The position numbers were made by a program, and so were the translations under genes. From Halobacteria archaeon AArc-dxtr1 (GTDB lineage: Archaea; Halobacteriota; Halobacteria; Halobacteriales; Natrialbaceae): 64,000 nt of DNA. Location of the stretch: NCBI GenBank assembly GCA_025517425.1, contig JAOPJY010000001.1, positions 1,226,217 through 1,290,216 on the forward strand. The letters run 5' to 3'. Positions 1-64,000 of this stretch are shown here, piece by piece. Each line of letters opens with the position of its first letter. Positions within the stretch are counted from its first letter, which is position 1. Under the pieces are notes generated by a model. The model saw only the letters and a list, made by a program, of their open reading frames with translations, did no database searches and was not told where the DNA came from.

Positions 1-12
1 ACCAGCCGTGGC

Positions 13-768
13 TTACGGAAGTTTATGCCGAAAGGCACGAAGGGCGTTTTTGCCGGTTTCGGTGAGTGAAACCTGCTTCGTTCGACCGACCGACTCGATG
101 TGGAGATAGCCGTTTTCGACGAGTGGATCGACAATCCGGTTGTTCAACAGCGCGAACTTCGCTTTCTCGTTGGCAGGCTCTGATCGTGTCATGAACGCGA
201 GGTCCTGCTCCTCGGCGAAGGAGATGAGGTCACTCTTTTTCGGCGTATGCGTCTGGTCGTCGGCCGTCTCGATATAATCGAGGATCCGAACCTGATCTGC
301 GGTCGGCGTTTCGAGCGGGTAAGAGGGCAGTTTTTCGGCGACGGACAGTCCTTCCGTTCGAGGAGTCTCCTCGATCGGGTGGGGCCGTGACTCGGGATGG
401 ACGTGGTAGCCGCTGGCTTCAGTCGCCATACAGGCCAGTGCTGCCCCAATCGTCGCCAGCTTCGGCCCACTCGAGACGTTCACGCGGACGATGTCTCCCT
501 CGGAGTGATCGACGATGGTCGTGATCTCGCCCAGGACGTCGTACATATCGCCCAGATCAACTGCACGCGTGATGACGTCGACGCCGCCATCGGTAAGTTC
601 AGCCACCAGCGCCTCGTGGTAGGACACCTGCGGCATGGATTCATCACGGAGCAGGTAGACCACATCGGCGTCGTACCGGCGGACGGGTTCGAGGATGCGA
701 TCGTACTCGTAGCCAAGCGGCGCGACGTGGATCTCACCGATGCGTTGTAACTCGGTTTCTCGTGTCAT
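13..768 (-). CDS. CARF-like/winged-helix transcriptional regulator (HFX_2341/DUF6293-like)
   Basis: A 251-residue protein. Its N-terminal half looks like a CARF-type Rossmann domain: the first strand and loop are at residues 10-30, and a conserved NVSSG motif is at about 97-101 where a ligand-facing loop would sit. Residues 155-248 look like a winged helix-turn-helix. I chose the ATG at 768 because the upstream extension is AT-rich intergenic DNA that does not resemble the family. It is transcribed divergently from the regulator at 865, and the shared spacer holds inverted repeats that suggest autoregulation. The family assignment comes from recognition of haloarchaeal relatives. The ligand (possibly a nucleotide) and the targets are unknown. 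Confidence 0.75.
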   Translation of the reverse strand: MTRETELQRIGEIHVAPLGYEYDRILEPVRRYDADVVYLLRDESMPQVSYHEALVAELTDGGVDVITRAVDLGDMYDVLGEITTIVDHSEGDIVRVNVSSGPKLATIGAALACMATEASGYHVHPESRPHPIEETPRTEGLSVAEKLPSYPLETPTADQVRILDYIETADDQTHTPKKSDLISFAEEQDLAFMTRSEPANEKAKFALLNNRIVDPLVENGYLHIESVGRTKQVSLTETGKNALRAFRHKLP

Positions 769-773
769 TTTTA

Positions 774-810
774 ATAGTATAGATAGTAGTGATACTATAA
801 TTGTATCTAT
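774..810. promoter_or_regulatory. Interlocked inverted repeats in divergent promoter region
   Basis: The AT-rich spacer between the two divergent regulator genes contains ATAGTAT at 774-780 with its complement ATACTAT at 792-798. A second pair, ATAGATA at 779-785 and TATCTAT at 804-810, is offset from and interlocked with the first. The site covers the expected TATA position (about 27 bases upstream) of the leftward gene. An operator for one of the flanking regulators is an inference. Confidence 0.5.
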
Positions 811-864
811 TGTATCGACAGTATTGTCATAGAATTGAATATTAGTAGGAGAGATCATCGAACT

Positions 865-1233
865 ATGGCAATTGATCGACCATGGATGGGACAGCAACAG
901 AGCGCTCGACCGGCCGAACTACTCGAACTCCTCGGCGACGAGTACGCACGCGAGGTGCTCGAGGCGCTTCTCGCCGAACCCCGGAGCGGCAGCGACGTCG
1001 CCGCCGAAACCTCCGTCTCGAAACCGACGGCATTTCGCCGACTTAACCGGCTCGAGGAGGTCGGGCTGGTCAAGAGTCGACAAGCGATCGATCTCGAGAA
1101 CGGACAGCACTACCGGGAGTTTCAGCCGGCCTTCGATCGAATCTCGGTCGAACTGGACGGAGAGACACTCACCACTGTTGTCGAGTGGTCTGAGGAGGCG
1201 TTCGGTGGCGTCGACTCGGGAGAGCAGCGGTAG
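865..1233 (+). CDS. Winged-helix (ArsR-like) transcriptional regulator
   Basis: A 122-residue protein. Residues about 15-75 give an ArsR/MarR-like winged helix: a helix with LLGDEYAREVLEAL, a recognition helix near VSKPTAFRRLNRLEEVGLV, then a beta-wing ending in the HYREF strand. The C-terminal part may form a dimerisation helix. I prefer the ATG at 865; an in-frame ATG at 886 and an upstream TTG at 835 are alternatives. An AGGAG-like stretch lies at about 847-851. It is divergent from the CARF-like regulator at 13-768. No metal-binding cysteines are seen, so metal sensing is unlikely. The target genes are unknown. Confidence 0.8.
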   Translation: MAIDRPWMGQQQSARPAELLELLGDEYAREVLEALLAEPRSGSDVAAETSVSKPTAFRRLNRLEEVGLVKSRQAIDLENGQHYREFQPAFDRISVELDGETLTTVVEWSEEAFGGVDSGEQR

Positions 1234-1251
1234 TGATCGGCAGAGGCGGAC

Positions 1252-1539
1252 TCAGCGCTTGAGTTCGTCTGCGATTCGCTCCATGTCCGCGATCTCGCGG
1301 ACGTCCTCGAGCAGTTCCTCACGCTGTCTGACGTCCTCGGAGTTGGCGCCGTAGGCACGGACGTACTCGGCACGACTGTGTTCGGAGAAGACGTGGCGGA
1401 TAGCGACGTAGCCGTCCGGAACGATCGAGCCACAGACCTTACACTCACGGCGCTCGTGCTCGGTGGCCTGATGGACGATGGCGTCCTCGACGTCGTCGAA
1501 CGCCGCCTCGCAGCTCTCGATACCGCATTCCCAGGCCAT
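1252..1539 (-). CDS. Small C2H2-type zinc-finger protein, haloarchaeal
   Basis: A 95-residue protein with two paired Cys/His zinc-binding arrangements. An N-terminal CGIESC pair is followed by H23 and H28 (HQATEH). A CKVC pair at about 33-36 is followed by HVFSEH. The C-terminal third is a charged helix rich in Glu and Arg. Short zinc-finger proteins of this form are widespread in haloarchaea as uncharacterised domain families. DNA, RNA or protein binding cannot be told apart here. It is convergent with the regulator at 865-1233, with an 18-base gap. Confidence 0.75.
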   Translation of the reverse strand: MAWECGIESCEAAFDDVEDAIVHQATEHERRECKVCGSIVPDGYVAIRHVFSEHSRAEYVRAYGANSEDVRQREELLEDVREIADMERIADELKR

Positions 1540-1674
1540 TTGCTCTCAGTCGACGGGCCTCCCTAAAGGTCTTTTCGCCGTCCCGGAGAGACAGCGTCTG
1601 TGACAGCGGCCCGATCACGGCAACAACGTGAGCGTGCAAGGAACAGCTAGGGAATCAGAACCCATAACACCCCG

Positions 1675-2457
1675 GTGTCGAAAGAGAGCGTCGTGAACGC
1701 GGGACGCGAGGTTCGGATCGATCTCCACACCAAGGTGCTCGACGACCGTGTCGTCGAGCGCGCCCAGGCGGCCGGGCTCGACGTGGTTGTCTATGCCCCC
1801 CACTTCACTCGCTTGCCGGAAATCCGCAGACAGGCCGCCGCCTATTCGACCGAGGAGTTGCTGATTGTTCCGGCTCGCGAGGTGTTTACCGGGACGTGGC
1901 GCGAGCGAAAGCACGTGCTCGCGCTGGGCCTCTCGGAGCCGGTCCCGGACTTCATCCCGCTGGAGGCCGCAATGGACGAGTTCGAACGCCAGGACGCGAC
2001 CGTCCTCGCGCCCCACCCCGAGTTCGCCACAGTAAGCCTGACCGCGTCGGATCTCGAACGATACACCGACGCGATCGACGCGATCGAGATCTTCAACCCG
2101 AAGCACCTCCCGTCGGACAACCGCCGCGCCCGCGAGCTCGCCGACCGGCTCGATCTGCCGCCGTTTACGTCCTCGTACGCCCATCTATCGAGTTCGATCG
2201 GCGTCGCTCACACCGTCTTCGAGAGCGAGATCGACTCGGAAGAAGATCTGCTCGCGGCGCTCAACGAGCGGACGCCGCGCCGAGTCGTCCACGAGAACGG
2301 CCTCGGTCGATGGCGGACGACCACGGCGGAGCTCGCACACCTCTGCTACGAAAACTCCTGGGAGAAGATCGATCGGCTGTTTCTCTCCGGGCAGGAGCCG
2401 ACACACCCCAGACACATCGCCTACGACGGCCGGTTCGACGACGTCGCACTGTACTGA
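1675..2457 (+). CDS. PHP-domain metal-dependent phosphoesterase-like protein
   Basis: A 260-residue protein of the PHP superfamily (the phosphoesterase domain found in histidinol phosphatase and PolX). Residues 14-20 (RIDLHTK) match the first metal motif, although the usual HxH is reduced to a single His. VYAPHF, LAPHPEF and SSYAHL further on match later PHP metal-binding loops. The GTG at 1675 is the start, because upstream codons do not continue the domain. The substrate is unknown, and the weakened first motif leaves activity uncertain. It ends one base before the convergent membrane-protein gene at 2459. Confidence 0.72.
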   Translation: MSKESVVNAGREVRIDLHTKVLDDRVVERAQAAGLDVVVYAPHFTRLPEIRRQAAAYSTEELLIVPAREVFTGTWRERKHVLALGLSEPVPDFIPLEAAMDEFERQDATVLAPHPEFATVSLTASDLERYTDAIDAIEIFNPKHLPSDNRRARELADRLDLPPFTSSYAHLSSSIGVAHTVFESEIDSEEDLLAALNERTPRRVVHENGLGRWRTTTAELAHLCYENSWEKIDRLFLSGQEPTHPRHIAYDGRFDDVALY

Positions 2458-2458
2458 G

Positions 2459-2722
2459 TTAGCCCTCGATGCCGACCTCCCGTTCTTCGGCCCGCTCCGC
2501 ACAGGTGTCGATTCCCAGTGCGGCGTTGATGGGACAGATCCGGACGGCACCCGTCGTGAGCAAGATCGCACCGACGAGGGCTGCGCCACCGGCGAGAACG
2601 AGACCGGTCGTGCCACCTGCTAAGGTGAGCAGCCCACCGAGTGCGGCGCCTCCAAGGCCGAGAAGGGCGATTCCGACGACGATACGTAGACCGCGTTCGA
2701 CTCCACAGACGTTTCTCTCCAT
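2459..2722 (-). CDS. YgaP-like (DUF2892) two-TM membrane protein
   Basis: An 87-residue protein that begins MERNVCGVERGLRIVVG, typical of the YgaP-like transmembrane domain. Two glycine-rich transmembrane helices (about 12-30 and 36-58) follow, then a CPINAALGIDTC motif in which the two cysteines are conserved in the family. In bacteria this domain is often fused to rhodanese. Here it stands alone, so a role in sulfur or membrane chemistry is only a guess. I chose the ATG at 2722 on the family start. Confidence 0.8.
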   Translation of the reverse strand: MERNVCGVERGLRIVVGIALLGLGGAALGGLLTLAGGTTGLVLAGGAALVGAILLTTGAVRICPINAALGIDTCAERAEEREVGIEG

Positions 2723-2805
2723 ATGGGTCACCAAGCCAAATGACGCGTCCAAAACCGATAAAGGTGTATGACACCACACCACACGATCAGAGTTCCGGAC
2801 AGCTC

Positions 2806-3297
2806 TCACCGGGTGGGACCGTCCCGCGATCGATCCACGCCTGTTCGAACCCGCGAGAGCGTCTCCCGGACGCGATCCCAGTGACTCCCCCTCCAGAAGT
2901 ACTGCCCGCAGTCTTGACACCGCCAGATGGCCGATTCGAGGGAATCGGGAACGTACTCTGGTAGTGGATCGGTTCCCTCCACGCGCTCGAGACGCCCGTT
3001 ACACGACCCACAATAGGTGGGCTCGGCGTCGAGTTCGAGGTCGACGCCAGCCGCCGCGAGCTCTCGAAGTTGGGCCTCAACGTCCCGTGATTCGAGGCAG
3101 ATCGCTCCGTCCGTGCGCTCGGCTCGGTTCGCGAGCGCGACGTCTCGGGTGACGATCGTTCGATTCGCGTGGCGTGCAAGTTCGAGAACGGCGTCATCGG
3201 CCTCGACTCCGCGGTCGCCGGCGTAGACCGTATCGTGACCACACATCCGCAGGTAGGAGACGATACCGCCACACATCAGATCGACGAGCAGGCGCAT
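2806..3297 (-). CDS. Mut7-C RNase-domain protein with zinc ribbon
   Basis: A 163-residue protein. The N-terminal half has the PIN-like Mut7-C fold, with acidic residues D6 (LLVDLMCGG), the DDAV segment at about 34 and D52 (VTRDVALA). The C-terminal half has a zinc ribbon, C96/C99 and C127/C130, with the CGQYFWRGSHW signature of the family. RNase activity is predicted for the family, and the RNA target is unknown. It lies 25 bases upstream of the C-terminus of PolX on the same strand, so it may be read separately from that operon. Confidence 0.85.
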   Translation of the reverse strand: MRLLVDLMCGGIVSYLRMCGHDTVYAGDRGVEADDAVLELARHANRTIVTRDVALANRAERTDGAICLESRDVEAQLRELAAAGVDLELDAEPTYCGSCNGRLERVEGTDPLPEYVPDSLESAIWRCQDCGQYFWRGSHWDRVRETLSRVRTGVDRSRDGPTR

Positions 3298-3322
3298 GGT
3301 GAGTGAGGATTCGGTAGTCGAA

Positions 3323-5140
3323 TCAGTGCAAGAACGCGCGCAACTCGTCTTCCTCCCAGGCGTTGATCACGTCCGCGGACTCGGCCCAACCGCGACGGGC
3401 CGTGTGGACGCCCCACCGCATGTACTCGAGCGTAGCGGGGCGATGAGCGTCGGTGTTGACCGCAATCGTCGCCCCCTCTTCGATCGCCGCCTGGACGGCA
3501 CCGCCCCAGAGGTCGAGCCGGTGGGGGTTACCGTTTACCTCCAGTGCGGTCCCGGCGTCGGCGGCCGCCCGCGCGACCTCGTGGACGTCGAAGTCGAGCC
3601 CGGAACGCTGGTTCAACAGCCGCCCGCTCGGGTGGCCGAGCACGTCGACGGCCGGGTTCTCGACGGCGCGAACGAGGCGCTCGGTCGCGGTCGAGGCGTC
3701 CTGGTCGAGCGCGCTGTGGGGCGAGGCGACGATCAGGTCGAGCGCCTCGATCACCGCCTCGGGGAGCCCGATCTCGCCGTCGGCGTCGACGTTGGCCTCG
3801 ATTCCCGCGAGTACGGCGGGGTCGGCGGCAGCGTCGACCTCGCGGATCGCTTCGACCTGTTCTATGATCTCGGCGGGGGTGAGTCCCATTCCGCCGACGA
3901 CGCCGGGACCCTCGGCGTGGTCTGCGACGCAGTAGTAGTCGTAGCCGAGGTCGTCGGCGGCTGCGACCATCTCGTCGATCGTGTTGTTGCCGTCCGACCA
4001 CTCGGTATGGGTGTGCAGATCGCCCCGTACGGCCTCGCGGGTGAGCAGGTCGGGAAGCTCGCCTGCAGCTGCAGCGTCGATCTCACCGCGATCTTCGCGT
4101 AGCTCCGGTGGGATCCAGGGGAGGTCGAGCGCCTCGTACATTCCCTCCTCAGTCTCGCCGGCGACACGTTTGCCGGCGCGCTGGTCGCCGCCGACAGGGC
4201 CGTCGCCGGGGTCGGCGGCGGCCTCGGTCTCACCGCGGGACTCCATCCGGCTCTCCGAGGCGCGTCGTACCTCGCTGACGTCGAAGGCACCGTACTCGTT
4301 TAACTTCATCCTGCGGTCAATCGCGTAGTTGCGCAGCCGGACGTTGTGGTCTTTGCTCCCCGTAAAGTACTGTAGCGCCGAGCCGAACTCCGTGGGGTCG
4401 ACAACCCGCAGATCGACCCGGACCTCGCCGACGCGGACGCTCGCTTTGGCGGGCCCGGACTCGATCTCGTCGTCGATCGATTCCCACTCCAGAAAGGCGT
4501 CGACGGCGGCCTCACCGTCGGCGGTGGCGGCTAAAACGTCGACGTCGCCGATCGTCTCGCGCCACCGCCGGATCGAGCCGGCGACCTCGGCGCGCTCGAC
4601 CGGCTCGCGCGACTCGAGGTAGTCGAGGACGTCGTCAGCGAGTGGCCGGGCCTCGCCCAGCAGCTGGCGTTCGCCGACCGTCCGGGCGAACTCGACGTTC
4701 TCTAGGATGTTCTGCTCGGTCTTCGCGCCGAAGCCCTTCACCTCTTGAATGTCGCCGGCCTCGGCGGCAGCTTCGAGCTCGTCTATCGTCTCGATCCCGA
4801 GCTCGCGATAGAGCGTGCCGACGGTCTTGGGGCCGACACCCTCGACGCGAGTGAGCGCGGCCATGTCGACGGGCAGCTCCGCGCGCAGTTCTTCGAGTTC
4901 CTCGATCCCGCCGGTTTCGACGTACTCGACGATCTTCGCAGAGATGGCGTCGCCGACACCCTCGATATCGGAGACGGCATCTTCGTCACCGGCGTCGATT
5001 CGGTTGGCGATCGGGATGGGGTGGGCGCGGACGTTCTCGGCTGCCCGGCGGTAGGCGCGGGGCTTGTACGCGACGTCGTCGGCCTCGAGTAAGTCGGCGA
5101 ACTCCTCGAATCGGGCCGCGAGCTCGGCGTTCGTCGCCAT
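3323..5140 (-). CDS. polX: Family X DNA polymerase / 3'-5' exonuclease PolX
   Basis: A 605-residue DNA repair enzyme. The domain order is helix-hairpin-helix repeats (about 55-145), a nucleotidyltransferase palm with GS at 188-189, D199/D201 and a third Asp at D243, and a C-terminal PHP nuclease domain (DLHTH at 374-378 and later His/Asp loops). The family fills short gaps, and its PHP domain gives 3'-5' exonuclease or AP-processing activity. The ATG at 5140 is preferred, which leaves one base after the stop of the DUF5788 gene upstream; the two are probably co-transcribed. Residues 293-332 form a polar low-complexity linker between palm and PHP that looks like a lineage-specific insertion. 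Confidence 0.93.
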   Translation of the reverse strand: MATNAELAARFEEFADLLEADDVAYKPRAYRRAAENVRAHPIPIANRIDAGDEDAVSDIEGVGDAISAKIVEYVETGGIEELEELRAELPVDMAALTRVEGVGPKTVGTLYRELGIETIDELEAAAEAGDIQEVKGFGAKTEQNILENVEFARTVGERQLLGEARPLADDVLDYLESREPVERAEVAGSIRRWRETIGDVDVLAATADGEAAVDAFLEWESIDDEIESGPAKASVRVGEVRVDLRVVDPTEFGSALQYFTGSKDHNVRLRNYAIDRRMKLNEYGAFDVSEVRRASESRMESRGETEAAADPGDGPVGGDQRAGKRVAGETEEGMYEALDLPWIPPELREDRGEIDAAAAGELPDLLTREAVRGDLHTHTEWSDGNNTIDEMVAAADDLGYDYYCVADHAEGPGVVGGMGLTPAEIIEQVEAIREVDAAADPAVLAGIEANVDADGEIGLPEAVIEALDLIVASPHSALDQDASTATERLVRAVENPAVDVLGHPSGRLLNQRSGLDFDVHEVARAAADAGTALEVNGNPHRLDLWGGAVQAAIEEGATIAVNTDAHRPATLEYMRWGVHTARRGWAESADVINAWEEDELRAFLH

Positions 5141-5141
5141 C

Positions 5142-5582
5142 TCAGCGCCCTCCCCGCGAAGAGGCACTCTCGTCTCGACCAAGCGCCTGTTTTAAAAAGG
5201 ACATCCAGCGCTTGGTGTCTGCGGCCTGTTTGGCCTGCTGTTCGCGTTCGAGATCGGTCGGACCGAGCTGCTGGAGGGCGTTTAATGCTCGATCGATGCC
5301 TACGATGGTCCGGGCAAGTTCTTCGCCCGTCTCGAAGTCGATGTCGGCCTCCTCGATCCGGTCGAGACGTTCGCGGCGCTCGCGGCGCAGGTTCCGCTTT
5401 GCGCGCTCGACGCGCTCGCGCTCGCCTGACGGGATCGTCTCCCGGCGCTTGATCTCGAAGACGAACTCCCGGAGATCGATCTCCTCGCCCTGGACGGTGA
5501 TGGTCTCAGGGATGTCTGCGCCGACGGTCGCGCTCTCGCGTTCGACGCGCTCGAGCAGCTGCTTTCGCTCGTACGCTTGCAC
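5142..5582 (-). CDS. DUF5788 family protein
   Basis: A 146-residue, strongly charged helical protein that starts at a GTG (5582; VQAYERKQLLERVE). Residues 55-80 are an Arg/Glu-rich helix that may be coiled coil, and the rest is also predicted helical. No catalytic motif is visible. The family is haloarchaeal and uncharacterised. Its stop is one base from the polX start, so the two form an operon, and a link to base-excision or gap repair is inferred from that context only. A longer reading upstream is possible but lacks family character and overlaps the divergent rhomboid gene. Confidence 0.75.
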   Translation of the reverse strand: MQAYERKQLLERVERESATVGADIPETITVQGEEIDLREFVFEIKRRETIPSGERERVERAKRNLRRERRERLDRIEEADIDFETGEELARTIVGIDRALNALQQLGPTDLEREQQAKQAADTKRWMSFLKQALGRDESASSRGGR

Positions 5583-5681
5583 GTACGGTTCTGGGAGAGC
5601 CGGAGCCAAAAACCTACGTCTCGGCGCAGACGACTCGAACAATCCCAAACACCTTAGCCGCGGGTCCCTTACGAGGGGACA

Positions 5682-6638
5682 ATGGCGACCTGCGACGTGT
5701 GTGGGGCACCGGAGAGTATGCCGTACAACTGCCGCCACTGCGGCGGGACGCACTGCGCAGAGCACCGGTTGCCCGAAAACCACGACTGTTCGGGACTACA
5801 CAACTGGAACGATCCGCAGGGCGTCTTCGACAGCGGCTTCGACGAGCGCGTCAATCCGGGGTCGGAGGCGTCGACGCGCGAGAAGGTCGCGTCGAAGATC
5901 CCACTCGACACCGGACCGGGCGGTCCGCTCGCGTACTTCCGCGGGAACATGACCTACACCGTTCTCGCACTGATGTGGCTGGCGATGCTTGGCCAGTTCA
6001 TCGCGTATACGGTGGGGGGCAGGGGCCTTCACGACACACTGTTCGTCCTTTCGTCGCAAAATCCGGAGTACGTGTGGACGTGGATAACGTCGATTTTCGC
6101 CCACAGCCCGTTCTTTATGCCGATCCAGGACGGCGGCGGCTCCATCTTGCACATCGTCTTTAACAGTATCGTGATTTTCTTCTTCGGCCCGCTGGTAGAA
6201 CGATATATCGGATCACGCGACTTCGTGATCCTGTTTCTCGTCAGCGGGGCGCTTGCAGGACTCGGACAACTCGCCACGGTACAACTCTTTGGCGACCCCG
6301 CTATTCCCTCGAGCGTCCTCGGTGCCAGTGGTGCCGCACTGGCGATCCTGGGCGTCGTGACGATTCTAAACCCCGACCTTCGGGTCTACCTGTTTTTCGT
6401 TCTCGCGATGCCGATCTGGGTCATCGCCGCAGGAACCGCCGCGATCAGCGCTCTAGCGATTATCCTCGGCTCCCCGGGTGGCGGGGGGATCGCCCACGGT
6501 GCACACCTCGTCGGCTTACTCGTGGGGCTCGCCTACGGAAAGTACCTCGAACGCACGCGGAACATCCGCACACCAAACCAGCTACGAATGGGTGGAGGCG
6601 GTCCCGGCGGACCAGGTGGCGGCCGCCGCCGGTTCTAA
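5682..6638 (+). CDS. AN1-type zinc finger plus rhomboid intramembrane serine protease
   Basis: A 318-residue protein. Residues 1-45 form an AN1-like zinc finger (CDVCGAP, CRHCGGTHCAEH, HDC). Six or so transmembrane helices from about 88 to 285 make a rhomboid domain. The nucleophile motif is GASGA, the histidine partner is HGAHLVG in the last helix, and HIVFNS supplies the oxyanion-side residues. The tail is glycine-rich and cytoplasmic. The enzyme should cleave transmembrane substrates within the membrane. The AN1 fusion is a recurring haloarchaeal arrangement and may bind a partner. Endonuclease V follows with a one-base gap. Confidence 0.92.
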   Translation: MATCDVCGAPESMPYNCRHCGGTHCAEHRLPENHDCSGLHNWNDPQGVFDSGFDERVNPGSEASTREKVASKIPLDTGPGGPLAYFRGNMTYTVLALMWLAMLGQFIAYTVGGRGLHDTLFVLSSQNPEYVWTWITSIFAHSPFFMPIQDGGGSILHIVFNSIVIFFFGPLVERYIGSRDFVILFLVSGALAGLGQLATVQLFGDPAIPSSVLGASGAALAILGVVTILNPDLRVYLFFVLAMPIWVIAAGTAAISALAIILGSPGGGGIAHGAHLVGLLVGLAYGKYLERTRNIRTPNQLRMGGGGPGGPGGGRRRF

Positions 6639-6639
6639 C

Positions 6640-7434
6640 GTGCCCGAGATCGTCCGCCCCGAGTTCGTCCCCGACGCGAGCGCGAGTCGCGCTGAGATGG
6701 AAGCGCTCCAGCGCGAAATCACCGGAGCCGCGACGTTCGCAGACGACCACGGGTTCGATCCGACCGCCCTCGCGAACCCGCTGGCCGCGAGCGCGGGCGG
6801 CGAGGCGCCGATCGTCGCGGGCGTCGACCAATCGTTTCTCCAAGCGTCCGAAGAAGGGCACGACCGCGCACTAAGCGCCGTCGTCGCGATGCAGGCGGGC
6901 GACGTTATCGAACGCGTCTACGCCGTCACACCGCTCGAGATCCCCTATATTCCGGGGCTGCTGGCGTTTCGCGAGGGGCGTCCGATTCTCGAAGCAGTGG
7001 GGAACCTCTCGGTCGAGCCGGACCTCTACTGCTTCGACGGCAGCGGTCGGATCCACTTCCGGCAGGCCGGAATCGCGACCCACGTAGGGGTGCTCTTCGA
7101 CGCCCCGAGCGTCGGCATCGCCAAGAGCCTGCTGTGTGGGACGCCTGTCGGCGACCTCGAGACCCTCCCGACGGGAACGCGGGTTCCCATCGAGTCGAAC
7201 GCCCGCGTCGACGCCCCCGATGGAACGGTACTCGGCTACGCCGTCCAGACGAAGCAGTACGACTCGCCGAACCGGCACATCAACCCACTGTACGTCAGCC
7301 CAGGCCACCGCGTAAGCGCCGAAACGGCGGCCGACGTCGCCCTCGAACTGGCGGCCGGGTACAAGCTTCCAGAGCCGGTCCGGCTTGCTGACGCCTACGC
7401 TGAGGAGGCGAAGGCGAACGTAGAGATCCAGTAA
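6640..7434 (+). CDS. nfi: Endonuclease V (deoxyinosine-specific)
   Basis: A 264-residue repair enzyme that nicks one base 3' of deoxyinosine. It shows the family landmarks: GVDQS with metal ligand D63, the wedge PYIPGLLAFRE at about 102-112 with E112, a third acidic residue at D133, and the AGIATHVGVLFDAPSVGIAK block. I chose the GTG at 6640, because it lies directly after the rhomboid stop (TAA 6636-6638) and earlier codons lie inside that gene in another frame. Co-transcription with the rhomboid gene is likely, with no obvious functional link. Confidence 0.93.
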   Translation: MPEIVRPEFVPDASASRAEMEALQREITGAATFADDHGFDPTALANPLAASAGGEAPIVAGVDQSFLQASEEGHDRALSAVVAMQAGDVIERVYAVTPLEIPYIPGLLAFREGRPILEAVGNLSVEPDLYCFDGSGRIHFRQAGIATHVGVLFDAPSVGIAKSLLCGTPVGDLETLPTGTRVPIESNARVDAPDGTVLGYAVQTKQYDSPNRHINPLYVSPGHRVSAETAADVALELAAGYKLPEPVRLADAYAEEAKANVEIQ

Positions 7435-7559
7435 AAAGCGAGCGGAGAGAACCGGTGATAAACGCGAACGGGGACGGCGAGTGAGAAACGTGGGTGAGCA
7501 GTCCCGAAACGAGCGAGAAACCGTCGGTACTTAGGTGACGTCTCACGAACCCAACCGGT

Positions 7560-8516
7560 ATGTCCATCGCTGAGGACCTCGAGGAACCCGCCGACGCCGA
7601 CGGCTCGAGTCGGACCGAGCGTGCCGGATCCGAGGCGCGAGCGACCGGCCCAGAAACCGGGCAAGCACACGGTGACCGGGACGATCAACTGACCCGAAAG
7701 CGCTGCGTCCTCATCACCGGCTGTTCGTCCGGAATCGGCCGGGCAACCGCACTGGCCTTTCTCGAGGAGAACTGGCAGGTGATCGCGACCGCCCGAAACA
7801 TCGACGATATCGCCGAACTCGCGGAGGCGGGCTGTACGACGCTCGAACTCGACGTCACGGAGCCCGACCAGGTCGCAGACGTCGTCGAGCGAACCGTCGA
7901 AATCGGCGGTGCGATCGACTGCCTGGTAAATAACGCGGGCTACGCCCAGATGGGGCCCTTAGAGGACGTCTCCACGCGCGACCTCAACCGGCAGTTCGAC
8001 GTGAACGTCTACGGCCCACACCGGCTCTCTCGGGCCGCGATCCCGCATATGCGCGCCCAGGGCGAGGGACGGATCGTCAACGTCTCGAGCGTCATCGGGC
8101 GGGTCTCCTTTGCGGGTGCCGGCGCCTACGCGGGCTCGAAGCACGCCCTGGAGGCGATGAGCGACGCGTTGCGAACCGAGGTCGACCAGTTCGGCGTCGA
8201 GGTCGTCCTCATCGAACCGGGGCCAGTCGAGACCGAATTCGTCGAGCGCGTCGACGAGGAGATGCCCGACGGCGATCGGACGCCGGCCTATGAGAACCTC
8301 TACGAGCTCTACGAGGAGGCCCAACTGGTCGGCGGCGGCGGACCGCTCGCAAGTCCTCCCTCCGAGATCGCAGCGGCAATCGTCCACGCGGCGACCTGTC
8401 CGGAGCCGCCCGCCCGGTATCCCGTTGGCCCGCTCGCAACGTTTGGCTCCTACGCGCGATACCTGCCCGACAGCGTCCGCGACGCCGCCTACGGCGTCCT
8501 ACGGAAACTGGCATGA
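7560..8516 (+). CDS. Short-chain dehydrogenase/reductase (classical SDR)
   Basis: A 318-residue NAD(P)-dependent oxidoreductase. It has the TGCSSGIG cofactor loop at 53-60, NNAG, a catalytic Ser in NVSSVIG and the YAGSK active site. TARN after the second strand suggests NADP preference. The first 45 residues are a disordered acidic extension absent from typical SDRs of about 270 residues; no other ATG fits, so it may be real. The stop overlaps the start of the glycerate kinase gene by four bases (ATGA at 8513-8516), so the two are probably translationally coupled. The substrate is unknown. Confidence 0.9.
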   Translation: MSIAEDLEEPADADGSSRTERAGSEARATGPETGQAHGDRDDQLTRKRCVLITGCSSGIGRATALAFLEENWQVIATARNIDDIAELAEAGCTTLELDVTEPDQVADVVERTVEIGGAIDCLVNNAGYAQMGPLEDVSTRDLNRQFDVNVYGPHRLSRAAIPHMRAQGEGRIVNVSSVIGRVSFAGAGAYAGSKHALEAMSDALRTEVDQFGVEVVLIEPGPVETEFVERVDEEMPDGDRTPAYENLYELYEEAQLVGGGGPLASPPSEIAAAIVHAATCPEPPARYPVGPLATFGSYARYLPDSVRDAAYGVLRKLA

Positions 8517-9961
8517 GCGCCGACGGACCGCAGGACACATCACTCGGATACTTCGACCGAATAGGACGGACACCGACGGACGCCCACGAGACTGCCCTGG
8601 CCTGTCTCGAGGCAGGGATCGACGCCGCACTCCCCGAACGCGTCGTCGAACAAACCTGTTCGGTTCGGGACGGCCTCCTTCGGATCGACGACGGCGAGGG
8701 GCGAGAGTACACCCTGGGAGCGTACGATCGCGTTGTCGTCGTCGGTGGCGGGAAAGCCGGCACTGGCGTCGCAACCGGACTCGCTGGTCTGCTCGGGAAT
8801 CAGATCGACGACGGTGTCGTGATCTCGACGCCGAGAGACCGGGACGAGGGTAGTGGAGATGGAGGCAAAGAGGCGGCTGCGGTCGACGACCCGGGGGCGG
8901 TGCGGATCCGCGAGGGAGACCACCCGACGCCGACGCCGCGAAACGTTGAGGCAACAGCAGAGCTGCTCGAACTCGTAGACGATGCCGACGAGAACACGCT
9001 CGTGCTGGCGGTCATTACGGGCGGCGCGAGCGCGCTGCTCTGTGCGCCCGCGGCGGACCTTTCGCTCGCTGATCTGCGAGAAACCACCGACGCGCTCCTC
9101 GAGTCGGGCGCGTCGATCGACGAGATCAACGCGGTCCGCAAGCACTGCTCGGCGATCAAGGGTGGGCAACTCGCACAGCGCTGTGCACCAGCGACGGTCT
9201 GTACGCTCGCGCTCTCGGACGTCGTCGGCGACGACCGATCGGTGATCGGCAGCGGGCCGACCGTCCCCGACAGAAGCACCTACGCAGACGCGCTCGCTGT
9301 CGTCGGCCGATACGACCTTCGAGACCGGCTTCCGGACGCGGTCGTTGCCCACCTCGAAGCGGGAGCCGCCGGCGAGCGCGCGGAGACGCCGACGACGATC
9401 GAAGCAGGAAGCGAGGGAAACGGTGCCGAAACCTACCACCTGCTCGCGGGGAGTCGAACCGCGATCGACGCCGCCCGCGAGGTGGCGGCCGAACGCGGCT
9501 ACGAGACGCTGGTGCTCTCGAGTCGGCTCCGGGGCGAAGCGCGAGAGGTCGGCCGGATGCAGGCGGCGATCGCCGAAGAGATGAGTGCGACAGGCGACCC
9601 AATTTCGCCGCCCGCAGTCGTCCTCTCTGGCGGCGAGGTGACCGTCACCGTCGCAGGCGAGGGTGGCGCCGGCGGCCCGAACCAAGAGCTCGCGCTCGCG
9701 GCCGGAATCGAGTTCGCAGCGGGCGGGACCGACGCCGTCCTCGCGAGCGTCGATACGGACGGGATCGACGGGCCGAGCACGGCCGCGGGAGCGATAGTCG
9801 ATCGCGAGACGGTCGCCGACGCGGGGGCTGCGACGGAGGCGCTCGACGCGAACGACGTCACAGGGGTCCTCGAGGCGTGGAACGCGCTGCTCGAGCCGGG
9901 ATACACGGGGACGAACGTCAACGATCTGCGTGCGCTGGTGGTACCAGCGCAAGTGGAGTAA
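8513..9961 (+). CDS. Glycerate 2-kinase (GckA/TtuD, MOFRL family)
   Basis: A 482-residue protein of the DUF4147-MOFRL glycerate kinase family, which phosphorylates D-glycerate to 2-phosphoglycerate with ATP. Visible hallmarks are the VVVGGGKAGTGVATGL nucleotide loop, ITGGASALL, the NAVRKHCSAIKGG segment, SDVVGDD, and the C-terminal MOFRL domain with TDGIDGPSTAAGAIVD. A short acidic stretch at about 103-118 varies in the family. It overlaps the upstream SDR by four bases. That reductase could supply or remove hydroxy- or keto-acid intermediates, but this is only an inference. Confidence 0.9.
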   Translation: MSADGPQDTSLGYFDRIGRTPTDAHETALACLEAGIDAALPERVVEQTCSVRDGLLRIDDGEGREYTLGAYDRVVVVGGGKAGTGVATGLAGLLGNQIDDGVVISTPRDRDEGSGDGGKEAAAVDDPGAVRIREGDHPTPTPRNVEATAELLELVDDADENTLVLAVITGGASALLCAPAADLSLADLRETTDALLESGASIDEINAVRKHCSAIKGGQLAQRCAPATVCTLALSDVVGDDRSVIGSGPTVPDRSTYADALAVVGRYDLRDRLPDAVVAHLEAGAAGERAETPTTIEAGSEGNGAETYHLLAGSRTAIDAAREVAAERGYETLVLSSRLRGEAREVGRMQAAIAEEMSATGDPISPPAVVLSGGEVTVTVAGEGGAGGPNQELALAAGIEFAAGGTDAVLASVDTDGIDGPSTAAGAIVDRETVADAGAATEALDANDVTGVLEAWNALLEPGYTGTNVNDLRALVVPAQVE

Positions 9962-9967
9962 CGCCGA

Positions 9968-10369
9968 CTACTCTTCGTACGTTCGGACCTCCTCGGGACG
10001 GATCGCGATGATGACGCGTTCGCTCTGGATCGGGATCGTATACTCGTCTTCGCCCGTATAGCGCCTGGCGAGTTGGTCGATGTGTTCGCGGGCGTTTTCG
10101 GTGGTGATCTCGTCGACCGTGCCGGTGATCGAGAGCATCCGATAGGGGTTGTCCGGGTCGGTCATGCTGACGGCGATCCGGTCGTCGCCCGCGGCGTTTT
10201 TTGCCTTTCGACGCTCGCGCTCGGTGTTTACCAGCACCCGACCTGTGTCGGCATCGTAGTCGATCCAGACCGGCGTCACGTGGGGTGCGCCGCCGGGCAA
10301 CAGCGTCGCGACGTGGGCGAACGTTTGTTTCTCGAACAGCTCCTGGAAGTCATCTGGGATCGACGTCAT
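9968..10369 (-). CDS. PPOX-class F420-dependent oxidoreductase
   Basis: A 133-residue split-barrel flavin/F420-binding protein. The sequence FAHVATLLPGGAPHVTPVW is the typical opening of the pyridoxamine-oxidase-like F420 reductases, followed by RERRKAKNAAGDDRIAVSMTDPDNPYR and the RYTGEDEY segment that borders the cofactor pocket. Haloarchaea make F420, so an F420H2-linked reduction is plausible. The substrate is unknown. It is convergent with the glycerate kinase gene, six bases away. Confidence 0.88.
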   Translation of the reverse strand: MTSIPDDFQELFEKQTFAHVATLLPGGAPHVTPVWIDYDADTGRVLVNTERERRKAKNAAGDDRIAVSMTDPDNPYRMLSITGTVDEITTENAREHIDQLARRYTGEDEYTIPIQSERVIIAIRPEEVRTYEE

Positions 10370-10466
10370 GAGGCGAGGTACACCACCTCTGTACTAAGAA
10401 GCACCCCCTAACTCGGACTGAGCGCATCGTTCTGGCGATGCCCACTGTAGACGGGGTCGATCGAGT

Positions 10467-11711
10467 TCACCGCACGCAGGCTGCAACGATCGCGAGCGAC
10501 TCCTCGCCGCGGACCTCCTCGGCCAACAGGGGGACACGCCTGACGTCGGTTCCCCGAAAGAGCTCCTGGGCCTCGGTCAGCGCCCGCTGCTGGACGTCCC
10601 AGCGGCGCTGACAGAACGCGCAGTCGTCGAGATTCGGCTCGAGGAAGGCGTCGTCCGCGACGTCGTCGGTGACGTCCGAAAGCGGCTCCATCACCCGGTT
10701 GACGACGATCGTTCCGACCGGAATTTCGAACTCGCGGAGCTGCTGGCGGAGGCGTTTGGACTCGAAGACGCTCATCTCCTCTGGCACCATAACGATCCGG
10801 AAGTCGGTGCGCTCGGGATCGCGGAGCGCAGCCCGGAGGCGCTCGATACGCTCGCGAAGCTCCTCGAGATCCTCGAGCCCCGCTTCTTGCTCGGCCGGCC
10901 CGCCACCAAACAGGCCCTTCAACCCCTCCATCATCCCGCCGATTCGCTGGCGCAGCGTCAGCATCCGTCCGACCATCGAGTCCATGATCTCCGGCAGCTG
11001 GAGCAGCCGGAGGGTGTGACCCGTAGGGGCGGTGTCGACGATCACGCGATCGAACCGGTCGTCGTCCAGATATTCGAGGAGGAGCTGCATCGCGGCAGCC
11101 TCGTCGGCGCCGGGCATCGCCCCGCCGAATAGCGCCTCCATCGGCGAGTCGCCGCCCAGCAGGTCCTCCATCCCGCCGAGAGGACCATCGGCGCCGAGGG
11201 CGTCCGCGCCGGGACCCCCAGCACCGCCCGCTGGATCGGCCCCTACGTTCGCGCCGGCTCGGCCGCCCCCGTACGGGTCGTCGCCGGCCTCGTCGGCCCC
11301 ACCCATCGCGGAGAAGACCGCAGCGCCGTCCTCGAGCGCCGCCTCGGGGTCGATCTCGGCGGCATACAACGGAATATCCTCGCGGATCCGCGCCGGTCGG
11401 GCCGGCACGTCGACGAGAAGAGTATCCGACAGCGAGTGGGCGGGGTCCGTCGAGACCACGAGCGTCCGAACGCCCCGCCGGGCGCTGTCGAGCGCCGTTG
11501 CCGCCGCCATCGTCGTCTTGCCGACGCCACCCTTGCCGCCGTAGAGGACGTACTCGGGTCCGTCATCCGAGTCTTCGCCTGGCTCGACGTCGATCGTCTC
11601 GCGCTCGTCGTCCGTGGCGGAGCCCGTCGGCGTCACCTCGATCGTGTGGTCCCCGTCGTCGGCGCTGTCGCCGCCCGTGTCTTCGATCGGATCGACGTCG
11701 AGTCCACTCAT
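10467..11711 (-). CDS. ArsA/Get3-family ATPase
   Basis: A 414-residue P-loop ATPase. The deviant Walker A GGKGGVGKTT is at 58-67, switch I/II residues follow in STDPAHSLSD, and VIVDTAPTGHTLRLL is the Walker B/A-loop signature. The C-terminus has a CAFCQRR pair that may bind zinc in the dimer, as in Get3. Residues 1-50 are acidic and disordered, and 135-200 form an unusual Gly/Ala/Asp-rich insertion between switch regions. The ATG at 11711 removes an upstream extension of no family character. Archaeal members may target tail-anchored proteins; an arsenite role has no support here because no arsenic genes are nearby. Confidence 0.88.
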   Translation of the reverse strand: MSGLDVDPIEDTGGDSADDGDHTIEVTPTGSATDDERETIDVEPGEDSDDGPEYVLYGGKGGVGKTTMAAATALDSARRGVRTLVVSTDPAHSLSDTLLVDVPARPARIREDIPLYAAEIDPEAALEDGAAVFSAMGGADEAGDDPYGGGRAGANVGADPAGGAGGPGADALGADGPLGGMEDLLGGDSPMEALFGGAMPGADEAAAMQLLLEYLDDDRFDRVIVDTAPTGHTLRLLQLPEIMDSMVGRMLTLRQRIGGMMEGLKGLFGGGPAEQEAGLEDLEELRERIERLRAALRDPERTDFRIVMVPEEMSVFESKRLRQQLREFEIPVGTIVVNRVMEPLSDVTDDVADDAFLEPNLDDCAFCQRRWDVQQRALTEAQELFRGTDVRRVPLLAEEVRGEESLAIVAACVR

Positions 11712-11790
11712 ACTGAGGGGTACCGTTCCCCCGGCACCTGTATGCGTCGGTCCCGATCGAGACACACCGTTCAGAGCCGACTGGCCTCGC

Positions 11791-12105
11791 TCAGGAAGGC
11801 ACGACGTAGTAGAGGAGCACGGCGAGAAACAGATAGACGGCTAGAAATGCCGAGAGGCGGATGGCAGCGCGGTCGTCGATTCGAAGCGCCGCGAAGAGAC
11901 CAGCGAAGAGGGCGATCGCGGTTGGCCAGGCAGCAAGCGACATCGACGGGACCATCGCGAGTACCAGCGCCCCAGCAAACCGATCGAGGATGACCGGAAG
12001 CGAGGCAAGGCTCCCGGTCACGTAGACGGTAGCCGCCGTTACGAATCCAAACGCGAGTACGAGTACGCCGAGTCCCGTCTCCGCTAGATCGCCAATGTCC
12101 GACAT
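11791..12105 (-). CDS. Small four-helix membrane protein, unknown function
   Basis: A 104-residue very hydrophobic protein with about four predicted transmembrane helices (15-35, 38-56, 58-74, 82-102) and a short IDDRAAIR loop. I do not recognise the family. The ATG at 12105 gives a natural MSDIGDLAE start; a longer reading to 12150 is less likely. It lies 79 bases upstream of the ArsA-like gene on the same strand and could be co-transcribed. Confidence 0.65.
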   Translation of the reverse strand: MSDIGDLAETGLGVLVLAFGFVTAATVYVTGSLASLPVILDRFAGALVLAMVPSMSLAAWPTAIALFAGLFAALRIDDRAAIRLSAFLAVYLFLAVLLYYVVPS

Positions 12106-12212
12106 ACCAGAGCTGAGACGCCAGCAATGCCTATCTTCCTGGGTGTACACGTTCGCGACTAATACCCTCAGCCAGGAGCGACGTCCCGGTTCGACAGAAG
12201 ACGGTGCGCCCC

Positions 12213-13313
12213 TCAGCCGAAGTGTGACGCCAGTCGCGCGGCGGCCTCCTCGACCTGGGGCGTCACGAGCGCGAATCGGAACCAGTCCTCGCGGGCAGTG
12301 CCGAACGCCTCGCCGGGCATCCCCGCGACGCCGGCCTCGTCGATCAGTCGCTCTGCGTTTTCGAGCGTGCCGGGGTAGCCGTCGAACCGCGCGAGGACGT
12401 AGAAGCCGCCCGCTGGACGCCTGTATTCCGCACCCGCCTCGTCGAGGGCGTCCGTGAAGGTCGCCACGCGATCGCGAAGCCGGCGGCGGTTGCGCTCGTA
12501 GTAGTCGGGGCCGGTCTCGCGCAACGCTTTGAGAACGGCGTACTGGGCGGGCCGGCTGCCGGCGACGTTGACGAGCATGTGTCGGCTCCGGACGCGATCT
12601 GTGAGTTTCGGTGGAACGATCGCGTAGCCCACCCGGAAGCCGGTGATCGCGAGTGACTTCGAGAACGAGTTGGTGACGATCCGGTGGTCAGAGTCGACCG
12701 CGAGCGCGCTCGAAAACGTCCCCGAGAGATCGTAGTGGTCGTAGACCTCGTCGCTTATCAGGATCGCGTCGTACTCCTCGGCGACGGCGACGAGCTCGCG
12801 GACGGTCGACTCGGGGTAGACCGCACCCGTCGGGTTGTTCGGCGAGTTGACGACGATCGCGGCGGTCTCCTCGCTCGCCGCCTCACGGACCCCCTCGGGG
12901 TCGAGATGTCCGTCCTCACCGACCGGAACGAACGTCTGGCCGCCGCCGAGCAGGCTCGTTTTGCCGGGGTAGTAGGGATAGACTGGATCGGTGAGGATCA
13001 CTTCGTCGGCGTCGTCGCGTTCTATCGCGGCGGCCATCGCGAGGTAGTTCGCCTCGCCGGCGCCGTTGGTGATGAGCACCTGCGAGACGTCGACGCCACG
13101 TCGGGCGGCGATCTCCTCGCGAAGCGGGCGCAGCCCGACGGTCGGCGGATACTGAAACCGGTCGGGATCGAAGTCGGCGTACTCGCGAAGCCCTTCCCGC
13201 AGCGCCTCTGGTGGGTCCCAGTCGGGGTTGCCGCTGACCATGCCGACGACGTCGCGCTCCGTGCGAGCCGCGTACCGGATCACGTGGAAGAAAAGCGGCG
13301 TCTCGTACTCCAT
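12213..13313 (-). CDS. Class I/II PLP-dependent aminotransferase
   Basis: A 366-residue aspartate-aminotransferase-fold enzyme. It has the substrate/cofactor motifs NSPNNPTG, ISDEVYDHYD and the PLP lysine in TNSFSKSLAITGFRVGY, and the terminal Arg region WFRFALVTP. Archaeal relatives act on aspartate, alanine or aromatic amino acids, and the sequence does not settle which. The ATG at 13313 matches the MEYETPLFFHVIRYA opening of related proteins. It stands alone, divergent from the CinA-type gene at 13433. Confidence 0.9.
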   Translation of the reverse strand: MEYETPLFFHVIRYAARTERDVVGMVSGNPDWDPPEALREGLREYADFDPDRFQYPPTVGLRPLREEIAARRGVDVSQVLITNGAGEANYLAMAAAIERDDADEVILTDPVYPYYPGKTSLLGGGQTFVPVGEDGHLDPEGVREAASEETAAIVVNSPNNPTGAVYPESTVRELVAVAEEYDAILISDEVYDHYDLSGTFSSALAVDSDHRIVTNSFSKSLAITGFRVGYAIVPPKLTDRVRSRHMLVNVAGSRPAQYAVLKALRETGPDYYERNRRRLRDRVATFTDALDEAGAEYRRPAGGFYVLARFDGYPGTLENAERLIDEAGVAGMPGEAFGTAREDWFRFALVTPQVEEAAARLASHFG

Positions 13314-13432
13314 GCGAGAAGGGTGTTCGCGTGGGCCCCTGGCTCTTTCGGGCCCGAATGTCACTCGAGGCGGAGTCGGCTGTGCGGTGGGGCAGGGCCA
13401 GCATTCAGTAGCCCGGCGACCTTTTCGGGCGT

Positions 13433-13951
13433 ATGAACGACGATATCGACCGCGAACTCCCGATGCAGGTCGCGGACGTGTTGCGGGCGCGCGGGGAGAC
13501 GGTCTCGGTCGCCGAGTCCTGTACGGGCGGGCTGATCGGCGCCGCGATCACGGCGGTGCCAGGCGCCAGCGACTACTTCGAGGCCGGACTGACGACCTAC
13601 GCCTACGACGCCAAGCGCCGCCACCTGGGCGTCAGCCGCGAGGCCCTAGACGAACACGGCGCGGTCTCAGAGCCCGTGGCCCGCGAGATGGCCTGCGGTG
13701 TTCGCGACGTGACCGACGTCACCTGGGGAATCGCGACGACGGGCGTCGCGGGACCGACCGGCGGGGACAAGGAAACCCCAGTGGGGACCGTCTACGTCGG
13801 CGTCGCCTACGCCGGCCCCTGGGGGGCTGAAACCTCTGCGAGCTGGGTCAGCCGGTACGTCTTCGACGGCGATCGCGCTGCAGTTCGAGCACAGACGGTC
13901 GACCAGGCACTCTCGGATCTGCTCTCTGCGGTCGAGCGGCGACAGCCGTGA
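13433..13951 (+). CDS. CinA-type nicotinamide-nucleotide amidohydrolase (PncC-like)
   Basis: A 172-residue single-domain member of the CinA C-terminal family, which deamidates nicotinamide mononucleotide in NAD recycling. The signature VAESCTGGLIGAAIT at about 25-39 holds the active serine and threonine. TTYAYDAKRRHLGV and the GVAGPTGG loop are further family blocks. It lacks the N-terminal MoCF-like domain of full CinA, as is usual for PncC. An ATG 64 bases beyond its stop begins the next membrane protein gene on the same strand. Confidence 0.88.
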   Translation: MNDDIDRELPMQVADVLRARGETVSVAESCTGGLIGAAITAVPGASDYFEAGLTTYAYDAKRRHLGVSREALDEHGAVSEPVAREMACGVRDVTDVTWGIATTGVAGPTGGDKETPVGTVYVGVAYAGPWGAETSASWVSRYVFDGDRAAVRAQTVDQALSDLLSAVERRQP

Positions 13952-14014
13952 CAGTCACAAAACAGCGACACTCACGCAGAACTACTATTTCGCTCCGGCT
14001 CGCACGTCGGCTCG

Positions 14015-14500
14015 ATGAACAAGAAGGGGCACGTGCTAAACGCCGTGTTGTTGAGCATCGGACTGGGCTACCTGCTGGAGCCAGCAGGGACCGAAGAGAC
14101 GTTCATGACGATCATCGCGATCGGGATTCCGGTCACGCTCGGTGCGCTGTTTCCGGACGTCGACACCGAGTTCGGCAAACACCGCAAGACGTTACACAAC
14201 CTGCCGGTGTTGATCGGGTTCATGGCCTTCCCGTACGTCTTCGGGAACCTGGAGTACGTCTGGATCGGCGTTCTGACTCACTACGTCCTCGACATCGCAG
14301 GAAGTAAGCGGGGCATCGCGCTCTTCTATCCGATCTGGAAGAAGGAGTTCGGCTTACCGATCGGCGTCGCCGTCAAAAGTCGTATGGCTGACGCCATGAC
14401 GGTCATCATCACTGTCCTGGAGCTGGCGGTCATCGCCGTTGTCCTCTACTGGTTCCCGGACGTGAGTCTCGAACTCGGGGAGCAGTTCGTGGGGCTGTAA
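14015..14500 (+). CDS. YdjM/DUF457-family membrane-bound metal-dependent hydrolase
   Basis: A 161-residue membrane protein with about four transmembrane helices and the family metal-binding residues. These are an early His (KKGHVLNA), GALFPDVDTEFGKHRKTLHNL with the paired Asp and two His, and HYVLDIAGSKRG. Bacterial relatives (YdjM) are LexA-regulated inner membrane proteins annotated as hydrolases by sequence only, so the reaction is unknown. Strong acidic and His conservation suggests the metal site is intact. Confidence 0.85.
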   Translation: MNKKGHVLNAVLLSIGLGYLLEPAGTEETFMTIIAIGIPVTLGALFPDVDTEFGKHRKTLHNLPVLIGFMAFPYVFGNLEYVWIGVLTHYVLDIAGSKRGIALFYPIWKKEFGLPIGVAVKSRMADAMTVIITVLELAVIAVVLYWFPDVSLELGEQFVGL

Positions 14501-14527
14501 AGGGAACCAACCGAACACCGTCGTCGA

Positions 14528-15466
14528 CTACTCCACGTTCGGCGTCCACTCCTCGCAGGCGTCCATATCCTCCATCGCCTCGTCTGTGTCTCCGCAGTAG
14601 GGAACCATCCCGGAACTGGTTCGAACGTACTGGAAGTGCTGGCAGCTACCGCAGTATCGATCGCGCGTTCGGGACGCAGCGTCGTCCTGGGTAGCCGACG
14701 ACTCTGGGGCGGTGTCGTGTGCGGTGGCGGCAGTTTGCGTGCCACCGGCCGATCCCGTACCGTCGCCCGGCGTGGCTGCCTGTGCGGATGGTGCGTCCGG
14801 AGACCGGGTCTCCTCGTCGAGTGGCGAGGAGAGTTCCTGGGCGTCGGAGCCCCCGTCGCTGGTCGGCTCGGGAGTACCGTCGTTGGTCTGCGTCTCGACA
14901 TCACCGTCGGGCATCGCACCGAGGAGGCCGATACCGCCGAGACTGCTCTTGTCCTCGACCTCGACGACCTTCGTTCGCCCCTGACGAGTGACGTTCATCT
15001 CGAGGGCGCCCCCAGGATCGTTTCGGGTCTTGAAGTTGACGACGGCGGTGAACAGACACCAGATCGCGGTGAACAGTCCGAGCAGATACACAGCGGAGAC
15101 GTGTAGGGTGAGATCGTCACCGTATCCGCGCCAGTGGTGTGGGTAGGCGTGCCAGAAGAGGGCGACGCCAAGCAGACAGAGGCTCGCCCCGATCGCGGCA
15201 GCGGCCTTGACCCGCTTCGAGGCTGGCAGAACGATGAAGAGGCCGACCAGCGCAGCGGGAACGCCGATCCCGGCGAGGACGCCGGCCATTCTGACCGCGG
15301 CGAAGTGGTCGTCGAACAGTCCCGAGACGGGCTCGGTCGTGGCGGTCAGCAACGCGACGACGGCGAGTATGGCACCAACTAGGACGAGCGCCGTCCCGGC
15401 GTACAGCCGGCGGAGGCTCGATATCTCGCGTGCATTCCCCTCGTAGACCTCCGACAGGCTAGTCAT
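14528..15466 (-). CDS. Multi-pass membrane protein with cytoplasmic zinc-type tail (haloarchaeal DUF)
   Basis: A 312-residue protein. Four to five transmembrane helices lie between about 18 and 145. A short basic segment (KTRNDPGG) and a predicted DUF7139-like cytoplasmic part come next, then a Ser/Thr/Asp/Glu-rich disordered linker (about 185-260). The last 45 residues have CGSCQHFQYVR and CGDTDEAMEDMDACEEW, which could bind zinc. The ATG at 15466 matches the MTSLSEVYEGNAREI opening of haloarchaeal relatives. Function is unknown. Confidence 0.75.
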   Translation of the reverse strand: MTSLSEVYEGNAREISSLRRLYAGTALVLVGAILAVVALLTATTEPVSGLFDDHFAAVRMAGVLAGIGVPAALVGLFIVLPASKRVKAAAAIGASLCLLGVALFWHAYPHHWRGYGDDLTLHVSAVYLLGLFTAIWCLFTAVVNFKTRNDPGGALEMNVTRQGRTKVVEVEDKSSLGGIGLLGAMPDGDVETQTNDGTPEPTSDGGSDAQELSSPLDEETRSPDAPSAQAATPGDGTGSAGGTQTAATAHDTAPESSATQDDAASRTRDRYCGSCQHFQYVRTSSGMVPYCGDTDEAMEDMDACEEWTPNVE

Positions 15467-15621
15467 GCGGGGGTAATGGAACCCATCACACAAAACAATA
15501 CGTCAGACACGTGTCGAAACGTTATCACGACCGCGACGGATGAGTCTCTAGCGAACCGGCCACGAGCAGTGAACTGCAGGAGAGCGAAACCTTGAATCGA
15601 CGGGACGCCGAACGGTGCGCT

Positions 15622-15903
15622 ATGAGCGACGATGCGGACGAGGAGCCGGCAGTCACACTCGGTGAGGAGACGCCGGTCGAAGGGGCACCGCTCGCCCGGG
15701 TGACCTCCCGTCTCTCCTGGCCGATCGAAAGAAGCGAAATCGACCGTCTGGAAGGCGATAGCGTCGTCCGAACGCCCGATGGCCCACGGGAGTTGGCCTC
15801 GATTCTCGCGGAGCTAGACGAGACCTACTTCGAGCGCCACCAGGAGTTCGAATCACACGTCCAGGACATCGTCGGGACAGGACCCGTCCGGACGGCCGAG
15901 TAA
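15622..15903 (+). CDS. DUF5789-like small acidic protein
   Basis: A 93-residue acidic protein, starting at the ATG at 15622. The pattern RVTSRLSWPIERSEIDRLEGDSVVRTPDGPRELASILAEL is the core of haloarchaeal DUF5789 proteins: a short beta-rich element followed by a helix. Function is unknown. The CPBP-protease gene begins six bases after its stop and may be translationally coupled. Confidence 0.7.
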   Translation: MSDDADEEPAVTLGEETPVEGAPLARVTSRLSWPIERSEIDRLEGDSVVRTPDGPRELASILAELDETYFERHQEFESHVQDIVGTGPVRTAE

Positions 15904-15909
15904 CTACCC

Positions 15910-16605
15910 GTGGCGACCGAGGCGGGGTCGAGCGCCCGCTGGATTCGGGATCAGCTAGACCGTCTCACGTGGGTTCAGAAGTCTCTGCTCGTTGGTGCCG
16001 TCCTGACGGTACTGTGGATGCGATACGTCCCGGCAGCGCTAACCGGTCGCGTCCTCGTCGACGGCGTGATTCTGATCGGCGGCCCGCTTACGCTGGGACT
16101 CACGCACGGTCGGCACATCGGCTGGAATATCAACCGGGTTGCGGTTCGAAACGCCGTCTTACTCTCGCTGTTCGTCCTCCCATTTTACATCGTGGGCTCG
16201 ACGCTACCGACGATCAGGGCGTTCTACCCGATGTGGGAAACCTCGGCCGCGCCAGCGGAGTTCGTCCCCCACGCAGTGCAACTGTTCGTCCTCGCACTCG
16301 CCGCCGAGACCTACTACCGGGGGCTACTCTGTGTCGGCGTCAGAGATCTGGGCTTCGTCGCGGTGTTCATCAGTCCCGTCGTTTACATGATCCACCACGC
16401 CGGTAAACCCCCGATCGAGTTCCTGCTCTCGGGGCCGACTGACGTACTCTTCGGTGCGGTCGACTACCAGTCGAACTCGATTCTCCCCTCGGTGATCGCC
16501 CACGGTGCGGGCCTCGTGTTACTCGACTGGCTCGTATTGCACGATCCGCTGTTCGATCCGAGGCCCGCACTCGAAGCGCTCTCGTGGCTCCCGATTCCGC
16601 TGTGA
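15910..16605 (+). CDS. CPBP-type intramembrane metalloprotease
   Basis: A 231-residue membrane protein with about seven helices, starting at GTG 15910. The ABI/CPBP active-site motifs are visible but divergent. Motif 1 is AAETYYRGL (one glutamate instead of the usual pair, plus the Arg). Motif 2 is VYMIHHAG, and motif 3 is VIAHGAGLVLLD. Members act as CAAX-like proteases or bacteriocin-immunity proteins; the substrate here is unknown. It follows the DUF5789 gene within six bases. Confidence 0.78.
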   Translation: MATEAGSSARWIRDQLDRLTWVQKSLLVGAVLTVLWMRYVPAALTGRVLVDGVILIGGPLTLGLTHGRHIGWNINRVAVRNAVLLSLFVLPFYIVGSTLPTIRAFYPMWETSAAPAEFVPHAVQLFVLALAAETYYRGLLCVGVRDLGFVAVFISPVVYMIHHAGKPPIEFLLSGPTDVLFGAVDYQSNSILPSVIAHGAGLVLLDWLVLHDPLFDPRPALEALSWLPIPL

Positions 16606-16713
16606 CACAGACGAGTAGGGGCCACAACGGTAGCTGCGGTCGTTACTCCTCGGAGACGGGACCCTGCCAGGTCAGGTTCGATGTTTTTGCCCAGGCAGAA
16701 CCTAGATGCGGCG

Positions 16714-16911
16714 ATGGTCAGCCTCCGTCTCCTGCTGTACGCGCTACTGGTGACGATACTCGGTGCTGTGCTCGTAGTCTGGGGTGGAACGGTCGTGTTG
16801 CCAGGCTCCCAAGCCCCGGATGCGCTCTGGTATCTGGCGGTCGCGTTCGTCAGTCTGCTGTGCGTGATTCCGATCTGGAAGCGGGAACAAAATGATGAGC
16901 GCTCGATCTAG
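16714..16911 (+). CDS. Two-TM small membrane protein
   Basis: A 65-residue protein with two hydrophobic helices (about 3-25 and 38-55) and a KREQNDERS cytoplasmic tail. An in-frame ATG at 16681 would add 11 polar residues; the ATG at 16714 sits directly before the first helix and is preferred. The family is not recognised. Confidence 0.5.
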   Translation: MVSLRLLLYALLVTILGAVLVVWGGTVVLPGSQAPDALWYLAVAFVSLLCVIPIWKREQNDERSI

Positions 16912-16952
16912 TGTGACACTCACTTTTAGGTTCTCGGTCCAAACGTCTCCGT

Positions 16953-17414
16953 ATGTCACTGCCAATCGATCCGACGCAGATCGACCCCGACGATTACGGC
17001 GAGCACCGCGCCGTCCTCGAGATGGACCACCAGGAAGCGATCGAACACTGCCGTGAGGTGTTCACGGCCGCCGGCTTCGGCGTCCCCGTCGAATTCTCGC
17101 CCTCGGAGCTGTTAAACGAGAAGGTAGACGCGAACCGCGATCCCTACTACGTTCTCGGCGCCTGCAACCCCGAGATGGCCGACCGAGTCCTCGATGTGAC
17201 GAGGCAGATGGGCGGACTCTTTCCCTGCAACGTCGTCATCTGGGAGGAAGCGCCGGGTCGACAGGTCGTCTACCACCTCTCGATCATGAAGATCGCACGC
17301 CTGCTCGGGATCGCCCCGGACGACGAGAGCTGGCAAGAGATCGTCGACGAGACGAGTGCGATGGTCGCTGACGCCTACGCGAATCTGGAGCGAGACGACG
17401 ATCCAGCCCATTGA
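16953..17414 (+). CDS. DUF302-domain protein
   Basis: A 153-residue protein of the DUF302 fold (GyrI-like single domain). It has the conserved HCREVFTAAGFGVPVEF start, LGACNPEMADRVLD and LFPCNVVIWEE blocks; the two cysteines are conserved in the family. Function is unproven in archaea. The stop codon TGA (17412-17414) lies at the boundary of the IS1341-type element on its right, so the present C-terminus may have been defined by the insertion. Confidence 0.85.
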   Translation: MSLPIDPTQIDPDDYGEHRAVLEMDHQEAIEHCREVFTAAGFGVPVEFSPSELLNEKVDANRDPYYVLGACNPEMADRVLDVTRQMGGLFPCNVVIWEEAPGRQVVYHLSIMKIARLLGIAPDDESWQEIVDETSAMVADAYANLERDDDPAH

Positions 17415-17600
17415 CATCCTCCCCGCCTTGAAGGGCGAGGATTCCCACGTTGGGAGATTGTGGTTTACGACGTAGCCTGTTCTCGCGGTGCGAAGCATCC
17501 GCTCTCTGAATCGAACAGGAACGTCGATGGCTGTGCCAACCAGCCGTTACTCCTATCACCGCCATCCGTGGCGGGACTCGGAGATACTTTCTGCCGAATG
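17415..17600 (-). ncRNA. Candidate TnpB guide RNA (reRNA/omega RNA) of element 1
   Basis: TnpB guide RNAs run through the 3' part of tnpB and its downstream end. On the - strand that corresponds to the last codons of tnpB and the hairpin at 17421-17440, with the guide read into DNA left of about 17411, antisense to the DUF302 3' end. Position and function are inferred from family knowledge. The exact 5' end cannot be set from sequence. Confidence 0.3.
17421..17440. repeat. Hairpin at tnpB-downstream end of element 1
   Basis: An eight-position stem with one mismatch and one G-T pair around a TGAA loop. Its sequence nearly matches the hairpin at the other end of the element. This is the expected position for the 3' structure of a TnpB guide RNA and for the transposition end. 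Confidence 0.8.
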
Positions 17601-18745
17601 TTCTCAGCACCGTTCACATCCGCGTTCGCCACCGTATCACACTCATCGCACACGTACAACCCGCGTTCAACACGGTTCGCGTCACGCTTACGACCACAGC
17701 AGGAACACGACTTCGACGTGTCCCGCTCGGACACTTCTTCGACCGTGATTCCCTCCATCTCTGCCTTGTATTCGAGCAGGTCTGTGAAGCGGTCGAACGC
17801 CCACGAGTGGAGGTCGAGGTTTCCGTGCTTGCCCCAGTTTTTCGCCTCCCCGTTCTCCTCGTCCTCACGGATACCAGAGAGGTCGCCAACCACAATCGTT
17901 CCGACACCCTCGTCCACACATCGTTCAACGATGTGTTTCGAGAGCGTGTGGAAGTAGTGGGTGCGGCGAGTCGACTTCTTCCGGTTCAACCGATTCGCTT
18001 GCTTGGAGTCCGAGTCGTCACATCGGGCGATACGCTTGCTGAAGTAGTAGTCGTCCTCCTTCAGGCAGTTCAGCGGGTACAACTCGGCGTGACCGTCTTC
18101 GTAGGCGAGAGCGGCGAAATTGTTGATCCCGAGGTCAACACCCACCGTCTTCTCACCGGGGGCTTCGGACACCTCTATCTCGACCTTGCACACGAAGTGC
18201 AACTCCCACTCCTCGCCGTTCCAGACCGCCCGAACTTGTTGGACGTTCTCCACGGTGGAGAGGTCAACATCGGGACGAGTCTGGTACTCGCAGAGGATGA
18301 AGTCCGACCAGTAGTCCTTGAGGTTCGACCCTTTTGAGAGCCGAACGCGGTCGTACTGGGTATCGGGTTTGAAGCCAGCGGCTTTGAACGTGACCGTGCT
18401 ACGCGGGTGGTCGTCGTCGCGTTTGCGGTAGCCGGGCGGGTTCGCTCTCACGTCTCCGTTACGCCGTTTACCGTACCAGCCGTCGAACGCCTCAGCGAGT
18501 TCTTGAAGGACTCGCTGACTTGACTGAGAATGCAGGTCATCGTAGCGTTCGTGGCTCTTGAGGTACGCGGTGAGTTCGTCGTGTTCCGGAATGTAGCCGA
18601 TTTCATCCCAGACACGACTGATTGTCCACCGTCCGACGTTCCAGAGTTTCGAGGCGGCGAACCCGAGGGCGTCAAGGTCGTCAGACACCTGTGACTGATT
18701 CCGAATGGAAGCAGTGTAGGTGCGGGTGACGACCTGTTTCGCCAT
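17465..18745 (-). CDS. tnpB: TnpB-family RNA-guided nuclease, RuvC-II glutamate replaced
   Basis: A 426-residue IS1341-type TnpB. RuvC-I is GVDLGINN with D204. The RuvC-III motif is ADVNGAENI with D376. A zinc ribbon C347/C350 and C366/C369 lies between the last two RuvC motifs. At the usual RuvC-II glutamate the sequence is IVVGDLSGI, with G287 where the second TnpB in this window has E. Several glutamates follow at once (GIREDEENGE) and might substitute. Active members cut DNA next to a target-adjacent motif using a guide from the element end. Whether this copy cleaves is unsure. Confidence 0.92.
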   Translation of the reverse strand: MAKQVVTRTYTASIRNQSQVSDDLDALGFAASKLWNVGRWTISRVWDEIGYIPEHDELTAYLKSHERYDDLHSQSSQRVLQELAEAFDGWYGKRRNGDVRANPPGYRKRDDDHPRSTVTFKAAGFKPDTQYDRVRLSKGSNLKDYWSDFILCEYQTRPDVDLSTVENVQQVRAVWNGEEWELHFVCKVEIEVSEAPGEKTVGVDLGINNFAALAYEDGHAELYPLNCLKEDDYYFSKRIARCDDSDSKQANRLNRKKSTRRTHYFHTLSKHIVERCVDEGVGTIVVGDLSGIREDEENGEAKNWGKHGNLDLHSWAFDRFTDLLEYKAEMEGITVEEVSERDTSKSCSCCGRKRDANRVERGLYVCDECDTVANADVNGAENIRQKVSPSPATDGGDRSNGWLAQPSTFLFDSESGCFAPREQATS

Positions 18746-18843
18746 ACGTAACCTATGTAGACAAACCTACTTGAAGGTGTGGATTGCGCAGCGTGGAATA
18801 TCCTGCCGTGCCATCGAACGGTGGGCTGTGAAGGGTAGTATCA

Positions 18844-18879
<36 letters not shown>

Positions 18880-18947
18880 TGCATTTCCGTAACTGGTCCT
18901 GAAATCCAACACGAACGTTTACATTACTGACGCGACACGTCGGCTAC

Positions 18948-20069
18948 ATGGACGTCCGAACGGGCTTTTTCGCCCTCCTCTTGATCCTCCTGGGGATGAT
19001 TGCAGCCCTGATGATCGCCCCGCTGTTGCAGTACGTGCTGGCGGCGGGACTGCTCGCGTTCGTCCTCTACCCCCTCCAGCAACGGCTCGAACCCAGACTC
19101 GGTCCGCGCATCTCGGCGCTCGTCCTGACGGGACTCGCCGTCGTCTTCGCAGTCGTCCCGCTGCTCGTCTTTTCGGTGATCATCCTCGATACGGTGATCT
19201 CGTTTCTGAACGACTTCGACGAGAACGCAGCCGTCGACGCGGTGTACGATCTGGCGTACCAGTTCGGCGCAGACGAGGCGACGATCGACGCGATGGAGAG
19301 CGAACTCCTCTCGGAGGTCGAGGGCTCGCTCTCCTCGGCCGTCGAGTTCGCGCTGTTCGAACTCATCGGGCTGGTAAACACCACGATTCAGATGGCTCTC
19401 GGCCTCATGGTGTTGTTGTTCCTGTTGTACTATCTCCTGGTCGACGGCGCGGAGTTCGTGGCGTGGCTCGGCGCCGTCGCCCCGCTCGAAGGGCGGATTC
19501 AAGAGCGCCTCGCAGACGAAGTCGAGGTCGTCACCTGGGCGGTAATCTACAGCCACGTACTGGTGGCCGTCGTCGAAGGAATCCTGGGCGGACTCGGACT
19601 CTGGCTGCTCGGCGTGCCGAACGTGGCGTTCTGGACGATCGTAATGATCGTCGTCTCGTTCCTGCCGGCGATCGGCATCTGGCTCGTCTGGGGTCCCGCA
19701 GTCGCCTATCTTGCGGTCGTCGGAAACCCACTCGAGGCAGTCGTTCTCCTGCTGTACGGCATCGCCGTGCTCTCGGTCGTCGACAACTACCTGCGAGCGA
19801 TCTTCGTCGACCGCGGCTCGGGACTGCATCCGGCGGTGGTACTGGTCGGCGTCATCGGCGGAATCTACCTGCTTGGCATCTTGGGACTCTTCCTCGGACC
19901 GATCCTGCTCGCGGTATTCAAAGCCGGGCTCAACGTGTTCGGAGAGACCTACGGTGACGAGGGGTCGGAATCGCGCCCGTCGGCGTCGGACGGCTCCTCG
20001 CCGTCGGATTCAGGTTCGGACCCCCCGGCGCCCTCCGACGTCAGCTCAACAGCCGACGCCGTAGAGTGA
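18948..20069 (+). CDS. AI-2E family transporter
   Basis: A 373-residue membrane protein of the AI-2E/PerM family, with about eight helices arranged as 2-3 at the N-terminus, a long soluble segment (about 85-135) and five at the C-terminus. Typical family segments are FVLYPLQQRLEPRLGPR, LGVPNVAFWTIVMIVVSFLPAIG and VDNYLRAIFVDRGSGLHPAVV. Members move small molecules or Na+/H+, and the quorum-signal role does not apply to all of them. The last 40 residues are a Ser/Asp/Pro-rich tail whose DNA also encodes the tail of the opposite-strand gene at 19949-20299. Confidence 0.9.
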   Translation: MDVRTGFFALLLILLGMIAALMIAPLLQYVLAAGLLAFVLYPLQQRLEPRLGPRISALVLTGLAVVFAVVPLLVFSVIILDTVISFLNDFDENAAVDAVYDLAYQFGADEATIDAMESELLSEVEGSLSSAVEFALFELIGLVNTTIQMALGLMVLLFLLYYLLVDGAEFVAWLGAVAPLEGRIQERLADEVEVVTWAVIYSHVLVAVVEGILGGLGLWLLGVPNVAFWTIVMIVVSFLPAIGIWLVWGPAVAYLAVVGNPLEAVVLLLYGIAVLSVVDNYLRAIFVDRGSGLHPAVVLVGVIGGIYLLGILGLFLGPILLAVFKAGLNVFGETYGDEGSESRPSASDGSSPSDSGSDPPAPSDVSSTADAVE

Positions 20070-20299
20070 GGCGTGGCGTCGGCTGCGTCGTCGTCTGGCG
20101 TGCGGTCGCCTTCGGCCTCGTCCGGCGTGTGGTCACCCTCGGCATCCTCGAGTTCCGCCAGATACTGCTCGGCATCGTAGCGAACGTAGCCCGTGTAGAG
20201 CATGATGAGGCCGAACAGGATCGCGGGGACGCCGAATAACAGAAATAGGACGGCCAGGATCGTTGGGAGGTCGGTCGGAAGGACGGCCGGCAGTAGCAT
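19949..20299 (-). CDS. Single-TM protein with acidic repeat tail
   Basis: A 116-residue protein: one strong hydrophobic segment with a possible second (about 11-40), a TGYVRYDAEQYLAELEDAE motif, then a long acidic tail with a near-repeat EGDHTPDEA / EGDRTPDDD. The 3' end overlaps the AI-2E gene by 121 bases on the other strand. The hydrophobic first half and the conserved-looking AEQYLAEL element make it likely real, although the tail could be shorter in relatives. Function is unknown. Confidence 0.6.
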   Translation of the reverse strand: MLLPAVLPTDLPTILAVLFLLFGVPAILFGLIMLYTGYVRYDAEQYLAELEDAEGDHTPDEAEGDRTPDDDAADATPHSTASAVELTSEGAGGSEPESDGEEPSDADGRDSDPSSP

Positions 20300-20384
20300 A
20301 CGCTGAGTCGGTTCTGAACAGGCAAAAACGGTGCGCTCTCCGTCGAGTTACTCGGCGGTTCGGAGTATCTCAGTCGCCCCGCAC

Positions 20385-20720
20385 TCACTCCCCGTCGAGG
20401 CGCTCTTTCAACCGTTCGACCTCCCGCTCGAGGTCGTCGAGTCGACGGCGGACCTCTGGATCGGGGTCGCGACGGGAGGTGTCGGCTACTGGGCCCTCAC
20501 GGGTAGTCCGGGCTTCGGTTGGATCGCCAGTAGCGCCGCTGTCGACCGGCTCGCGTGAGGGTCGGTCCTCTTTCCCGCCCCAGTGACCGGTGAGAACCAA
20601 CACTAGGAGGACGATTACGGCCAGCGGAACGATACCGATGAGAACGAAGAGAAACAGCAGTATCAGTAGCTCCGGACCACCGGGGGCACCGGGCACGAAC
20701 GCGGATATCTCGACGAGCAT
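20385..20720 (-). CDS. Single-TM protein with C-terminal coiled coil
   Basis: A 111-residue protein. An N-terminal hydrophobic helix (about 17-45) is followed by a disordered charged linker and a heptad-like coiled coil (EVRRRLDDLEREVERLKERLDGE, the last 22 residues). The ATG at 20720 is preferred over the in-frame TTG at 20729. It is downstream of, and on the same strand as, nreA. A scaffold or assembly role is possible; no family is recognised. Confidence 0.65.
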   Translation of the reverse strand: MLVEISAFVPGAPGGPELLILLFLFVLIGIVPLAVIVLLVLVLTGHWGGKEDRPSREPVDSGATGDPTEARTTREGPVADTSRRDPDPEVRRRLDDLEREVERLKERLDGE

Positions 20721-20786
20721 ATTCAACAATTATTCGACATCTTATTTAATATCACCGGACAGTGGTCGATACCGGCGCTGCTGAAG

Positions 20787-22139
20787 CTACTGGCTCGAGA
20801 AGGTGTTCAGATTCGACTGTAACCCGGCGGCGAGGGCCGACTTGCGCTGGAGGCGAGACAGCGAGACCGGAAGCTGAGAGGCGACCGTCGCGACCGCCTC
20901 GTGGAACGTCTCTGCGGTGCCGAACTCGCCGGCGAGCGAGGCGCGGGCTCCGCGATCTCGGTCGCTGGCACCGCCGGGGGCGTCCTCGAAGGCGTTGCGG
21001 ACGCTCTCGCGAACCTGCCAGACGCCGACGGGGGCCCAGTAGTCGTCGGACACCTCCCGGAGAACGAGACACTTTGCCTGCCTGCCGACCGACTCTAAGT
21101 GCTCTAAGACGCCGAGGCGAGCGGCGTAGTAGGCGCCTGCGGTCTCCTCGACGTAGCTCGAACGTCCCTCGTAGCCCTCCGAGGCGCTGGCCATCCAGAC
21201 GTCACCGTGTGGGTCGGGATTCCAGATGCTGCCCGGCGCCTTCATCTCGACGAGTTCGAACTCCCAGGTGCCCGGTGCGAGAATTACCCAGTAGCGGTTT
21301 CCCATGTACTCGGAGACCCAGACCTGGACCTCGTCGATGCTCGGGGCGTTTTCGATCCGGCCGCGGAGGAACTGGCCGATCGTGTCGTCGACGGCGGTGA
21401 TCGACCACCGGGTCGGAACCAATCGACGGTTCTCGGCCTGTCCGAGCGCACCAGCCGAGAGGATCGAGTCGATCTCGTAGACGTCGAACCCCCGCCGGTA
21501 GAGGTAGGTCATCGCTCCCTGGGCCTGCCAGTCGTCGTCTTCGAGGGTCTTCTTCACTGGACGGGGAACGTGGGGATTCTCCTGCAGCGAGGCGTCGCTC
21601 GCCGCGGCTCGCGGTCCGCGGGGCGTCGCCACGTCCGAGCCTGTATCGAGCCCGAGATCGGGTTTCCCATCGAGGCCGATCTCCAGATCGACGGGCCGAT
21701 CGGCGATCGCCACCTCGCGCTGGACGCCGACGAAGCCATCCCAGGTGTCGTGAACCGAGGGCGCCAGCCGGCTGGCGATTCCCGGCGCGTCGACGTTCGC
21801 GCGCTTGTTCGAGTTCAGCAGACCGGTTCGACGCTGGAGGACGTCGTCGATTCCGTACCCCTCGCGGTACCAGCTGGCGTCGGTGACGTACTCAGTGGCG
21901 GCGCTCTCGTCGCCGACCGGCGAGAGCAGCCCGACCGGAATGTCGGGATAGGAAGACCGGCCGACGAAGATCGAGGGGGCCGTCGAGCCGACCAGCGTGT
22001 CGCCTGAGAGCGCCTGCTCGAAGTCGCGCTCGAACGCCTCGAGGTGGTCGGTGATCGCGTAGGACTTTTCCTTCGCGAGGCGCCGGCGCTCGGCCTCCGC
22101 GTCGGGCTCTAGATCCTCGATGTAGTCGTCGAGGCGCAT
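20787..22139 (-). CDS. nreA: DNA repair protein NreA
   Basis: A 450-residue archaeal NreA-type repair protein (Nre family, linked to mitomycin C resistance in haloarchaea). Recognisable blocks are FVGRSSYPDIPVGLLSPV, VGVQREVAIADRPVDLE, the YRRGFDVYEIDSILS segment and YWVILAPGTWEFELVEMKAPGSIW. The C-terminal QSNLNTFSS resembles a PCNA-interacting (PIP) box of the form QxxLxxF. Haloarchaeal NreA is reported to interact with PCNA. The usual zinc-binding N-terminus of NreB is absent. It is probably transcribed toward the small coiled-coil gene downstream. Confidence 0.85.
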   Translation of the reverse strand: MRLDDYIEDLEPDAEAERRRLAKEKSYAITDHLEAFERDFEQALSGDTLVGSTAPSIFVGRSSYPDIPVGLLSPVGDESAATEYVTDASWYREGYGIDDVLQRRTGLLNSNKRANVDAPGIASRLAPSVHDTWDGFVGVQREVAIADRPVDLEIGLDGKPDLGLDTGSDVATPRGPRAAASDASLQENPHVPRPVKKTLEDDDWQAQGAMTYLYRRGFDVYEIDSILSAGALGQAENRRLVPTRWSITAVDDTIGQFLRGRIENAPSIDEVQVWVSEYMGNRYWVILAPGTWEFELVEMKAPGSIWNPDPHGDVWMASASEGYEGRSSYVEETAGAYYAARLGVLEHLESVGRQAKCLVLREVSDDYWAPVGVWQVRESVRNAFEDAPGGASDRDRGARASLAGEFGTAETFHEAVATVASQLPVSLSRLQRKSALAAGLQSNLNTFSSQ

Positions 22140-22207
22140 TCGGTTCGAGTAGGGACGGACGGCGTTTCAATGTTGAGTTTCACCGAACGAAACAGCCTCG
22201 GAAAGGA

Positions 22208-23191
22208 TTACGAGTCGGCGTTTGCATCGACATCGGCCCAGAGGGGGTAGAGATCGTCCTCGACCGGGCCGGAAATCGCCTCGCCATCGAGGATCAGTGC
22301 AGACTCGCCGGCCTCGACGGTGCCGATCGTCGCAGCGTCGATTCCGGCCGCTGAGAGCGCGTCAAGGCACGCCTCGTGGGCGGATTCGGGAACAGTGGCG
22401 AGTACGGCACCGGAGCCGAAGATGCGAAGCGGGTCGACGTCCGCCGCCTCGCAGAGTTGCCGGGTCGCGTCGCGAACGGGGACGGCTTCGCGCTCGACCG
22501 CGAGACGACAGTCGGAGGCGCGGGCGAGTTCGAGCAATCCAGCGAGAACGCCGCCTTCCGTCGGGTCGTGCATAGCGGTCGCGTGCTCGCGGACGATGCG
22601 AGCGTCGGGAACGACACTGACCTCCTCGAGGAAGGTTTCGGCCCGATCGCGCGTCTCGCGGTCGACATCGAGCGCGTCGCCGAAGTCGGTTGCGAGGATC
22701 GCCGTCCCCTCCAGACCGGCGCCCTTCGTCAGGAGCAGGCGGTCGCCAGGCTCGGCGCCGCCGGTCGGGACGAATCTGTCCGTGGCGCCCATCGCGGTCA
22801 GCGAGAGCAGCGGCCGCGAGAGGGCGTCGACGGACTCGGTGTGGCCGCCGACGATGGCGACGCCGACGTCGCGGGCGGCAACGTCCAGGTCCCGCGTGAT
22901 CTGCGTCACGGCGTCGTCGGTCGCCTCGGGAAGGAGGGCGACGACGGTGAGCCACCGCGGGTCGGCACCAGCGACCGCGACGTCGTTGCAGGCGACGTGG
23001 ACGCCGAGGGTGGCGACCTGCGAGGCCGCAAGCGAGATCGGATCGGAGCTGACGACGAGGGTGCCTCCGGGCCAGTCGATGGCCGCTGCATCCTCGCCGT
23101 CGGCCGGTCCCTGCAAGACGGCGTCGTCGGGCGCCCCAGTTCGATCGAAGACGTGCTCGAGTAGCGTCGACGGGCGTGCTTTCCCCGGCAT
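22208..23191 (-). CDS. AIR-synthase/HypE-like ATP-dependent enzyme
   Basis: A 327-residue protein of the PurM/ThiL/HypE superfamily. Landmarks are SSDPIS near residue 50 in place of the usual metal-binding Asp pair, the HVACNDVAVAGADPRW loop, VGGHTE, and HDPTEGGVLAGLLEL near the ATP site. The family phosphorylates diverse substrates (thiamine phosphate, formylglycinamidine, hydrogenase carbamoyl groups). The archaeal COG of this type is uncharacterised, and no nearby hydrogenase or thiamine genes point to a role. It lies 68 bases upstream of nreA on the same strand. Confidence 0.82.
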   Translation of the reverse strand: MPGKARPSTLLEHVFDRTGAPDDAVLQGPADGEDAAAIDWPGGTLVVSSDPISLAASQVATLGVHVACNDVAVAGADPRWLTVVALLPEATDDAVTQITRDLDVAARDVGVAIVGGHTESVDALSRPLLSLTAMGATDRFVPTGGAEPGDRLLLTKGAGLEGTAILATDFGDALDVDRETRDRAETFLEEVSVVPDARIVREHATAMHDPTEGGVLAGLLELARASDCRLAVEREAVPVRDATRQLCEAADVDPLRIFGSGAVLATVPESAHEACLDALSAAGIDAATIGTVEAGESALILDGEAISGPVEDDLYPLWADVDANADS

Positions 23192-23295
23192 AGTACCATC
23201 CTGTGTGGATTGGGCGCTTGTAGCTGTCGACAGTGATCGAGGGTTTTCGAGAGTCGTACCAAAATCGGTTTACTGAGTTGTGGCCGAAAGTCAGT

Positions 23296-23943
23296 ATGAC
23301 TCAACTCGATCTCGCGGCCCTGAGAGAGCGCCAGACGGTGCTTCTCGGCGTCGCGGTCGTCTTCGCGGTCCTCTCCGCGCTCGTTCACCTCGGCATCGGG
23401 GTTTCCGAAATCGTCGACGGCATAACCGGCGACGGAGTCGCCATCGTGGCCGTCCTATTCGTCGTCAGCGGCGTCGTCGTCTTCGCCCTCCTGACAGCGC
23501 TGGCAACCGGCGCACTCGCACCACCGGTTGCGTACCTCGCCGGCGGCGCGCTGATGCTTCTCAACCTGTTCGCCTACGTCGACGTCCACGCGCTCGGGCT
23601 GTTCGAATCGGCCACCGGGGCCGACGTCCACGATCACGGACACGACGATCATAGTCACGGCGACGACGGTCACAGTCACGGCGACGACGGTCACAGTCAT
23701 GACGACGGCCACAGTCATGACGACGGCCACAGCCACGACGACGGCCACAGCCACGACGACGGCCACAGCCACGACGACGGCCACAGCCACGACGACGGCC
23801 ACAGCCACGACCACGATCACGACGGACCTGTCCACGAGGTCGTCATCGACCACCTTCGCGAGGACTACGTCGCACTCACCACAAAGGTGAGCGAGACGGT
23901 CGCCGCGGTCGCGTTCTTTACCCTGTACGTTCTCGAGCGGTGA
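23296..23943 (+). CDS. Membrane protein with extended histidine-aspartate repeat
   Basis: A 215-residue protein, with the ATG at 23296. Three transmembrane helices (about 16-40, 48-72 and 76-97) precede a run of eight DDGHSH-type units (about 112-176), then one more hydrophobic segment near the C-terminus. Asp/His repeats of this form bind divalent metals such as zinc or nickel in transporter loops. The DNA is an almost perfect 18-base tandem repeat, so unit number may vary between strains. No catalytic motif is visible; a metal buffer or transport accessory is an inference. Confidence 0.75.
   Translation: MTQLDLAALRERQTVLLGVAVVFAVLSALVHLGIGVSEIVDGITGDGVAIVAVLFVVSGVVVFALLTALATGALAPPVAYLAGGALMLLNLFAYVDVHALGLFESATGADVHDHGHDDHSHGDDGHSHGDDGHSHDDGHSHDDGHSHDDGHSHDDGHSHDDGHSHDDGHSHDHDHDGPVHEVVIDHLREDYVALTTKVSETVAAVAFFTLYVLER
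23629..23823 (+). repeat. 18-base in-frame tandem repeat encoding DDGHSH units
   Basis: The unit GACGACGGCCACAGCCAC and close variants recur in tandem from about 23660 to 23810, in frame with the membrane protein gene at 23296. The flanks are degenerate units rich in His codons. High identity between units suggests recent slippage or unequal crossover. Confidence 0.8.
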
Positions 23944-24018
23944 TCAATTACCCACTCTGATGAGAGGGTCGTCAGTCACCGGAGGCAGGTCCGAACTGAT
24001 AGCGCGTGAGTTGAGCTA

Positions 24019-24097
24019 CCCACCGCTAAAGCGGTGGGATTCAGCGTGGACTCCCGTTCTGGCCGATTTGGTTCGAGAGACCTTCGGTCTCTCGTCA

Positions 24098-24121
<24 letters not shown>
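24019..24121. repeat. Three tandem hairpins at tnpB-downstream end of element 2
   Basis: Perfect stems are at 24019-24038 (nine pairs, AA loop), 24074-24094 (CGAGAGACC/GGTCTCTCG, TTC loop) and 24101-24121 (CGAGACGGC/GCCGTCTCG, TTC loop). The last one overlaps the tnpB stop region. This cluster is the candidate structured scaffold of the guide RNA. Confidence 0.8.
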
Positions 24122-25327
<1,206 letters not shown>

Positions 25328-25422
25328 ATCTTATATGTAGCACTGGTATTTCTTAAATACTGGGGAGTTGGCCTGCCACTGTAGCGTGGTTCGATTCAGC
25401 AGTGACGGATTCATCCCACGTT

Positions 25423-25544
25423 CACAAGACCGAAGGTCTTGTGCAGTATGGAAGACGCGTGCGTCTTCCATGCCCACCAGAAGGCTTTGCATTCTGGGGA
25501 CAGCCCATCAGAACGCTTTGCGTTCTGAGGACGGCTAAAGCCGT
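25423..25544. repeat. Array of five tandem hairpins upstream of tnpB 2
   Basis: Five inverted repeats lie almost end to end: 25423-25443 (nine pairs), 25448-25471 (eleven pairs), 25477-25497 (eight pairs, one mismatch), 25508-25528 (nine pairs) and 25531-25544 (six pairs). The third and fourth share CAGAA/TTCTG arms and a TTT loop, so they may be duplicates of one unit. They are upstream of the tnpB start codon, inside the presumed left end. Confidence 0.8.
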
Positions 25545-25720
25545 GGGTTTTCTCCTGTATTTCGTATAAGCGATAACTCAGCAGACGAACACACAACACC
25601 CACATCGTAGCCATTCGGACAACGGCCCCGGACTCTCGTGGCTCGTCACCATCGATGGGATCGACTCGCGACCGGTCACCGACCGGTACGATTAAGTGTG
25701 CATCACCTGCCTTGTTTCGT

Positions 25721-25948
25721 ATGAGTGGACGACCGCTTGACGTCCTCGAGGCGTCCCTCGACGAACAGGTCACTGTACGGCTCAAGACCGGTGACGAGTA
25801 CGTCGGCGACCTCGCCGGCTACGACCAGCACATGAACCTCGTCCTTGCGGACGTGAAGAGCCCGGCGGCGGGCGAGCCCGACGTCGAGACGCCGACCGAA
25901 GACACAACGATTATACGCGGCGATAACGTCGTCTCGATCACTCCATGA
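25721..25948 (+). CDS. Archaeal Sm-like (LSm) RNA-binding protein
   Basis: A 75-residue LSm protein, with its start at 25721. The Sm1 motif is [27 protein letters not shown], and the Sm2 motif is [12 protein letters not shown] at the end. The insert between them ([16 protein letters not shown]) is acidic and haloarchaea-like. Archaeal Sm proteins form heptameric rings on U-rich RNA. Its stop overlaps the L37e start (ATGA at 25945-25948), a gene order conserved in haloarchaea. Confidence 0.93.
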
Positions 25949-26121
25949 CTGGCGCAGGAACCCCGAGCCAAGGAAAGAAGAACAAGACGACCCACGTCAA
26001 GTGTCGACGCTGTGGCGAAAAATCCTACCACTCCAGAAAGGGCGTCTGCTCCTCGTGTGGCTTTGGCAAGTCCGCCAAGCGCCGCGGCTACGAGTGGCAG
26101 TCGAAAACCGGCGACAACTAA
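25945..26121 (+). CDS. rpl37e: 50S ribosomal protein L37e
   Basis: A 58-residue protein that starts at 25945, overlapping the LSm stop by four bases. Two CxxC pairs (CRRC at about 20-23 and CSSC at 35-38) form the zinc knuckle. The [17 protein letters not shown] stretch is diagnostic for L37e. It binds 23S rRNA in the large subunit. Confidence 0.95.
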
Positions 26122-26428
26122 CGCTTCTCGACTCTTCGTTCGACGGTTTCGAGCGCTGAGTGGTCGCTTTCACCCCTGGTCAGCGCGTTCTTCGTCCCGG
26201 GCGGCATCGCTTTGCTCCGGTACGTTCGTCGATCGCGCATCCGTCGAAGTCCTCATGCCAGAAAGGTGCCCCTCTCCTGGGGATGGCGCGCTGGAACGAG
26301 GACAGCGTAGCCGAAGCGATCGGCAGGAAATATCATAAATATGAATTACCGCAGAGTGTCGGATACAATCACGATGAACGTCGAAATATTTCCGAAATTA
26401 TATATATTGAAGCGCGAAGTTTTCGAAA
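26122..26428. other. Intergenic region, 307 bp, no gene seen
   Basis: No coding frame of family character was found. The right third becomes AT-rich and ends in the TATA-like box at 26396-26408 that serves the gene at 26429. Confidence 0.6.
26396..26408 (+). promoter_or_regulatory. TATA box for leaderless lipoprotein transcript
   Basis: AAATTATATATAT is centred about 27 bases before the GTG start at 26429. This is the spacing expected when transcription starts at the start codon (a leaderless mRNA), and no Shine-Dalgarno sequence is present. Confidence 0.6.
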
Positions 26429-27727
26429 GTGAGACGACGAACGTACATCGCGCTAACTGGCGCACTGACTGCGGGTCTCGCGGGCTGTCTGGGTAGCGAT
26501 TCGGACGACGAACCGGGAACGAATGACGACTCGGAAACCGGCGACGAACCGGAGACGGACGACGGCGGCCCGGGAACGGACGAGCCAGAATCGGAGGACG
26601 AGGAATCAGAGGACGAGGAGTCGGAGGCAGACGACGACTCCGACGAGGGAGAAGCTGAAGCGATCGGCAGCGATTGGCCCCGTCCAGCGTACGATGCCGG
26701 ACGCACGCGGTACAACCCCGATGAAGCATGGATCGGCGATCTCGAACCAGTCTGGACCCACTCGTTCGAATACGCCAGCAGCCACTTCGTCCGAGACGGC
26801 GTCGTCTACGTGAACCGAGACCGCAACGGTATCGTGGCGATCGACGCCGACGGCGAGATCCGGTGGGTACAGGACCTCCACGTGATCGGCGACATCACAG
26901 TTGTCGACGGCGAGATCGTCGCTCGAAACGACAACGAGCGGCTCTTTCGCTTCGACGCCGACACGGGCGACCGACTCGACGCGGCCGATCCGGAGTTCGA
27001 GGGGAGCATCGTCTACCTCGGCCCCGAGGGGATCTACACCGTCGCCGACGGCGAATCGATTGGAGAATACGTGCTCAGAAAGTACGACGTTCAATCGACC
27101 GAAACCGAGTGGGAGCGCACGCTCGAACTCAGCACATGGAACAGCGACATCCTGTTCAGCGGCGATACGCTCGTCCTCTCGAACCGGTTCGAGACGTACG
27201 GCGTGGACGACGCGACCGGAGACGTCCTGTGGGAGTCGGAGTACGGCTCCCAAAGCGACAGGCACTTCGCCGCCCGTGGCGGCCGCATCGTCTTGTACAA
27301 CGACCCCGACGACACCCTGTGCGTACTCGACGCAGACGGCGAACTCGAGTGGGTGACCGAGGAGATGGATCGAATCCGTGGATCGATCGCCATCGACGAC
27401 GACGCCATCTACTACGGGGAAGGCGACATCATGTACGCGGTCGACGTCACTTCCGGCGAAACGCTGTGGGACTATATCGGGACCGAGGACATTCAACAGA
27501 CCATCGTCACGTCGGATACGGTCTATACCGTCGAGAACGATCAGACCTCGGGCGGAACGCTGCTGGCTCTCGACAAGGCAAACGGCGACCGGCGATTCGA
27601 GGACGCCGACGCGGACTGTGCCGGAATCGTCGCGGCGAACGACGCCGTCTACATCCGAACGAGACCGTCGATTACCAGTCGCGGCGTCGCGGCGCTGCAT
27701 CCGGTCGCCGAGGAAGACGACGTGTAG
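26429..27727 (+). CDS. PQQ-like beta-propeller lipoprotein
   Basis: A 432-residue exported protein. It has an N-terminal RRR plus hydrophobic stretch and lipobox LAGC (Cys20), then a long Asp/Glu/Ser linker (about 22-78) of the kind that spans the haloarchaeal cell wall. From about 80 on, YDAGRTRYNPD and repeated blades of the type GDVLWE/GETLWD, VYVNRD and DDAIYYGEGD form a beta-propeller like the PQQ-dependent enzyme repeats. No quinoprotein active-site residues can be identified, so binding or scaffolding is likelier than dehydrogenase activity. A similar gene is at 34294-35457. Confidence 0.82.
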   Translation: MRRRTYIALTGALTAGLAGCLGSDSDDEPGTNDDSETGDEPETDDGGPGTDEPESEDEESEDEESEADDDSDEGEAEAIGSDWPRPAYDAGRTRYNPDEAWIGDLEPVWTHSFEYASSHFVRDGVVYVNRDRNGIVAIDADGEIRWVQDLHVIGDITVVDGEIVARNDNERLFRFDADTGDRLDAADPEFEGSIVYLGPEGIYTVADGESIGEYVLRKYDVQSTETEWERTLELSTWNSDILFSGDTLVLSNRFETYGVDDATGDVLWESEYGSQSDRHFAARGGRIVLYNDPDDTLCVLDADGELEWVTEEMDRIRGSIAIDDDAIYYGEGDIMYAVDVTSGETLWDYIGTEDIQQTIVTSDTVYTVENDQTSGGTLLALDKANGDRRFEDADADCAGIVAANDAVYIRTRPSITSRGVAALHPVAEEDDV

Positions 27728-27893
27728 TGGCCTCGGCAGCAGTACTGTGCTCGTGCTTCGGACCCGACCTCGAACTGATTTGATGGTTTACCACTTCGAA
27801 CTGGTTGCAGTGCGCTCGTGTAACTCAGGGGATCGGTGACGCCGGCGACACCGGATGGACAGCACTTAGTCGCGAGCAACGAACTCCTCTAGT

Positions 27894-29087
27894 ATGAACG
27901 TCACCGACGCCTTCGCCGGTCTCGCGTGTCTCGATTGCGGGGCGCTCGCCGACGATACCGAACCGACCTCCCGCTGCGAGCAGTGCGGTGGGCTCCTCGA
28001 CCCAACGTATGAGTACGATGCGATCGAATTCGATCGGGCGGCGGCCCCCTCCCAATCTGGCGATTCGATGTGGCGATACGCGGACCTCCTCCCGTTCGAG
28101 CGTGACACCGCCGTAACTCTTGGCGAGGGGGCGACGCCGTTGGTCGAGTGTCCGAGTCTCGCCGATGAACTCGGCGTCGAGCGCGTACTGGTCAAAGACG
28201 AGGGCCAGAATCCGACGGGGACGATCGCCGATCGCGGCCTCTCGGTGGCCGTGACCGCGGCGAGCCAGCACGGCGCCGAGACGGTCGCACTCTCGGATAC
28301 GGGCGACGCTGGCCAGTCCGCAGCGGCTTACGCCGCCCGCGCCGATCTCGACTCGCAGGTCTACCTCCCCTCGCGATCGGGCTTTGCGACCAAGGCGATG
28401 GTTAACGTCCACGGCGGCGAGATGAGCGTCGTCGGCGGTCGCCTCGGGGACGCCCGGGAGGCCTACGACGAGGCCCTCGCAGAGCACGAGGAGTGGTCTC
28501 CGCTCGGAGCCTTCGAGACGCCATACCGTCACGAGGGGGCAAAGACCCTCTACTACGAGATAGTGGAACAACTCGACTGGACGACGCCGGACGCTGTCGT
28601 CGTTCCCACCGGCGAAGGGGTGGGGCTCCTCGGCGCGTACAAGGCGGCCCGGGAGTGTCGCGACCTCGGTCTCGTCGACGAGCTACCGGCGCTGTACGCG
28701 GCGCAGGCCGCGGGTTGCGCCCCGATCGCCGAGGCGATGGAGGCGGACCGCGACGACCCCGAGCCGGTCGATCATCCGGACACGATCTGTGGCGAGATCG
28801 AGGTGCCCGACCCCGTGGCCGGAAGCCGACTGCTCGAGGCCGTCCGCGAGACCGACGGCGGCGCGGTCGCCACCGAGGACGACGCGATCCTCGAGGCGGC
28901 GGTCGCCGTCGCTCAAGGCGAGGGACTGGAGATGGCCCCGAGCAGCGCGGTCGCTGCCAGCGGCGCGTGGAAGCTCGCCGAACAGAGCGAGTTCGACGGC
29001 GACGAGACCGTCGTGATCGTCAACGCCGGCGCGGGAATCAAAGGCGCCGACGTGCTCCGCAGCCACCTGATGGGTCGCGGAATCTAA
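27894..29087 (+). CDS. Threonine synthase-like PLP-fold protein lacking the Schiff-base lysine
   Basis: A 397-residue fold-type II PLP family protein. An N-terminal zinc ribbon (C12, C15, C28, C31) is followed by the threonine synthase core with TLGEGATPLVECPSL. The conserved NPTG(S/T)FKDRG motif is here NPTGTIADRG, so alanine 112 replaces the PLP-linking lysine. The phosphate loop is also altered (SDTGDAGQSAAAYAARA rather than the STGN form). The rest of the fold is intact and long enough. It may be a non-PLP paralogue or a regulator; ordinary threonine synthase activity is doubtful. Confidence 0.85.
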   Translation: MNVTDAFAGLACLDCGALADDTEPTSRCEQCGGLLDPTYEYDAIEFDRAAAPSQSGDSMWRYADLLPFERDTAVTLGEGATPLVECPSLADELGVERVLVKDEGQNPTGTIADRGLSVAVTAASQHGAETVALSDTGDAGQSAAAYAARADLDSQVYLPSRSGFATKAMVNVHGGEMSVVGGRLGDAREAYDEALAEHEEWSPLGAFETPYRHEGAKTLYYEIVEQLDWTTPDAVVVPTGEGVGLLGAYKAARECRDLGLVDELPALYAAQAAGCAPIAEAMEADRDDPEPVDHPDTICGEIEVPDPVAGSRLLEAVRETDGGAVATEDDAILEAAVAVAQGEGLEMAPSSAVAASGAWKLAEQSEFDGDETVVIVNAGAGIKGADVLRSHLMGRGI

Positions 29088-29108
29088 CGAGACTGCAAAA
29101 TCGGCCGC

Positions 29109-29522
29109 TTACAGCCCGATGTTCATCGCGTACGGCCACGTCGCACTCGCCACCACGAGGAACGCGAGCGCGCCGCCGGCGCCGTAGACGTTTTTCAGGA
29201 AGCTGTTCATCTCATTTTGGGCGTCCTCGCCCTCCTGGCGCCAGAAGTCGTGCATCGCTACCGCGGAGACGAGCAGGAACGCCGCGAGCGCGGCAGCGCC
29301 GATTCCTGGGAAGACACCCACGACGATCGAGAGACCGCCGAGGACGAGTAAGGCACCGCTACCGAGCACCGAGAGGCGTGGCATGGGAAGCCCCTTGAAC
29401 TCCGCGTAGGCAGCCATCTCGTCCGTGTTCAGGAAGTGGTTCAGTCCCGTAAACGCGAGTACGCCGCCAAAGAGCACGCGGGCGAGCAGGAAGGCGATCT
29501 CCGCAGCGGTCGACTCGAACAT
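29109..29522 (-). CDS. DoxX family membrane protein
   Basis: A 137-residue four-helix protein of the DoxX family (FLLARVLFGGVLAFTGLNHFLN opening, GLPMPRLSVLGSGALLVLGGLSIVVG). Family members are quinol-oxidase subunits or, in bacteria, part of a thiol/redox membrane complex. No partner gene is visible. It is convergent with the threonine-synthase-like gene, with a 21-base gap. Confidence 0.88.
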   Translation of the reverse strand: MFESTAAEIAFLLARVLFGGVLAFTGLNHFLNTDEMAAYAEFKGLPMPRLSVLGSGALLVLGGLSIVVGVFPGIGAAALAAFLLVSAVAMHDFWRQEGEDAQNEMNSFLKNVYGAGGALAFLVVASATWPYAMNIGL

Positions 29523-29811
29523 TAGGCGATCACCGCCGAAGGGGCGGACACAGTGGAGGTGTCGGGAGAGTCATCAGACAGTACGTCCGAAACAGCAGAC
29601 AGTTTCATCACGTTACCTGGTTCGTTCTGTAACCGATATATGCGTTCCCGGACACCGGTGATAGCAGGTAACCCCGACGACACCGCTCGATTCGGCCAGC
29701 GACTGGTTGCAGAGTCGCCCGCGCTACCGGCCTAAATCGGCGTCTTCGCTCCGGCAATCGGTGACGCGAGGATCCGCAGGGCTTTTGCTGGTTGTCGGGA
29801 AACGGGGCGGT

Positions 29812-30513
29812 ATGTCTACACCGTGGGCCGACTGGAACCACATCCTCAAGATCGATCCCGACAAGGATCTTCCCGAGGGTGTCACCTACGGCGATCTCTG
29901 TGCGACCGGAACCGACGCGATCGAAGTCGGCGGAACGATGGGGATCACCGAGGAGAATATGACCGCCGTCATCGAAGCGTGTGCCGACCACGACGTCCCC
30001 CTCTATCAGGAGCCGTCGGACCCGAGCGTCGTCGTCAAGGACGAGGTTTTGGAGGGGTACTTCGTCCCCATCGTGCTCAACGCGGGCGACCCGTTCTGGA
30101 TCACTGGCGCCCACAAGGAGTGGGTCCGGATCGCCGACGACTTAGACTGGGACCGGTTGGCCACGGAAGCGTACATCGTCCTCAATCCCGACGCCGACGT
30201 CGCGACGCTGACGGAAGCCGAGTGTGACCTCTCTGCAGAGGACGTCGCCGCGTACGCGTCCGTCGCCGAACGAATGCTGGGTCAAGACGTCGTCTACGTC
30301 GAGTACTCGGGCATGCTGGGCGAGGAGTCGGTCGTCGAGGCAGCCAGCGAGGCCGTCGACGAGTCGACGCTCTTCTACGGCGGCGGAATTCGTGACTACG
30401 ACTCCGCCTACCAGATGGCCACCCACGCCGACGTCATCGTCGTCGGGAACCTCGCCCACGACGAGGACGTCGAAGCGGTCCGCGAGACGGTGAAGGCGGC
30501 AAACGACGCCTGA
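29812..30513 (+). CDS. Geranylgeranylglyceryl phosphate synthase (GGGP synthase)
   Basis: A 233-residue TIM-barrel prenyltransferase that makes the first ether bond of archaeal lipids from glycerol-1-phosphate and geranylgeranyl diphosphate. It has the [13 protein letters not shown] start, the [14 protein letters not shown] strand-loop, and the C-terminal [30 protein letters not shown] phosphate-binding block. I chose the ATG at 29812 because the upstream extension is not conserved in type. It stands alone among lipid genes here. Confidence 0.93.
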
Positions 30514-30603
30514 GCGTTCGACAGCGATACCGGAGTCCAAACCACCGCCTCTTGCAGTCGTCTGGCCAACGTTGATTTCGCCGCCCGCCGTATAGTCACC
30601 GGA

Positions 30604-30798
30604 ATGCAGATAGACCGATTCGACCTCCAGGCAGACGTCACCGGCACGCTCGAACTCGTCTGTGAGCGCACAGAGGGCGAGGAACCGGTCGAGGTGCGGA
30701 CGTTTACCGGCAGGGACGAGTTCGGCCTGCTGGCCGACGACCTCGAACCGAACGAAGCCGTCGCCCTGTTCGTCGAGCGAGGGAACGTCGCGGAGTGA
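30604..30798 (+). CDS. Small acidic conserved-type protein upstream of aspS
   Basis: A 64-residue acidic protein with a beta-alpha-beta look: [19 protein letters not shown], then [23 protein letters not shown], then a helix. No motif is recognised. It lies 68 bases upstream of aspS on the same strand. Confidence 0.55.
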
Positions 30799-30866
30799 GG
30801 CGACCGGACCCGTTCCGTCGGACACGAACGAAGGCGCTTAAGTTTGGGCTCCGAGAATCAGGAGGT

Positions 30867-32171
30867 ATGCAGAACAGAACCTACACTGCGGACGCCGAGC
30901 CGGGCGACGACGTTACCGTCGCTGGTTGGGTCCACGAGATCCGCGACCTGGGCGGCATCGCCTTCCTGATTCTCCGAGACGCGACCGGGAAGATCCAGGT
31001 CAAGTTCGAGAAAGACGAGATGGACGAAGAGCTAGTCGAGACCGGCCTTGGCGTCGCCCGCGAGAGCGTCGTCTCGGTTTCGGGCGCCGTCGAGGAGGAG
31101 CCCCGCGCACCGACGGGCGTCGAGGTCACCCCGGAGTCAGTTGAAGTCGTCTCGGCCGCCGACCCCGAACTCCCCCTCGACCCCTCCGGCAAGGTCGACG
31201 CCGAACTCTCGACGCGGCTGGACAACCGCACGCTCGACCTCCGCAAAGAGGGCGTCCAGGCGGTCTTCGAGATCCGCGCCGAGATCCTGCGTGCGGTCCG
31301 CGAGCAGTTCCGTGCGTTCGACTCCACGGAGATCACGACGCCGAAGATCGTCGCCACGGGAACCGAGGGCGGCACCGAGCTCTTCCCAATCACCTACTTC
31401 GGCGAGGAGGCCTTCATGAACCAGAGTCCGCAGCTGTTCAAGCAGCTGATCGCCGGCTCGAACGTCGAGCGCGTCTTCGAGATCGGGCCGATCTTCCGCG
31501 CCGAGGAACACAACACGCCCCGGCACCTGAACGAAGCCACCTCGATCGACTTCGAAGGAGCGTTCTGTGACGCCGACGACGCCATGGACGTCGCCGAGGG
31601 CGTCCTGAAAGCGGCCTACGAGGCCGTCTCCGAGAACTGCGCCGAGGAGCTCGAGGCGCTGGGTCTCGCCGAGGAGTTCGAGGTTCCCGAGGGCGACTTC
31701 CCCCGCATCAGCTACGAGGAGGCCATAGAGCGCATCAACGCGACGGGCGAACTCGACGAGCAGCTCGTCTGGGGCGACGACCTCTCGACGGCTGCCGAGG
31801 AGGCCCTCGGCGACGACGTTGGCGGCCACTACTTTATCACTGATTGGCCCAGCGAGATCAAGCCCTTCTACATCAAGGATCACGATGACGACGAGCAGCT
31901 CTCGACCGGCTTCGACCTGATGCACCCGCGGATGGAGCTCGTCTCCGGTGGCCAGCGCGAACATCGCCACGAAGCCCTCATCGAGGGCTTCGAGCAGCAG
32001 GGGTTAGACCCCGACCAGTTCGAGTACTACACGAAGATGTTCAAGTACGGCATGCCGCCCCACGCTGGCTTCGGGCTCGGCGGCGAGCGCGTCGTCATGA
32101 CGATGCTCGGACTCGACAATATTCGGGAGGCTGTTCTGTTCCCGCGAGATCGCCAGCGTTTGTCGCCGTAG
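30867..32171 (+). CDS. aspS: Aspartate--tRNA ligase, archaeal type
   Basis: A 434-residue class II synthetase. The N-terminal OB-fold anticodon domain (about 15-100) opens with [27 protein letters not shown]. Motif 2 is [23 protein letters not shown], and motif 3 is [29 protein letters not shown] at the C-terminus. Haloarchaeal enzymes of this type are often thought to charge tRNA-Asn as well; that cannot be proved here. GGAGG at 30861-30865 sits one base before the ATG, too close to act as a normal ribosome site. The stop codon lies inside a perfect hairpin at 32158-32180. Confidence 0.95.
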
Positions 32172-32296
32172 GCGACAAACCTGGGAAGCAGCAAGGCGTG
32201 GCGAGTGTACGAGCCACACCTTGCGTGATCGTCAACGTCTGAGCCCGTAGGGCGAAGGCGTTGAGAACCAGCGAGGCGAACGGAATTTGCCTCGCC
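32158..32296. repeat. Tandem hairpin array over the aspS stop codon
   Basis: A perfect ten-pair hairpin at 32158-32180 (GTTTGTCGCC/GGCGACAAAC) contains the aspS stop. A twelve-position stem with one mismatch follows at 32191-32224, then a weaker nested pair (TCAACG/CGTTGA enclosing GCCC/GGGC) at about 32230-32263, and GCGAGGC/GCCTCGC near 32268-32291. The style matches the hairpin clusters at the tnpB ends. Confidence 0.65.
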
Positions 32297-32585
32297 GGAC
32301 CGGCAGCGGCGCGGCCCGTAACAGTCGGTAGGAGCGCGATGTCGGTATTCAGAAATGCGGCTGAGACTGAGTTGAGTGATTCGCTAGCCACATGTGCGGA
32401 CACACCGTTGAGAGCCCAATCAGTTCCAGATGATGTCTGGCAAGTCGTGGTGAATAGCTCGCGCGAATGTGGCACGGAGTGAAGATGGCGATCGCCCGGT
32501 GCATGGGAGGTGAGGTCTCGAACTGAGACCGATCGCCATGTCAATAGAAAATCCAGGCAAGATGGAGAGACAAGGTAGGAAGGTG
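32172..32585. other. Gene-poor region after aspS
   Basis: Past the hairpin array only short frames are open. A 73-codon frame at 32261-32482 (+) has no recognised family. The stretch may be a relict of an insertion element, but no diagnostic motif remains. Confidence 0.4.
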
Positions 32586-33062
32586 CTACTGCTTGGCTTC
32601 GGTCCTGACGGTACTGCCGATTGCGAGTGCAGCGCCAATGATGACGAGGTTCTTGATGATGTACTGTCCCTCGACAGTGAGGGCGTACGGAGCGGTCGTG
32701 TAGACAACTTCTGGGAGGAGAACGAGCGGGAGAAAGGTCCCTGGAAGCTGCAAGAACAACAAGAAAATGCCGACGCGAATCAGCGGTCGATACAACAGAC
32801 AGATGCCGATGACCACTTCCCAAACGCCAAGCACAGGAACAAACACCTCCGGAGGCACAACGTATACGGTCGCCGCAACAAGGTCTGCTGCCGGACTGAT
32901 TTCGAACAGTTTCAACGCGCCAAACCAGATGAACACGACCGCAAGAGAGACGCGAAGTATCGGAATGCTCCACTGACTCATCGCCGAGGTGATCCGCATG
33001 TCGACTTCGTCGAACCGTCGCTTATACGCCTGCAACCGCTCAGTCTCGATTCGGTCCATCAT
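32586..33062 (-). CDS. DoxX/YkgB-like four-helix membrane protein
   Basis: A 158-residue protein. A polar N-terminal 28 residues precede four helices (about 32-50, 64-85, 90-112 and 130-150). Blocks such as ILRVSLAVVFIWFGALKLFEISPAA, LGVWEVVIGICLLY and GQYIIKNLVIIGAALAIG match the DoxX/DUF417 (YkgB) group. ATG codons at 33062 and 33059 are both possible starts. The coding sequence is AT-richer than its surroundings, consistent with acquired DNA. Confidence 0.75.
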   Translation of the reverse strand: MMDRIETERLQAYKRRFDEVDMRITSAMSQWSIPILRVSLAVVFIWFGALKLFEISPAADLVAATVYVVPPEVFVPVLGVWEVVIGICLLYRPLIRVGIFLLFLQLPGTFLPLVLLPEVVYTTAPYALTVEGQYIIKNLVIIGAALAIGSTVRTEAKQ

Positions 33063-33628
33063 CACATCATGTTGGAACCCCAGCAGGCAAAATCCTGTCT
33101 CCTTCGATCGTTGTGAATACTACGTGCGATCAACAGAGGATTACCGACTAGCGCTCGGACCTGCCAGAGGGGAGTCACTGTGTCTTACACGGTGGTGAGG
33201 AGATCTGTCGGCACTAGCAGCTAGATCAACCGTCCGTTCGTAGGTCGAAACGAAGTCTGCATCACGTCGATCTACGTAAAAAAACGAATCTGCCACGCTG
33301 ATCACATGCTCTGGATGTTCCACGAAAATTTTGTAGGGAGGACAGAGTCGTGCTGAAAACAGGGCACGACTGTCGCAGACTATCTATCTCGATGTACGGA
33401 CGGGAGTGACGAGTCGTCAAGCACGGACCGGGTCCGAAGACCACCGTGACGCGGCGTGGTCTTCCGTAATCAGCGGAAGTCGCTGCGCGGATCGTTGGAC
33501 ATCACCGGGGTTCGAATTCTGGTAGCTGTGATCGATGTACCCCTAAAGAGTGAGCGGCTGGTGCTCTCGCCGCCGTTTTCGTCTACTGGACCAGATCGGC
33601 CTTTTGTCCCGGCTTCCAAGGGTCGCGT
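33063..33628. other. Intergenic region, 566 bp, no supported gene
   Basis: AT-richer than the flanks. Short frames exist on both strands (for example 33141-33323, -), but none shows a known domain. A GGTTCGAATTC stretch at 33510-33520 looks like a tRNA T-loop, but no cloverleaf can be folded around it. Confidence 0.5.
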
Positions 33629-34258
33629 ATGACACCACGCGAATGCTCGCGAATCGGTAGCGAACGGACAGTCACTCGACGAACGATGCTCGCGGGAACC
33701 ACACTGGTCGCTCTCGGTTCGCTCGCCGGCTGTCTCGACGACGACGAGAACGGCGACGACGATGGAAACGGCAACGGCAATGGTAACGGCAACGACGACG
33801 AGAACGGGAACGGCAACGAGAACGGCAACGGAGACCAAAACGACAACGGCGACGAGAACGACGACGAAAATGGCGACGAAAACGGCAACGATAACGGCGA
33901 CGAAAACGGCGACGAAGAGGAACTGTTCGAGATCGATCCGGGAACGACGATCGAGTTCGACGGCATCACCAGCGGCTGGATCGGCATCGAACCCGACGAG
34001 ATTGCGGGCGTCTCGAACCCGACACTCGTTCTCGAGGAGGGCGAGGTGTACGAGATCGGCTGGAGCATGGGCGACGGCACCTTTCACAACATCGCCATTC
34101 GAGACGAGGAAGCCCAGATCGTCGACAATCTCAGGACTCCCGAGGTGAGCGATCCCGGTGAGGACCAGTGGCTCGAGTTCGAAGCCAGCGAGGAGATGGC
34201 CCAATACGTCTGCGAGCCACATTCCGGACTGATGGTCGGCGAGATCGTCGTCGAGTAG
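33629..34258 (+). CDS. Plastocyanin-like blue-copper lipoprotein
   Basis: A 209-residue exported electron carrier or relative. The N-terminus has a twin-arginine signal (TRRTMLAGTTLVALGSLAGC) with lipobox Cys35, then a linker of about 65 residues made almost only of Gly, Asn, Asp and Glu. The cupredoxin domain (about 102-209) keeps the type I copper ligands: His in FHNIAI, Cys in YVCEPHS with its following His, and Met in SGLMVG. Similar proteins (halocyanins) pass electrons at the haloarchaeal membrane. Confidence 0.88.
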   Translation: MTPRECSRIGSERTVTRRTMLAGTTLVALGSLAGCLDDDENGDDDGNGNGNGNGNDDENGNGNENGNGDQNDNGDENDDENGDENGNDNGDENGDEEELFEIDPGTTIEFDGITSGWIGIEPDEIAGVSNPTLVLEEGEVYEIGWSMGDGTFHNIAIRDEEAQIVDNLRTPEVSDPGEDQWLEFEASEEMAQYVCEPHSGLMVGEIVVE

Positions 34259-34293
34259 CACTACGTTTCGCCCCTCCGGTCGCCCGAAGACGT

Positions 34294-35457
34294 TTACCGG
34301 TTGGCTGCTTCGTCGTGGTGGCCGAGCGTGCCGAGTCGAACCCGCGAGTCCTCGCTCGACCCGTCGGCACCTGCGTCCAGCGCGTACAACGTTCCGCCGA
34401 TCGTGCCGACGTAGACGATCCCGTCCGCGACCGTCGGCGAGGACCGTATCGCTCTCTCGGCCATGAACGACCACACTTCCTCACCCGCCTCCGCATCCAC
34501 AGCGACCAGCGTATCCCACGAGATGTGGAAGGCGAGTCCGCCGGCGACAGTCGGCGACGAGGTGTTTGCGTACTCCGTTTCGGCGGATGGCCACACCCGG
34601 TCACCGGTCTCCGCGTCGATCGCGACGTTTCCTACGTACACTGTCCCGTCGGCGACCGTCGGTGACGAGGTCACCCCCACAGTGGGCTCGTCGAACGCCC
34701 ACTCCCGCTCGCCCGTCTCCGCGTCTACCGCGTACAGCGTCCTGTCGTTCGCCCCGACGTAGACCGTTCCGTCCGCGACCGTCGGCGACGACTGCATCGG
34801 ATTGGCCGGCTCGGTAAAGTTCCACTCCTGCTCGCCCGTCTCCGCGTCTACCGCGTACAGCGTCCCGTCGTCCGCCCCGACGTAGACCGTTTCGCCAGCG
34901 ACCGTTGGCGACGACCGGATATGATTGAGTCGTATCGAATGCGACGGCTCGGTAAAGACCCACTCTTGCTCGCCCGTCGCCGCGTCTACCGCGTACAGCG
35001 AGCTGTCATCGGATCCGACGTAGACCGTCCCGTCCGCGACCGATGGAGAGGAGTGGATCTCATCCTCGGACTGGGTAAAAGCCCACTCTTGCTCGCCGGC
35101 CTCGGTATCGACGGCGTACAGCGTGCCGTCGACTGAGCCGACGTAGACAATCTCGTCCGCAACCGCTGGTGAGGAGTACACTTCCTCGGACGGCTCGGTA
35201 AAGGCCCACTCCCGGTCGCCCGTCTCCGCGTCTACCGCGTACAGCGTCCCGTCGTACGATCCGACGTAGACAGTCCCATCGACGATCGTCGGCGACGACC
35301 GGATGGCGTAGACTGGGTCGTCAAACTCCCAGCGGACGGTGCCAGCGCCGGAGTCGCCGTAGAGGCCCACACATCCGGCGACCGAAGCGAGTCCCATTCC
35401 GGCGGTGGTCCGGAGCAGGTGACGCCGATTCAACCCCTTCCCGAAACCATTGGCCAT
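34294..35457 (-). CDS. PQQ-like beta-propeller lipoprotein with tandem blades
   Basis: A 387-residue protein. Twin-arginine signal NRRHLLRTTAGMGLASVAGC and lipobox, then at least eight near-identical blades of about 38 residues, each with SSPTVADGTVYVG and TLYAVDAETGE(Q/R)EW. Blade identity is high even at the DNA level, so repeat expansion is likely recent. One blade near residue 285 has lost the TLYAVD part. The family is the PQQ-repeat/outer-membrane-assembly-like propeller group. A TATA-like box lies about 29 bases upstream (35483-35490). Confidence 0.87.
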   Translation of the reverse strand: MANGFGKGLNRRHLLRTTAGMGLASVAGCVGLYGDSGAGTVRWEFDDPVYAIRSSPTIVDGTVYVGSYDGTLYAVDAETGDREWAFTEPSEEVYSSPAVADEIVYVGSVDGTLYAVDTEAGEQEWAFTQSEDEIHSSPSVADGTVYVGSDDSSLYAVDAATGEQEWVFTEPSHSIRLNHIRSSPTVAGETVYVGADDGTLYAVDAETGEQEWNFTEPANPMQSSPTVADGTVYVGANDRTLYAVDAETGEREWAFDEPTVGVTSSPTVADGTVYVGNVAIDAETGDRVWPSAETEYANTSSPTVAGGLAFHISWDTLVAVDAEAGEEVWSFMAERAIRSSPTVADGIVYVGTIGGTLYALDAGADGSSEDSRVRLGTLGHHDEAANR

Positions 35458-35482
35458 TCTGACTAGTGTCCATCTACTTACC

Positions 35483-35490
35483 AATAAAAA
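35483..35490 (-). promoter_or_regulatory. TATA-like box for leaderless propeller gene
   Basis: On the - strand the sequence TTTTTATT is centred about 29 bases before the ATG at 35457, which fits leaderless initiation. Confidence 0.5.
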
Positions 35491-35712
35491 GGTATGGATT
35501 TGAAATGGGTTGCAGATTCTTCGCACCGCCCCAGTTCTCATCGACTGATTTGAATGTATTGAGGCAACCACCCATACCGAGGAGACGATCCGAGCTACGT
35601 TGAGCGATCCCGGTTCGGTACCAACACCTCCGCTCTTGAACGCGAGTTGTACGAGCGACGCTAAATAAGAAATTGCGCCACTAACTACTGATCAGAACAA
35701 GAGAACGAACCG

Positions 35713-36264
35713 TCAGAGCTCACTGTCACCGTCCCCGCACGGCGGCAGCTCCCATCGCCCCACAGCGTCGCGCCATACGTCTTCCTCGTCGGGATCGCAG
35801 ACCGCCTGCCACTCTCGCGGCGACATAATGGTCGCATCGATCTCCCCGGTCTGGGCCTCGACGGGCGGATCCGTCCTGATTTTGTGCAACAGCACCCCGA
35901 TATCGGGGTGTTTACGGATCCGACCCAGTGCCTCGGTCGCCTCGTCGGGCCCTAAAAACGAGAGCATACACTCTGTCAGAAGCACGTCAATTTCGTCGAC
36001 ACCGAACGCCTCGCGAAGCGTCTCGATTACGTCTTGGTCGCGAAGATCGGCCTGGATAACCCACTGTCGCGTCGCCTCAGGGACCGCGTCCACGGCGTCC
36101 GCCGAGGCGTCGAATCCGTAGGTAGCCACGTCGTTCGCCCGCAGTCGCTCGACGGTCGTCGCGGAGCCACAGCCCGCAATGAGGACGACCGGATCGCGGT
36201 CGTCGTCGGCGACGAACCAGGCAAACTCGGCGAGTTCCCGCGTTTCGTCGTACGTGTCACCCAT
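35713..36264 (-). CDS. Class I SAM-dependent methyltransferase
   Basis: A 183-residue protein with the Rossmann glycine motif VVLIAGCGSA at about 30-39, an acidic ribose-binding position in YGFDASADAV, and a following ADLRDQD segment. The C-terminal part, including LLTECMLSFLG, does not match a well-known methyltransferase subgroup, so the substrate is unknown. The ATG at 36264 is chosen because the longer frame upstream is a shadow of the phosphatase gene. It is the last gene of the - strand cluster that begins with PTS genes. Confidence 0.8.
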   Translation of the reverse strand: MGDTYDETRELAEFAWFVADDDRDPVVLIAGCGSATTVERLRANDVATYGFDASADAVDAVPEATRQWVIQADLRDQDVIETLREAFGVDEIDVLLTECMLSFLGPDEATEALGRIRKHPDIGVLLHKIRTDPPVEAQTGEIDATIMSPREWQAVCDPDEEDVWRDAVGRWELPPCGDGDSEL

Positions 36265-36346
36265 ACGGCCGACAGGGCGGGGAGGCGAAAAAGCGTCTCG
36301 GTCGGCGGCGTTCGGAAGAACGTCCCGGCCGAATTCGCGTGATCCC

Positions 36347-37210
36347 TTACTCGGCGTACAGCGCCTCGATCTCGGCGATCCGATCCGGGTTCCCGAAGTA
36401 CGTCGGAATGCGCTGGTGTAGGGTGTCGGGATCGGCATCGAGAATCGAACCGTGTCCGGTCGACGAGCGCCCACCCGCCGTTTCGACGATGTGGGCGATC
36501 GGGTTCGATTCGTACTGGAGCCGCAGGACGCCGTCGGGACCGCCCGATTGTGGGGGGTACGCGAGGAGACCACCGCGGTCGAGCAGGTGGGCAACGTCGC
36601 CCACCATCGCCCCCGTGTACCGGAGCTTGTGCGTGCGCCGAAGCTCTCGCCAGTGATCGCGCAGTTCCGGTGGCCACCCCGCAGTCGAGCGGGCAGCACC
36701 ACAGATTTCCGACGTCTCGGGGATCGAGACGGGATCTGCGGAGACGACGGCACCGTCGTCGATGACGTAGCGCACGCAGCGATCGTCGGTGGCGACAGTC
36801 ATCGTCGTCGTGGGGCCATAGAGCACGAACGTGCTCGCAACGAGGTCCCGGCCTCGGGCAGGAACGGAATCATCGTAGACGCCAACGACGGTGCCGGTGA
36901 CGGTGTTCGGCCGGAGGTTCGAGGAGCCATCGACCGGATCGACGGCGACGGTGTAGCCCTCTCCGACGTCGAGGAGATCACTGCGCTCCTCGCTGGCGTA
37001 GGTTCCGACGGCGTCGACTGCGGTGAGTTGATCCTGCAGACGGCGGTCGACGCGGCGGTCGACGGCGAGTCGCTCGTCGCCGCTTTCGTTCTCGCCAGCG
37101 GTCTCGACGGTCGACCGTCCGGCGACGTCACAAAGCGTCCGATTGATCGTCGGCGTCACCTCGGCGAGAGCCTCGAGTATCGAGGCGACGTCTGCGTCGG
37201 CTTCGATCAT
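36347..37210 (-). CDS. Class 1 fructose-1,6-bisphosphatase
   Basis: A 287-residue gluconeogenic phosphatase that removes the 1-phosphate of fructose-1,6-bisphosphate. It shows the metal/phosphate signature VDPVDGSSNLRPN at about 90-102 and the LRYTGAMVGDVAHLLDRGG block. The ATG at 37210 is the most likely start (MIEADADVASILEALAEVTPTINRTL). Its place next to PTS genes suggests sugar-phosphate balance in the same regulon as fructose uptake. Confidence 0.88.
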   Translation of the reverse strand: MIEADADVASILEALAEVTPTINRTLCDVAGRSTVETAGENESGDERLAVDRRVDRRLQDQLTAVDAVGTYASEERSDLLDVGEGYTVAVDPVDGSSNLRPNTVTGTVVGVYDDSVPARGRDLVASTFVLYGPTTTMTVATDDRCVRYVIDDGAVVSADPVSIPETSEICGAARSTAGWPPELRDHWRELRRTHKLRYTGAMVGDVAHLLDRGGLLAYPPQSGGPDGVLRLQYESNPIAHIVETAGGRSSTGHGSILDADPDTLHQRIPTYFGNPDRIAEIEALYAE

Positions 37211-37307
37211 CGCACCACCCGAACCGCTGGTGCCGAGGCCGAACTCAAGCGGCGACGAAGGTGGGTAGAGCCCCAAGTACGGAGCCAGCGTTCGGTTTCG
37301 AGCCCCA

Positions 37308-37524
37308 TCAGGGATCCTCCGCGACGATCTCGACGTTCGCGGCCTCGAACGGTTCCCGCTGTGCGTCGGAGAGGGCGTCGTCGGTGATAAAACAGGTCGA
37401 GGTCGGAGTGATCGGCAAATTGGACGAAGCTCTGCTTGCCGAGTTTCGTCGTATCGGCGACAGAGCACTCGCCGCGCTCGCTGACGAGTTCGACGATTTC
37501 GCGCCTGCGGACTGCCGGTAACAT
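37308..37524 (-). pseudogene. glpR: GlpR/DeoR-family repressor, deleted and frameshifted
   Basis: The first 24 residues (MLPAVRRREIVELVSERGECSVAD) match the N-terminus of haloarchaeal GlpR. The reading frame then jumps to its C-terminal domain (DTTKLGKQSFVQFADHSDLD), so about two thirds of the protein, including the rest of the helix-turn-helix, is missing. A further one-base shift in a T-run near 37395-37398 is needed to continue into FITDDALSDAQREPF, which ends at the stop 37308-37310. GlpR normally represses fructose and glycerol genes; this copy cannot. Confidence 0.82.
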
Positions 37525-37579
37525 CCCTAGTCGGTCGACGCTACGCGAGCCGATCCCAAAGCGTTCCCGCTTTCACTCG

Positions 37580-38068
37580 TTACGAGAGCCTCCGCTTGAC
37601 CCGAGCGAGGAGGCTCTTCTCGCGGCGTCGTTCGAGCGCCTCCTGGTCGATAGTTCGCGTCCCGTCGGCAGGAGACGACGAGGCGGTTTGGGCCTCGGCA
37701 TCGTCCGCCGCCGAGGCGACGGTTTCGTCGTTTGCAGACGCCTGCGGAGCGTCGACGGGGTCGCCGCCGGCGGCGTCGATGGCCGCCGCGATCAGGGAGT
37801 CGGCATCGTTGACGGCATCTTTGACCGTTCCCTTCACGACTGGAAGGGCTTCGAAGCGGTCCATGGGGACGGCGGTGTCGGCCGCGACGATCGTGGCCTC
37901 GGCCGCCTCGATGTCGCCGTCGGGGAGTTCGTTCTCGGCACCCATCGCCCCCTGAACCTCGACGGTGATCTCGTGGCCGCGCGCTGTGGGGGTTGTCTCT
38001 AACTTCTCGGCGGCCATCTGGCTGTGTGCGATTCCGGTCGGACAGGCTGTGACTGCAACGAATTTCAG
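37580..38068 (-). CDS. ptfB: PTS fructose-type IIB component
   Basis: A 162-residue protein. The IIB-fru domain (about 1-105) has the phosphocysteine loop FVAVTACPTGIAHS with C9 and MAAEKLE after it. A disordered Ala/Asp stretch follows, then a basic tail. No ATG, GTG or TTG fits: the reading starts best at a CTG (38068), which overlaps the enzyme I stop as CTGA. It normally accepts phosphate from IIA and passes it to sugar on IIC, but the IIC gene here is broken. Confidence 0.88.
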   Translation of the reverse strand: MKFVAVTACPTGIAHSQMAAEKLETTPTARGHEITVEVQGAMGAENELPDGDIEAAEATIVAADTAVPMDRFEALPVVKGTVKDAVNDADSLIAAAIDAAGGDPVDAPQASANDETVASAADDAEAQTASSSPADGTRTIDQEALERRREKSLLARVKRRLS

Positions 38069-39780
38069 TGGTCTGGGAGGTGGTCGCGTACGTCTCGTTC
38101 GGTCGTCGCCGCGAGCGCGCGTTCGGCAAGTTCGCTCGCGTCGGCTCGGTGCTGGCGGGTGACGGCGGCTTTCACGTCGGGAACGGTGACCGGGCTCATG
38201 CTCAGTTCGTCGAGTTCGAGGCCGACGAGCAACGCCGTGAAGGACGGATCGCCGGCCATCTCGCCGCACATTCCGATCCAGGCGTCCTCGGCGTGGGCCG
38301 CCTCGACGTTCCGTCTGATCGCGCGCAACACGGCGGGCTGACAGGGATCACGAAGTCCCGCAACCTGCTCGTTTTCGCGGGCGGCGGCCATCACGTACTG
38401 GGTGAGGTCGTTCGTCCCGATACTCAGGAAATCGACCCGCGACGCCAGTTCGCGGGCGAGGAAGACCGCGGCCGGCGTCTCGACCATCACGCCGAGTTCG
38501 GGGACGGCGTGGTCGACCCCCTCGGCGTCGAGAGCCTCGGCAACGTCGTCGACGACCGAGAGCGCGGCGTCGAGCTCCTCGACGGTCGTCACCAGCGGGA
38601 ACATGACGGCGAGGGCACCCTCGTCGTGGGCTGCCGCCCGGAGCAGCGCCCGCAGCTGGGTCTCGAAGAGATCGGCGTCAGGCCCCAGAGATCGTCTGAT
38701 TCCGCGCTCGCCGAGGAACGGATTCTCCTCGTCGGGCAGGTCGAGGTAGGGAATGGGCTTGTCGCCCCCGACGTCGAGCGTTCGGACGACGACCCGGCCG
38801 TCGGGAAACGTCGAGAGGGCGTCGACGTAGGTTTCGTACTGCTCGTCCTCGCCGGGCGGAGCGTCTCGATCGAGAAACAGAAACTCGGTTCGATAGAGGC
38901 CGATTCCGTCGGCTCCTTGCTCACGAGCGCCGGCCAGTTCGGTGGGCCGGCCGACGTTGGCGGCGATCTCGATGGCGGTCCCGTCGGCGGTCATCACCGG
39001 GTCGGACCGAACGTCGACGGCGTCCTCCTCGGCCGCGGCGGCGCGGCGCTCTGGAGTCGGATCGACGACGACCTCGCCGGCCTCGCCGTCGACGACGACC
39101 GTCGCGCCGTCGGCCACGTCCGAAAGCGCCTCACCGACACCGACGACGGCGGGCAGGGAGAGCGAGCGCGCGAAGATTGCGGCGTGGGAGGTCCGCCCGC
39201 CGGTGACGGTGGCGAAGCCGGCGACTCGTTCCGGATCGAGCTGGACGGTGTCACTCGGCGTGAGGCGCTCGGCGAGCAGAACTGTTCCAGGCGGTAGCTC
39301 GGCGAGAGCAGCGCCCTCGTCGCCGGTCAGGGTACGGACGAGACGGTCGCGGACGTCCCGCAGGTCGTCGGCCCGCTCTGCCATCCGGCCATCCATCCCT
39401 TCGAACTGCTCGATCGGGGCGGCAAACGCCGTCCTGACGGCGCCTTCGGCCGCCGCTCCGTCCTCGATCGCGTCCGCGACGCCGTCTTCGATCTGTGGAT
39501 CGTCGAGGAACTGGATGTGGGCGTCGAAGACGCCGGCTTCCTCCTCGCCGATGCGCGCTGCGGTTCGCTCGCGTTCGTCGGCCAGGGCATCTCTGGCGCG
39601 GTCGCGAGCGTCGACGAATCGTCGCCACTCGGCGCCAGGGTCGATCGCGTCCGTCCGCGAATCCAGGGTAGCCTCCGCAACGGTATCGGCCGACTCTCCG
39701 TCGGACGGACGGTACCAGACGACGGTTCCGGCACCGCTTCGAGGTGTCACACCGGTTCCGGTAAGGGTTCGTTCGGACAT
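38065..39780 (-). CDS. ptsI: Phosphoenolpyruvate--protein phosphotransferase (enzyme I)
   Basis: A 571-residue enzyme I. The N-terminal phosphohistidine domain has GGRTSHAAIFARSL with H199. The C-terminal PEP-binding barrel has IGLYRTEFLFLDRD, RTLDVGGDKPIPY, SIGTNDLTQYVMAA and the active-site Cys in GMCGEMAGDP. It starts the PTS phosphate relay from PEP to HPr. It lies 80 bases after ptsH on the same strand and overlaps ptfB by four bases. The reading frame is intact and of normal length. Confidence 0.94.
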   Translation of the reverse strand: MSERTLTGTGVTPRSGAGTVVWYRPSDGESADTVAEATLDSRTDAIDPGAEWRRFVDARDRARDALADERERTAARIGEEEAGVFDAHIQFLDDPQIEDGVADAIEDGAAAEGAVRTAFAAPIEQFEGMDGRMAERADDLRDVRDRLVRTLTGDEGAALAELPPGTVLLAERLTPSDTVQLDPERVAGFATVTGGRTSHAAIFARSLSLPAVVGVGEALSDVADGATVVVDGEAGEVVVDPTPERRAAAAEEDAVDVRSDPVMTADGTAIEIAANVGRPTELAGAREQGADGIGLYRTEFLFLDRDAPPGEDEQYETYVDALSTFPDGRVVVRTLDVGGDKPIPYLDLPDEENPFLGERGIRRSLGPDADLFETQLRALLRAAAHDEGALAVMFPLVTTVEELDAALSVVDDVAEALDAEGVDHAVPELGVMVETPAAVFLARELASRVDFLSIGTNDLTQYVMAAARENEQVAGLRDPCQPAVLRAIRRNVEAAHAEDAWIGMCGEMAGDPSFTALLVGLELDELSMSPVTVPDVKAAVTRQHRADASELAERALAATTERDVRDHLPDH

Positions 39781-39860
39781 GGTGTTCAGGCGTGAGGCGT
39801 GATCATTCGTGTGTGAGGGGGAGTGGTTCGTGCGTAGGGCGGACGTTGTGCTTCGACGTC

Positions 39861-40148
39861 TCAGTCATCGTTCAGCTCTGCTTCAGGCGACGTGAGGAGG
39901 GCTTCGAGGGCGTCTAACGCGTCCTCAGCGCCGTCGCCCTCGGCGACGAGCAGGACGTCCTCGCCGTTCTCGACGTCGAGTCCAGTCACCGCGAGCATGC
40001 TCGCCGCAGAGTGTAAGTCCTCGTCGCCGGGGCGTCCGACTCGAACCTCGGCGTCGTACATGGCGGCAGTCTGAACGAATTCGGCCGCGGGCCGCGCGTG
40101 GAGGCCGGCTTCGGGGACGACCGTGACGACGCGCTCGTGGGCAGTCAT
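39861..40148 (-). CDS. ptsH: HPr phosphocarrier protein
   Basis: A 95-residue HPr. The active histidine is in PEAGLHARPAAEF at H17, and the SAASMLAVTGLDVENGEDVLL segment covers the regulatory-serine region of bacterial HPr. It carries phosphate from enzyme I to IIA. Its start overlaps the ptfA stop by four bases (ATGA at 40145-40148), so coupled translation is likely. Confidence 0.92.
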   Translation of the reverse strand: MTAHERVVTVVPEAGLHARPAAEFVQTAAMYDAEVRVGRPGDEDLHSAASMLAVTGLDVENGEDVLLVAEGDGAEDALDALEALLTSPEAELNDD

Positions 40149-40621
40149 GCGATCGCCTCCCGAAGGACGGACTGCACGGCGTCCGGCGACGACGCGTCCG
40201 ACAGCCCCTCGCGACCCTCGTCGTGCATCAGCGCCCGAGACAGCGAGCTGAGGATCGAGAGGTGATCCTCGGCGCCGGACTCGGGAACCAGGATCGTGAA
40301 CACGAGGCGGGCGGGCTTGTCGTCCATCGCTCCGAAGTCGATGCCGCCGTCGGCGCGGGCGAAAGCGAGCGACGGGCGGCTGACAGCGTCGGTTTTCGCG
40401 TGGGGAATACCGATCCCCATCCCGACGCCGGTGGTGGTCTGTTCCTCTCGCGCGAGCAACGCCTCGAGGGCCGCCTCCCGATCCTCGACGCGTCCGTTGT
40501 CGTCGATCAGAGAGGGCAGGTGCTCGATGCAGGCCTCCTTCTGGTCGGGGGCGCCTGACAGCGAGACGTGAGCGGTCGGCAGCAACTCGTCTGCGTCGTC
40601 TGCCTCGATTGCCGTAGTCAT
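40145..40621 (-). CDS. ptfA: PTS fructose-type IIA component
   Basis: A 158-residue IIA-fru/mtl domain. The phosphohistidine is H74 in GMGIGIPHAKTDAV. VFTILVPESGAEDHLSILSSLSRALM is the typical C-terminal half. It receives phosphate from HPr and passes it to IIB. It is the first intact gene of the - strand PTS run; upstream lies the broken IIC gene. Confidence 0.92.
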   Translation of the reverse strand: MTTAIEADDADELLPTAHVSLSGAPDQKEACIEHLPSLIDDNGRVEDREAALEALLAREEQTTTGVGMGIGIPHAKTDAVSRPSLAFARADGGIDFGAMDDKPARLVFTILVPESGAEDHLSILSSLSRALMHDEGREGLSDASSPDAVQSVLREAIA

Positions 40622-40733
40622 GGATTGGAGTTGGGTCGTGTGTTCGTCTGCCCCGGTGAGCCGGGGAGGCCAGTGGTTGGTGGTAGCATACCGAACATAG
40701 TGGAGATTTCGGTCGGCAAGTGGTCAGAGAGCG

Positions 40734-41352
40734 TTACTGACCCGATCCGCTGACGGGACCAGTTCCCGCGGCGTCGTCGACCGTAACCTCGACGTCCGAC
40801 TTGAGCGGCGTGATGACCGCGGCGGTTACGACCGCGCCAAGAGCGATACAGCCCAGGAACAGCAGCGGGTTATTCGCCAGCGGCACGACGAAGATACCTC
40901 CGTGGGGTGCGGGCATCGTCACGCCGAGTCATATCGCGGTGGCGGCGGTCACGCTGCCGGCCATGATGCTCGGAATAACCCGGAGCAGGTCGGCCGCGGC
41001 GTAGGGAATCGCCCTCAGTGATGAACGAGAAGCCGAGCGGAACGGCGGCCTTCGCGTTCTCGTCCATCTCGGGCAGATACTTGTGCGGAGCGGCGAAGTT
41101 CGACAGCGCGAGGCCCAGCGGCGGAACCATCCCGGCGATCATCACCGCGGCCATCGGCTCGGTAATGCCGTCGGCGATCAGCGCGACCCCGAAGACGTAG
41201 GCGACCTTGTTGACCGGGCCGCCCATGTCGAAGGCCATCATCGCGCCGATGATCGCACCGAGCAAGAGCGCGTGCGAGCCCTCCATGCCCGTCAACGCCG
41301 AAGTCAGCGCGCCGTCGAGCAGTGCGATTGGGACGCCGAGCATCCACCACTA
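40734..41352 (-). pseudogene. ptfC: PTS fructose IIC permease, 5'-truncated, frameshifted, with internal stop
   Basis: Two out-of-frame pieces of one IIC protein remain. Piece 1 (about 41343-41011) reads GVPIALLDGALTSALTGMEG, DMGGPVNKVAYVFGVALIA and FSFITEG. A change of two bases near 41010 moves the frame. Piece 2 has SIMAGSVTAAT, then an in-frame TGA at 40929-40931, then TMPAPHGGIFVVPLANNPLLFLGCIALG to 40734. The first half of the about 370-residue protein, with the first membrane helices, is absent; the break is near 41352. No functional permease can be made. Confidence 0.88.
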
Positions 41353-41479
41353 CCAACTAAACAGTACTGAGCATGATTGTTCCATATTTTTAATGGCGAG
41401 AAATATGTGGGGACGATCAGTAAATGCACGGCGCGCCGAATCTGCAAGGTTATACCCGGCGGGTGACAACCCGTGGGCA

Positions 41480-42343
41480 ATGCGCGAGGAGGCGACAGCG
41501 TTCGTTCCGGGCCACGTGACGGGCTTTTTCAGTGCCCACCCGGACACGGATCCGATGAAGGCGGGATCGCGAGGCGCGGGCCTGACGCTTACCGACGGCG
41601 TCGAGGTGACCGTCTCGTCGGTCGAACGTGCCGGATCCGCGTCGCGATCGAATGGAGCGTCAGCGGAGACAGTCTGGCTCGACAGCGAGCCGATCCACGT
41701 CGAACCAGTCGAAACGGTTCTCGACGCACTCGGAGCGTCTGCCCACGTAACGGCCGAATCCGATCTCCCGCTCGGAGCCGGCTTCGGCGTCTCGGGAGCG
41801 ATGGCGCTGGGAACAGCACTGGCAGCAAACCGGGTGTTCGGCGAACATCGGTCGGAGAACGAACTCGTGGCGCTCGCCCATTGTGCGGAAGTCGAAGCTG
41901 GAACTGGCCTGGGCGACGTGGTTGCCCAGGCTCGCGGCGGCGCCCCGATTCGACTCGAACCGGGGGCGCCGGCACGCAACGAACTCGACGCCATCCCGGA
42001 GCGCTCGCGAGTCGAGTACGTTGCCTTCGACGAACTCTCGACGGCCGACGTACTCGCAGGTGATACCGAGACGCTGTCGGCAGCCGGGGAACGTGCGCTC
42101 TCGAGGCTGGTCGATGATCCGACGCTGCCCGCGCTCGTGCGCACCTCGAGACAGTTCGCCCGCGAGGCCGACCTGCTCACGCCCCGAGTCGAGACGGCGA
42201 TCGAGGCCACCGCCGATGCGGGTGGCGAGGCGTCGATGGCGATGCTCGGCGAGACGGTCTTCGCGCTCGGAACCGGGCTCACGGATGCGGGGTATGATCC
42301 TGCGGTCTGTGAAACGCACTCGGCAGGCGCAGTGTTACACTAA
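41480..42343 (+). CDS. Pantoate kinase (archaeal CoA pathway)
   Basis: A 287-residue GHMP-family kinase that phosphorylates pantoate, the archaeal step before phosphopantothenate synthetase. It has the ATP loop LPLGAGFGVSGAMALGTALAAN at about 95-116 (the family's PxxxGxGxSGA), HVTGFFSAHPDTDPMKAGSRGAG at the N-terminus, and CAEVEAGTGLGDVVAQARGG. The ATG at 41480 gives the standard start; longer frames upstream cover the IIC remnant. Its partner enzyme gene is at 49314-50096. Confidence 0.87.
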   Translation: MREEATAFVPGHVTGFFSAHPDTDPMKAGSRGAGLTLTDGVEVTVSSVERAGSASRSNGASAETVWLDSEPIHVEPVETVLDALGASAHVTAESDLPLGAGFGVSGAMALGTALAANRVFGEHRSENELVALAHCAEVEAGTGLGDVVAQARGGAPIRLEPGAPARNELDAIPERSRVEYVAFDELSTADVLAGDTETLSAAGERALSRLVDDPTLPALVRTSRQFAREADLLTPRVETAIEATADAGGEASMAMLGETVFALGTGLTDAGYDPAVCETHSAGAVLH

Positions 42344-42479
42344 GCACTCGGGAGTCCAGGACGCGAGGCTGGTATTGCCGACGTCGGCGAGCGCGAGGAC
42401 AGCGAAACCACCCGCCAGAGCGCGCTTCGCTGCGACGACCTGTCCTGCGGGCTGATTGTACACACAATTGTAAATACAT

Positions 42480-42545
42480 ACACATGTGTGAAACCATTAA
42501 GATAACGATCGTCCATACGTACCTGTATGGGAGACAATACCATAC
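42480..42545 (+). promoter_or_regulatory. Palindrome and CCATAC/GTATGG repeats at the SBP start
   Basis: ACACATGTGT (42480-42489) is a perfect ten-base palindrome. CCATAC (42513-42518), GTATGG (42525-42530) and CCATAC (42540-42545) alternate around the ATG at 42527. CCATTAAG at about 42494-42501 is in TATA position. Control of the sugar-binding-protein gene by a repressor or activator is inferred. Confidence 0.4.
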
Positions 42546-43777
42546 AGATCGATCGGCGCGGAGTGCTCCGAGGAACGGGCGGCGCTGCTGCGGTCGTCGT
42601 TGGACTGGGAAGTATCGGCGGCGCGAGCGCACAGGAAGCGCTCTCAGTCACCGCCGTCTGGACGGACGACGAGGAAGAAGACTTCCTCGCGGTAGTCGAC
42701 TACGCCGAAGACGAGACCGGACTCGAGATCTCGTACGCACCGCGGGATACCGAGACACTCCTGACCGAGACGCTGATGGACTACGAGGTGGGCGTCGCAA
42801 CCGCGGACATCGTCGTCTTACCGACGGAGGGACGAGTGCGACGCGACGGCGGAGCCGGCCACCTCGAACCGCTGGATGACCTGTGGGACGAGGACGACTA
42901 CACGACGGACTACGGACCCGTCACGGTCGACGGTGAGGTCTACGCCGCACCCTTCGGCGGCGATATCAAGCCCGGCTTCTGGTACCGGCCGTCGTTCTTC
43001 GAGGAGCACGACCTCGAAGAGCCCGACGACTACGACGCTTTTCTCGATCTGCTCGAGGAGATCGACGGGATCGACGGCGTCGAGGCACCGCTGGCATCGG
43101 GCAACGGCGATGGCTGGCCGTTGAGCGACGTGACGGAGGCGTTTATCCTTCGCCAAGAGGACGGCGCCCAGCTGCAGGTCGATCTCATCGAGGGTGACGC
43201 CTCGTTCACCGACGACCGCGTCGTCACTGCCTTCGAAGAGCTACAGGAACTCCTCCAGGCGGGATACTTCAGCGAGGTTCGAGACTTCGGCATCCAGTAC
43301 GAGTTCTTCTGGGCGAACGAGACGCCGCTATACTTCATGGGCTCGTGGACGCCAGCGTTCGGTGCGATCGACGATCCTGAAGATCTGGATTACTTCATGC
43401 TTCCCGGCGCGGAGGCGATGGTGACGAGTATCAACTGGTTCACCGTCCCAGCGTACGCCCCAGACATCGACGCGGCCCGAGACGCGGTCGAGGCAATTAT
43501 CTCGCCTGAAGGCCAGGAGGTCTGGACCGAACGCGGCGGGTTCGTTCCGACGGCACTCGACGTTCCCGACGACGCCTTCGACCTCGAGGTCATGCAGGAC
43601 ATCTCGGAGCAGGCCGACGAGGTCGAACTCGTCCCGGACTTAGATGACGCGCTGGGCGATCCGTTCCAGGCGGAGTTCTGGTCGCAGTTGCTCGGCCTCT
43701 GGGCGGAGCCAGATCAGGACGTCCAGTCGATCACCGAATCACTCGACAGCGTGTTACAGGAGACCGTCGAGGAGTGA
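42527..43777 (+). CDS. Sugar ABC transporter substrate-binding protein
   Basis: A 416-residue protein with a twin-arginine signal (IDRRGVLRGTGGAAAVVVG, cleaved near GGASAQEA; no lipobox Cys). The mature part is a family-1 extracellular sugar-binding fold: VTAVWTDDEEEDFLAV start, DIVVLPTEGRV, YAAPFGGDIKPGFWYR and FFWANETPLYFMGSW. The transporter's permease and ATPase genes are probably the - strand operon at 45885-49049, convergent with this gene. The sugar is not identifiable. Confidence 0.85.
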   Translation: MGDNTIQIDRRGVLRGTGGAAAVVVGLGSIGGASAQEALSVTAVWTDDEEEDFLAVVDYAEDETGLEISYAPRDTETLLTETLMDYEVGVATADIVVLPTEGRVRRDGGAGHLEPLDDLWDEDDYTTDYGPVTVDGEVYAAPFGGDIKPGFWYRPSFFEEHDLEEPDDYDAFLDLLEEIDGIDGVEAPLASGNGDGWPLSDVTEAFILRQEDGAQLQVDLIEGDASFTDDRVVTAFEELQELLQAGYFSEVRDFGIQYEFFWANETPLYFMGSWTPAFGAIDDPEDLDYFMLPGAEAMVTSINWFTVPAYAPDIDAARDAVEAIISPEGQEVWTERGGFVPTALDVPDDAFDLEVMQDISEQADEVELVPDLDDALGDPFQAEFWSQLLGLWAEPDQDVQSITESLDSVLQETVEE

Positions 43778-43778
43778 C

Positions 43779-44207
43779 GTGACCGAACCGAGCGAGGGTG
43801 GAAACGTCGGTCGCGGGGGCGCCGACAGCGACGGCGATCGAAGCGGGGCGGGAAGCGACGCTGATCGCGTTTCTGCGGTTAGCGACGGCGGTGTCGAGGA
43901 CGGATCCGGGAGGACAGTCGGGGCGGGCGATAGCGACAGCAGTGTACTCGATCCACTCCTCGTCGTCGGACAAGAGATTCGACGCAGCAGCGCCAACGCC
44001 GTCGCTGTCGACGTGCTGTACCTGTTCACGACGGCGTTTTTCGCCACGCTCGCGATACGCGGGTTCTGGCCGGCAATGATCGCCGCACTTCCCCTCGCCG
44101 TGTTGCTCGCGTTCGCCTTGATGTCCTCACGGCTGTTCTTCATCACGAACGTGATCGTCCTGGCTCTGACCGTGGCAGCGACGCGGGCTGGCTACGTCCC
44201 GCTGTGA
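43779..44207 (+). CDS. Membrane protein following the sugar-binding protein
   Basis: A 142-residue protein that starts at GTG 43779, one base after the binding-protein stop. A Gly/Asp/Ser-rich disordered half (about 1-55) is followed by three hydrophobic helices (about 72-90, 92-112 and 115-138). The family is not recognised. Tight spacing suggests co-transcription with the binding protein; an accessory role is a guess. Confidence 0.65.
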   Translation: MTEPSEGGNVGRGGADSDGDRSGAGSDADRVSAVSDGGVEDGSGRTVGAGDSDSSVLDPLLVVGQEIRRSSANAVAVDVLYLFTTAFFATLAIRGFWPAMIAALPLAVLLAFALMSSRLFFITNVIVLALTVAATRAGYVPL

Positions 44208-44588
44208 CAGTGGCTATTGTTGCCACAGAACGTCAATGCACACCTGATCGACAGACAGATCGGCGATCAGTATGGAAATCGGTTCAGTTGTTACGATAGT
44301 AGCAGTTTATTCGTTCGAAATTGACACTGTTACTTCCGTTCAATACAGGGCAAGCAATTGTCGAAGCAGCTATCCATCTATCCAAATTGTATTAAAAGAC
44401 GGCTGCTGAGTAGAGAGTGTATGCACGACAAACCGGATCGATCAAATCGGTGTTGTCGTCCAGTCCACACTCGGAACACTCGAAGCGTCCCTACGTTTCA
44501 CGGACGCCCTCGCAGGCACAGCGGTTGAACGTTTTTTACGTGCTGCATCCCGAACATCTACCAATAGCAGTAATTTTAGAAAAGTAAT
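44208..44588. other. AT-richer spacer, 381 bp, possible zinc-ribbon relict
   Basis: No full gene. On the - strand near 44440-44520 a broken reading gives CAC...FECSECGL, like half of a zinc ribbon, interrupted by a stop. This may be a remnant of a transposase-like gene, but the evidence is weak. Confidence 0.35.
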
Positions 44589-45518
44589 TTACCTTCTAAA
44601 CCGAACAGAGTACCACTCATCCTCATACAGGACGTAGTACTCTTCTCGGTGAAGATCCCGACTACTTTCTGGTGTGTCCTCAATCTCGTCTTGAAGTTGA
44701 TTGTACCCTTCATATTCTGGTGTACTCTGTGGGCCGTCATCCTGTTCACAAGTCTCAAACCGAAGGCTTCCACCAGCCTGTTTCGTCTCGTTGATTAGAT
44801 ATGACGCGTCGTCATCTACATGAGATAACTCAGTCCCATATTTTTCCAGAACATTGTCAATAAACTGTTCGGTAGATTCTGCAGGGGTAGCTGATAGCTG
44901 AATTCTGTTCACGGTCGCTGACTCCTCATCACCTCTCTCAGCTTCCAAGTAACTACCGTGAAAGTCGATGTACTGGTGGTCAAGGCCATCGACGAGTAGC
45001 GATTCTGAATGATCGTCTGCGTCAAGATATCCCGCAGTAACTGCCGTTGAAACGTTTAGATCAACTTCCCCATCGTCGTTGAATTCGACTGCATCAGTGA
45101 TTCGCCACTGGTCGTGGCGAGGAAGATCTGTAATCGACAGGGCCTCGTCATCAGAAACCGTAGTGTGATGTTGTCCTGAAATAGTGTACTGAGGCCCGGT
45201 CACTTCGTTCTCTTCCAGTACCTCCTCCTCTATCCAATAGAACTGCTCTTCCTCTCGAAAGTGAGTACGTTCATCTAGCAGTGATGCAGCCATCGTTTCT
45301 ATGATAACCTCCTCCTCATCAAGGAGTCGGGAAACGAGATCCTCAAGCAGCGGATTATAGGCTACATCGGTCATTGTGGATGCCTCCTGCTTTGCGATCT
45401 CTGCTGGCGAAATCTCCTGAAAATGGAATCTGCGGCTACCCCCCAGACAACCTTCACAGCCGGCGAGGACAACCGCACCTGCAGCAGCTGCCCCGGCAAG
45501 TATTTCCCGACGGTACAT
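44589..45518 (-). CDS. Unrecognised acidic lipoprotein
   Basis: A 309-residue exported protein: RREILAGAAAAGAVVLAGC signal with lipobox (Cys21), then a mostly acidic mature part with no long repeats. Tyr-rich strands and an HYEEYYVLYEDEWYSVRF-like end (REEYYVLYEDEW) suggest a beta-rich domain. I cannot assign a family. Base composition is clearly lower in GC than in both neighbours and codon use differs, as expected for acquired DNA. It sits between the two halves of the sugar transporter. Confidence 0.75.
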   Translation of the reverse strand: MYRREILAGAAAAGAVVLAGCEGCLGGSRRFHFQEISPAEIAKQEASTMTDVAYNPLLEDLVSRLLDEEEVIIETMAASLLDERTHFREEEQFYWIEEEVLEENEVTGPQYTISGQHHTTVSDDEALSITDLPRHDQWRITDAVEFNDDGEVDLNVSTAVTAGYLDADDHSESLLVDGLDHQYIDFHGSYLEAERGDEESATVNRIQLSATPAESTEQFIDNVLEKYGTELSHVDDDASYLINETKQAGGSLRFETCEQDDGPQSTPEYEGYNQLQDEIEDTPESSRDLHREEYYVLYEDEWYSVRFRR

Positions 45519-45884
45519 GTCTGAAAAACATCCACTTTTGCATATATGTTTTGTGGGGTGGATGGTGTTGTACGAGACATGAGCAAACGAAGGATCTACG
45601 CTGGAAATATCGACGATCCAGCGTTCGGTTTCGCTACCAGTGAGTCACGCTCGCGTCGTTCAGGTGGACGCGCGATTTGCACACGTTACGAACTTCCCGA
45701 CCGATTACCCCTTACGTAGATCGAGTCCAAGCTCGTGACACATTCGCGCCCTGTATTCATGACGGCTCTTCAAAAATATACGAAGACTGTCGGGAATCTC
45801 TGCGGTCAGTAAGCACGTGTACTAACCGAATCCACCACCAACTGGTACGCACAGAACTGTGAACCAACGCCGAAAAGAAGGGGA
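45519..45884. other. Intergenic region, 366 bp, no supported gene
   Basis: Only short frames are open and none resembles a known family. Composition is still AT-richer near 45500-45800 and returns to the genome norm at the permease gene. Confidence 0.5.
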
Positions 45885-46904
45885 TCAGTCCGCCACGGCG
45901 GCGACCATCCCACGCTTGTAGTACCGCTCCAGTATCAGGAACAAGAGCACGGGCACGGCCATCGTCAGGATCGATCCCGCAGCGATCATCCCCCACTCGA
46001 CCTGGATGCGCCCGCGCATCAGCGGGAGAACCTGTGGCGCGAGGTAGAGTTCTGGCGAGCGCATGAACACCAGCGGGAAGAAGAAGGCGTTCCAGACCCA
46101 GGTGAACTGGATGACCGCGACCGAGACGAGCGCTGGCGTCGACAGCGGGAGGATGATCGTCCGGAAGATCTGGTAGCGCGAGGCGCCGTCGATGCGCGCG
46201 GCCTCCTCTAGCTCCTTTGGAATCCCGAGCAGGTAGTTCCGGAGGAAGAGGACGACCCAGCCCAGTCCCCAGCCGATGTGGATCAGTATCAGCCCCATAT
46301 AGGTGTCGAACAGCCCCATCTCCCGCAGGGCGTTGTAGTTGCCCATCGCGACCAGTTCTGGGGGCGCAGCCATCACCAGCAGGATGAGGAAAAACAGCGT
46401 CGTCTTCAGCGGAAACTCGAACCGGGCGAAGGGGTACGCCGCCATCACGCCGAGGAGCATGACGACGAGTACGGCAGGGATCGTGACGAGGAACGTATTG
46501 AGCAGCGCCTGACTCAGCGGGGCGGTGCTGTAGTTCCAGGCCTGGACGTAGTTCTCGAAGGTAATCGTCATCCCCTCTAGGTGCCACCAGCCGCCGATAA
46601 TCTCCGGGAGCGGCCGGATCGACGCCATGAACAGGCCGAGAAACGGAACGATCCAGAGAACGGCGACGGTAATCGCGACAGCGTACTTCAGAGTTCTCCG
46701 TCTCGTGGGAACCGCGTCGGCGAGGCGCTGTTGCCAGGTTAGATTCGGATCAGGAGCCGTCTCGGGGACGTCCTCCATTCGCAGGTAGCGGTCGGTGCCG
46801 GCGCCGTCGGTTCTCGCGTTGGAGTCTGTTTCCGCCTCTGCGTCGGCCGGGAGGCTCGATTCTGCGTCGGTGTCAGTCGAGTCGGGGGAGTCGTCGTTGC
46901 TCAT
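45885..46904 (-). CDS. Sugar ABC transporter permease, MalG-like
   Basis: A 339-residue inner permease. An acidic disordered N-terminus of about 70 residues precedes six transmembrane helices. The ATPase-coupling EAA loop is EAARIDGASRYQIFRTIILPLSTPAL at about 240-265. It forms a channel with the MalF-like permease upstream. Its start is seven bases from the MalF stop, so the two are in one operon. The sugar is not known. Confidence 0.9.
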   Translation of the reverse strand: MSNDDSPDSTDTDAESSLPADAEAETDSNARTDGAGTDRYLRMEDVPETAPDPNLTWQQRLADAVPTRRRTLKYAVAITVAVLWIVPFLGLFMASIRPLPEIIGGWWHLEGMTITFENYVQAWNYSTAPLSQALLNTFLVTIPAVLVVMLLGVMAAYPFARFEFPLKTTLFFLILLVMAAPPELVAMGNYNALREMGLFDTYMGLILIHIGWGLGWVVLFLRNYLLGIPKELEEAARIDGASRYQIFRTIILPLSTPALVSVAVIQFTWVWNAFFFPLVFMRSPELYLAPQVLPLMRGRIQVEWGMIAAGSILTMAVPVLLFLILERYYKRGMVAAVAD

Positions 46905-46910
46905 GTCGGA

Positions 46911-47870
46911 TTACCTCATGCGGGCGATGTACAGTGCGAGTGGCGCGACGATGAACAGCTGAATCAGCGCCACGACCATTGCCATCCCGTAGTCTATTTC
47001 CGGCCGGAAGGCGGCTCGGTACACCTCGATTCCAAGTACGGAATACGCGTGGTTCGGTCCGCCTGCCGCGCCGCCGGCCGCGTAGACGATGTCGAACATG
47101 CGCATCACCCAGATGATGCCCATAATGACGACGACGGCGGTCACCGGCTTCACCAACGGCCAGATAATGTCCCAGAACCGCCGCCACGGGCCAGCACCGT
47201 CGACTTTGGCCGACTCGATCAGAGACGGATCGATGGCCGAAAGCGACGAACTGTACAGCAGCATGCTAAAGCCGGTGTGAACCCAGATCCCGCCCGCGAT
47301 GAGTGCGTAGATCGCTACCTGTGGCGACTGCGTCCAGTTGCGGACCCACTGGTCCTGTCCGAGCACCCGAAGCACCTCGTTGAAGATCCCGGCCTGAGGA
47401 TCGTAGACGAACAGCAGAACTAGTCCGATGACGATCGGCGGGACGGTAAAGCCCACAAACACCATCGACCGGAGGATGCGCCGCCCCTTCAGGTCCGCAA
47501 ACAGCAGCGCCAGCCCGAGGCCGAGGAAGGTGCTCGCGGGGACGTGGACGACGACCCACAGGAGATTGTGGGTGAGCGCGCCCATCGGATACCGAAACTC
47601 CTGAATATTCGACCAGTGGACGATGAGTGGATCGGTGAGCGATCGGGTCCAGTTGTCGAATCCGACGAAATTCTCCATCGTGAACGTGTCCCATGCGTAG
47701 AAGCTCCCGATCGCGGAGTAGACGATCGGTCCGACGGAGAAGATCCCGAAAAGCGTGAGGCCAGGGACCAGAAACACAATGATAGCGATCGCTTTCTCGC
47801 GGTCGATATCCAGACCGATTCCCAGGTCACGATCGGTGTCGGCGGATTCGAATCTGTCTCGTAAGCTCAT
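46911..47870 (-). CDS. Sugar ABC transporter permease, MalF-like
   Basis: A 319-residue permease with six helices. The EAA-type loop is ESAKVDGAGPWRRFWDIIWPLVKPV. Signature pieces include GLTLFGIFSVGPIVYSAIGSFY and FVGFDNWTRSLTD. Its stop is six bases from the MalG-like gene and its start is nine bases after the ATPase gene, so all three are probably one transcript. Confidence 0.9.
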   Translation of the reverse strand: MSLRDRFESADTDRDLGIGLDIDREKAIAIIVFLVPGLTLFGIFSVGPIVYSAIGSFYAWDTFTMENFVGFDNWTRSLTDPLIVHWSNIQEFRYPMGALTHNLLWVVVHVPASTFLGLGLALLFADLKGRRILRSMVFVGFTVPPIVIGLVLLFVYDPQAGIFNEVLRVLGQDQWVRNWTQSPQVAIYALIAGGIWVHTGFSMLLYSSSLSAIDPSLIESAKVDGAGPWRRFWDIIWPLVKPVTAVVVIMGIIWVMRMFDIVYAAGGAAGGPNHAYSVLGIEVYRAAFRPEIDYGMAMVVALIQLFIVAPLALYIARMR

Positions 47871-47879
47871 GACTGCGCC

Positions 47880-49049
<1,170 letters not shown>

Positions 49050-49113
49050 GAGGATAGTGTACGCCGGATTCACCCATTAATCCCACCTGTACCGCCAGAA
49101 ATAGTGATATGAG

Positions 49114-49127
49114 CGTTCTGCAGAACG
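49114..49127. promoter_or_regulatory. 14-base palindrome upstream of the sugar ABC operon
   Basis: CGTTCTGCAGAACG is a perfect palindrome lying 65 bases upstream of the ATPase start. It could be a regulator site for the ABC operon, or part of the divergent promoter region of the phosphopantothenate synthetase gene. Confidence 0.35.
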
Positions 49128-49313
49128 ACAGTCCAGACCGAGGTTTCAGTCGGCAGGAGAAGTCGGCCAGCCGAGAGATCTCTCGGCCGTCGAACTGCGG
49201 CGACAGTGGGCGGAGTAATCGGGGAACGGCCCGATGACGGCGACCGTGGCACGACGAGGCTACGCTCACCGCCGATCGGTCGGCTTTTTATCGGCGACCC
49301 CTACCCCTCTGAC

Positions 49314-50096
49314 GTGAGCGAGCACGATCCTGCGCCCGCCGAGGTCGACCACGAAGAGGAGCTTCCCGAAGAGCACCCGCGGTACCAGGACCTGCTCACG
49401 CGCCACCGGATCGAGGCGGGGGTCAGGAAGGGGATCACGCACCTCCAGGGGATGCACGCCGAGGGGCGAGGGAGTGCCTTCGACTATCTGCTGGGCGAGG
49501 AGACGATCCCGAGCGCCGACGCCGCCGAGCGCGCCGCCGCCGCCAACCTGCTGCTCGCCGAGAAACCGGTCCTCTCGATCAACGGCAACGTCGCCGCGCT
49601 CGTCCCCGGCGAGATGGTCGCGCTCGCTGAGGCCGTCGACGCCGACCTCGAAATCAATCTCTTCAACCGGACGCCCGAGCGAATCGACGCCATCGCTGAT
49701 CACCTACGAGAGCACGGCGCCACGGATGTGAAGGGGATCGAGGCCGACGCACGGATTCCAAATCTCGAGCACGAACGCGCGAAGGTCGATTCAGCTGGCA
49801 TCCACGCCGCAGACGTCGTCCTCGTCCCCTTAGAGGACGGCGACCGGGCGGAGGCGCTGTCGGCGATGGGGAAAACCGAGATCGTGATCGACCTCAATCC
49901 CCTCTCGCGATCCCCGCAGGTCGCAGACGTCCCGATCGTCGACAACATCATCCGAGCAGTCCCGAACGTGACTGCCCGCGCGCGCGAGCTGGCGGACGCC
50001 GATCCCGAGGAACTCCGTGAGATCGTCGACGGGTTCGACCCCGAGGCGGCGCTCGAAGACGCCGAAACGCGGATCCGGTCGGGAACGCTCGCCTAA
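49314..50096 (+). CDS. 4-phosphopantoate--beta-alanine ligase (phosphopantothenate synthetase)
   Basis: A 260-residue archaeal CoA-pathway enzyme that joins 4-phosphopantoate to beta-alanine with ATP. Diagnostic segments are HPRYQDLLTRHRIEAGVRKGITHLQGMHAEGRGSAFDYLLGE, SINGNVAALVPGEMVALA, VLVPLEDGDRAEALSAMGKTEIVIDLNPLSRS and DNIIRAVPN. The GTG at 49314 is preferred. It pairs with pantoate kinase at 41480-42343 to replace the bacterial PanC/PanK route. Confidence 0.9.
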   Translation: MSEHDPAPAEVDHEEELPEEHPRYQDLLTRHRIEAGVRKGITHLQGMHAEGRGSAFDYLLGEETIPSADAAERAAAANLLLAEKPVLSINGNVAALVPGEMVALAEAVDADLEINLFNRTPERIDAIADHLREHGATDVKGIEADARIPNLEHERAKVDSAGIHAADVVLVPLEDGDRAEALSAMGKTEIVIDLNPLSRSPQVADVPIVDNIIRAVPNVTARARELADADPEELREIVDGFDPEAALEDAETRIRSGTLA

Positions 50097-50105
50097 CCGA
50101 ACTGC

Positions 50106-50813
50106 TCAAATTTTGTCGGTCACGCGGGGCGAAACGCTGTTTCGTCCGCCCTCATCGCCAGCTGACTCGTCGTCAGCGCTAGACAGCGGGCCAGACTCGT
50201 CGCCGCCGATCGGAATCGCCGACTCGTCCCCGCCGTCGACCAGCGGAAGCCGCGACCGAATCGAGGCAGCCCACTCCGTCGTCTGGTAGTACGACAGCGA
50301 GAGGTACTCGCTCAGCCGTCGCTTTGCCGACGTATCGATCTCGTACTCGATTCCCTGCCCGTCGACGACCTCCCCGGCGTAGCGGTCGAACCACTGGCGA
50401 GTGAGATCGACGCCGGTCTCGGCGTCGTAGCCGCGGGCGACGTAGTGTTTGTATGGGTGGCGGATCCACGAACACTCCCAGTGGGCGTAGACGTCGACGC
50501 CGGTCTCGTTTTCCAGATCGTGGAGGACGATGTGGAGTTGCTTCGAGGCCAACGGAGAGGCCCGCCAGACCCACGAGCCCTCCGCGGTGTTACCGTCCAT
50601 CCTGACCTTGAGGGCGGCGATGGGGTTGCGCGAGAAGCCCATCTCCTCAAGCGCCGCCTCGAGTTCGTCCTCCGAGCACTCGGCCGTAAGGACGTACTCT
50701 TCTGCCGAAGTGTGGCTGACGGCGTAGCCGTCGAAGGTGCCCCGAAGGAGGAAGTGAATCTGCGGGAGCAGGCTGCGCCGGACGGCGTTTATCGCATCCT
50801 CTCTGTAACCCAT
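50106..50813 (-). CDS. Haloarchaeal conserved-type protein, unknown function
   Basis: A 235-residue protein. Residues 1-170 look folded, with alternating strands and helices (YREDAINAVRRSLLPQIHFLL, LHIVLHDLENETGVDVYAHWECSWIRHPYKHY). The last 40 residues are acidic and disordered. No catalytic motif is recognised. It is convergent with the phosphopantothenate synthetase gene, with nine bases between. The ATG at 50813 is chosen over a longer frame that begins in non-conserved sequence. Confidence 0.7.
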   Translation of the reverse strand: MGYREDAINAVRRSLLPQIHFLLRGTFDGYAVSHTSAEEYVLTAECSEDELEAALEEMGFSRNPIAALKVRMDGNTAEGSWVWRASPLASKQLHIVLHDLENETGVDVYAHWECSWIRHPYKHYVARGYDAETGVDLTRQWFDRYAGEVVDGQGIEYEIDTSAKRRLSEYLSLSYYQTTEWAASIRSRLPLVDGGDESAIPIGGDESGPLSSADDESAGDEGGRNSVSPRVTDKI

Positions 50814-50970
50814 AGTGGCCTCGTCTGTTGGTCCGGCTTCAGTATCAGCGTTGGCCCGGCAGGAGTCGGGACGGGACCGCTCTCGGTTTTCGGACGGCAT
50901 TCCCGGAGCGGCGGAATCTGAGCGCTCGGGAGTGAGAAGTCATAAATTCCCGCTCCGGTTTCGTGAGGAC

Positions 50971-51951
50971 ATGGACGCGTACGAGCTGATCACGCGAAAC
51001 GCCGAGGAGGTCGTCACCGACGAGGAGGTGCGCGAGCTGGCCGAAGATCCCGCCGGTAAACGCGCCTACGTCGGCTACGAGCCCTCAGGGGTTCTCCACG
51101 TCGGGCACCTGCTGACGGCGAACAAGCTAATCGACCTCCAGGAGGCCGGGATGGAGGTCGTCGTCTTGCTCGCTGACGTCCACGCCTACTTAAACGGAAA
51201 GGGGAGCTTCGAGGAGATTCAGGAGATCGCCGAGCAGATGCAGGCGCAGTTCGTCGCCTACGGGTTAGACGAGGAACAGACGGAGTTCGTCTACGGGTCG
51301 GAGTTCCAACTCGACGAGGAGTTTACCCTCGACGTCCACCAGCTCTCGCTGTCGACGACGATGAACCGTGCCCAGCGCGCGATGGCCGACCTCCAGTCCG
51401 GCGAGGTCGCGAAGGTGAGCCACCTCACCTACCCGCTGATGCAGTGTCTGGACATCGAGTACCTGGATGTCGACCTCGCAGTCGGCGGCTTAGATCAGCG
51501 CAAGGTCCACATGCTCGCCCGCGAAGAACTGCCCGACCTCGGCTACGACGCGCGTCCCTGCTTACATACCCCGATCGTCGCTGACCTCACCTCCGGCGAG
51601 GGGAAGATGTCCTCGAGTGAGGGCGTCACGATCTCGATGGAGGACTCGACGGAGGACCTCGAGGAGAAGGTCAACTCGGCGTTCTGTCCGCCGACGCGCG
51701 ATCCCGAGGGCGACCTCGAGAACCCAGTCCTCGAGCTGTTCGAGTACCACGTCTTCCCGCGCTTCGAGGAGGTCGTCGTCGAGCGCCCCGAGAAGTACGG
51801 CGGCGATCTCACCTACGAGGTCTACGAGGACCTCGCCGCAGATCTCGAGTCTGGCGAACTCCACCCCGCAGACGCGAAGGGAACGCTCGCGACGTATTTA
51901 GACGAGTTGATCGCGCCCGGACGGGAAGCGCTCAGAGAGCTTCGCGCGTAG
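50971..51951 (+). CDS. tyrS: Tyrosine--tRNA ligase, archaeal type
   Basis: A 326-residue class I synthetase. The HIGH equivalent is GVLHVGHLLTANKL at about 46-59, and the KMSKS equivalent is GEGKMSSSEG at about 209-218. YPLMQCLDIEYLDVDLAVGGLDQRKVHMLARE is typical of archaeal TyrRS. It lacks the long C-terminal anticodon domain of bacterial enzymes, as expected. The ATG at 50971 follows a short leader. Confidence 0.95.
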   Translation: MDAYELITRNAEEVVTDEEVRELAEDPAGKRAYVGYEPSGVLHVGHLLTANKLIDLQEAGMEVVVLLADVHAYLNGKGSFEEIQEIAEQMQAQFVAYGLDEEQTEFVYGSEFQLDEEFTLDVHQLSLSTTMNRAQRAMADLQSGEVAKVSHLTYPLMQCLDIEYLDVDLAVGGLDQRKVHMLAREELPDLGYDARPCLHTPIVADLTSGEGKMSSSEGVTISMEDSTEDLEEKVNSAFCPPTRDPEGDLENPVLELFEYHVFPRFEEVVVERPEKYGGDLTYEVYEDLAADLESGELHPADAKGTLATYLDELIAPGREALRELRA

Positions 51952-52030
51952 GGAGCGGCGCTCTCCCGGCTCCTCTCCTGGCTGCGAATCGGAGGCCGAT
52001 TTTTTGCGATCGAAACCGTAGCCTCAGCCG

Positions 52031-52813
52031 ATGAGCGACGTCTGGACGGTGCTCGCGATCACGACGGTGGCAGGGCTGGCGACGGGGCTGGGCGCGATTC
52101 CCGTCTTTGTTCGCACCCGAGTCAGCCACCGGGTTTACGACGCTGCCCTCGGGCTCGCTGCAGGTATGATGATCTCGGCGTCGGCGTTTGCGCTCATCAT
52201 GCCGGGTCTGGAAATCGGCACCGTCACAGAGGTCGTGGCCGGCGTGCTCGTCGGTGGCGTGGGGCTGCTGATCGCGAACCGGCTGTTCCCGCACGTCCAC
52301 GCCCACTACAACCGGTGGACCGGCCACGGCGGTGGGCCGGACACCGAGCCGGCAGCCGCCGACGCGCTCCGACGTGCGGTCCTGATCGGCGGCGCGATCA
52401 CGCTACACAACGCACCCGAGGGACTGGCGATTGGGGTTGCCTTCGCCTCGGGTCTCGAGGGAGTCGGCCTCGCCGTGGCCGTCGTCATCGCCCTCCAGAA
52501 CGTTCCCGACGGCTTCGCCTTCGCGGTCCCGATGGCCGAGACCGGGCTCTCTCGCCCGCGAGTACTGCTGTACACGGCACTCTCGGGAGCGGTTCCGCAG
52601 GTGGTCGCCGCGCTAGCTGGCTTCCTGCTCGTCGAGTTCATCGACGGCCTCTTTCCGCTCGCAGCCGGGTTCGCCGCCGGTGCGATGATCGCGGTCGTCT
52701 TCCGCGAGATGGTCCCACAGAGCCACGGCCACGGGTATGCCGACGCGGCGACGGCCGCATTTCTCGCGGGTTTTTCGCTGCTGGTCGTCGTCGACGTGCT
52801 GCTTGTCGTCTGA
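52031..52813 (+). CDS. ZIP family metal transporter
   Basis: A 260-residue membrane protein with eight helices. The ZIP metal-site helices read GGAITLHNAPEGLAIGVAFASGL (helix 4) and VVIALQNVPDGFAFAVPMAETG (helix 5). The first helix pair is separated from helix 4 by a His-containing loop (HVHAHYNRWTGHGG). It imports zinc or another divalent metal by analogy with the family; specificity is not shown. Confidence 0.9.
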   Translation: MSDVWTVLAITTVAGLATGLGAIPVFVRTRVSHRVYDAALGLAAGMMISASAFALIMPGLEIGTVTEVVAGVLVGGVGLLIANRLFPHVHAHYNRWTGHGGGPDTEPAAADALRRAVLIGGAITLHNAPEGLAIGVAFASGLEGVGLAVAVVIALQNVPDGFAFAVPMAETGLSRPRVLLYTALSGAVPQVVAALAGFLLVEFIDGLFPLAAGFAAGAMIAVVFREMVPQSHGHGYADAATAAFLAGFSLLVVVDVLLVV

Positions 52814-52884
52814 GAAGGGGACAACACACATCGGGTTCCGGGCACAATTATATCACATCCGAGTGTGTCAAATACAACGACTGA

Positions 52885-54270
52885 ATGAGAGAGTCAGGTT
52901 CGAGGGACCAAGGGCTGGGATCCCGAGACGCCAGTTCCAGGCGTCGTGGGCGAGAAGCAAGCAAGGAGAGCCGCAGCGGAGGTTCGACATGGTCGCGACG
53001 GCGAGTCCTCCAGGCGTGTCTCACCGGGTCAGCCGTCGGGACTGCGGGATGTACGCTCCCGGGTGGTACGGACGACACCGGAGAGCGAAGAGCCGACGGC
53101 TACGAGTTCGATGACGACGTGCCCGATTCCGTTCGCGAACAGGTGTGGCGCGTCGATCGGCGACTCGGTGAACTCGTCGACCGTCGACCGGAATCGCCGG
53201 TCTCGATAGCGGTGCTATCTGATCCGCCCGGATCGAGCGGTGAGGTGTCGTTGGATCGCCACCAAACGCTGCGCTTTGCGGCACAGCACGTCTCCCCCGA
53301 GGTACCGGACTCCGGTCCGCCCGAAGAGGGACACGTCGACCGGGGCGGCACGCTCATCACGGAGGAGGACGAGCGGACAGTCCTCCTTATCGGAGCGGAG
53401 ATCGACGACGCCCTCGTCGCACACGAACTGTTTCACGCGATTCAAGACGACGTCATCGGGTCACTAACGTCGCAGGATTCGACCAGTGACGGGTCGGCGG
53501 CCGCGAATTCGATCCTGGAAGGGGCAGCGACGTACGTCGAATGCTGGTACGACCAGCGCTGTCTGGACGGAGCCTACGACCCGTGCACGACGCTTCCGCA
53601 TCCCGCCCTCGACGAGGTTCCGCTCGTTCAGCTAGCCGGCGTACACCAGGCGTACACTACCGGCGCACATTTCGTCCACGAGGTGTACGAACGGGACGGC
53701 TGGGAGGGCGTCTGGGAGGTCCACCGATCGGTCCCCGAGTCGACGCGTTCGATCATGGATCCAGAACAGTTCTTCGCCGGTGAGCTCTCCCCCGTGTCGA
53801 TCCCGGTTCCGTTTTCCGAGACAGACGACTGGACGATCTTCGAGGAAGACCGACTCGGCGTCTATCCGCTCTACACGAAGCTACTGTCGCTCGACGTCGT
53901 CTCACTCGACGATCCGGCAGCACGGGCTGCGCCCTCGCTTACGGAACGAACGGGGTTCGAACACGTGTACCGAACCGAACTGCTCGCCGACTGGCGCAGC
54001 GATACGTTCGTCGGCTACACCAATTTTGATCTGGAGGGAGAGATCGCCGATCCGGACGGGCTGGCGTACGCGTGGACCGTCGAGTGGAAGACCGAAGCCG
54101 ACGCGACCACAATCGCCAGCGCCGTCGAAGATGCATACGACGATCGCGGATCGGCCGACGGCGAGCGGTGGCAACTCGACGGGGATGTCGTCGGAGTCGG
54201 CCGCGACGAGACGCGCGTGACGTTCACGATGGCACCGCACGAGGGAGCCTACGACGCGCTATTCGGATAG
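52885..54270 (+). CDS. Exported HExxH-type surface protein (Hvo_1808-like)
   Basis: A 461-residue lipoprotein: an unusually long Ser/Arg-rich leader, a twin-arginine motif at 38-40, and lipobox Cys56. The mature part has the zinc-protease signature VAHELFHAIQDD (HELFH at 180-184) and a downstream glutamate in ILEGAATYVECW that could be the third ligand. Members are annotated as surface proteins with no proven substrate. Peptidase activity is inferred from the motif only. The other motifs (EDRLGVYPLYTKLL, TVEWKTEADA) are not assigned. Confidence 0.78.
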   Translation: MRESGSRDQGLGSRDASSRRRGREASKESRSGGSTWSRRRVLQACLTGSAVGTAGCTLPGGTDDTGERRADGYEFDDDVPDSVREQVWRVDRRLGELVDRRPESPVSIAVLSDPPGSSGEVSLDRHQTLRFAAQHVSPEVPDSGPPEEGHVDRGGTLITEEDERTVLLIGAEIDDALVAHELFHAIQDDVIGSLTSQDSTSDGSAAANSILEGAATYVECWYDQRCLDGAYDPCTTLPHPALDEVPLVQLAGVHQAYTTGAHFVHEVYERDGWEGVWEVHRSVPESTRSIMDPEQFFAGELSPVSIPVPFSETDDWTIFEEDRLGVYPLYTKLLSLDVVSLDDPAARAAPSLTERTGFEHVYRTELLADWRSDTFVGYTNFDLEGEIADPDGLAYAWTVEWKTEADATTIASAVEDAYDDRGSADGERWQLDGDVVGVGRDETRVTFTMAPHEGAYDALFG

Positions 54271-54343
54271 GTGCAGAGAGTTAGGAGAGGTGCAGGGAGA
54301 GTATTTAGGGAGGTGCAAAAAGAGGTGGTCGGCGCTGGCAAAC

Positions 54344-54895
54344 TCAACCGAGGACGTATCGCGCCGCGGGGAAGCGCTCGATGAGCGCCTGTCCGCCGAC
54401 GTCGATGCGCTCAATGAACCGATCCAGGCCGAGGATTCGACCCGCACCCAGCGCCGCGATCGCCAGGAAGACGATCAAGTAGACCAGGTCACTGTTGACG
54501 AAGCCCAGCGGGCCCGCGACGTCCCAGCTGGCGAGGTAGAACATCGCCATCTGCATCGCGCCGCCAAGCGCCGCCAGGCGGACGAACGCGCCCGCGATCA
54601 GCGCGAGACCGATCATGAGCTGGGTTGCTGGCACGACAACGTTGATGACGTCCATCAGCGCCGGGTTCGCAGCCATCGCGGTGAAGACGCCCGCGATGGG
54701 CCCTTCCGCGCCCATGAGGTAGCCGCTGGCGTTGAACGCCTCGCCAGTCACCTTCCCCAGTCCCGCGCCGAGGAACGCAAGCCCCATCGTCAGCCGAAGC
54801 GCGACCACGAACCACGCGCTCAACGCGTGGGGTTCGCCTGCGAGCGTGACACCGCCGTACCGGCTTTCGAGCCGGTTTTGAGTTGTTGTCGACAT
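54344..54895 (-). CDS. DoxX family membrane protein (TQO-like)
   Basis: A 183-residue four-helix protein. The opening is polar to about 30, then ALRLTMGLAFLGAGLGKVTGE, VVVPATQLMIGLALIAGAFVRLAALGGAMQMAMFYL and GRILGLDRF. DoxX-type proteins include the small subunit of thiosulfate:quinone oxidoreductase, but no DoxA/thiosulfate genes are near. The start at 54895 (MSTTTQNR) is preferred. Confidence 0.87.
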   Translation of the reverse strand: MSTTTQNRLESRYGGVTLAGEPHALSAWFVVALRLTMGLAFLGAGLGKVTGEAFNASGYLMGAEGPIAGVFTAMAANPALMDVINVVVPATQLMIGLALIAGAFVRLAALGGAMQMAMFYLASWDVAGPLGFVNSDLVYLIVFLAIAALGAGRILGLDRFIERIDVGGQALIERFPAARYVLG

Positions 54896-55072
54896 CGTCT
54901 TTACCTTACGTTTGTCCATTGTAACCCATCATAGTTATTCAAACACCACCATTCCCAGCTATTGGGAAACCATATAGTCAATTCTGGGAGAGTATAACAC
55001 GTATCACGCCGCAATCCCCGCACTCGGGTGACAGGCGGCGAGTTCAAGTGGACTCCGTACCCTCCCGGCAGT

Positions 55073-56017
55073 ATGAACGAGACGCGGCGATCGATCGTCG
55101 AGGCGCTCGCGGATGGTCCGGTAGGGGGACCGACACTCGCCGAGGAGCTCGACATCTCGCGGGCGGCCGTCTGGAAGCACGTCGAAGCGCTCCGGGAGGC
55201 TGGCTTCGAAATCGAGAGCGGACCGGATGGCTATCGACTCGCAGACGTCACGGCTTACAACGGCCCCACCGTCGAGTACGGGCTCGAGGCACCGTTTACC
55301 GTCGAGTATCACGACGCAATCGAGAGCACCAACGACCGCGCACGGGAACTCGCGACCGCGGGCGCCACCGACACGGTCGTCCTCACGGACGTCCAGACCG
55401 GCGGTCGGGGACGGCTCGGCCGCGAGTGGACGGGGCCCTCGGGCGGCGTCTGGCTAAGCGTCGTCTGCCGACCACAGATTGCGCCGCCGAGAGCGCCGCT
55501 GTACACGCTTGCGGCCGCCGTGGCGACCGCCCAGGCAGCCCGAGAGGTAGGCGTAGACGCGCGAATCAAGTGGCCAAACGACGTCGTGGTACCGGACGAG
55601 GAAGCCGGTGACGGCTCCTATCGGAAGCTCTCGGGAATCCTCACCGAGATGGAAGGCGAGACCGACCGTATCGAGTGGCTCGTCGTCGGCCCTGGCGTCA
55701 ACGTCAACATTGACGCCGACGAGCTCCCCGACGGGGCGACCAGCGTCCGAGCGGAAGTCGGCGATGTGGATCGGCGGCGGTTCGTCCAGCGGTTGCTCGA
55801 GACGTTCCACGAGCAGTGTGAGGACGTAGACGGCATCGTGGCGACCTGGCGTGAACTCGCGCTCACGCTCGGCCAGCGCGTGCGGGTCAACCGCCCCGGT
55901 GGAGCTGTCGTCGGCGAGGCCGTCGACGTCACGGACTCCGGAGCCCTCGTCGTCGAAACGAGCTCGGGGCGGGTCACGGTTGCCGCGGGCGACTGTGAGC
56001 ACCTGCGACCGACGTAG
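55073..56017 (+). CDS. birA: Biotin--[acetyl-CoA-carboxylase] ligase with HTH domain
   Basis: A 314-residue BirA. Residues 1-62 form a winged helix (ISRAAVWKHVEALREAGFEIE) that may also bind DNA as a repressor. The ligase domain has the substrate loop QTGGRGRLGREWTGPSGGVWLSV at about 104-126, IKWPNDV at about 165, and the SGILTEMEGE strand. The C-terminal domain ends in an SH3-like fold. It attaches biotin to carboxylase carrier proteins. The ATG at 55073 (MNETRRSIVEAL) is preferred over 55028. Confidence 0.92.
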   Translation: MNETRRSIVEALADGPVGGPTLAEELDISRAAVWKHVEALREAGFEIESGPDGYRLADVTAYNGPTVEYGLEAPFTVEYHDAIESTNDRARELATAGATDTVVLTDVQTGGRGRLGREWTGPSGGVWLSVVCRPQIAPPRAPLYTLAAAVATAQAAREVGVDARIKWPNDVVVPDEEAGDGSYRKLSGILTEMEGETDRIEWLVVGPGVNVNIDADELPDGATSVRAEVGDVDRRRFVQRLLETFHEQCEDVDGIVATWRELALTLGQRVRVNRPGGAVVGEAVDVTDSGALVVETSSGRVTVAAGDCEHLRPT

Positions 56018-56047
56018 TCAGAAGCGAGTAAACAGACACCGACTGAT

Positions 56048-56554
56048 CTACTCGAGCGTCGTCGTCCGATCCGTGGGGTGGTCGCCTTCGATCTCGTGTG
56101 AGCGGATAATCCGCGTTGCCACCTCGTCGTCGAGGCGGACGGTGAGAACGGGAATTGGCGCCTTCCGGACGACTCGTTCGGTGACGCTTCCCAGCAGCAG
56201 CCGGTCGATCCCACCGCGGCCGTGCGTTCCCATCACCACTAGATCGTAGTCCCCCGAGCCGGCCTCCTCGATAATAGCGCGGCTGGGCGCGCCCTCGATA
56301 ACGTCGGTCTCGACCGTGACGTCGTCCGGAGCGAGCTCCGCGACCCGGGAGACGGCTGCGCGTCCTTCCTCGTGGAGCGCATCCGTAATCCCTTCCCAGG
56401 CAGTCTCCATCGGCAGCCCGCCGTAGCTGGCGGTGTCGACGACGTAGATCGCCCGGATCGAGGCACCGTGCGTGCGCGCGAGCTCGGCGGCGTACGAGAG
56501 CGCGCGCTCGCCTTCCGCGGAGCCGTCGGTCGGGACGAGGATGCGGTCGTACAT
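56048..56554 (-). CDS. Universal stress protein
   Basis: A 168-residue UspA fold: MYDRILVPTDGSAEGERALSYAAELA start and the nucleotide loop GTHGRGGIDRLLLGSVTERVVRKAPIPVLTV near the C-terminus, with the GxxG..(S/T) Walker-type pattern intact, so ATP binding is likely. Haloarchaea carry many copies. It is convergent with the biotin ligase gene. Confidence 0.92.
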   Translation of the reverse strand: MYDRILVPTDGSAEGERALSYAAELARTHGASIRAIYVVDTASYGGLPMETAWEGITDALHEEGRAAVSRVAELAPDDVTVETDVIEGAPSRAIIEEAGSGDYDLVVMGTHGRGGIDRLLLGSVTERVVRKAPIPVLTVRLDDEVATRIIRSHEIEGDHPTDRTTTLE

Positions 56555-56631
56555 CGTCCTTCGCAGGACGTACACGGGCGAGGGATAAAATCCTGTCGAG
56601 CGTTCACACCCCACACTCTATACAACACAGA

Positions 56632-57654
56632 TCACTCTGCGAGAAGGACCTCGCTGACGTCGGCCACGCCCGCGCGTCTGACCACGGTCCGGACGGGATC
56701 CCGATAGCCAGCCAGATTCGGCGAGTCGCCATCGAGGACGGTCAGGCGAGCCGGTCGGCCTGCCTCGAGTACGCCGTACTCCCGACCGACGAGTTCCGCG
56801 CCGTTTACCGTCGCCATGCGCAGGATCTCGGCGGCTGGAACGTCCGTGAGCTTCGCGCAGAACTCCATCTCGCGGAACATCGACGGCGCGTTGAGCATCA
56901 CGTTGTCCGTCCCGAGCGCGACGGTGGTTCGCTCTAAGAGGTCTGCAAGCGGCGGGACGCCGACGCCGGTAACGAGGTTCGATCGCGGGCAGACGACGAT
57001 CGGAACCTCACTGTCGGCGATCCGTTCTAGGTGAAGCGGTTCGGGGTGGACGACGTGGACGAGGAAATCCGGGTCCAGATCGAGCGCGGGGTTGATGTCG
57101 CTCGCGTCGGCCTCGCCAGCGTGGATGCCGAAGGGTTTGCCCGCCTCCCGGGTCGCCGTTCGCTCGCTATCGAAGACGCCGTCGTTGGCGCCGCTCGCAC
57201 CGAATCCGTCGCCTTCCTCCATCGCTTCGACCGAACCGCGCGCGAACGCGAGCGCCTCGACGTCGAGCCCGGTGGCGGCCTCGCGGAGCGCGCGAACGCC
57301 GACGACGCCGCCCTCGCGAAAGTCGAGGCAGGCTGCGGTTCCCGAACGCTGCATGTACCGCAGTGACTGGCGCATCGCCGAGACCAGCTCCCGGCGCGAG
57401 GCGTTCCGGAGGAGGCGGTGTTTCAGTCCGTCCGGCGGCGCGACCAGCTCTTCGAGCGAGAGGCCACCGCCGGCCTCCTTGGCGATCGAGTCGCCGACGT
57501 GCGTGTGTGCGTTGACGAATGCCGGAAAGATGATGTCGTCGCTATCGACCGACTCCTCCTCGATATGCTCGATCCGGCCGTCGTCGCCGACGACGATCCG
57601 TCCTTCGACGGGATCTAACTCCCTCCCCCGGAGGATCGTGCCCGTGCGTTCCAT
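56632..57654 (-). CDS. Amidohydrolase-family metal-dependent hydrolase
   Basis: A 340-residue protein of the amidohydrolase superfamily. The first metal motif is PAFVNAHTHVGDS. A second His is in FGIHAGEAD, with further His positions in VHVVHPEPLHLERI. The catalytic Asp is in VALGTDNVMLNAPS. Related proteins are annotated as chlorohydrolases or deaminases of nucleobases; the substrate here is unclear. The ATG at 57654 (MERTGTILRGRELDP) is preferred. The HD-protein gene upstream ends 25 bases before this start on the same strand. Confidence 0.87.
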   Translation of the reverse strand: MERTGTILRGRELDPVEGRIVVGDDGRIEHIEEESVDSDDIIFPAFVNAHTHVGDSIAKEAGGGLSLEELVAPPDGLKHRLLRNASRRELVSAMRQSLRYMQRSGTAACLDFREGGVVGVRALREAATGLDVEALAFARGSVEAMEEGDGFGASGANDGVFDSERTATREAGKPFGIHAGEADASDINPALDLDPDFLVHVVHPEPLHLERIADSEVPIVVCPRSNLVTGVGVPPLADLLERTTVALGTDNVMLNAPSMFREMEFCAKLTDVPAAEILRMATVNGAELVGREYGVLEAGRPARLTVLDGDSPNLAGYRDPVRTVVRRAGVADVSEVLLAE

Positions 57655-57679
57655 AGGTCCCGTTCGCAGCCGGGGCCTT

Positions 57680-58918
57680 TCAACCGTTCGCGTCACCGCC
57701 GAACTGGTCGAGCGTCGTCGAGAGCCCGTTTCTGACCTCGCTGACGAGAGGGCCGTCGATGTCGAGTCCCAGGACGGCGAGGGCCTCCCGTCCGACGCGG
57801 TCCCGGACGTCTGCGGGGCAGTAGACGCCGAGGCGCCACTGGGAGGACTGGGCGGCGCGCAGGGCCTCGACCAGTGGCGACTGGCGACCGAGCGGTCGAA
57901 TGTCGCCGTTGACGACCACGCGAGAGGTGGATTCGGTCATCGTCGGCCGATCGGGGACGTCGACGATGACCGCGTCGGGATCGACTGCAGCCTGGTCGGC
58001 AATCTCCCGTTCGAACGTGCGAATCTGCTCGTGGTCGGCCTCGATGATCCCGCCGGGAACGTCGTCGATCTCGGCCCAGACCGCGCGCTTGTAGAGATCG
58101 CGGTGATCAAGCCGCCGAGAGAGGTCGCGAGTTGCCTCGCACCGGCGGAGCGCGGCGATCAGATCGTGGTCGTCCATGCGCTGGAGAGAGTCGGCGTCCG
58201 TCTCGTCCGCTTCGAGAAGCGCCTCGGCGGCCCGTCTGAGCATCACCTTACTGATTCGGGCGACGCTGTGGCTGTAGACGGTCGGGTTCATCAGCGCCCG
58301 GGCGACCAGCAGACTCTCTGCGGTCTGGACGTTCCCCTCGCGGAGGACGAGCTCGTCGTCGACGAACGTGAGCTCGCGGACGAGCCGGCCGTGGTCGATC
58401 GTCCCGTAGGGAACGCCGGTGTGGTGGGCGTCCCGTACGAGGTAGTCCATCCGGTCGACGTCGAGTTCGCCCGAAACGAGCTGGCCGTAGCGCCCTTCGC
58501 CAGCGACCAGATCGGCGATCGCATCTGGCTCGAGATCGTGGTCGCGCAGTACCTCGCCGACCGGCCCCGACGCGAGGAGATCGTGGACGTCGTCGTGGTA
58601 CCGCCCCGTCCGACGGTAGGTCAACGGCTCCAGATTGTGGCTGAACGGCCCGTGGCCGACGTCGTGTAGCAGCGCCGCGGCGCCGATTCGGGACGCCTGC
58701 TGGCCCTCGATTCCGAGGTGTGAGAGGGCCTCGCAGGCGAGGTGGTAGACGCCGAGACTGTGCTCGAAGCGGGTGTGGTTCGCCGAGGGGTAGACCAGCG
58801 AGACGGTCCCGAGCTGGCGAATCCCGCGCAGTCGCTGGACGGCGGGCGTGTCGAGCAGGTCCCGGGCGACGCTCGCGACCTCGATGTGGTCGTGGACGCT
58901 GTCCTTGACGATCTTCAT
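57680..58918 (-). CDS. HD-domain phosphohydrolase (dNTPase-like, COG1078)
   Basis: A 412-residue protein. The HD metal motif is LLHDVGHGPFSHNLEPL at about 90-106, preceded by TRFEHSLGVYHLA, and the later DRMDYLVRDAHHTGVPYG completes the site. The C-terminal half is less conserved. Relatives include dNTP triphosphohydrolases and SAMHD1. The ATG at 58918 (MKIVKDSVHDHI) is the usual start. Amidohydrolase follows on the same strand. Confidence 0.9.
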   Translation of the reverse strand: MKIVKDSVHDHIEVASVARDLLDTPAVQRLRGIRQLGTVSLVYPSANHTRFEHSLGVYHLACEALSHLGIEGQQASRIGAAALLHDVGHGPFSHNLEPLTYRRTGRYHDDVHDLLASGPVGEVLRDHDLEPDAIADLVAGEGRYGQLVSGELDVDRMDYLVRDAHHTGVPYGTIDHGRLVRELTFVDDELVLREGNVQTAESLLVARALMNPTVYSHSVARISKVMLRRAAEALLEADETDADSLQRMDDHDLIAALRRCEATRDLSRRLDHRDLYKRAVWAEIDDVPGGIIEADHEQIRTFEREIADQAAVDPDAVIVDVPDRPTMTESTSRVVVNGDIRPLGRQSPLVEALRAAQSSQWRLGVYCPADVRDRVGREALAVLGLDIDGPLVSEVRNGLSTTLDQFGGDANG

Positions 58919-59155
58919 GGGCTCGCATTGGGCGAGTTCGTACAAAAACTGTCGTGTGGGCAGGGTGGAAGTGAACTATCAGGTGCGTGTAGACGGCGAG
59001 CTCTCAGTAGACCGGTTCAGTTGTCGGCCGCGCCGTCGTGGCGGTTGTGGAGGTCGTTTCAGCAGACCCGCTTTCGTAGATCATGGTCAGCACGAGGAAT
59101 ACAGTGACTGAGTCAGTGTGAAAATTCATCTCTCGCGACAATTATGTATTATAAA

Positions 59156-59575
59156 ATGGCACACGTCCGCCGACAGATCTCTGCACTTCTTTTTGCGATC
59201 GGGAGTGGGGCGCTTTTCGTCACTGTTACGGTTTATGTACAACTCGAGGGTCCAGTGGAATTTGTTTCAGCGTGGGTGGTAACGGGGATGTTCCTTTTCG
59301 GAACGGTGCCAGCGTATCTTCTGTCACGGTATCGTGTCATTTCTCCGCTCCTGTTGGCCAGCGTGATCTATGGCGGTTTGCTCAGCATCTCCTGGTCGAG
59401 GATGGCTAGTCGGGCACAGGCAGAGGAAAGTGGGGCTGCAATACCACCGGGGTTCAGCGTCTCACCGTTTGAAATGGTACTTGTCCTGTGGCCGCTCTTA
59501 CTCATCGGCCTCCTTGTGGTGGGGATATATGAATACCGAATTCGATCGCAAGGCGTTACGCCCCAGCAGTTGTAA
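59156..59575 (+). CDS. Small four-helix membrane protein, unknown
   Basis: A 139-residue protein with four hydrophobic helices (about 8-28, 35-55, 64-84 and 110-132). There is no known motif; the segment SRMASRAQAEESGAAIPPGFSVSP is a loop. Composition is AT-richer than its neighbours. An in-frame ATG at 59144 is possible; 59156 is preferred for the basic residues (HVRRQ) just before the first helix. Confidence 0.6.
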   Translation: MAHVRRQISALLFAIGSGALFVTVTVYVQLEGPVEFVSAWVVTGMFLFGTVPAYLLSRYRVISPLLLASVIYGGLLSISWSRMASRAQAEESGAAIPPGFSVSPFEMVLVLWPLLLIGLLVVGIYEYRIRSQGVTPQQL

Positions 59576-59622
59576 CGAACTGGATAGACGCCTCTCTACT
59601 GGCTATTTCCCGCGCGAACAAC

Positions 59623-60867
59623 TCACCAAGCGTCGTTAAGCACCGCCTCGATTCCCGCCGGCGTCGGCTCCAGCCCTGCCGGTGCGTTGTCCATGAAGTA
59701 ATCTTCGACGATGAATTCGGCGACCGCCGGCAGCTCCTCGCGCTCGGTCTCGGGCAGGTCGCGCAGCCGGGTGGGCTGGCCGAGCGCGTCCCGGAGCTCC
59801 GCAACCGCGTCGACGACCGCCTCGCCGAGTTCCGCTTCGGAGAGTCCGCCCGGATCGACGCCGAGCCCGGCTGCCAACAGCTCGCGGCTCGCGTCGACGC
59901 GGGAGAAGAGGTATCGGAGGACGTGCGGGGCGAGGACGGCGTGGACAGCCCCCTGCTGGACGTCGTACCGGCGAGCAAAGCCGTGGCCGAAGGCGTGGAT
60001 CACCGAGAGCTTTCGGTCGAGCTGGACGAGCAGCGAGCCCGCGACGGCGCGGTCCATCGGCGCCGGATCGGTACCGGGGTCGGTGGCTTCCGCGCCCGAG
60101 TCGCTGCCGACGACCCGCGGGAGCGCCTCGGAGAGCAATCTCAGTCCGTGGATCGCCGTCGCGTCGCTGACCGGTGTCGCGTTCCGGGCATAGGGCGTCT
60201 CGATTCCCTTGTCGAGGCCATTCATCGCGGATCCCGCCAGGACGCGCGTAGGCGTCGTCTCGAAGAGCGCGGGATCGGCGAAATCGGCGATCGGCATCGC
60301 AGAGCCCGAGATCGTGACGGGCTGTCCCGTGGATGATTCGTTGGCCGAGAGGACCTCGAGCGAACCGCCGCTTGAAACGTCGGCGCCGGCGAAGGTGGTG
60401 GGAATCACGACGACGTCGGGGCGATCATCGTCGGATGCGGCCGACCCGTCCGACTCAGGCGGACGGACTGTTCCCTCCTCGCGAGCCTCGCGGCGGAGAT
60501 CCGCGAGCGACCGGTCGTCGGCCGCGAAGGCGGCCGCCTGGCGGGCGATATCTAAACTACTGCCGCCGCCGACGCCGACGAGGACGTCGGCGTCTGCGTG
60601 CTCGGCCGTTTCGATCGCCTCGAACGCCGACTCGGCGGTCTTGGCCGGCGTCGTCCCGTCGTATGTGCCAACGTGGCGTTCGCCGAGGCCGTCGCGGATG
60701 GGGTTCATCAGGGCGTCGTTGGCGCCCACGTTTGCGCCACAGACGATCAGCGCGCGCTCTCTGTTGTGTTCGGCGAGAACGGCGCCAAGTCCGTCGATGC
60801 AGCCGCGGCCGTAGACCAGTTCACAGCCCCGATGCTCGTACTCGAAGGCGTCCGGAACGGGGAGCAT
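59623..60867 (-). CDS. Iron-containing alcohol dehydrogenase
   Basis: A 414-residue family III dehydrogenase. The NAD-binding loop is VGVGGGSSLDIARQAA at about 97-112. Metal ligands are in SAMNGLDKGIE and in KLSVIHAFGHGFARRYDVQQGAVHAVLAPHVLRYL (three His). A long variable Gly/Ser/Asp insertion occurs near 133-148. It reduces or oxidises alcohols or lactaldehyde-like compounds by family analogy. It stands alone. Confidence 0.9.
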   Translation of the reverse strand: MLPVPDAFEYEHRGCELVYGRGCIDGLGAVLAEHNRERALIVCGANVGANDALMNPIRDGLGERHVGTYDGTTPAKTAESAFEAIETAEHADADVLVGVGGGSSLDIARQAAAFAADDRSLADLRREAREEGTVRPPESDGSAASDDDRPDVVVIPTTFAGADVSSGGSLEVLSANESSTGQPVTISGSAMPIADFADPALFETTPTRVLAGSAMNGLDKGIETPYARNATPVSDATAIHGLRLLSEALPRVVGSDSGAEATDPGTDPAPMDRAVAGSLLVQLDRKLSVIHAFGHGFARRYDVQQGAVHAVLAPHVLRYLFSRVDASRELLAAGLGVDPGGLSEAELGEAVVDAVAELRDALGQPTRLRDLPETEREELPAVAEFIVEDYFMDNAPAGLEPTPAGIEAVLNDAW

Positions 60868-60953
60868 AGCTCACAATGGGCGAGAGAGGGCTATCAATGC
60901 AACCAATCAGCAGGCCATAACGTTCTAAGGGTACGAGGACACACGATGGGAGT

Positions 60954-61970
60954 ATGACTGGCAAGGGCAGAGACCTCCCCACGCCGCTCTGGGATCCGGA
61001 GGTAAACAGGACGATCCAGGAGTCGCTTCCCACCGTCGTCGTCGACGCCTTCGGCGTCCTGACAAGACTCGGCGATGGGGCGACGCTCGTCGCTCTCGCC
61101 GTCCTCCTGTACTGGTTCGGCGCCGAACGCAACCGCGCCCAGCGGGCGATGGTCCTCGCGGTCGCCGTCGCGACGCTCGCGCTGGTGGCGGGCATGAAAG
61201 GCATTCTCGAGGTCCAGCGACCGCTGTACGCTGCCGAACCGGCGCTCCCGCTCGCGCCGGCGGAGTACGGCGGCTGGAGCACGCCGAGTGCGCACGCGAT
61301 GGGTGCGGCCGCGGTGTACGGCGCGCTTGCGGTCGTCATGGACGTGGGAACACGCCGACAGCGTTATCTCGGGGCCGGCTTCCTCGTCGTCACGGTCCCC
61401 CTCTCGCGGGTCGTTCTCGGCGTCCACTACATCGGAGATGTCGTCCTTGGCGCGGCACTTGGTCTCCTGCTCGTCGCGGTCGCCCTCCGGATCACGACCG
61501 ACTCGGTCACCCCCATGTTCGGCCTGTCGCTCGTGATCGCGCTCGCGGCGCTCACACTCGGTTCTCAGGAGTTCACCGAGATGGCGATCGGGGCTTCGCT
61601 TGGCGGACTCGTCGTCTGGCACGTGGTCAAAGATCGGACGGCCAATCCGATGGGGGCCTCGATGCTCCTGCTGGGCCTGCTCGTCCTGCTCGCGCTTGCC
61701 CTCGTTCGTCTCCTCGATGTGTTGATCGCCGTCGACGGCGGGATCACACTCGCCGGCACGGTGACGGTGAGTTTCGTCTCGATCGCCCAGACGGTGGGTT
61801 ACGCGATCGCCTTCGGCGGGGCGATCGCCGTGCCGTTCGTCGCCGCGAGGCTGAACGATACCGAGGCGGTTCGTCAGCTGCAGACGGCGCTTCCGTTCGA
61901 GGGCCGAACCGTCGACCTTGACGCGGTTGGCGAGGAGCCGGCGGTCAGTAATGGAAACGCGGGAGAATAG
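60954..61970 (+). CDS. PAP2-family membrane phosphatase
   Basis: A 338-residue membrane protein. The three PAP2 active-site motifs are KGILEVQRP (C1), PSAHAMGAA (C2, with the catalytic His) and SRVVLGVHYIGDVVLGAALG (C3). Four more helices follow and the tail is acidic. It removes phosphate from lipids or polyprenyl pyrophosphates by analogy. The ATG at 60954 follows a GAGT leader. Confidence 0.92.
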   Translation: MTGKGRDLPTPLWDPEVNRTIQESLPTVVVDAFGVLTRLGDGATLVALAVLLYWFGAERNRAQRAMVLAVAVATLALVAGMKGILEVQRPLYAAEPALPLAPAEYGGWSTPSAHAMGAAAVYGALAVVMDVGTRRQRYLGAGFLVVTVPLSRVVLGVHYIGDVVLGAALGLLLVAVALRITTDSVTPMFGLSLVIALAALTLGSQEFTEMAIGASLGGLVVWHVVKDRTANPMGASMLLLGLLVLLALALVRLLDVLIAVDGGITLAGTVTVSFVSIAQTVGYAIAFGGAIAVPFVAARLNDTEAVRQLQTALPFEGRTVDLDAVGEEPAVSNGNAGE

Positions 61971-62071
61971 CAGTAGCTGGGAGTGAAATTTCGGCGTCCA
62001 GCGTGTACTCGACAAGATCGAATCAATCAGCCGAGGCGGGGGCGTCGATGTTCACGAACTAGCGTCCGACT

Positions 62072-63094
62072 TCAGCGCTGGGAGTCACGCAGGATCAGCG
62101 GGCCAATCGCGAGGGTCCGCTTCGCAGCCGTCGCGATCCGCAGGATGTACGAGGTCAGCAGGAAGAACGGAACGAGCGTGATCGTGAAGGTGATCGCGAC
62201 GACCCAGAGCAGCGTCTCGATTCCAAGAACCGTCCCGGTGAACGTCGTCGCATCGACGAACGTCATCATCATCCCCGCGACCAGCAGTGCCGGAACCGCG
62301 GCGTAGAGGATGTACCGCGAGAGGTTGATCAGCTCCCACTGGAAGTACAGTGTCTTGATGTGCTCACGAGCTGGTCCGAACATCGCGAAGGAGGTTCGGA
62401 GTTCCTCGAGGGCGGCGCGTTGTTCCTCGTCGATGTCGTCCTCGTAGTCGGCCAGCAGCCGCTCGATCTGGAAAATCTTCCAGGAGTAGTTATAGTCCAT
62501 CGAGGCGTGGACGACGTCGAACGTACCGAACTTCGCACCCTCGAGCTTCTCGCGGACGGTCTCGGCGTTGCCAGTGGTGCTGTCGACGAACTCGTCGACC
62601 TCGTCTCTGAGATCGTCGTTGTCCGCCGACGCCATGGTCTCGTCGAGGGTCTCGGCACGTTGCTGTGTCGCATCGATAATCTCACGGAGGAACGCTGACG
62701 GGTCCGCCGGCGCCGGCTTGTCGGTAAGTTCCTTGATGTAATCCCGGAAGTCGAGCGTCTCGCTCATTCGCGTTCGTTGCTCACCGAGCGGGCCATTTTC
62801 CTGTGAGATGATCAGCTGACTGATTGTGACGACGAGGGTGACACCGGTGATCAGCGCGCCGACCATCTGTGTGTACAACGACTCGATGATGCCCCGAGTC
62901 TCGAGCAGGTCTGAGAGCGTTGGTTCGAGGAGGCTCCCCAGCATGAATAGTCCAAAAAACGACCCCGCAAGCACGCCGGTTACGATCTGGCGGTTCGCCC
63001 CGATAAGCAGCCAGAGCTTTAACCGACTCTCGTCGGCCCGCTCGCGCATCGTGTCCCTGGTGCTGACTTTCTCATCATCTTCGCTTTCACTCAT
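62072..63094 (-). CDS. Haloarchaeal four-TM membrane protein with large soluble loop
   Basis: A 340-residue protein: two N-terminal transmembrane helices (about 40-60 and 78-98), a helical charged central domain (about 105-255) and two C-terminal helices (about 265-285 and 292-318). I do not recognise a catalytic motif. The gene overlaps the end of the DUF4177 gene by eight bases (63087-63094). Coupled translation with that small protein is likely. Confidence 0.75.
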   Translation of the reverse strand: MSESEDDEKVSTRDTMRERADESRLKLWLLIGANRQIVTGVLAGSFFGLFMLGSLLEPTLSDLLETRGIIESLYTQMVGALITGVTLVVTISQLIISQENGPLGEQRTRMSETLDFRDYIKELTDKPAPADPSAFLREIIDATQQRAETLDETMASADNDDLRDEVDEFVDSTTGNAETVREKLEGAKFGTFDVVHASMDYNYSWKIFQIERLLADYEDDIDEEQRAALEELRTSFAMFGPAREHIKTLYFQWELINLSRYILYAAVPALLVAGMMMTFVDATTFTGTVLGIETLLWVVAITFTITLVPFFLLTSYILRIATAAKRTLAIGPLILRDSQR

Positions 63095-63293
63095 TGGTAT
63101 TACCATCCGCCGGTCGCTTGAACACGAGGTACTTGGTACCGCCTCCGGTGTACTCGATCGTACTGACGAGCTCCCACCCCTCCCGCCCGTACTCGTTAAG
63201 GAGTTCCTCAGGATCGCTCGCTTCCTCCATTGTCGCCTCGCGAGGTGGCCGGACCGTCTCGTACTCCCAGACGCTCCTCCGGCTTGTCGTCAT
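63087..63293 (-). CDS. DUF4177-like small protein
   Basis: A 68-residue protein with the pattern VWEYETVRPPRE, NEYGREGWELVSTIEYTGGG and KYLVFKRP of the DUF4177 group (a small beta-rich fold of unknown role). It overlaps the membrane protein gene by eight bases. Confidence 0.8.
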   Translation of the reverse strand: MTTSRRSVWEYETVRPPREATMEEASDPEELLNEYGREGWELVSTIEYTGGGTKYLVFKRPADGNTNE

Positions 63294-63438
63294 ACTCGTG
63301 TATCCACAACTCCCAGAAAAAGGGTTGGCGTTGCCACTCTGGATCTGCGATTCGAGAATCTATCGGCCGGTGCGGAACACGGGACCGAACCGCAAAAGAG
63401 CGATTCTCCGCTGTCACCTATGCGAGATCGAAAACCGC

Positions 63439-64000
63439 TCAGTCGTCGGCAGGCGTCGGCACGTCGCGCTCAACGTCGATTTCGCCGGCGTCGAGCTTGG
63501 CCTCGACGTTACGGGCGGCCTCGACCATGTTGGCCATCTTGCCGTAGGCGACTTCGCGCGGAAGGAGCTTCACGCCACAGTCCGGCGAGACGACGAGCTG
63601 TTCCGGCGGGACGACCTCTAAGCCCTTCAGGATGTTCTGCTCGATCTGCTCGACGGACTCGACCTCGGCGACGTGGACGTCCGTGACGCCCAGCGCGAGG
63701 TCGGCGGTGAAGTCGGGATCCTTGAAGACATCGAGCTGGTCGTAGTCGCCGTTGGCGAGTTCGAGGTCGAACTCGTCGACGGGGTAGTCGAGAATCTCGG
63801 GGTAGATCCGGGAGTAGTCGCCGTAACAGACGTGGAGGCCGATGCGGACCTCCTCGGGGATGTCGGCGACGATGTGCTCTAAGGCTTCGCCGACGATCGC
63901 GTGGTCGTCGGGCGTCGTCGCGAGCGCTGGCTCGTCGATCTGGATGTAGCGTGCGCCGGCGTCAACGAGTTTCTCGATCTCCTCGTTGACGAGGTCCGCA
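63439..64000 (-). CDS. MetE-type methionine synthase, 3' part (5' end outside window)
   Basis: About 187 residues of the C-terminal part of a cobalamin-independent methionine synthase-like TIM barrel, read leftward to the stop at 63439-63441. It shows YIQIDEPAL, EVRIGLHVCYGDYSRI and the zinc-cysteine region VSPDCGVKLLPREVAYGKM. The start lies beyond base 64000. In archaea the methyl donor may be other than methyltetrahydrofolate. Confidence 0.88.
   Translation of the reverse strand, partial: ADLVNEEIEKLVDAGARYIQIDEPALATTPDDHAIVGEALEHIVADIPEEVRIGLHVCYGDYSRIYPEILDYPVDEFDLELANGDYDQLDVFKDPDFTADLALGVTDVHVAEVESVEQIEQNILKGLEVVPPEQLVVSPDCGVKLLPREVAYGKMANMVEAARNVEAKLDAGEIDVERDVPTPADD

Follow-up and report, generated by a model that had tools for sequence, protein, structure and literature searches.

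A threonine synthase-like protein that repeatedly lacks the PLP lysine in haloarchaea: a probable pseudoenzyme

The stretch of haloarchaeal DNA analysed here (64,000 nucleotides; the window) carries an uninterrupted 397-aa ORF with an ATG start, whose product has the motif NPTG-TIADRG, with alanine at the position of the Schiff-base lysine (A112). Absence of the lysine is not a lone mutation of this gene. As judged from sequence comparisons, the protein is likely to be a recurrent fold-type-II PLP pseudoenzyme with a non-catalytic binding or regulatory role: an essential catalytic residue is absent from an intact protein, and the gene is kept by selection, as seen in 22 pairs of lysine-less relatives. 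An initial annotation of the gene had raised a possible non-PLP role, and after the analysis this appears to be the best reading.

The window gene and its active site

The gene and those of its parts that are discussed below are located as follows (positions in the window):

27894-29087 (+), gene of the threonine-synthase-like candidate pseudoenzyme (PF00291, NF006050, AF2 model, Foldseek)
27927-27986 (+), N-terminal cysteine pairs C12/C15 and C28/C31, putative zinc-ribbon-like, in most copies
28227-28229 (+), codon (gcc) of A112, the Schiff-base lysine position (alignment to solved threonine synthases)
28305-28307 (+), codon of D138 in the Asn loop, N138D (alignment to solved threonine synthases)
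28392-28442 (+), residues 167-183, with many near-invariant columns (K167, M169, N171, H173, G182, R183)
28614-28616 (+), codon of E241 in the glycine-rich phosphate loop, G241E (column comparison)
28776-28802 (+), residues 295-303, second conserved stretch (P295, D296, T297, G300, E303)
29025-29027 (+), codon of A378, T378A (column comparison)
29034-29084 (+), C-terminal helix and tail, residues 381-397 (D386, R389, S390, L392, M393 and G396 near-invariant)

The PF00291 match spans the whole domain (212 bits, E 1.2e-62). The protein scored 322.1 bits with the NCBIfam model NF006050 'threonine synthase', which is above the cut-off of 303 despite the absent lysine, and 164 bits with TIGR00260 (thrC), just below the cut-off of 167.1. 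The AF2 model, obtained with a 76-sequence alignment, was confident and full-length (pLDDT 94.1, pTM 0.93) and predicts a fold-type-II PLP fold, as in threonine synthase. When it was used as a Foldseek query, the ten top matches were all threonine synthases (TMt 0.85-0.89), the best PDB matches being 6NMX, 2ZSJ and 2D1F. The conserved C-terminal columns sit, in this model, on helix 381-394 and the tail that follows it.

Alignment with solved threonine synthases confirmed that Ala replaces the PLP lysine at residue 112 (TIADRG), as the initial annotation had read, in a gene that is otherwise intact. The bases that had been given for the altered site (28231-28236) fall on D113 and R114, about one codon off. 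The stretch SDTGDAGQS (residues 134-142), which had been described as a changed phosphate loop, is indeed altered (N138D), but it aligns with the Asn loop of the solved enzymes; by the same alignment the glycine-rich phosphate loop is PTGEGVGL (residues 238-245), which is also changed, G241 being replaced by E. From ThrC structures we take column 138 to be the cofactor-facing Asn, 238-245 to be the phosphate loop and 378 to be the Thr near the pyridine N1. The Schiff-base lysine, the Asn contact, the phosphate-loop glycine and the Thr near N1 are all replaced in the window protein, and among the 17 active-site columns compared it departs from the consensus of lysine-bearing relatives at nine more besides 112.

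The genome (G000; 2.8 Mb, 98.8% complete) holds six PF00291 matches. One of them, at G000:C1:1462478, is a second threonine synthase with the SFKDRG motif and 36% identity to the window protein; a threonine synthase elsewhere in the genome, for which the initial annotation had advised a search, is thus present, and the window gene is not the sole candidate for this activity. The other four matches resemble, by eye, IlvA, CysK and two TrpB. Set against ThrC (PF00291, NF006050/PRK08197; 2D1F, 6NMX, 2ZSJ, 1UIM), the window protein is alike in its predicted fold and NPTG..DRG frame and unlike in the absent lysine, in the changes at the Asn, phosphate loop and Thr, and in having another ThrC in the same genome.

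Lysine-bearing and lysine-less relatives and their neighbourhoods

Homologues were gathered across Halobacteria, and after 13 rows had been dropped (12 duplicates and one 291-aa fragment), 217 non-redundant haloarchaeal sequences were analysed. Column 112 holds K in 112 of them and another residue in 105 (T in 36, A in 30, L in 16, R and V in 7 each, E, G and I in 2 each, and D, H and Y in 1 each), variability at this column being built into the lysine-less set by its definition. To these eleven replacement residues M was added by the survey of the window's own family. Conservation of A112 in haloarchaeal homologues, which the initial annotation had raised, was not observed: Ala occupies the column in only 30 of the 217 sequences, beside many other residues. 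All 71 non-haloarchaeal loci (L042-L112) have K.

Within the window's own family the gene was found in 124 of 125 genomes at E <= 1e-75; six genomes also contain more divergent second copies, which account for seven more rows. Of the 124 genomes, 69 have K at column 112 and 55 do not. Five of the 69, belonging to genus g2, have TSKDRG with changed loops, and the four other genomes of the window's own genus all have K. A match at 1e-60 was obtained in 112 of 116 genomes of family f3 and, counting either copy type, in 147 of 148 genomes of family f4. A threshold of 1e-40 matched 341 of 341 genomes, which is no census of the window gene, since a true ThrC passes it too. A census by DNA pattern (43 of 341 genomes) was dropped as a count: of 30 pattern loci retrieved, 18 lacked a homologue, and the window itself was missed.

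Among the matches listed, the nearest relative of the window gene is 70% identical. A lysine-bearing orthologue from the window's genus (L006, TFKDRG) shares this level of identity and also has an LSm gene upstream; unlike the window protein, it matches all 17 active-site consensus columns. A sequencing error, which had been named as a possible refutation, is very unlikely, since the lysine is also absent from 54 further genomes of the family and the window protein shows the nine further departures from the consensus. Lysine-bearing homologues, named in the same way, do occur among close relatives, including the four genomes of the same genus, but this is not taken as a refutation, because the two forms are retained alike and have their neighbourhoods in common.

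A more distant haloarchaeal paralogue (L378-L388, L038, L039 and L268) was grouped by its PTNTFKDRG motif and identity; the lysine is present in 14 of the 14 copies read, and the loops are changed in L384. In L037, L253, L254, L014 and L018 Lys is found at 112 but several other active-site residues are absent, and the lysine may be there by chance.

The following neighbours of the gene were identified in the window:

25655-25948 (+), LSm gene, upstream neighbour (PF01423; in 37 of 74 own-family loci and the window)
29707-30513 (+), PcrB-family gene, downstream neighbour (PF01884; in 30 own-family loci and the window)
30795-32171 (+), aspartyl-tRNA-synthetase-like gene, further downstream (class II D/K/N domain; 'Asp' by eye)

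Genes in the flanks were predicted with a heuristic based on length and G+C, then grouped by single-linkage clustering; some predictions are wrong-frame or over-long. The 74 own-family loci comprise 37 with LSm upstream, 13 with the amine-oxidase neighbour that is usual in other families, none with both, and 24 with neither within the flank. Where relatives have LSm, it lies ∼1-2 kb from the gene, and the AspRS-like gene is present in some of the own-family loci whose flank extends that far. Both forms of the gene occupy these places. The LSm cluster contains 22 lysine-less and 15 lysine-bearing loci, and the cluster with PcrB downstream contains 15 of each, the window being additional in both cases. 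Across the 217 loci, a divergent amine-oxidase gene lies beside 69 (25 lysine-bearing, 44 lysine-less) and a LysE exporter beside 45 (20 and 25, respectively), and a metallophosphoesterase and an HD protein are further neighbours common to both forms in other families. No common pathway or functional partner was found from the neighbours, either LSm, PcrB and the AspRS-like gene or those of the other families.

In family f4, none of the 32 lysine-bearing copies has the amine-oxidase, LysE, metallophosphoesterase or HD neighbours within the flank, and 16 of them adjoin a gene resembling (by eye) 6-phosphogluconate dehydrogenase. The fetched copies of the other type in this family are all lysine-less (19 of 19), and the amine-oxidase neighbour accompanies 11 of these; it should be noted that the f4 tally is biased, as mostly lysine-bearing copies were fetched, by score.

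Other ORFs of the window were described by eye. A putative TnpB-type transposon protein (24098-25327, -) adjoins the LSm gene, and a beta-propeller-like, putatively secreted protein (26429-27727, +; PF13360) is encoded between LSm and the window gene. A second beta-propeller-like protein, also judged to be secreted, is encoded at 34294-35571 (-), and 23233-23943 (+) encodes a membrane-like protein whose long series of HSHDDG repeats may bind metal.

History of the lysine

In a 104-row IQ-TREE phylogeny computed without 20 active-site columns, the lysine state requires at least six changes, all of them forced by starred branches. When the site was defined by six columns, the minimum was four reversible changes, while in a no-regain model, rooted by assumption at the PTNTFKDRG paralogue, the site was lost 11 times and the lysine 19 times. 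The root of the tree is uncertain; FastTree with an outgroup placed lysine-less rows near the root, a placement that was given little trust because of long branches.

The lysine state varies inside the genera g89, Halococcus and g51. L237 differs from the 17-column lysine-bearing consensus at 112 only, and its congener L240 matches 17 of 17 columns, as does L203, though its congeners are lysine-less. Allele exchange was sought in five genomes and was clear in one (G117) and less clear in four. The G117 gene is closest to lysine-bearing copies from other genera (85-89%), whereas the adjacent LSm (94-97%) and PcrB (91-93%) genes are closest to those of its own genus and g18, nearly all of which lie beside lysine-less genes. 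This mismatch of affinities points to allele exchange.

The common neighbourhoods might also have arisen without repeated loss, from ancient tandem paralogues, one active and one dead, of which each lineage lost one. Most lysine-less rows do fall outside one lysine-bearing clade (100/99), and the six-column site needs only the four reversible changes given above. We nevertheless consider this history rather unlikely: none of the 217 haloarchaeal loci has a second copy in its flanks (whose length varies, some ending at contig ends), second matches being found solely in the non-haloarchaeal L075 and L103, and both the variation within the three genera and the full match of L203 among lysine-less congeners argue against it. 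It is an account of history, not of function, and is compatible with a pseudoenzyme.

Constraint, function and significance

The active-site columns differ in how far they follow the lysine. G241 is retained in 110 of 112 lysine-bearing versus 9 of 105 lysine-less sequences and K216 in 107 versus 2, while N138 is retained in 109 and 70 and T378 in 112 and 68, respectively. No compensating lysine appeared at another column, the largest gain of K in the lysine-less copies being 6 points. A sign test of correlated loss on six independent pairs reached significance in none of the columns that were read; a column differed on average in ∼0.6 to 3.1 of the six pairs and then in the same direction, except for column 243, which went either way.

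These columns bear on the possibility that the lysine-less protein is still an enzyme, with non-covalent PLP or PLP-free chemistry acting on a new substrate. The pocket frame (NPTG..DR, G137, Q141) is near-invariant without the lysine, and some cofactor or ligand binding is possible in the lysine-less set, given the retention of N138 and T378 in the majority of its members. However, eleven residues are found at 112, position 241 of the phosphate loop is variable (H, T, S, I and others), a shared lysine was gained at no column, and the window protein is altered at N138 and T378 as well, which makes a surviving enzyme improbable. The lysine-less protein probably performs no PLP catalysis in the cell and probably binds a ligand or partner.

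None of the 38 hand-chosen pairs reached a dN/dS of 1; the median was 0.14 (largest 0.52) in the 22 lysine-less pairs and 0.093 (largest 0.30) in the 16 lysine-bearing pairs. The pairs are relatives, the window gene itself standing outside them, and from these and its intact frame we infer that it too is under purifying selection. Sequencing error or a pseudogene was rejected in view of the intact ORF, the 54 other lysine-less genomes of the family and the purifying selection in relatives. That the lysine-less copies are decaying genes heading for loss is very improbable, for although their dN/dS is somewhat the higher and their active-site columns drift, all 22 pairs remain below 1, inner stops are absent among the matches listed, and the gene is present in nearly every own-family genome (124 of 125).

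The same residue is found at a frequency of at least 95% in 65 columns of both the 105 lysine-less sequences and the 76 lysine-bearing ones from outside f4, the latter being pooled irrespective of genomic place; the near-invariance of residues 167-183 refers to these lysine-less copies and to lysine-bearing copies outside f4. Eleven of the 65 columns (N171, G175, G182, R183, P265, P295, G300, E303, S390, M393 and G396) are kept in less than half of the 32 lysine-bearing f4 copies, whose active site is kept; since 22 of these 32 come from one genus, the replacements may represent few events. Eight columns besides 112 (126, 139, 237, 241, 244, 289, 301 and 323) are fixed in both lysine-bearing sets and relaxed in the lysine-less one. 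On the basis of this reciprocal pattern (11 versus eight columns), two separable functions are proposed.

For the pseudoenzyme reading we propose the following mechanism. The gene is kept nearly everywhere sampled in haloarchaea, with fully equipped and lysine-less versions replacing each other in the usual neighbourhoods, the lysine having been lost repeatedly and, at least once, relatives having apparently exchanged the gene. The property common to both versions is probably a non-catalytic function: most likely the stable fold would bind either another protein or a small ligand resembling an amino acid, the putative contacts being the C-terminal helix and tail and the constrained stretches 159-187 and 295-307, and the protein would act as a regulator or scaffold. 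The lysine-bearing versions have probably remained enzymes, perhaps with the non-catalytic function as well; catalysis seems to matter in their lineages, since the site is kept in those same neighbourhoods. Counting against this reading, the two forms could serve different purposes, and conservation of the stretches may reflect no more than the needs of folding at high salt. Counted in its favour was the phenotype of Haloferax volcanii with a transposon in thrC3 (HVO_2969), which is reported to depend on Gly, Ser and Thr supplied as a mixture (PMC4300041); thrC3 may belong to either the lysine-bearing or the lysine-less group.

A broader reading is put forward tentatively, at somewhat less than even confidence. 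The protein, nearly class-wide, would combine PLP catalysis with a separable non-catalytic function on another surface; the catalytic half would have been lost repeatedly in the usual neighbourhoods, the f4 copy at the other place would keep only catalysis, and the non-catalytic function would explain the wide retention of the gene in Halobacteria.

SPTLC1 and antizyme inhibitor are PLP-fold pseudoenzymes that have lost the PLP lysine or PLP use and retained a regulatory role. They differ from the window protein in being of fold types I and III, eukaryotic and with known partners. In trypanosomatids, a catalytically dead paralogue of deoxyhypusine synthase is kept, is needed for growth and activates the live copy in a heterotetramer (PMC3663545). 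This is a different enzyme, and activation in a heterotetramer is a feature of that system. No description of lysine-less fold-type-II PLP proteins was found among the listed papers and passages of the open-licence literature searched.

Annotation by NF006050 would name the window copy threonine synthase, and the catalytic lysine is absent in 55 of the 124 own-family genomes that hold the gene. The parallel changes constitute a natural experiment, in which orthologues that differ in the lysine, in some cases inside a single genus, allow the enzyme to be told apart from any other function.

Follow-up and report, generated by a model that had tools for sequence, protein, structure and literature searches.

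Enzyme I and HPr of a dismantled haloarchaeal fructose PTS operon as probable phosphate donors for dihydroxyacetone kinase

In the genome of Halobacteria archaeon AArc-dxtr1 (G000; 2.81 Mb in 5 contigs, 98.8% complete) we detected a degraded haloarchaeal fructose phosphotransferase (PTS) operon, located at positions 36347-41384 on the minus strand of the window (the whole 64,000-nucleotide stretch analysed, C1:1226217-1290216). At the level of sequence, this PTS has recently lost its capacity for fructose transport. The general PTS proteins enzyme I (EI) and HPr are intact, and we consider it likely (probability about 0.8) that they owe their retention to the dihydroxyacetone kinase DhaKLM, encoded elsewhere in the genome, to which they would donate phosphate. 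The fructose-specific components IIA and IIB are probably residual, left behind by the recent loss.

Remains of the fructose PTS operon

The complete operon, as found in congener G021, reads fba-glpR-pfkB-ptfC-ptfA-ptsH-ptsI-ptfB-fbp, and many further relatives carry the same gene set with varying positions of fba, fbp and glpR. The minus-strand order in AArc-dxtr1 is a ptfC remnant, ptfA, ptsH, ptsI, ptfB, a glpR fragment and a fructose-bisphosphatase-like gene; with the G021 layout as reference, the missing block is fba-glpR-pfkB-5'ptfC. The operon is thus without pfkB, the 1-phosphofructokinase gene. A homologue of fba (68%) is present elsewhere in the genome.

The first-pass annotation described four complete relay genes with their phosphorylation residues, and for three of them this is borne out by full-length PFAM matches with the active-site residues in place. 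These are ptfA (EIIA-Fru, 40145..40621, minus strand; PF00359, E=8.9e-32; His in GIPHAKT), ptsH (HPr, 39861..40148, minus strand; PF00381, aligned to solved HPr; His in GLHARPAA) and ptsI (EI, 38065..39780, minus strand; PF05524, PF00391 and PF02896; His in GGRTSHAAI and Cys in GMCGEM), so that EI, HPr and IIA of a fructose PTS are all present with phosphorylatable residues. Also intact is the fructose-bisphosphatase-like gene (36347..37210, minus strand; PF00316 and PF18913) that closed the ancestral operon. The genome contains no HPr gene other than ptsH and no EI gene other than ptsI; a second EI match, with 37% identity over part of its length in a 791-residue frame, was read as PEP synthase. 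Similarity of the AArc-dxtr1 HPr is higher to homologues from other genera (up to 70%) than to those of its congeners (53-57%), and replacement or gene conversion is possible.

The fourth relay gene, ptfB (EIIB-Fru, 37580..38068, minus strand; PF02302 and solved IIB relatives), has an intact body that includes the phosphorylation Cys9, but its start codon is CTG where all 14 relatives examined have ATG, and in this respect it cannot be called complete. The next in-frame ATG falls downstream of the phosphorylation Cys, and the sole upstream in-frame ATG, GTG or TTG is a GTG 67 codons earlier, within ptsI. With its ATG start gone, EIIB has probably begun to decay.

The IIC permease was described as truncated and frameshifted, which our comparison confirms and extends. 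What is left of ptfC (40732..41340, minus strand) starts at about codon 193 and matches PtfC of G021 by tblastn in two frames (77% over codons 193-302 and 73% over codons 303-383), with a frameshift near 41011-41014 and an in-frame TGA (40929-40931) in place of the Trp codon of relatives. Only this broken 3' half of ptfC is found in place of an intact membrane permease. The repressor gene glpR, reported as deleted, is indeed without a functional copy, but pieces of it persist between ptfB and fbp (37317..37533, minus strand; tblastn pieces and reading frames), where codons ~11-37 are joined to codons ~218-265 and then frameshifted. This fragment lies downstream of ptfB, whereas glpR lies upstream in congeners.

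No replacement for the broken genes was found elsewhere in the genome. Searches detected no GlpR or DeoRC (DeoR-type GlpR) gene, and none of the three other PfkB-family genes matches the 1-phosphofructokinase (FruK) of the operon significantly, so that no close relative of the kinase acting on fructose 1-phosphate was found. PTS_EIIC (PF02378) has no PFAM match elsewhere in the genome; the same model missed PtfC of three relatives in which tblastn found it, and an IIC of very divergent sequence is still conceivable elsewhere. The 98.8% complete genome yielded no second fructose PTS locus, which leaves the first-pass picture of a relay without its permease standing.

Directly upstream of the ptfC remnant is a 32-base element (41353..41384, minus strand), TGGAACAATCATGCTCAGTACTGTTTAGTTGG, that corresponds to the promoter of fba, the first operon gene, in relatives (for example AAACAAACACGTTCAGTACTACTTAGTTCC in L123). 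With a weight matrix built from the fba promoters of eight relatives, the site scores 16.3 and the next best among ~128,000 window positions scores -1.4, against a background in the window of mean -57 and SD 12.5. The upstream regions of fba, glpR and ptfC in relatives resemble each other around AAANRATCAYA, a candidate for the GlpR operator. An insertion sequence end had been the first suspicion for the motif at the deletion edge and was ruled out, as the motif is the fba promoter. The deletion joins this promoter straight to codon ~193 of ptfC, and the promoter match at its edge indicates that it extends from just past the fba promoter to mid-ptfC, ~3.5 kb in the G021 layout. It took away fba and pfkB together with the 5' half of ptfC, and the series ptfC'-ptfA-ptsH-ptsI-ptfB-fbp now follows the fba promoter. 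We infer that the retained promoter drives transcription of the remaining genes.

At 98.8% completeness the genome of AArc-dxtr1 has 2.8 Mb, far less than the 4.1-4.7 Mb of well-covered congeners, and long branches lead to its PTS proteins; genome reduction is possible. Two further fructose PTS loci appear to be decaying or misassembled, namely that of G072 (L139), in which a frameshift breaks ptsI, and that of a Haloarcula rara plasmid (L076), in which ptsI and ptfC are in pieces.

Dihydroxyacetone kinase as user of EI and HPr

A search for DhaM-like partners, proposed together with the first-pass annotation, led to a complete and intact set of DhaK, DhaL and DhaM (PF02733, PF02734 and PF03610) at C1:23370-25665, 1.2 Mb from the PTS operon. 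The DhaM protein is of the EIIA-Man type, matches solved DhaM chains and conserves the HS motif with its phosphorylatable His. No EI or HPr gene adjoins dhaKLM within a 3.5 kb stretch, and the EI and HPr needed by a PTS-dependent dihydroxyacetone kinase are available solely from the genes in the window. Since the PTS phosphorylates DhaM in the known PTS-dependent kinases (PMC3863723, PMC1544339) and the genome encodes one EI/HPr pair, the window genes are the sole donor candidates. EI and HPr would thus be retained as the sole route in the cell by which the kinase receives phosphate from PEP, with phosphate passing from PEP via EI, HPr, DhaM and DhaL(ADP) to DhaK and dihydroxyacetone phosphate; the chemistry of this route is that of known DhaKLM systems, and its coupling in AArc-dxtr1 is our proposal. 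EIIA would be a leftover with no known acceptor. In Haloferax volcanii, dihydroxyacetone is phosphorylated mainly by glycerol kinase (PMC3863723) and AArc-dxtr1 also encodes a member of the glycerol kinase (FGGY) family, so DhaKLM may be non-essential.

The distribution of these genes in the family is consistent with a shared use of EI and HPr. Among the 125 genomes surveyed, 39 encode a true (strong) EI. PtfC accompanies it in 32 of these, 29 identified by PFAM and three (G009, G017 and G093) by tblastn; the latter had been candidates for EI genomes without PtfC and were rejected as such because they encode full-length PtfC missed by the PFAM model. The seven genomes with EI and no PtfC (G000, G081, G086, G091, G092, G107 and G116), representing perhaps 4-5 lineages, all encode DhaM, compared with 12 of the 32 that have PtfC (Fisher p=0.003, uncorrected for relatedness). 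The only genomes with DhaM and no EI were G035 (55% complete), G090 (220 contigs) and, with a weak match, G113. EI and HPr adjoin dhaKLM in G081 and G107 (a dha-linked set) and are those of the fructose operon in G000, G086, G091 and G092; the contig of G116 is too short to show which of the two applies. In congener G018 the dhaKLM-adjacent EI is broken by a frameshift and a TAG (L119; G018:C3:354547-356183) and the EI of the fructose operon is intact, which again suggests sharing of EI.

A parallel loss is found in three Natronococcus-type genomes (G086, G091 and G092; L122/L126/L132), where an independent deletion left promoter-fba'-ptsH-ptsI; Natronococcus sp. A-GB1 (L051) has the same arrangement. 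At these loci the promoter core GATACTGTTTAG is followed by an fba fossil, comprising the first ~43 codons, and then by ptsH and ptsI. We did not find ptfA, ptfB or ptfC in the three genomes, and DhaKLM is encoded elsewhere in each of them. That the three share the fba fossil is most simply explained by divergence after the loss. Since then the fossil has become 13-21% different among them, with indels, and dN/dS is ~0.10-0.22 for ptsI and ~0.05-0.24 for ptsH (NG86, YN00). These low values after a shared loss indicate that EI and HPr are maintained without a permease. A counter-example comes from congener G020 (83% complete), in which DhaM is undetected, the deletion reaches the last ~10 codons of ptsI, and ptsH is gone; at this locus (L147; G020:C5, 7180-8650), beside a helicase-like gene, ptfB is kept and fbp is frameshifted.

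Selection on the remaining genes and alternative readings

We compared the AArc-dxtr1 branch with the background under a two-omega codon model on a fixed tree; synonymous divergence is near saturation and the estimates are rough bounds. Omega on the branch was 0.05 for PtfA (background 0.09), 0.05 for HPr (0.08), 0.07 for PtsI (0.11), 0.06 for FBP (0.14), 0.27 for PtfB (0.17) and 0.10 for the ptfC remnant (0.07), for which values above ~0.2 are disfavoured by the profile. There was no significant relaxation on this branch in PtfA, PtfB, PtfC, HPr or PtsI (2dlnL 0.9-2.8), and FBP departed in the direction of more constraint (2dlnL 5.4). As the broken ptfC itself is without significant relaxation, the loss of the permease is recent; from the omega bound of ~0.2, a simple mixture roughly limits its neutral evolution to at most ~14% of the branch. 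The share of AArc-dxtr1 in protein branch length is largest for PtfB (0.21), followed by PtfC (0.18) and the others (0.13-0.16), which is suggestive only. The dN/dS of the four relay genes, which had been put forward as a check, therefore revealed no relaxation and is silent on whether IIA and IIB are used at present; we rejected it as a test of current use because, with no gene relaxed, it reflects how recent the loss is. PtfA, with its low omega, may still have a function.

The first-pass annotation left a choice between recent decay and a soluble relay kept for a regulatory or a sugar-kinase function, and the evidence divides this choice by protein. Recent decay is the better fit for PtfA and PtfB, given the unrelaxed ptfC remnant, the lost ptfB start and the Natronococcus-type genomes without IIA and IIB. 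For EI and HPr the sugar-kinase alternative is the better fit, through a dhaKLM without EI and HPr of its own, the phyletic pattern and the parallel losses. It is the lost ATG of ptfB, together with the absence of IIA and IIB in the parallel cases, that makes us regard both as probable leftovers. The reading that all four remaining genes are doomed leftovers without a current function is supported by a ptfC that stayed functional through most of the branch (omega 0.10 against 0.07) and by a ptfB that has lost its ATG; yet this would leave dhaKLM without a phosphate donor, the ~2 kb of ptsHI are free of lesions, and ptsHI of the Natronococcus-type genomes persist under purifying selection though IIA and IIB are gone. 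We therefore regard decay of the whole set as unlikely.

Still less probable is that soluble EIIA, perhaps with EIIB, acts as a phosphorylation-dependent regulatory relay without transport, in the manner of bacterial EIIA-type regulators. PtfA is of full length, has its His and is as constrained as in relatives, but this constraint spans the whole branch and mostly predates the loss of the permease, the EIIB start codon is lost, the parallel losers have neither IIA nor IIB, and no partner gene was identified. We found nothing in support of a regulatory function of the relay. A more specific version, in which EIIA and EIIB translated from the CTG start would have become, after permease loss, the PEP-sensing regulatory arm of a DhaKLM-feeding relay and thus part of a transport-free archaeal PTS, appears to us a long shot. 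We give next to no weight to an assembly artefact, that is, an intact fructose PTS obscured by sequencing or assembly errors in ptfC and at the deletion. The junction was read from the assembled sequence, but the lesions are separate and of several types (a promoter-edged deletion, a frameshift, a Trp to stop change, the internal deletion and frameshift of glpR, and the lost ptfB ATG), ptsHI between them is open, and no other IIC, GlpR or FruK-like gene was found in the nearly complete genome. Errors at the pseudogene breaks, a concern raised at the outset, are accordingly improbable.

Relation to known systems and meaning for haloarchaea

The haloarchaeal fructose PTS operon is known from the ptf/pts locus of Haloferax volcanii (PMC3102087; Pickl et al. 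2012 as cited in PMC8305020). The operon of AArc-dxtr1 consists of the same genes, its proteins match by synteny and identity, and the congeners' operon includes 1-phosphofructokinase, GlpR and aldolase; it differs in having lost permease, FruK and GlpR, by breakage or outright absence, and in having its remaining genes re-fused to the fba promoter. A DhaKLM that depends on the PTS is known from Haloquadratum walsbyi (PMC1544339) and Haloferax volcanii (PMC3863723). That of AArc-dxtr1 is of the same cytosolic, EI/HPr-fed kind, for which a membrane IIC is unnecessary, but its EI and HPr are not adjacent to dhaKLM and come from a dismantled fructose operon to which IIA and a damaged IIB are still attached. 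AArc-dxtr1 resembles the Natronococcus-type genomes in that the fructose block is gone, ptsH and ptsI lie behind the same promoter core and dhaKLM is elsewhere; their independent deletion also took ptfA. A PTS-fed dihydroxyacetone kinase without a permease has a precedent in Haloquadratum (PMC1544339); the novelty lies in the intermediate state, in the re-fused promoter and in the parallel loss.

With its promoter re-fused, IIC broken and IIB losing its start, AArc-dxtr1 is an intermediate on a path that ends in the Natronococcus-type state, without IIA and IIB. Annotations of EI, HPr, IIA and IIB should not be taken as evidence of fructose transport. Our results suggest that haloarchaea can use a single EI/HPr pair for fructose uptake as well as for dihydroxyacetone kinase, and that the general PTS proteins are thus able to outlive the sugar around which they were organised.
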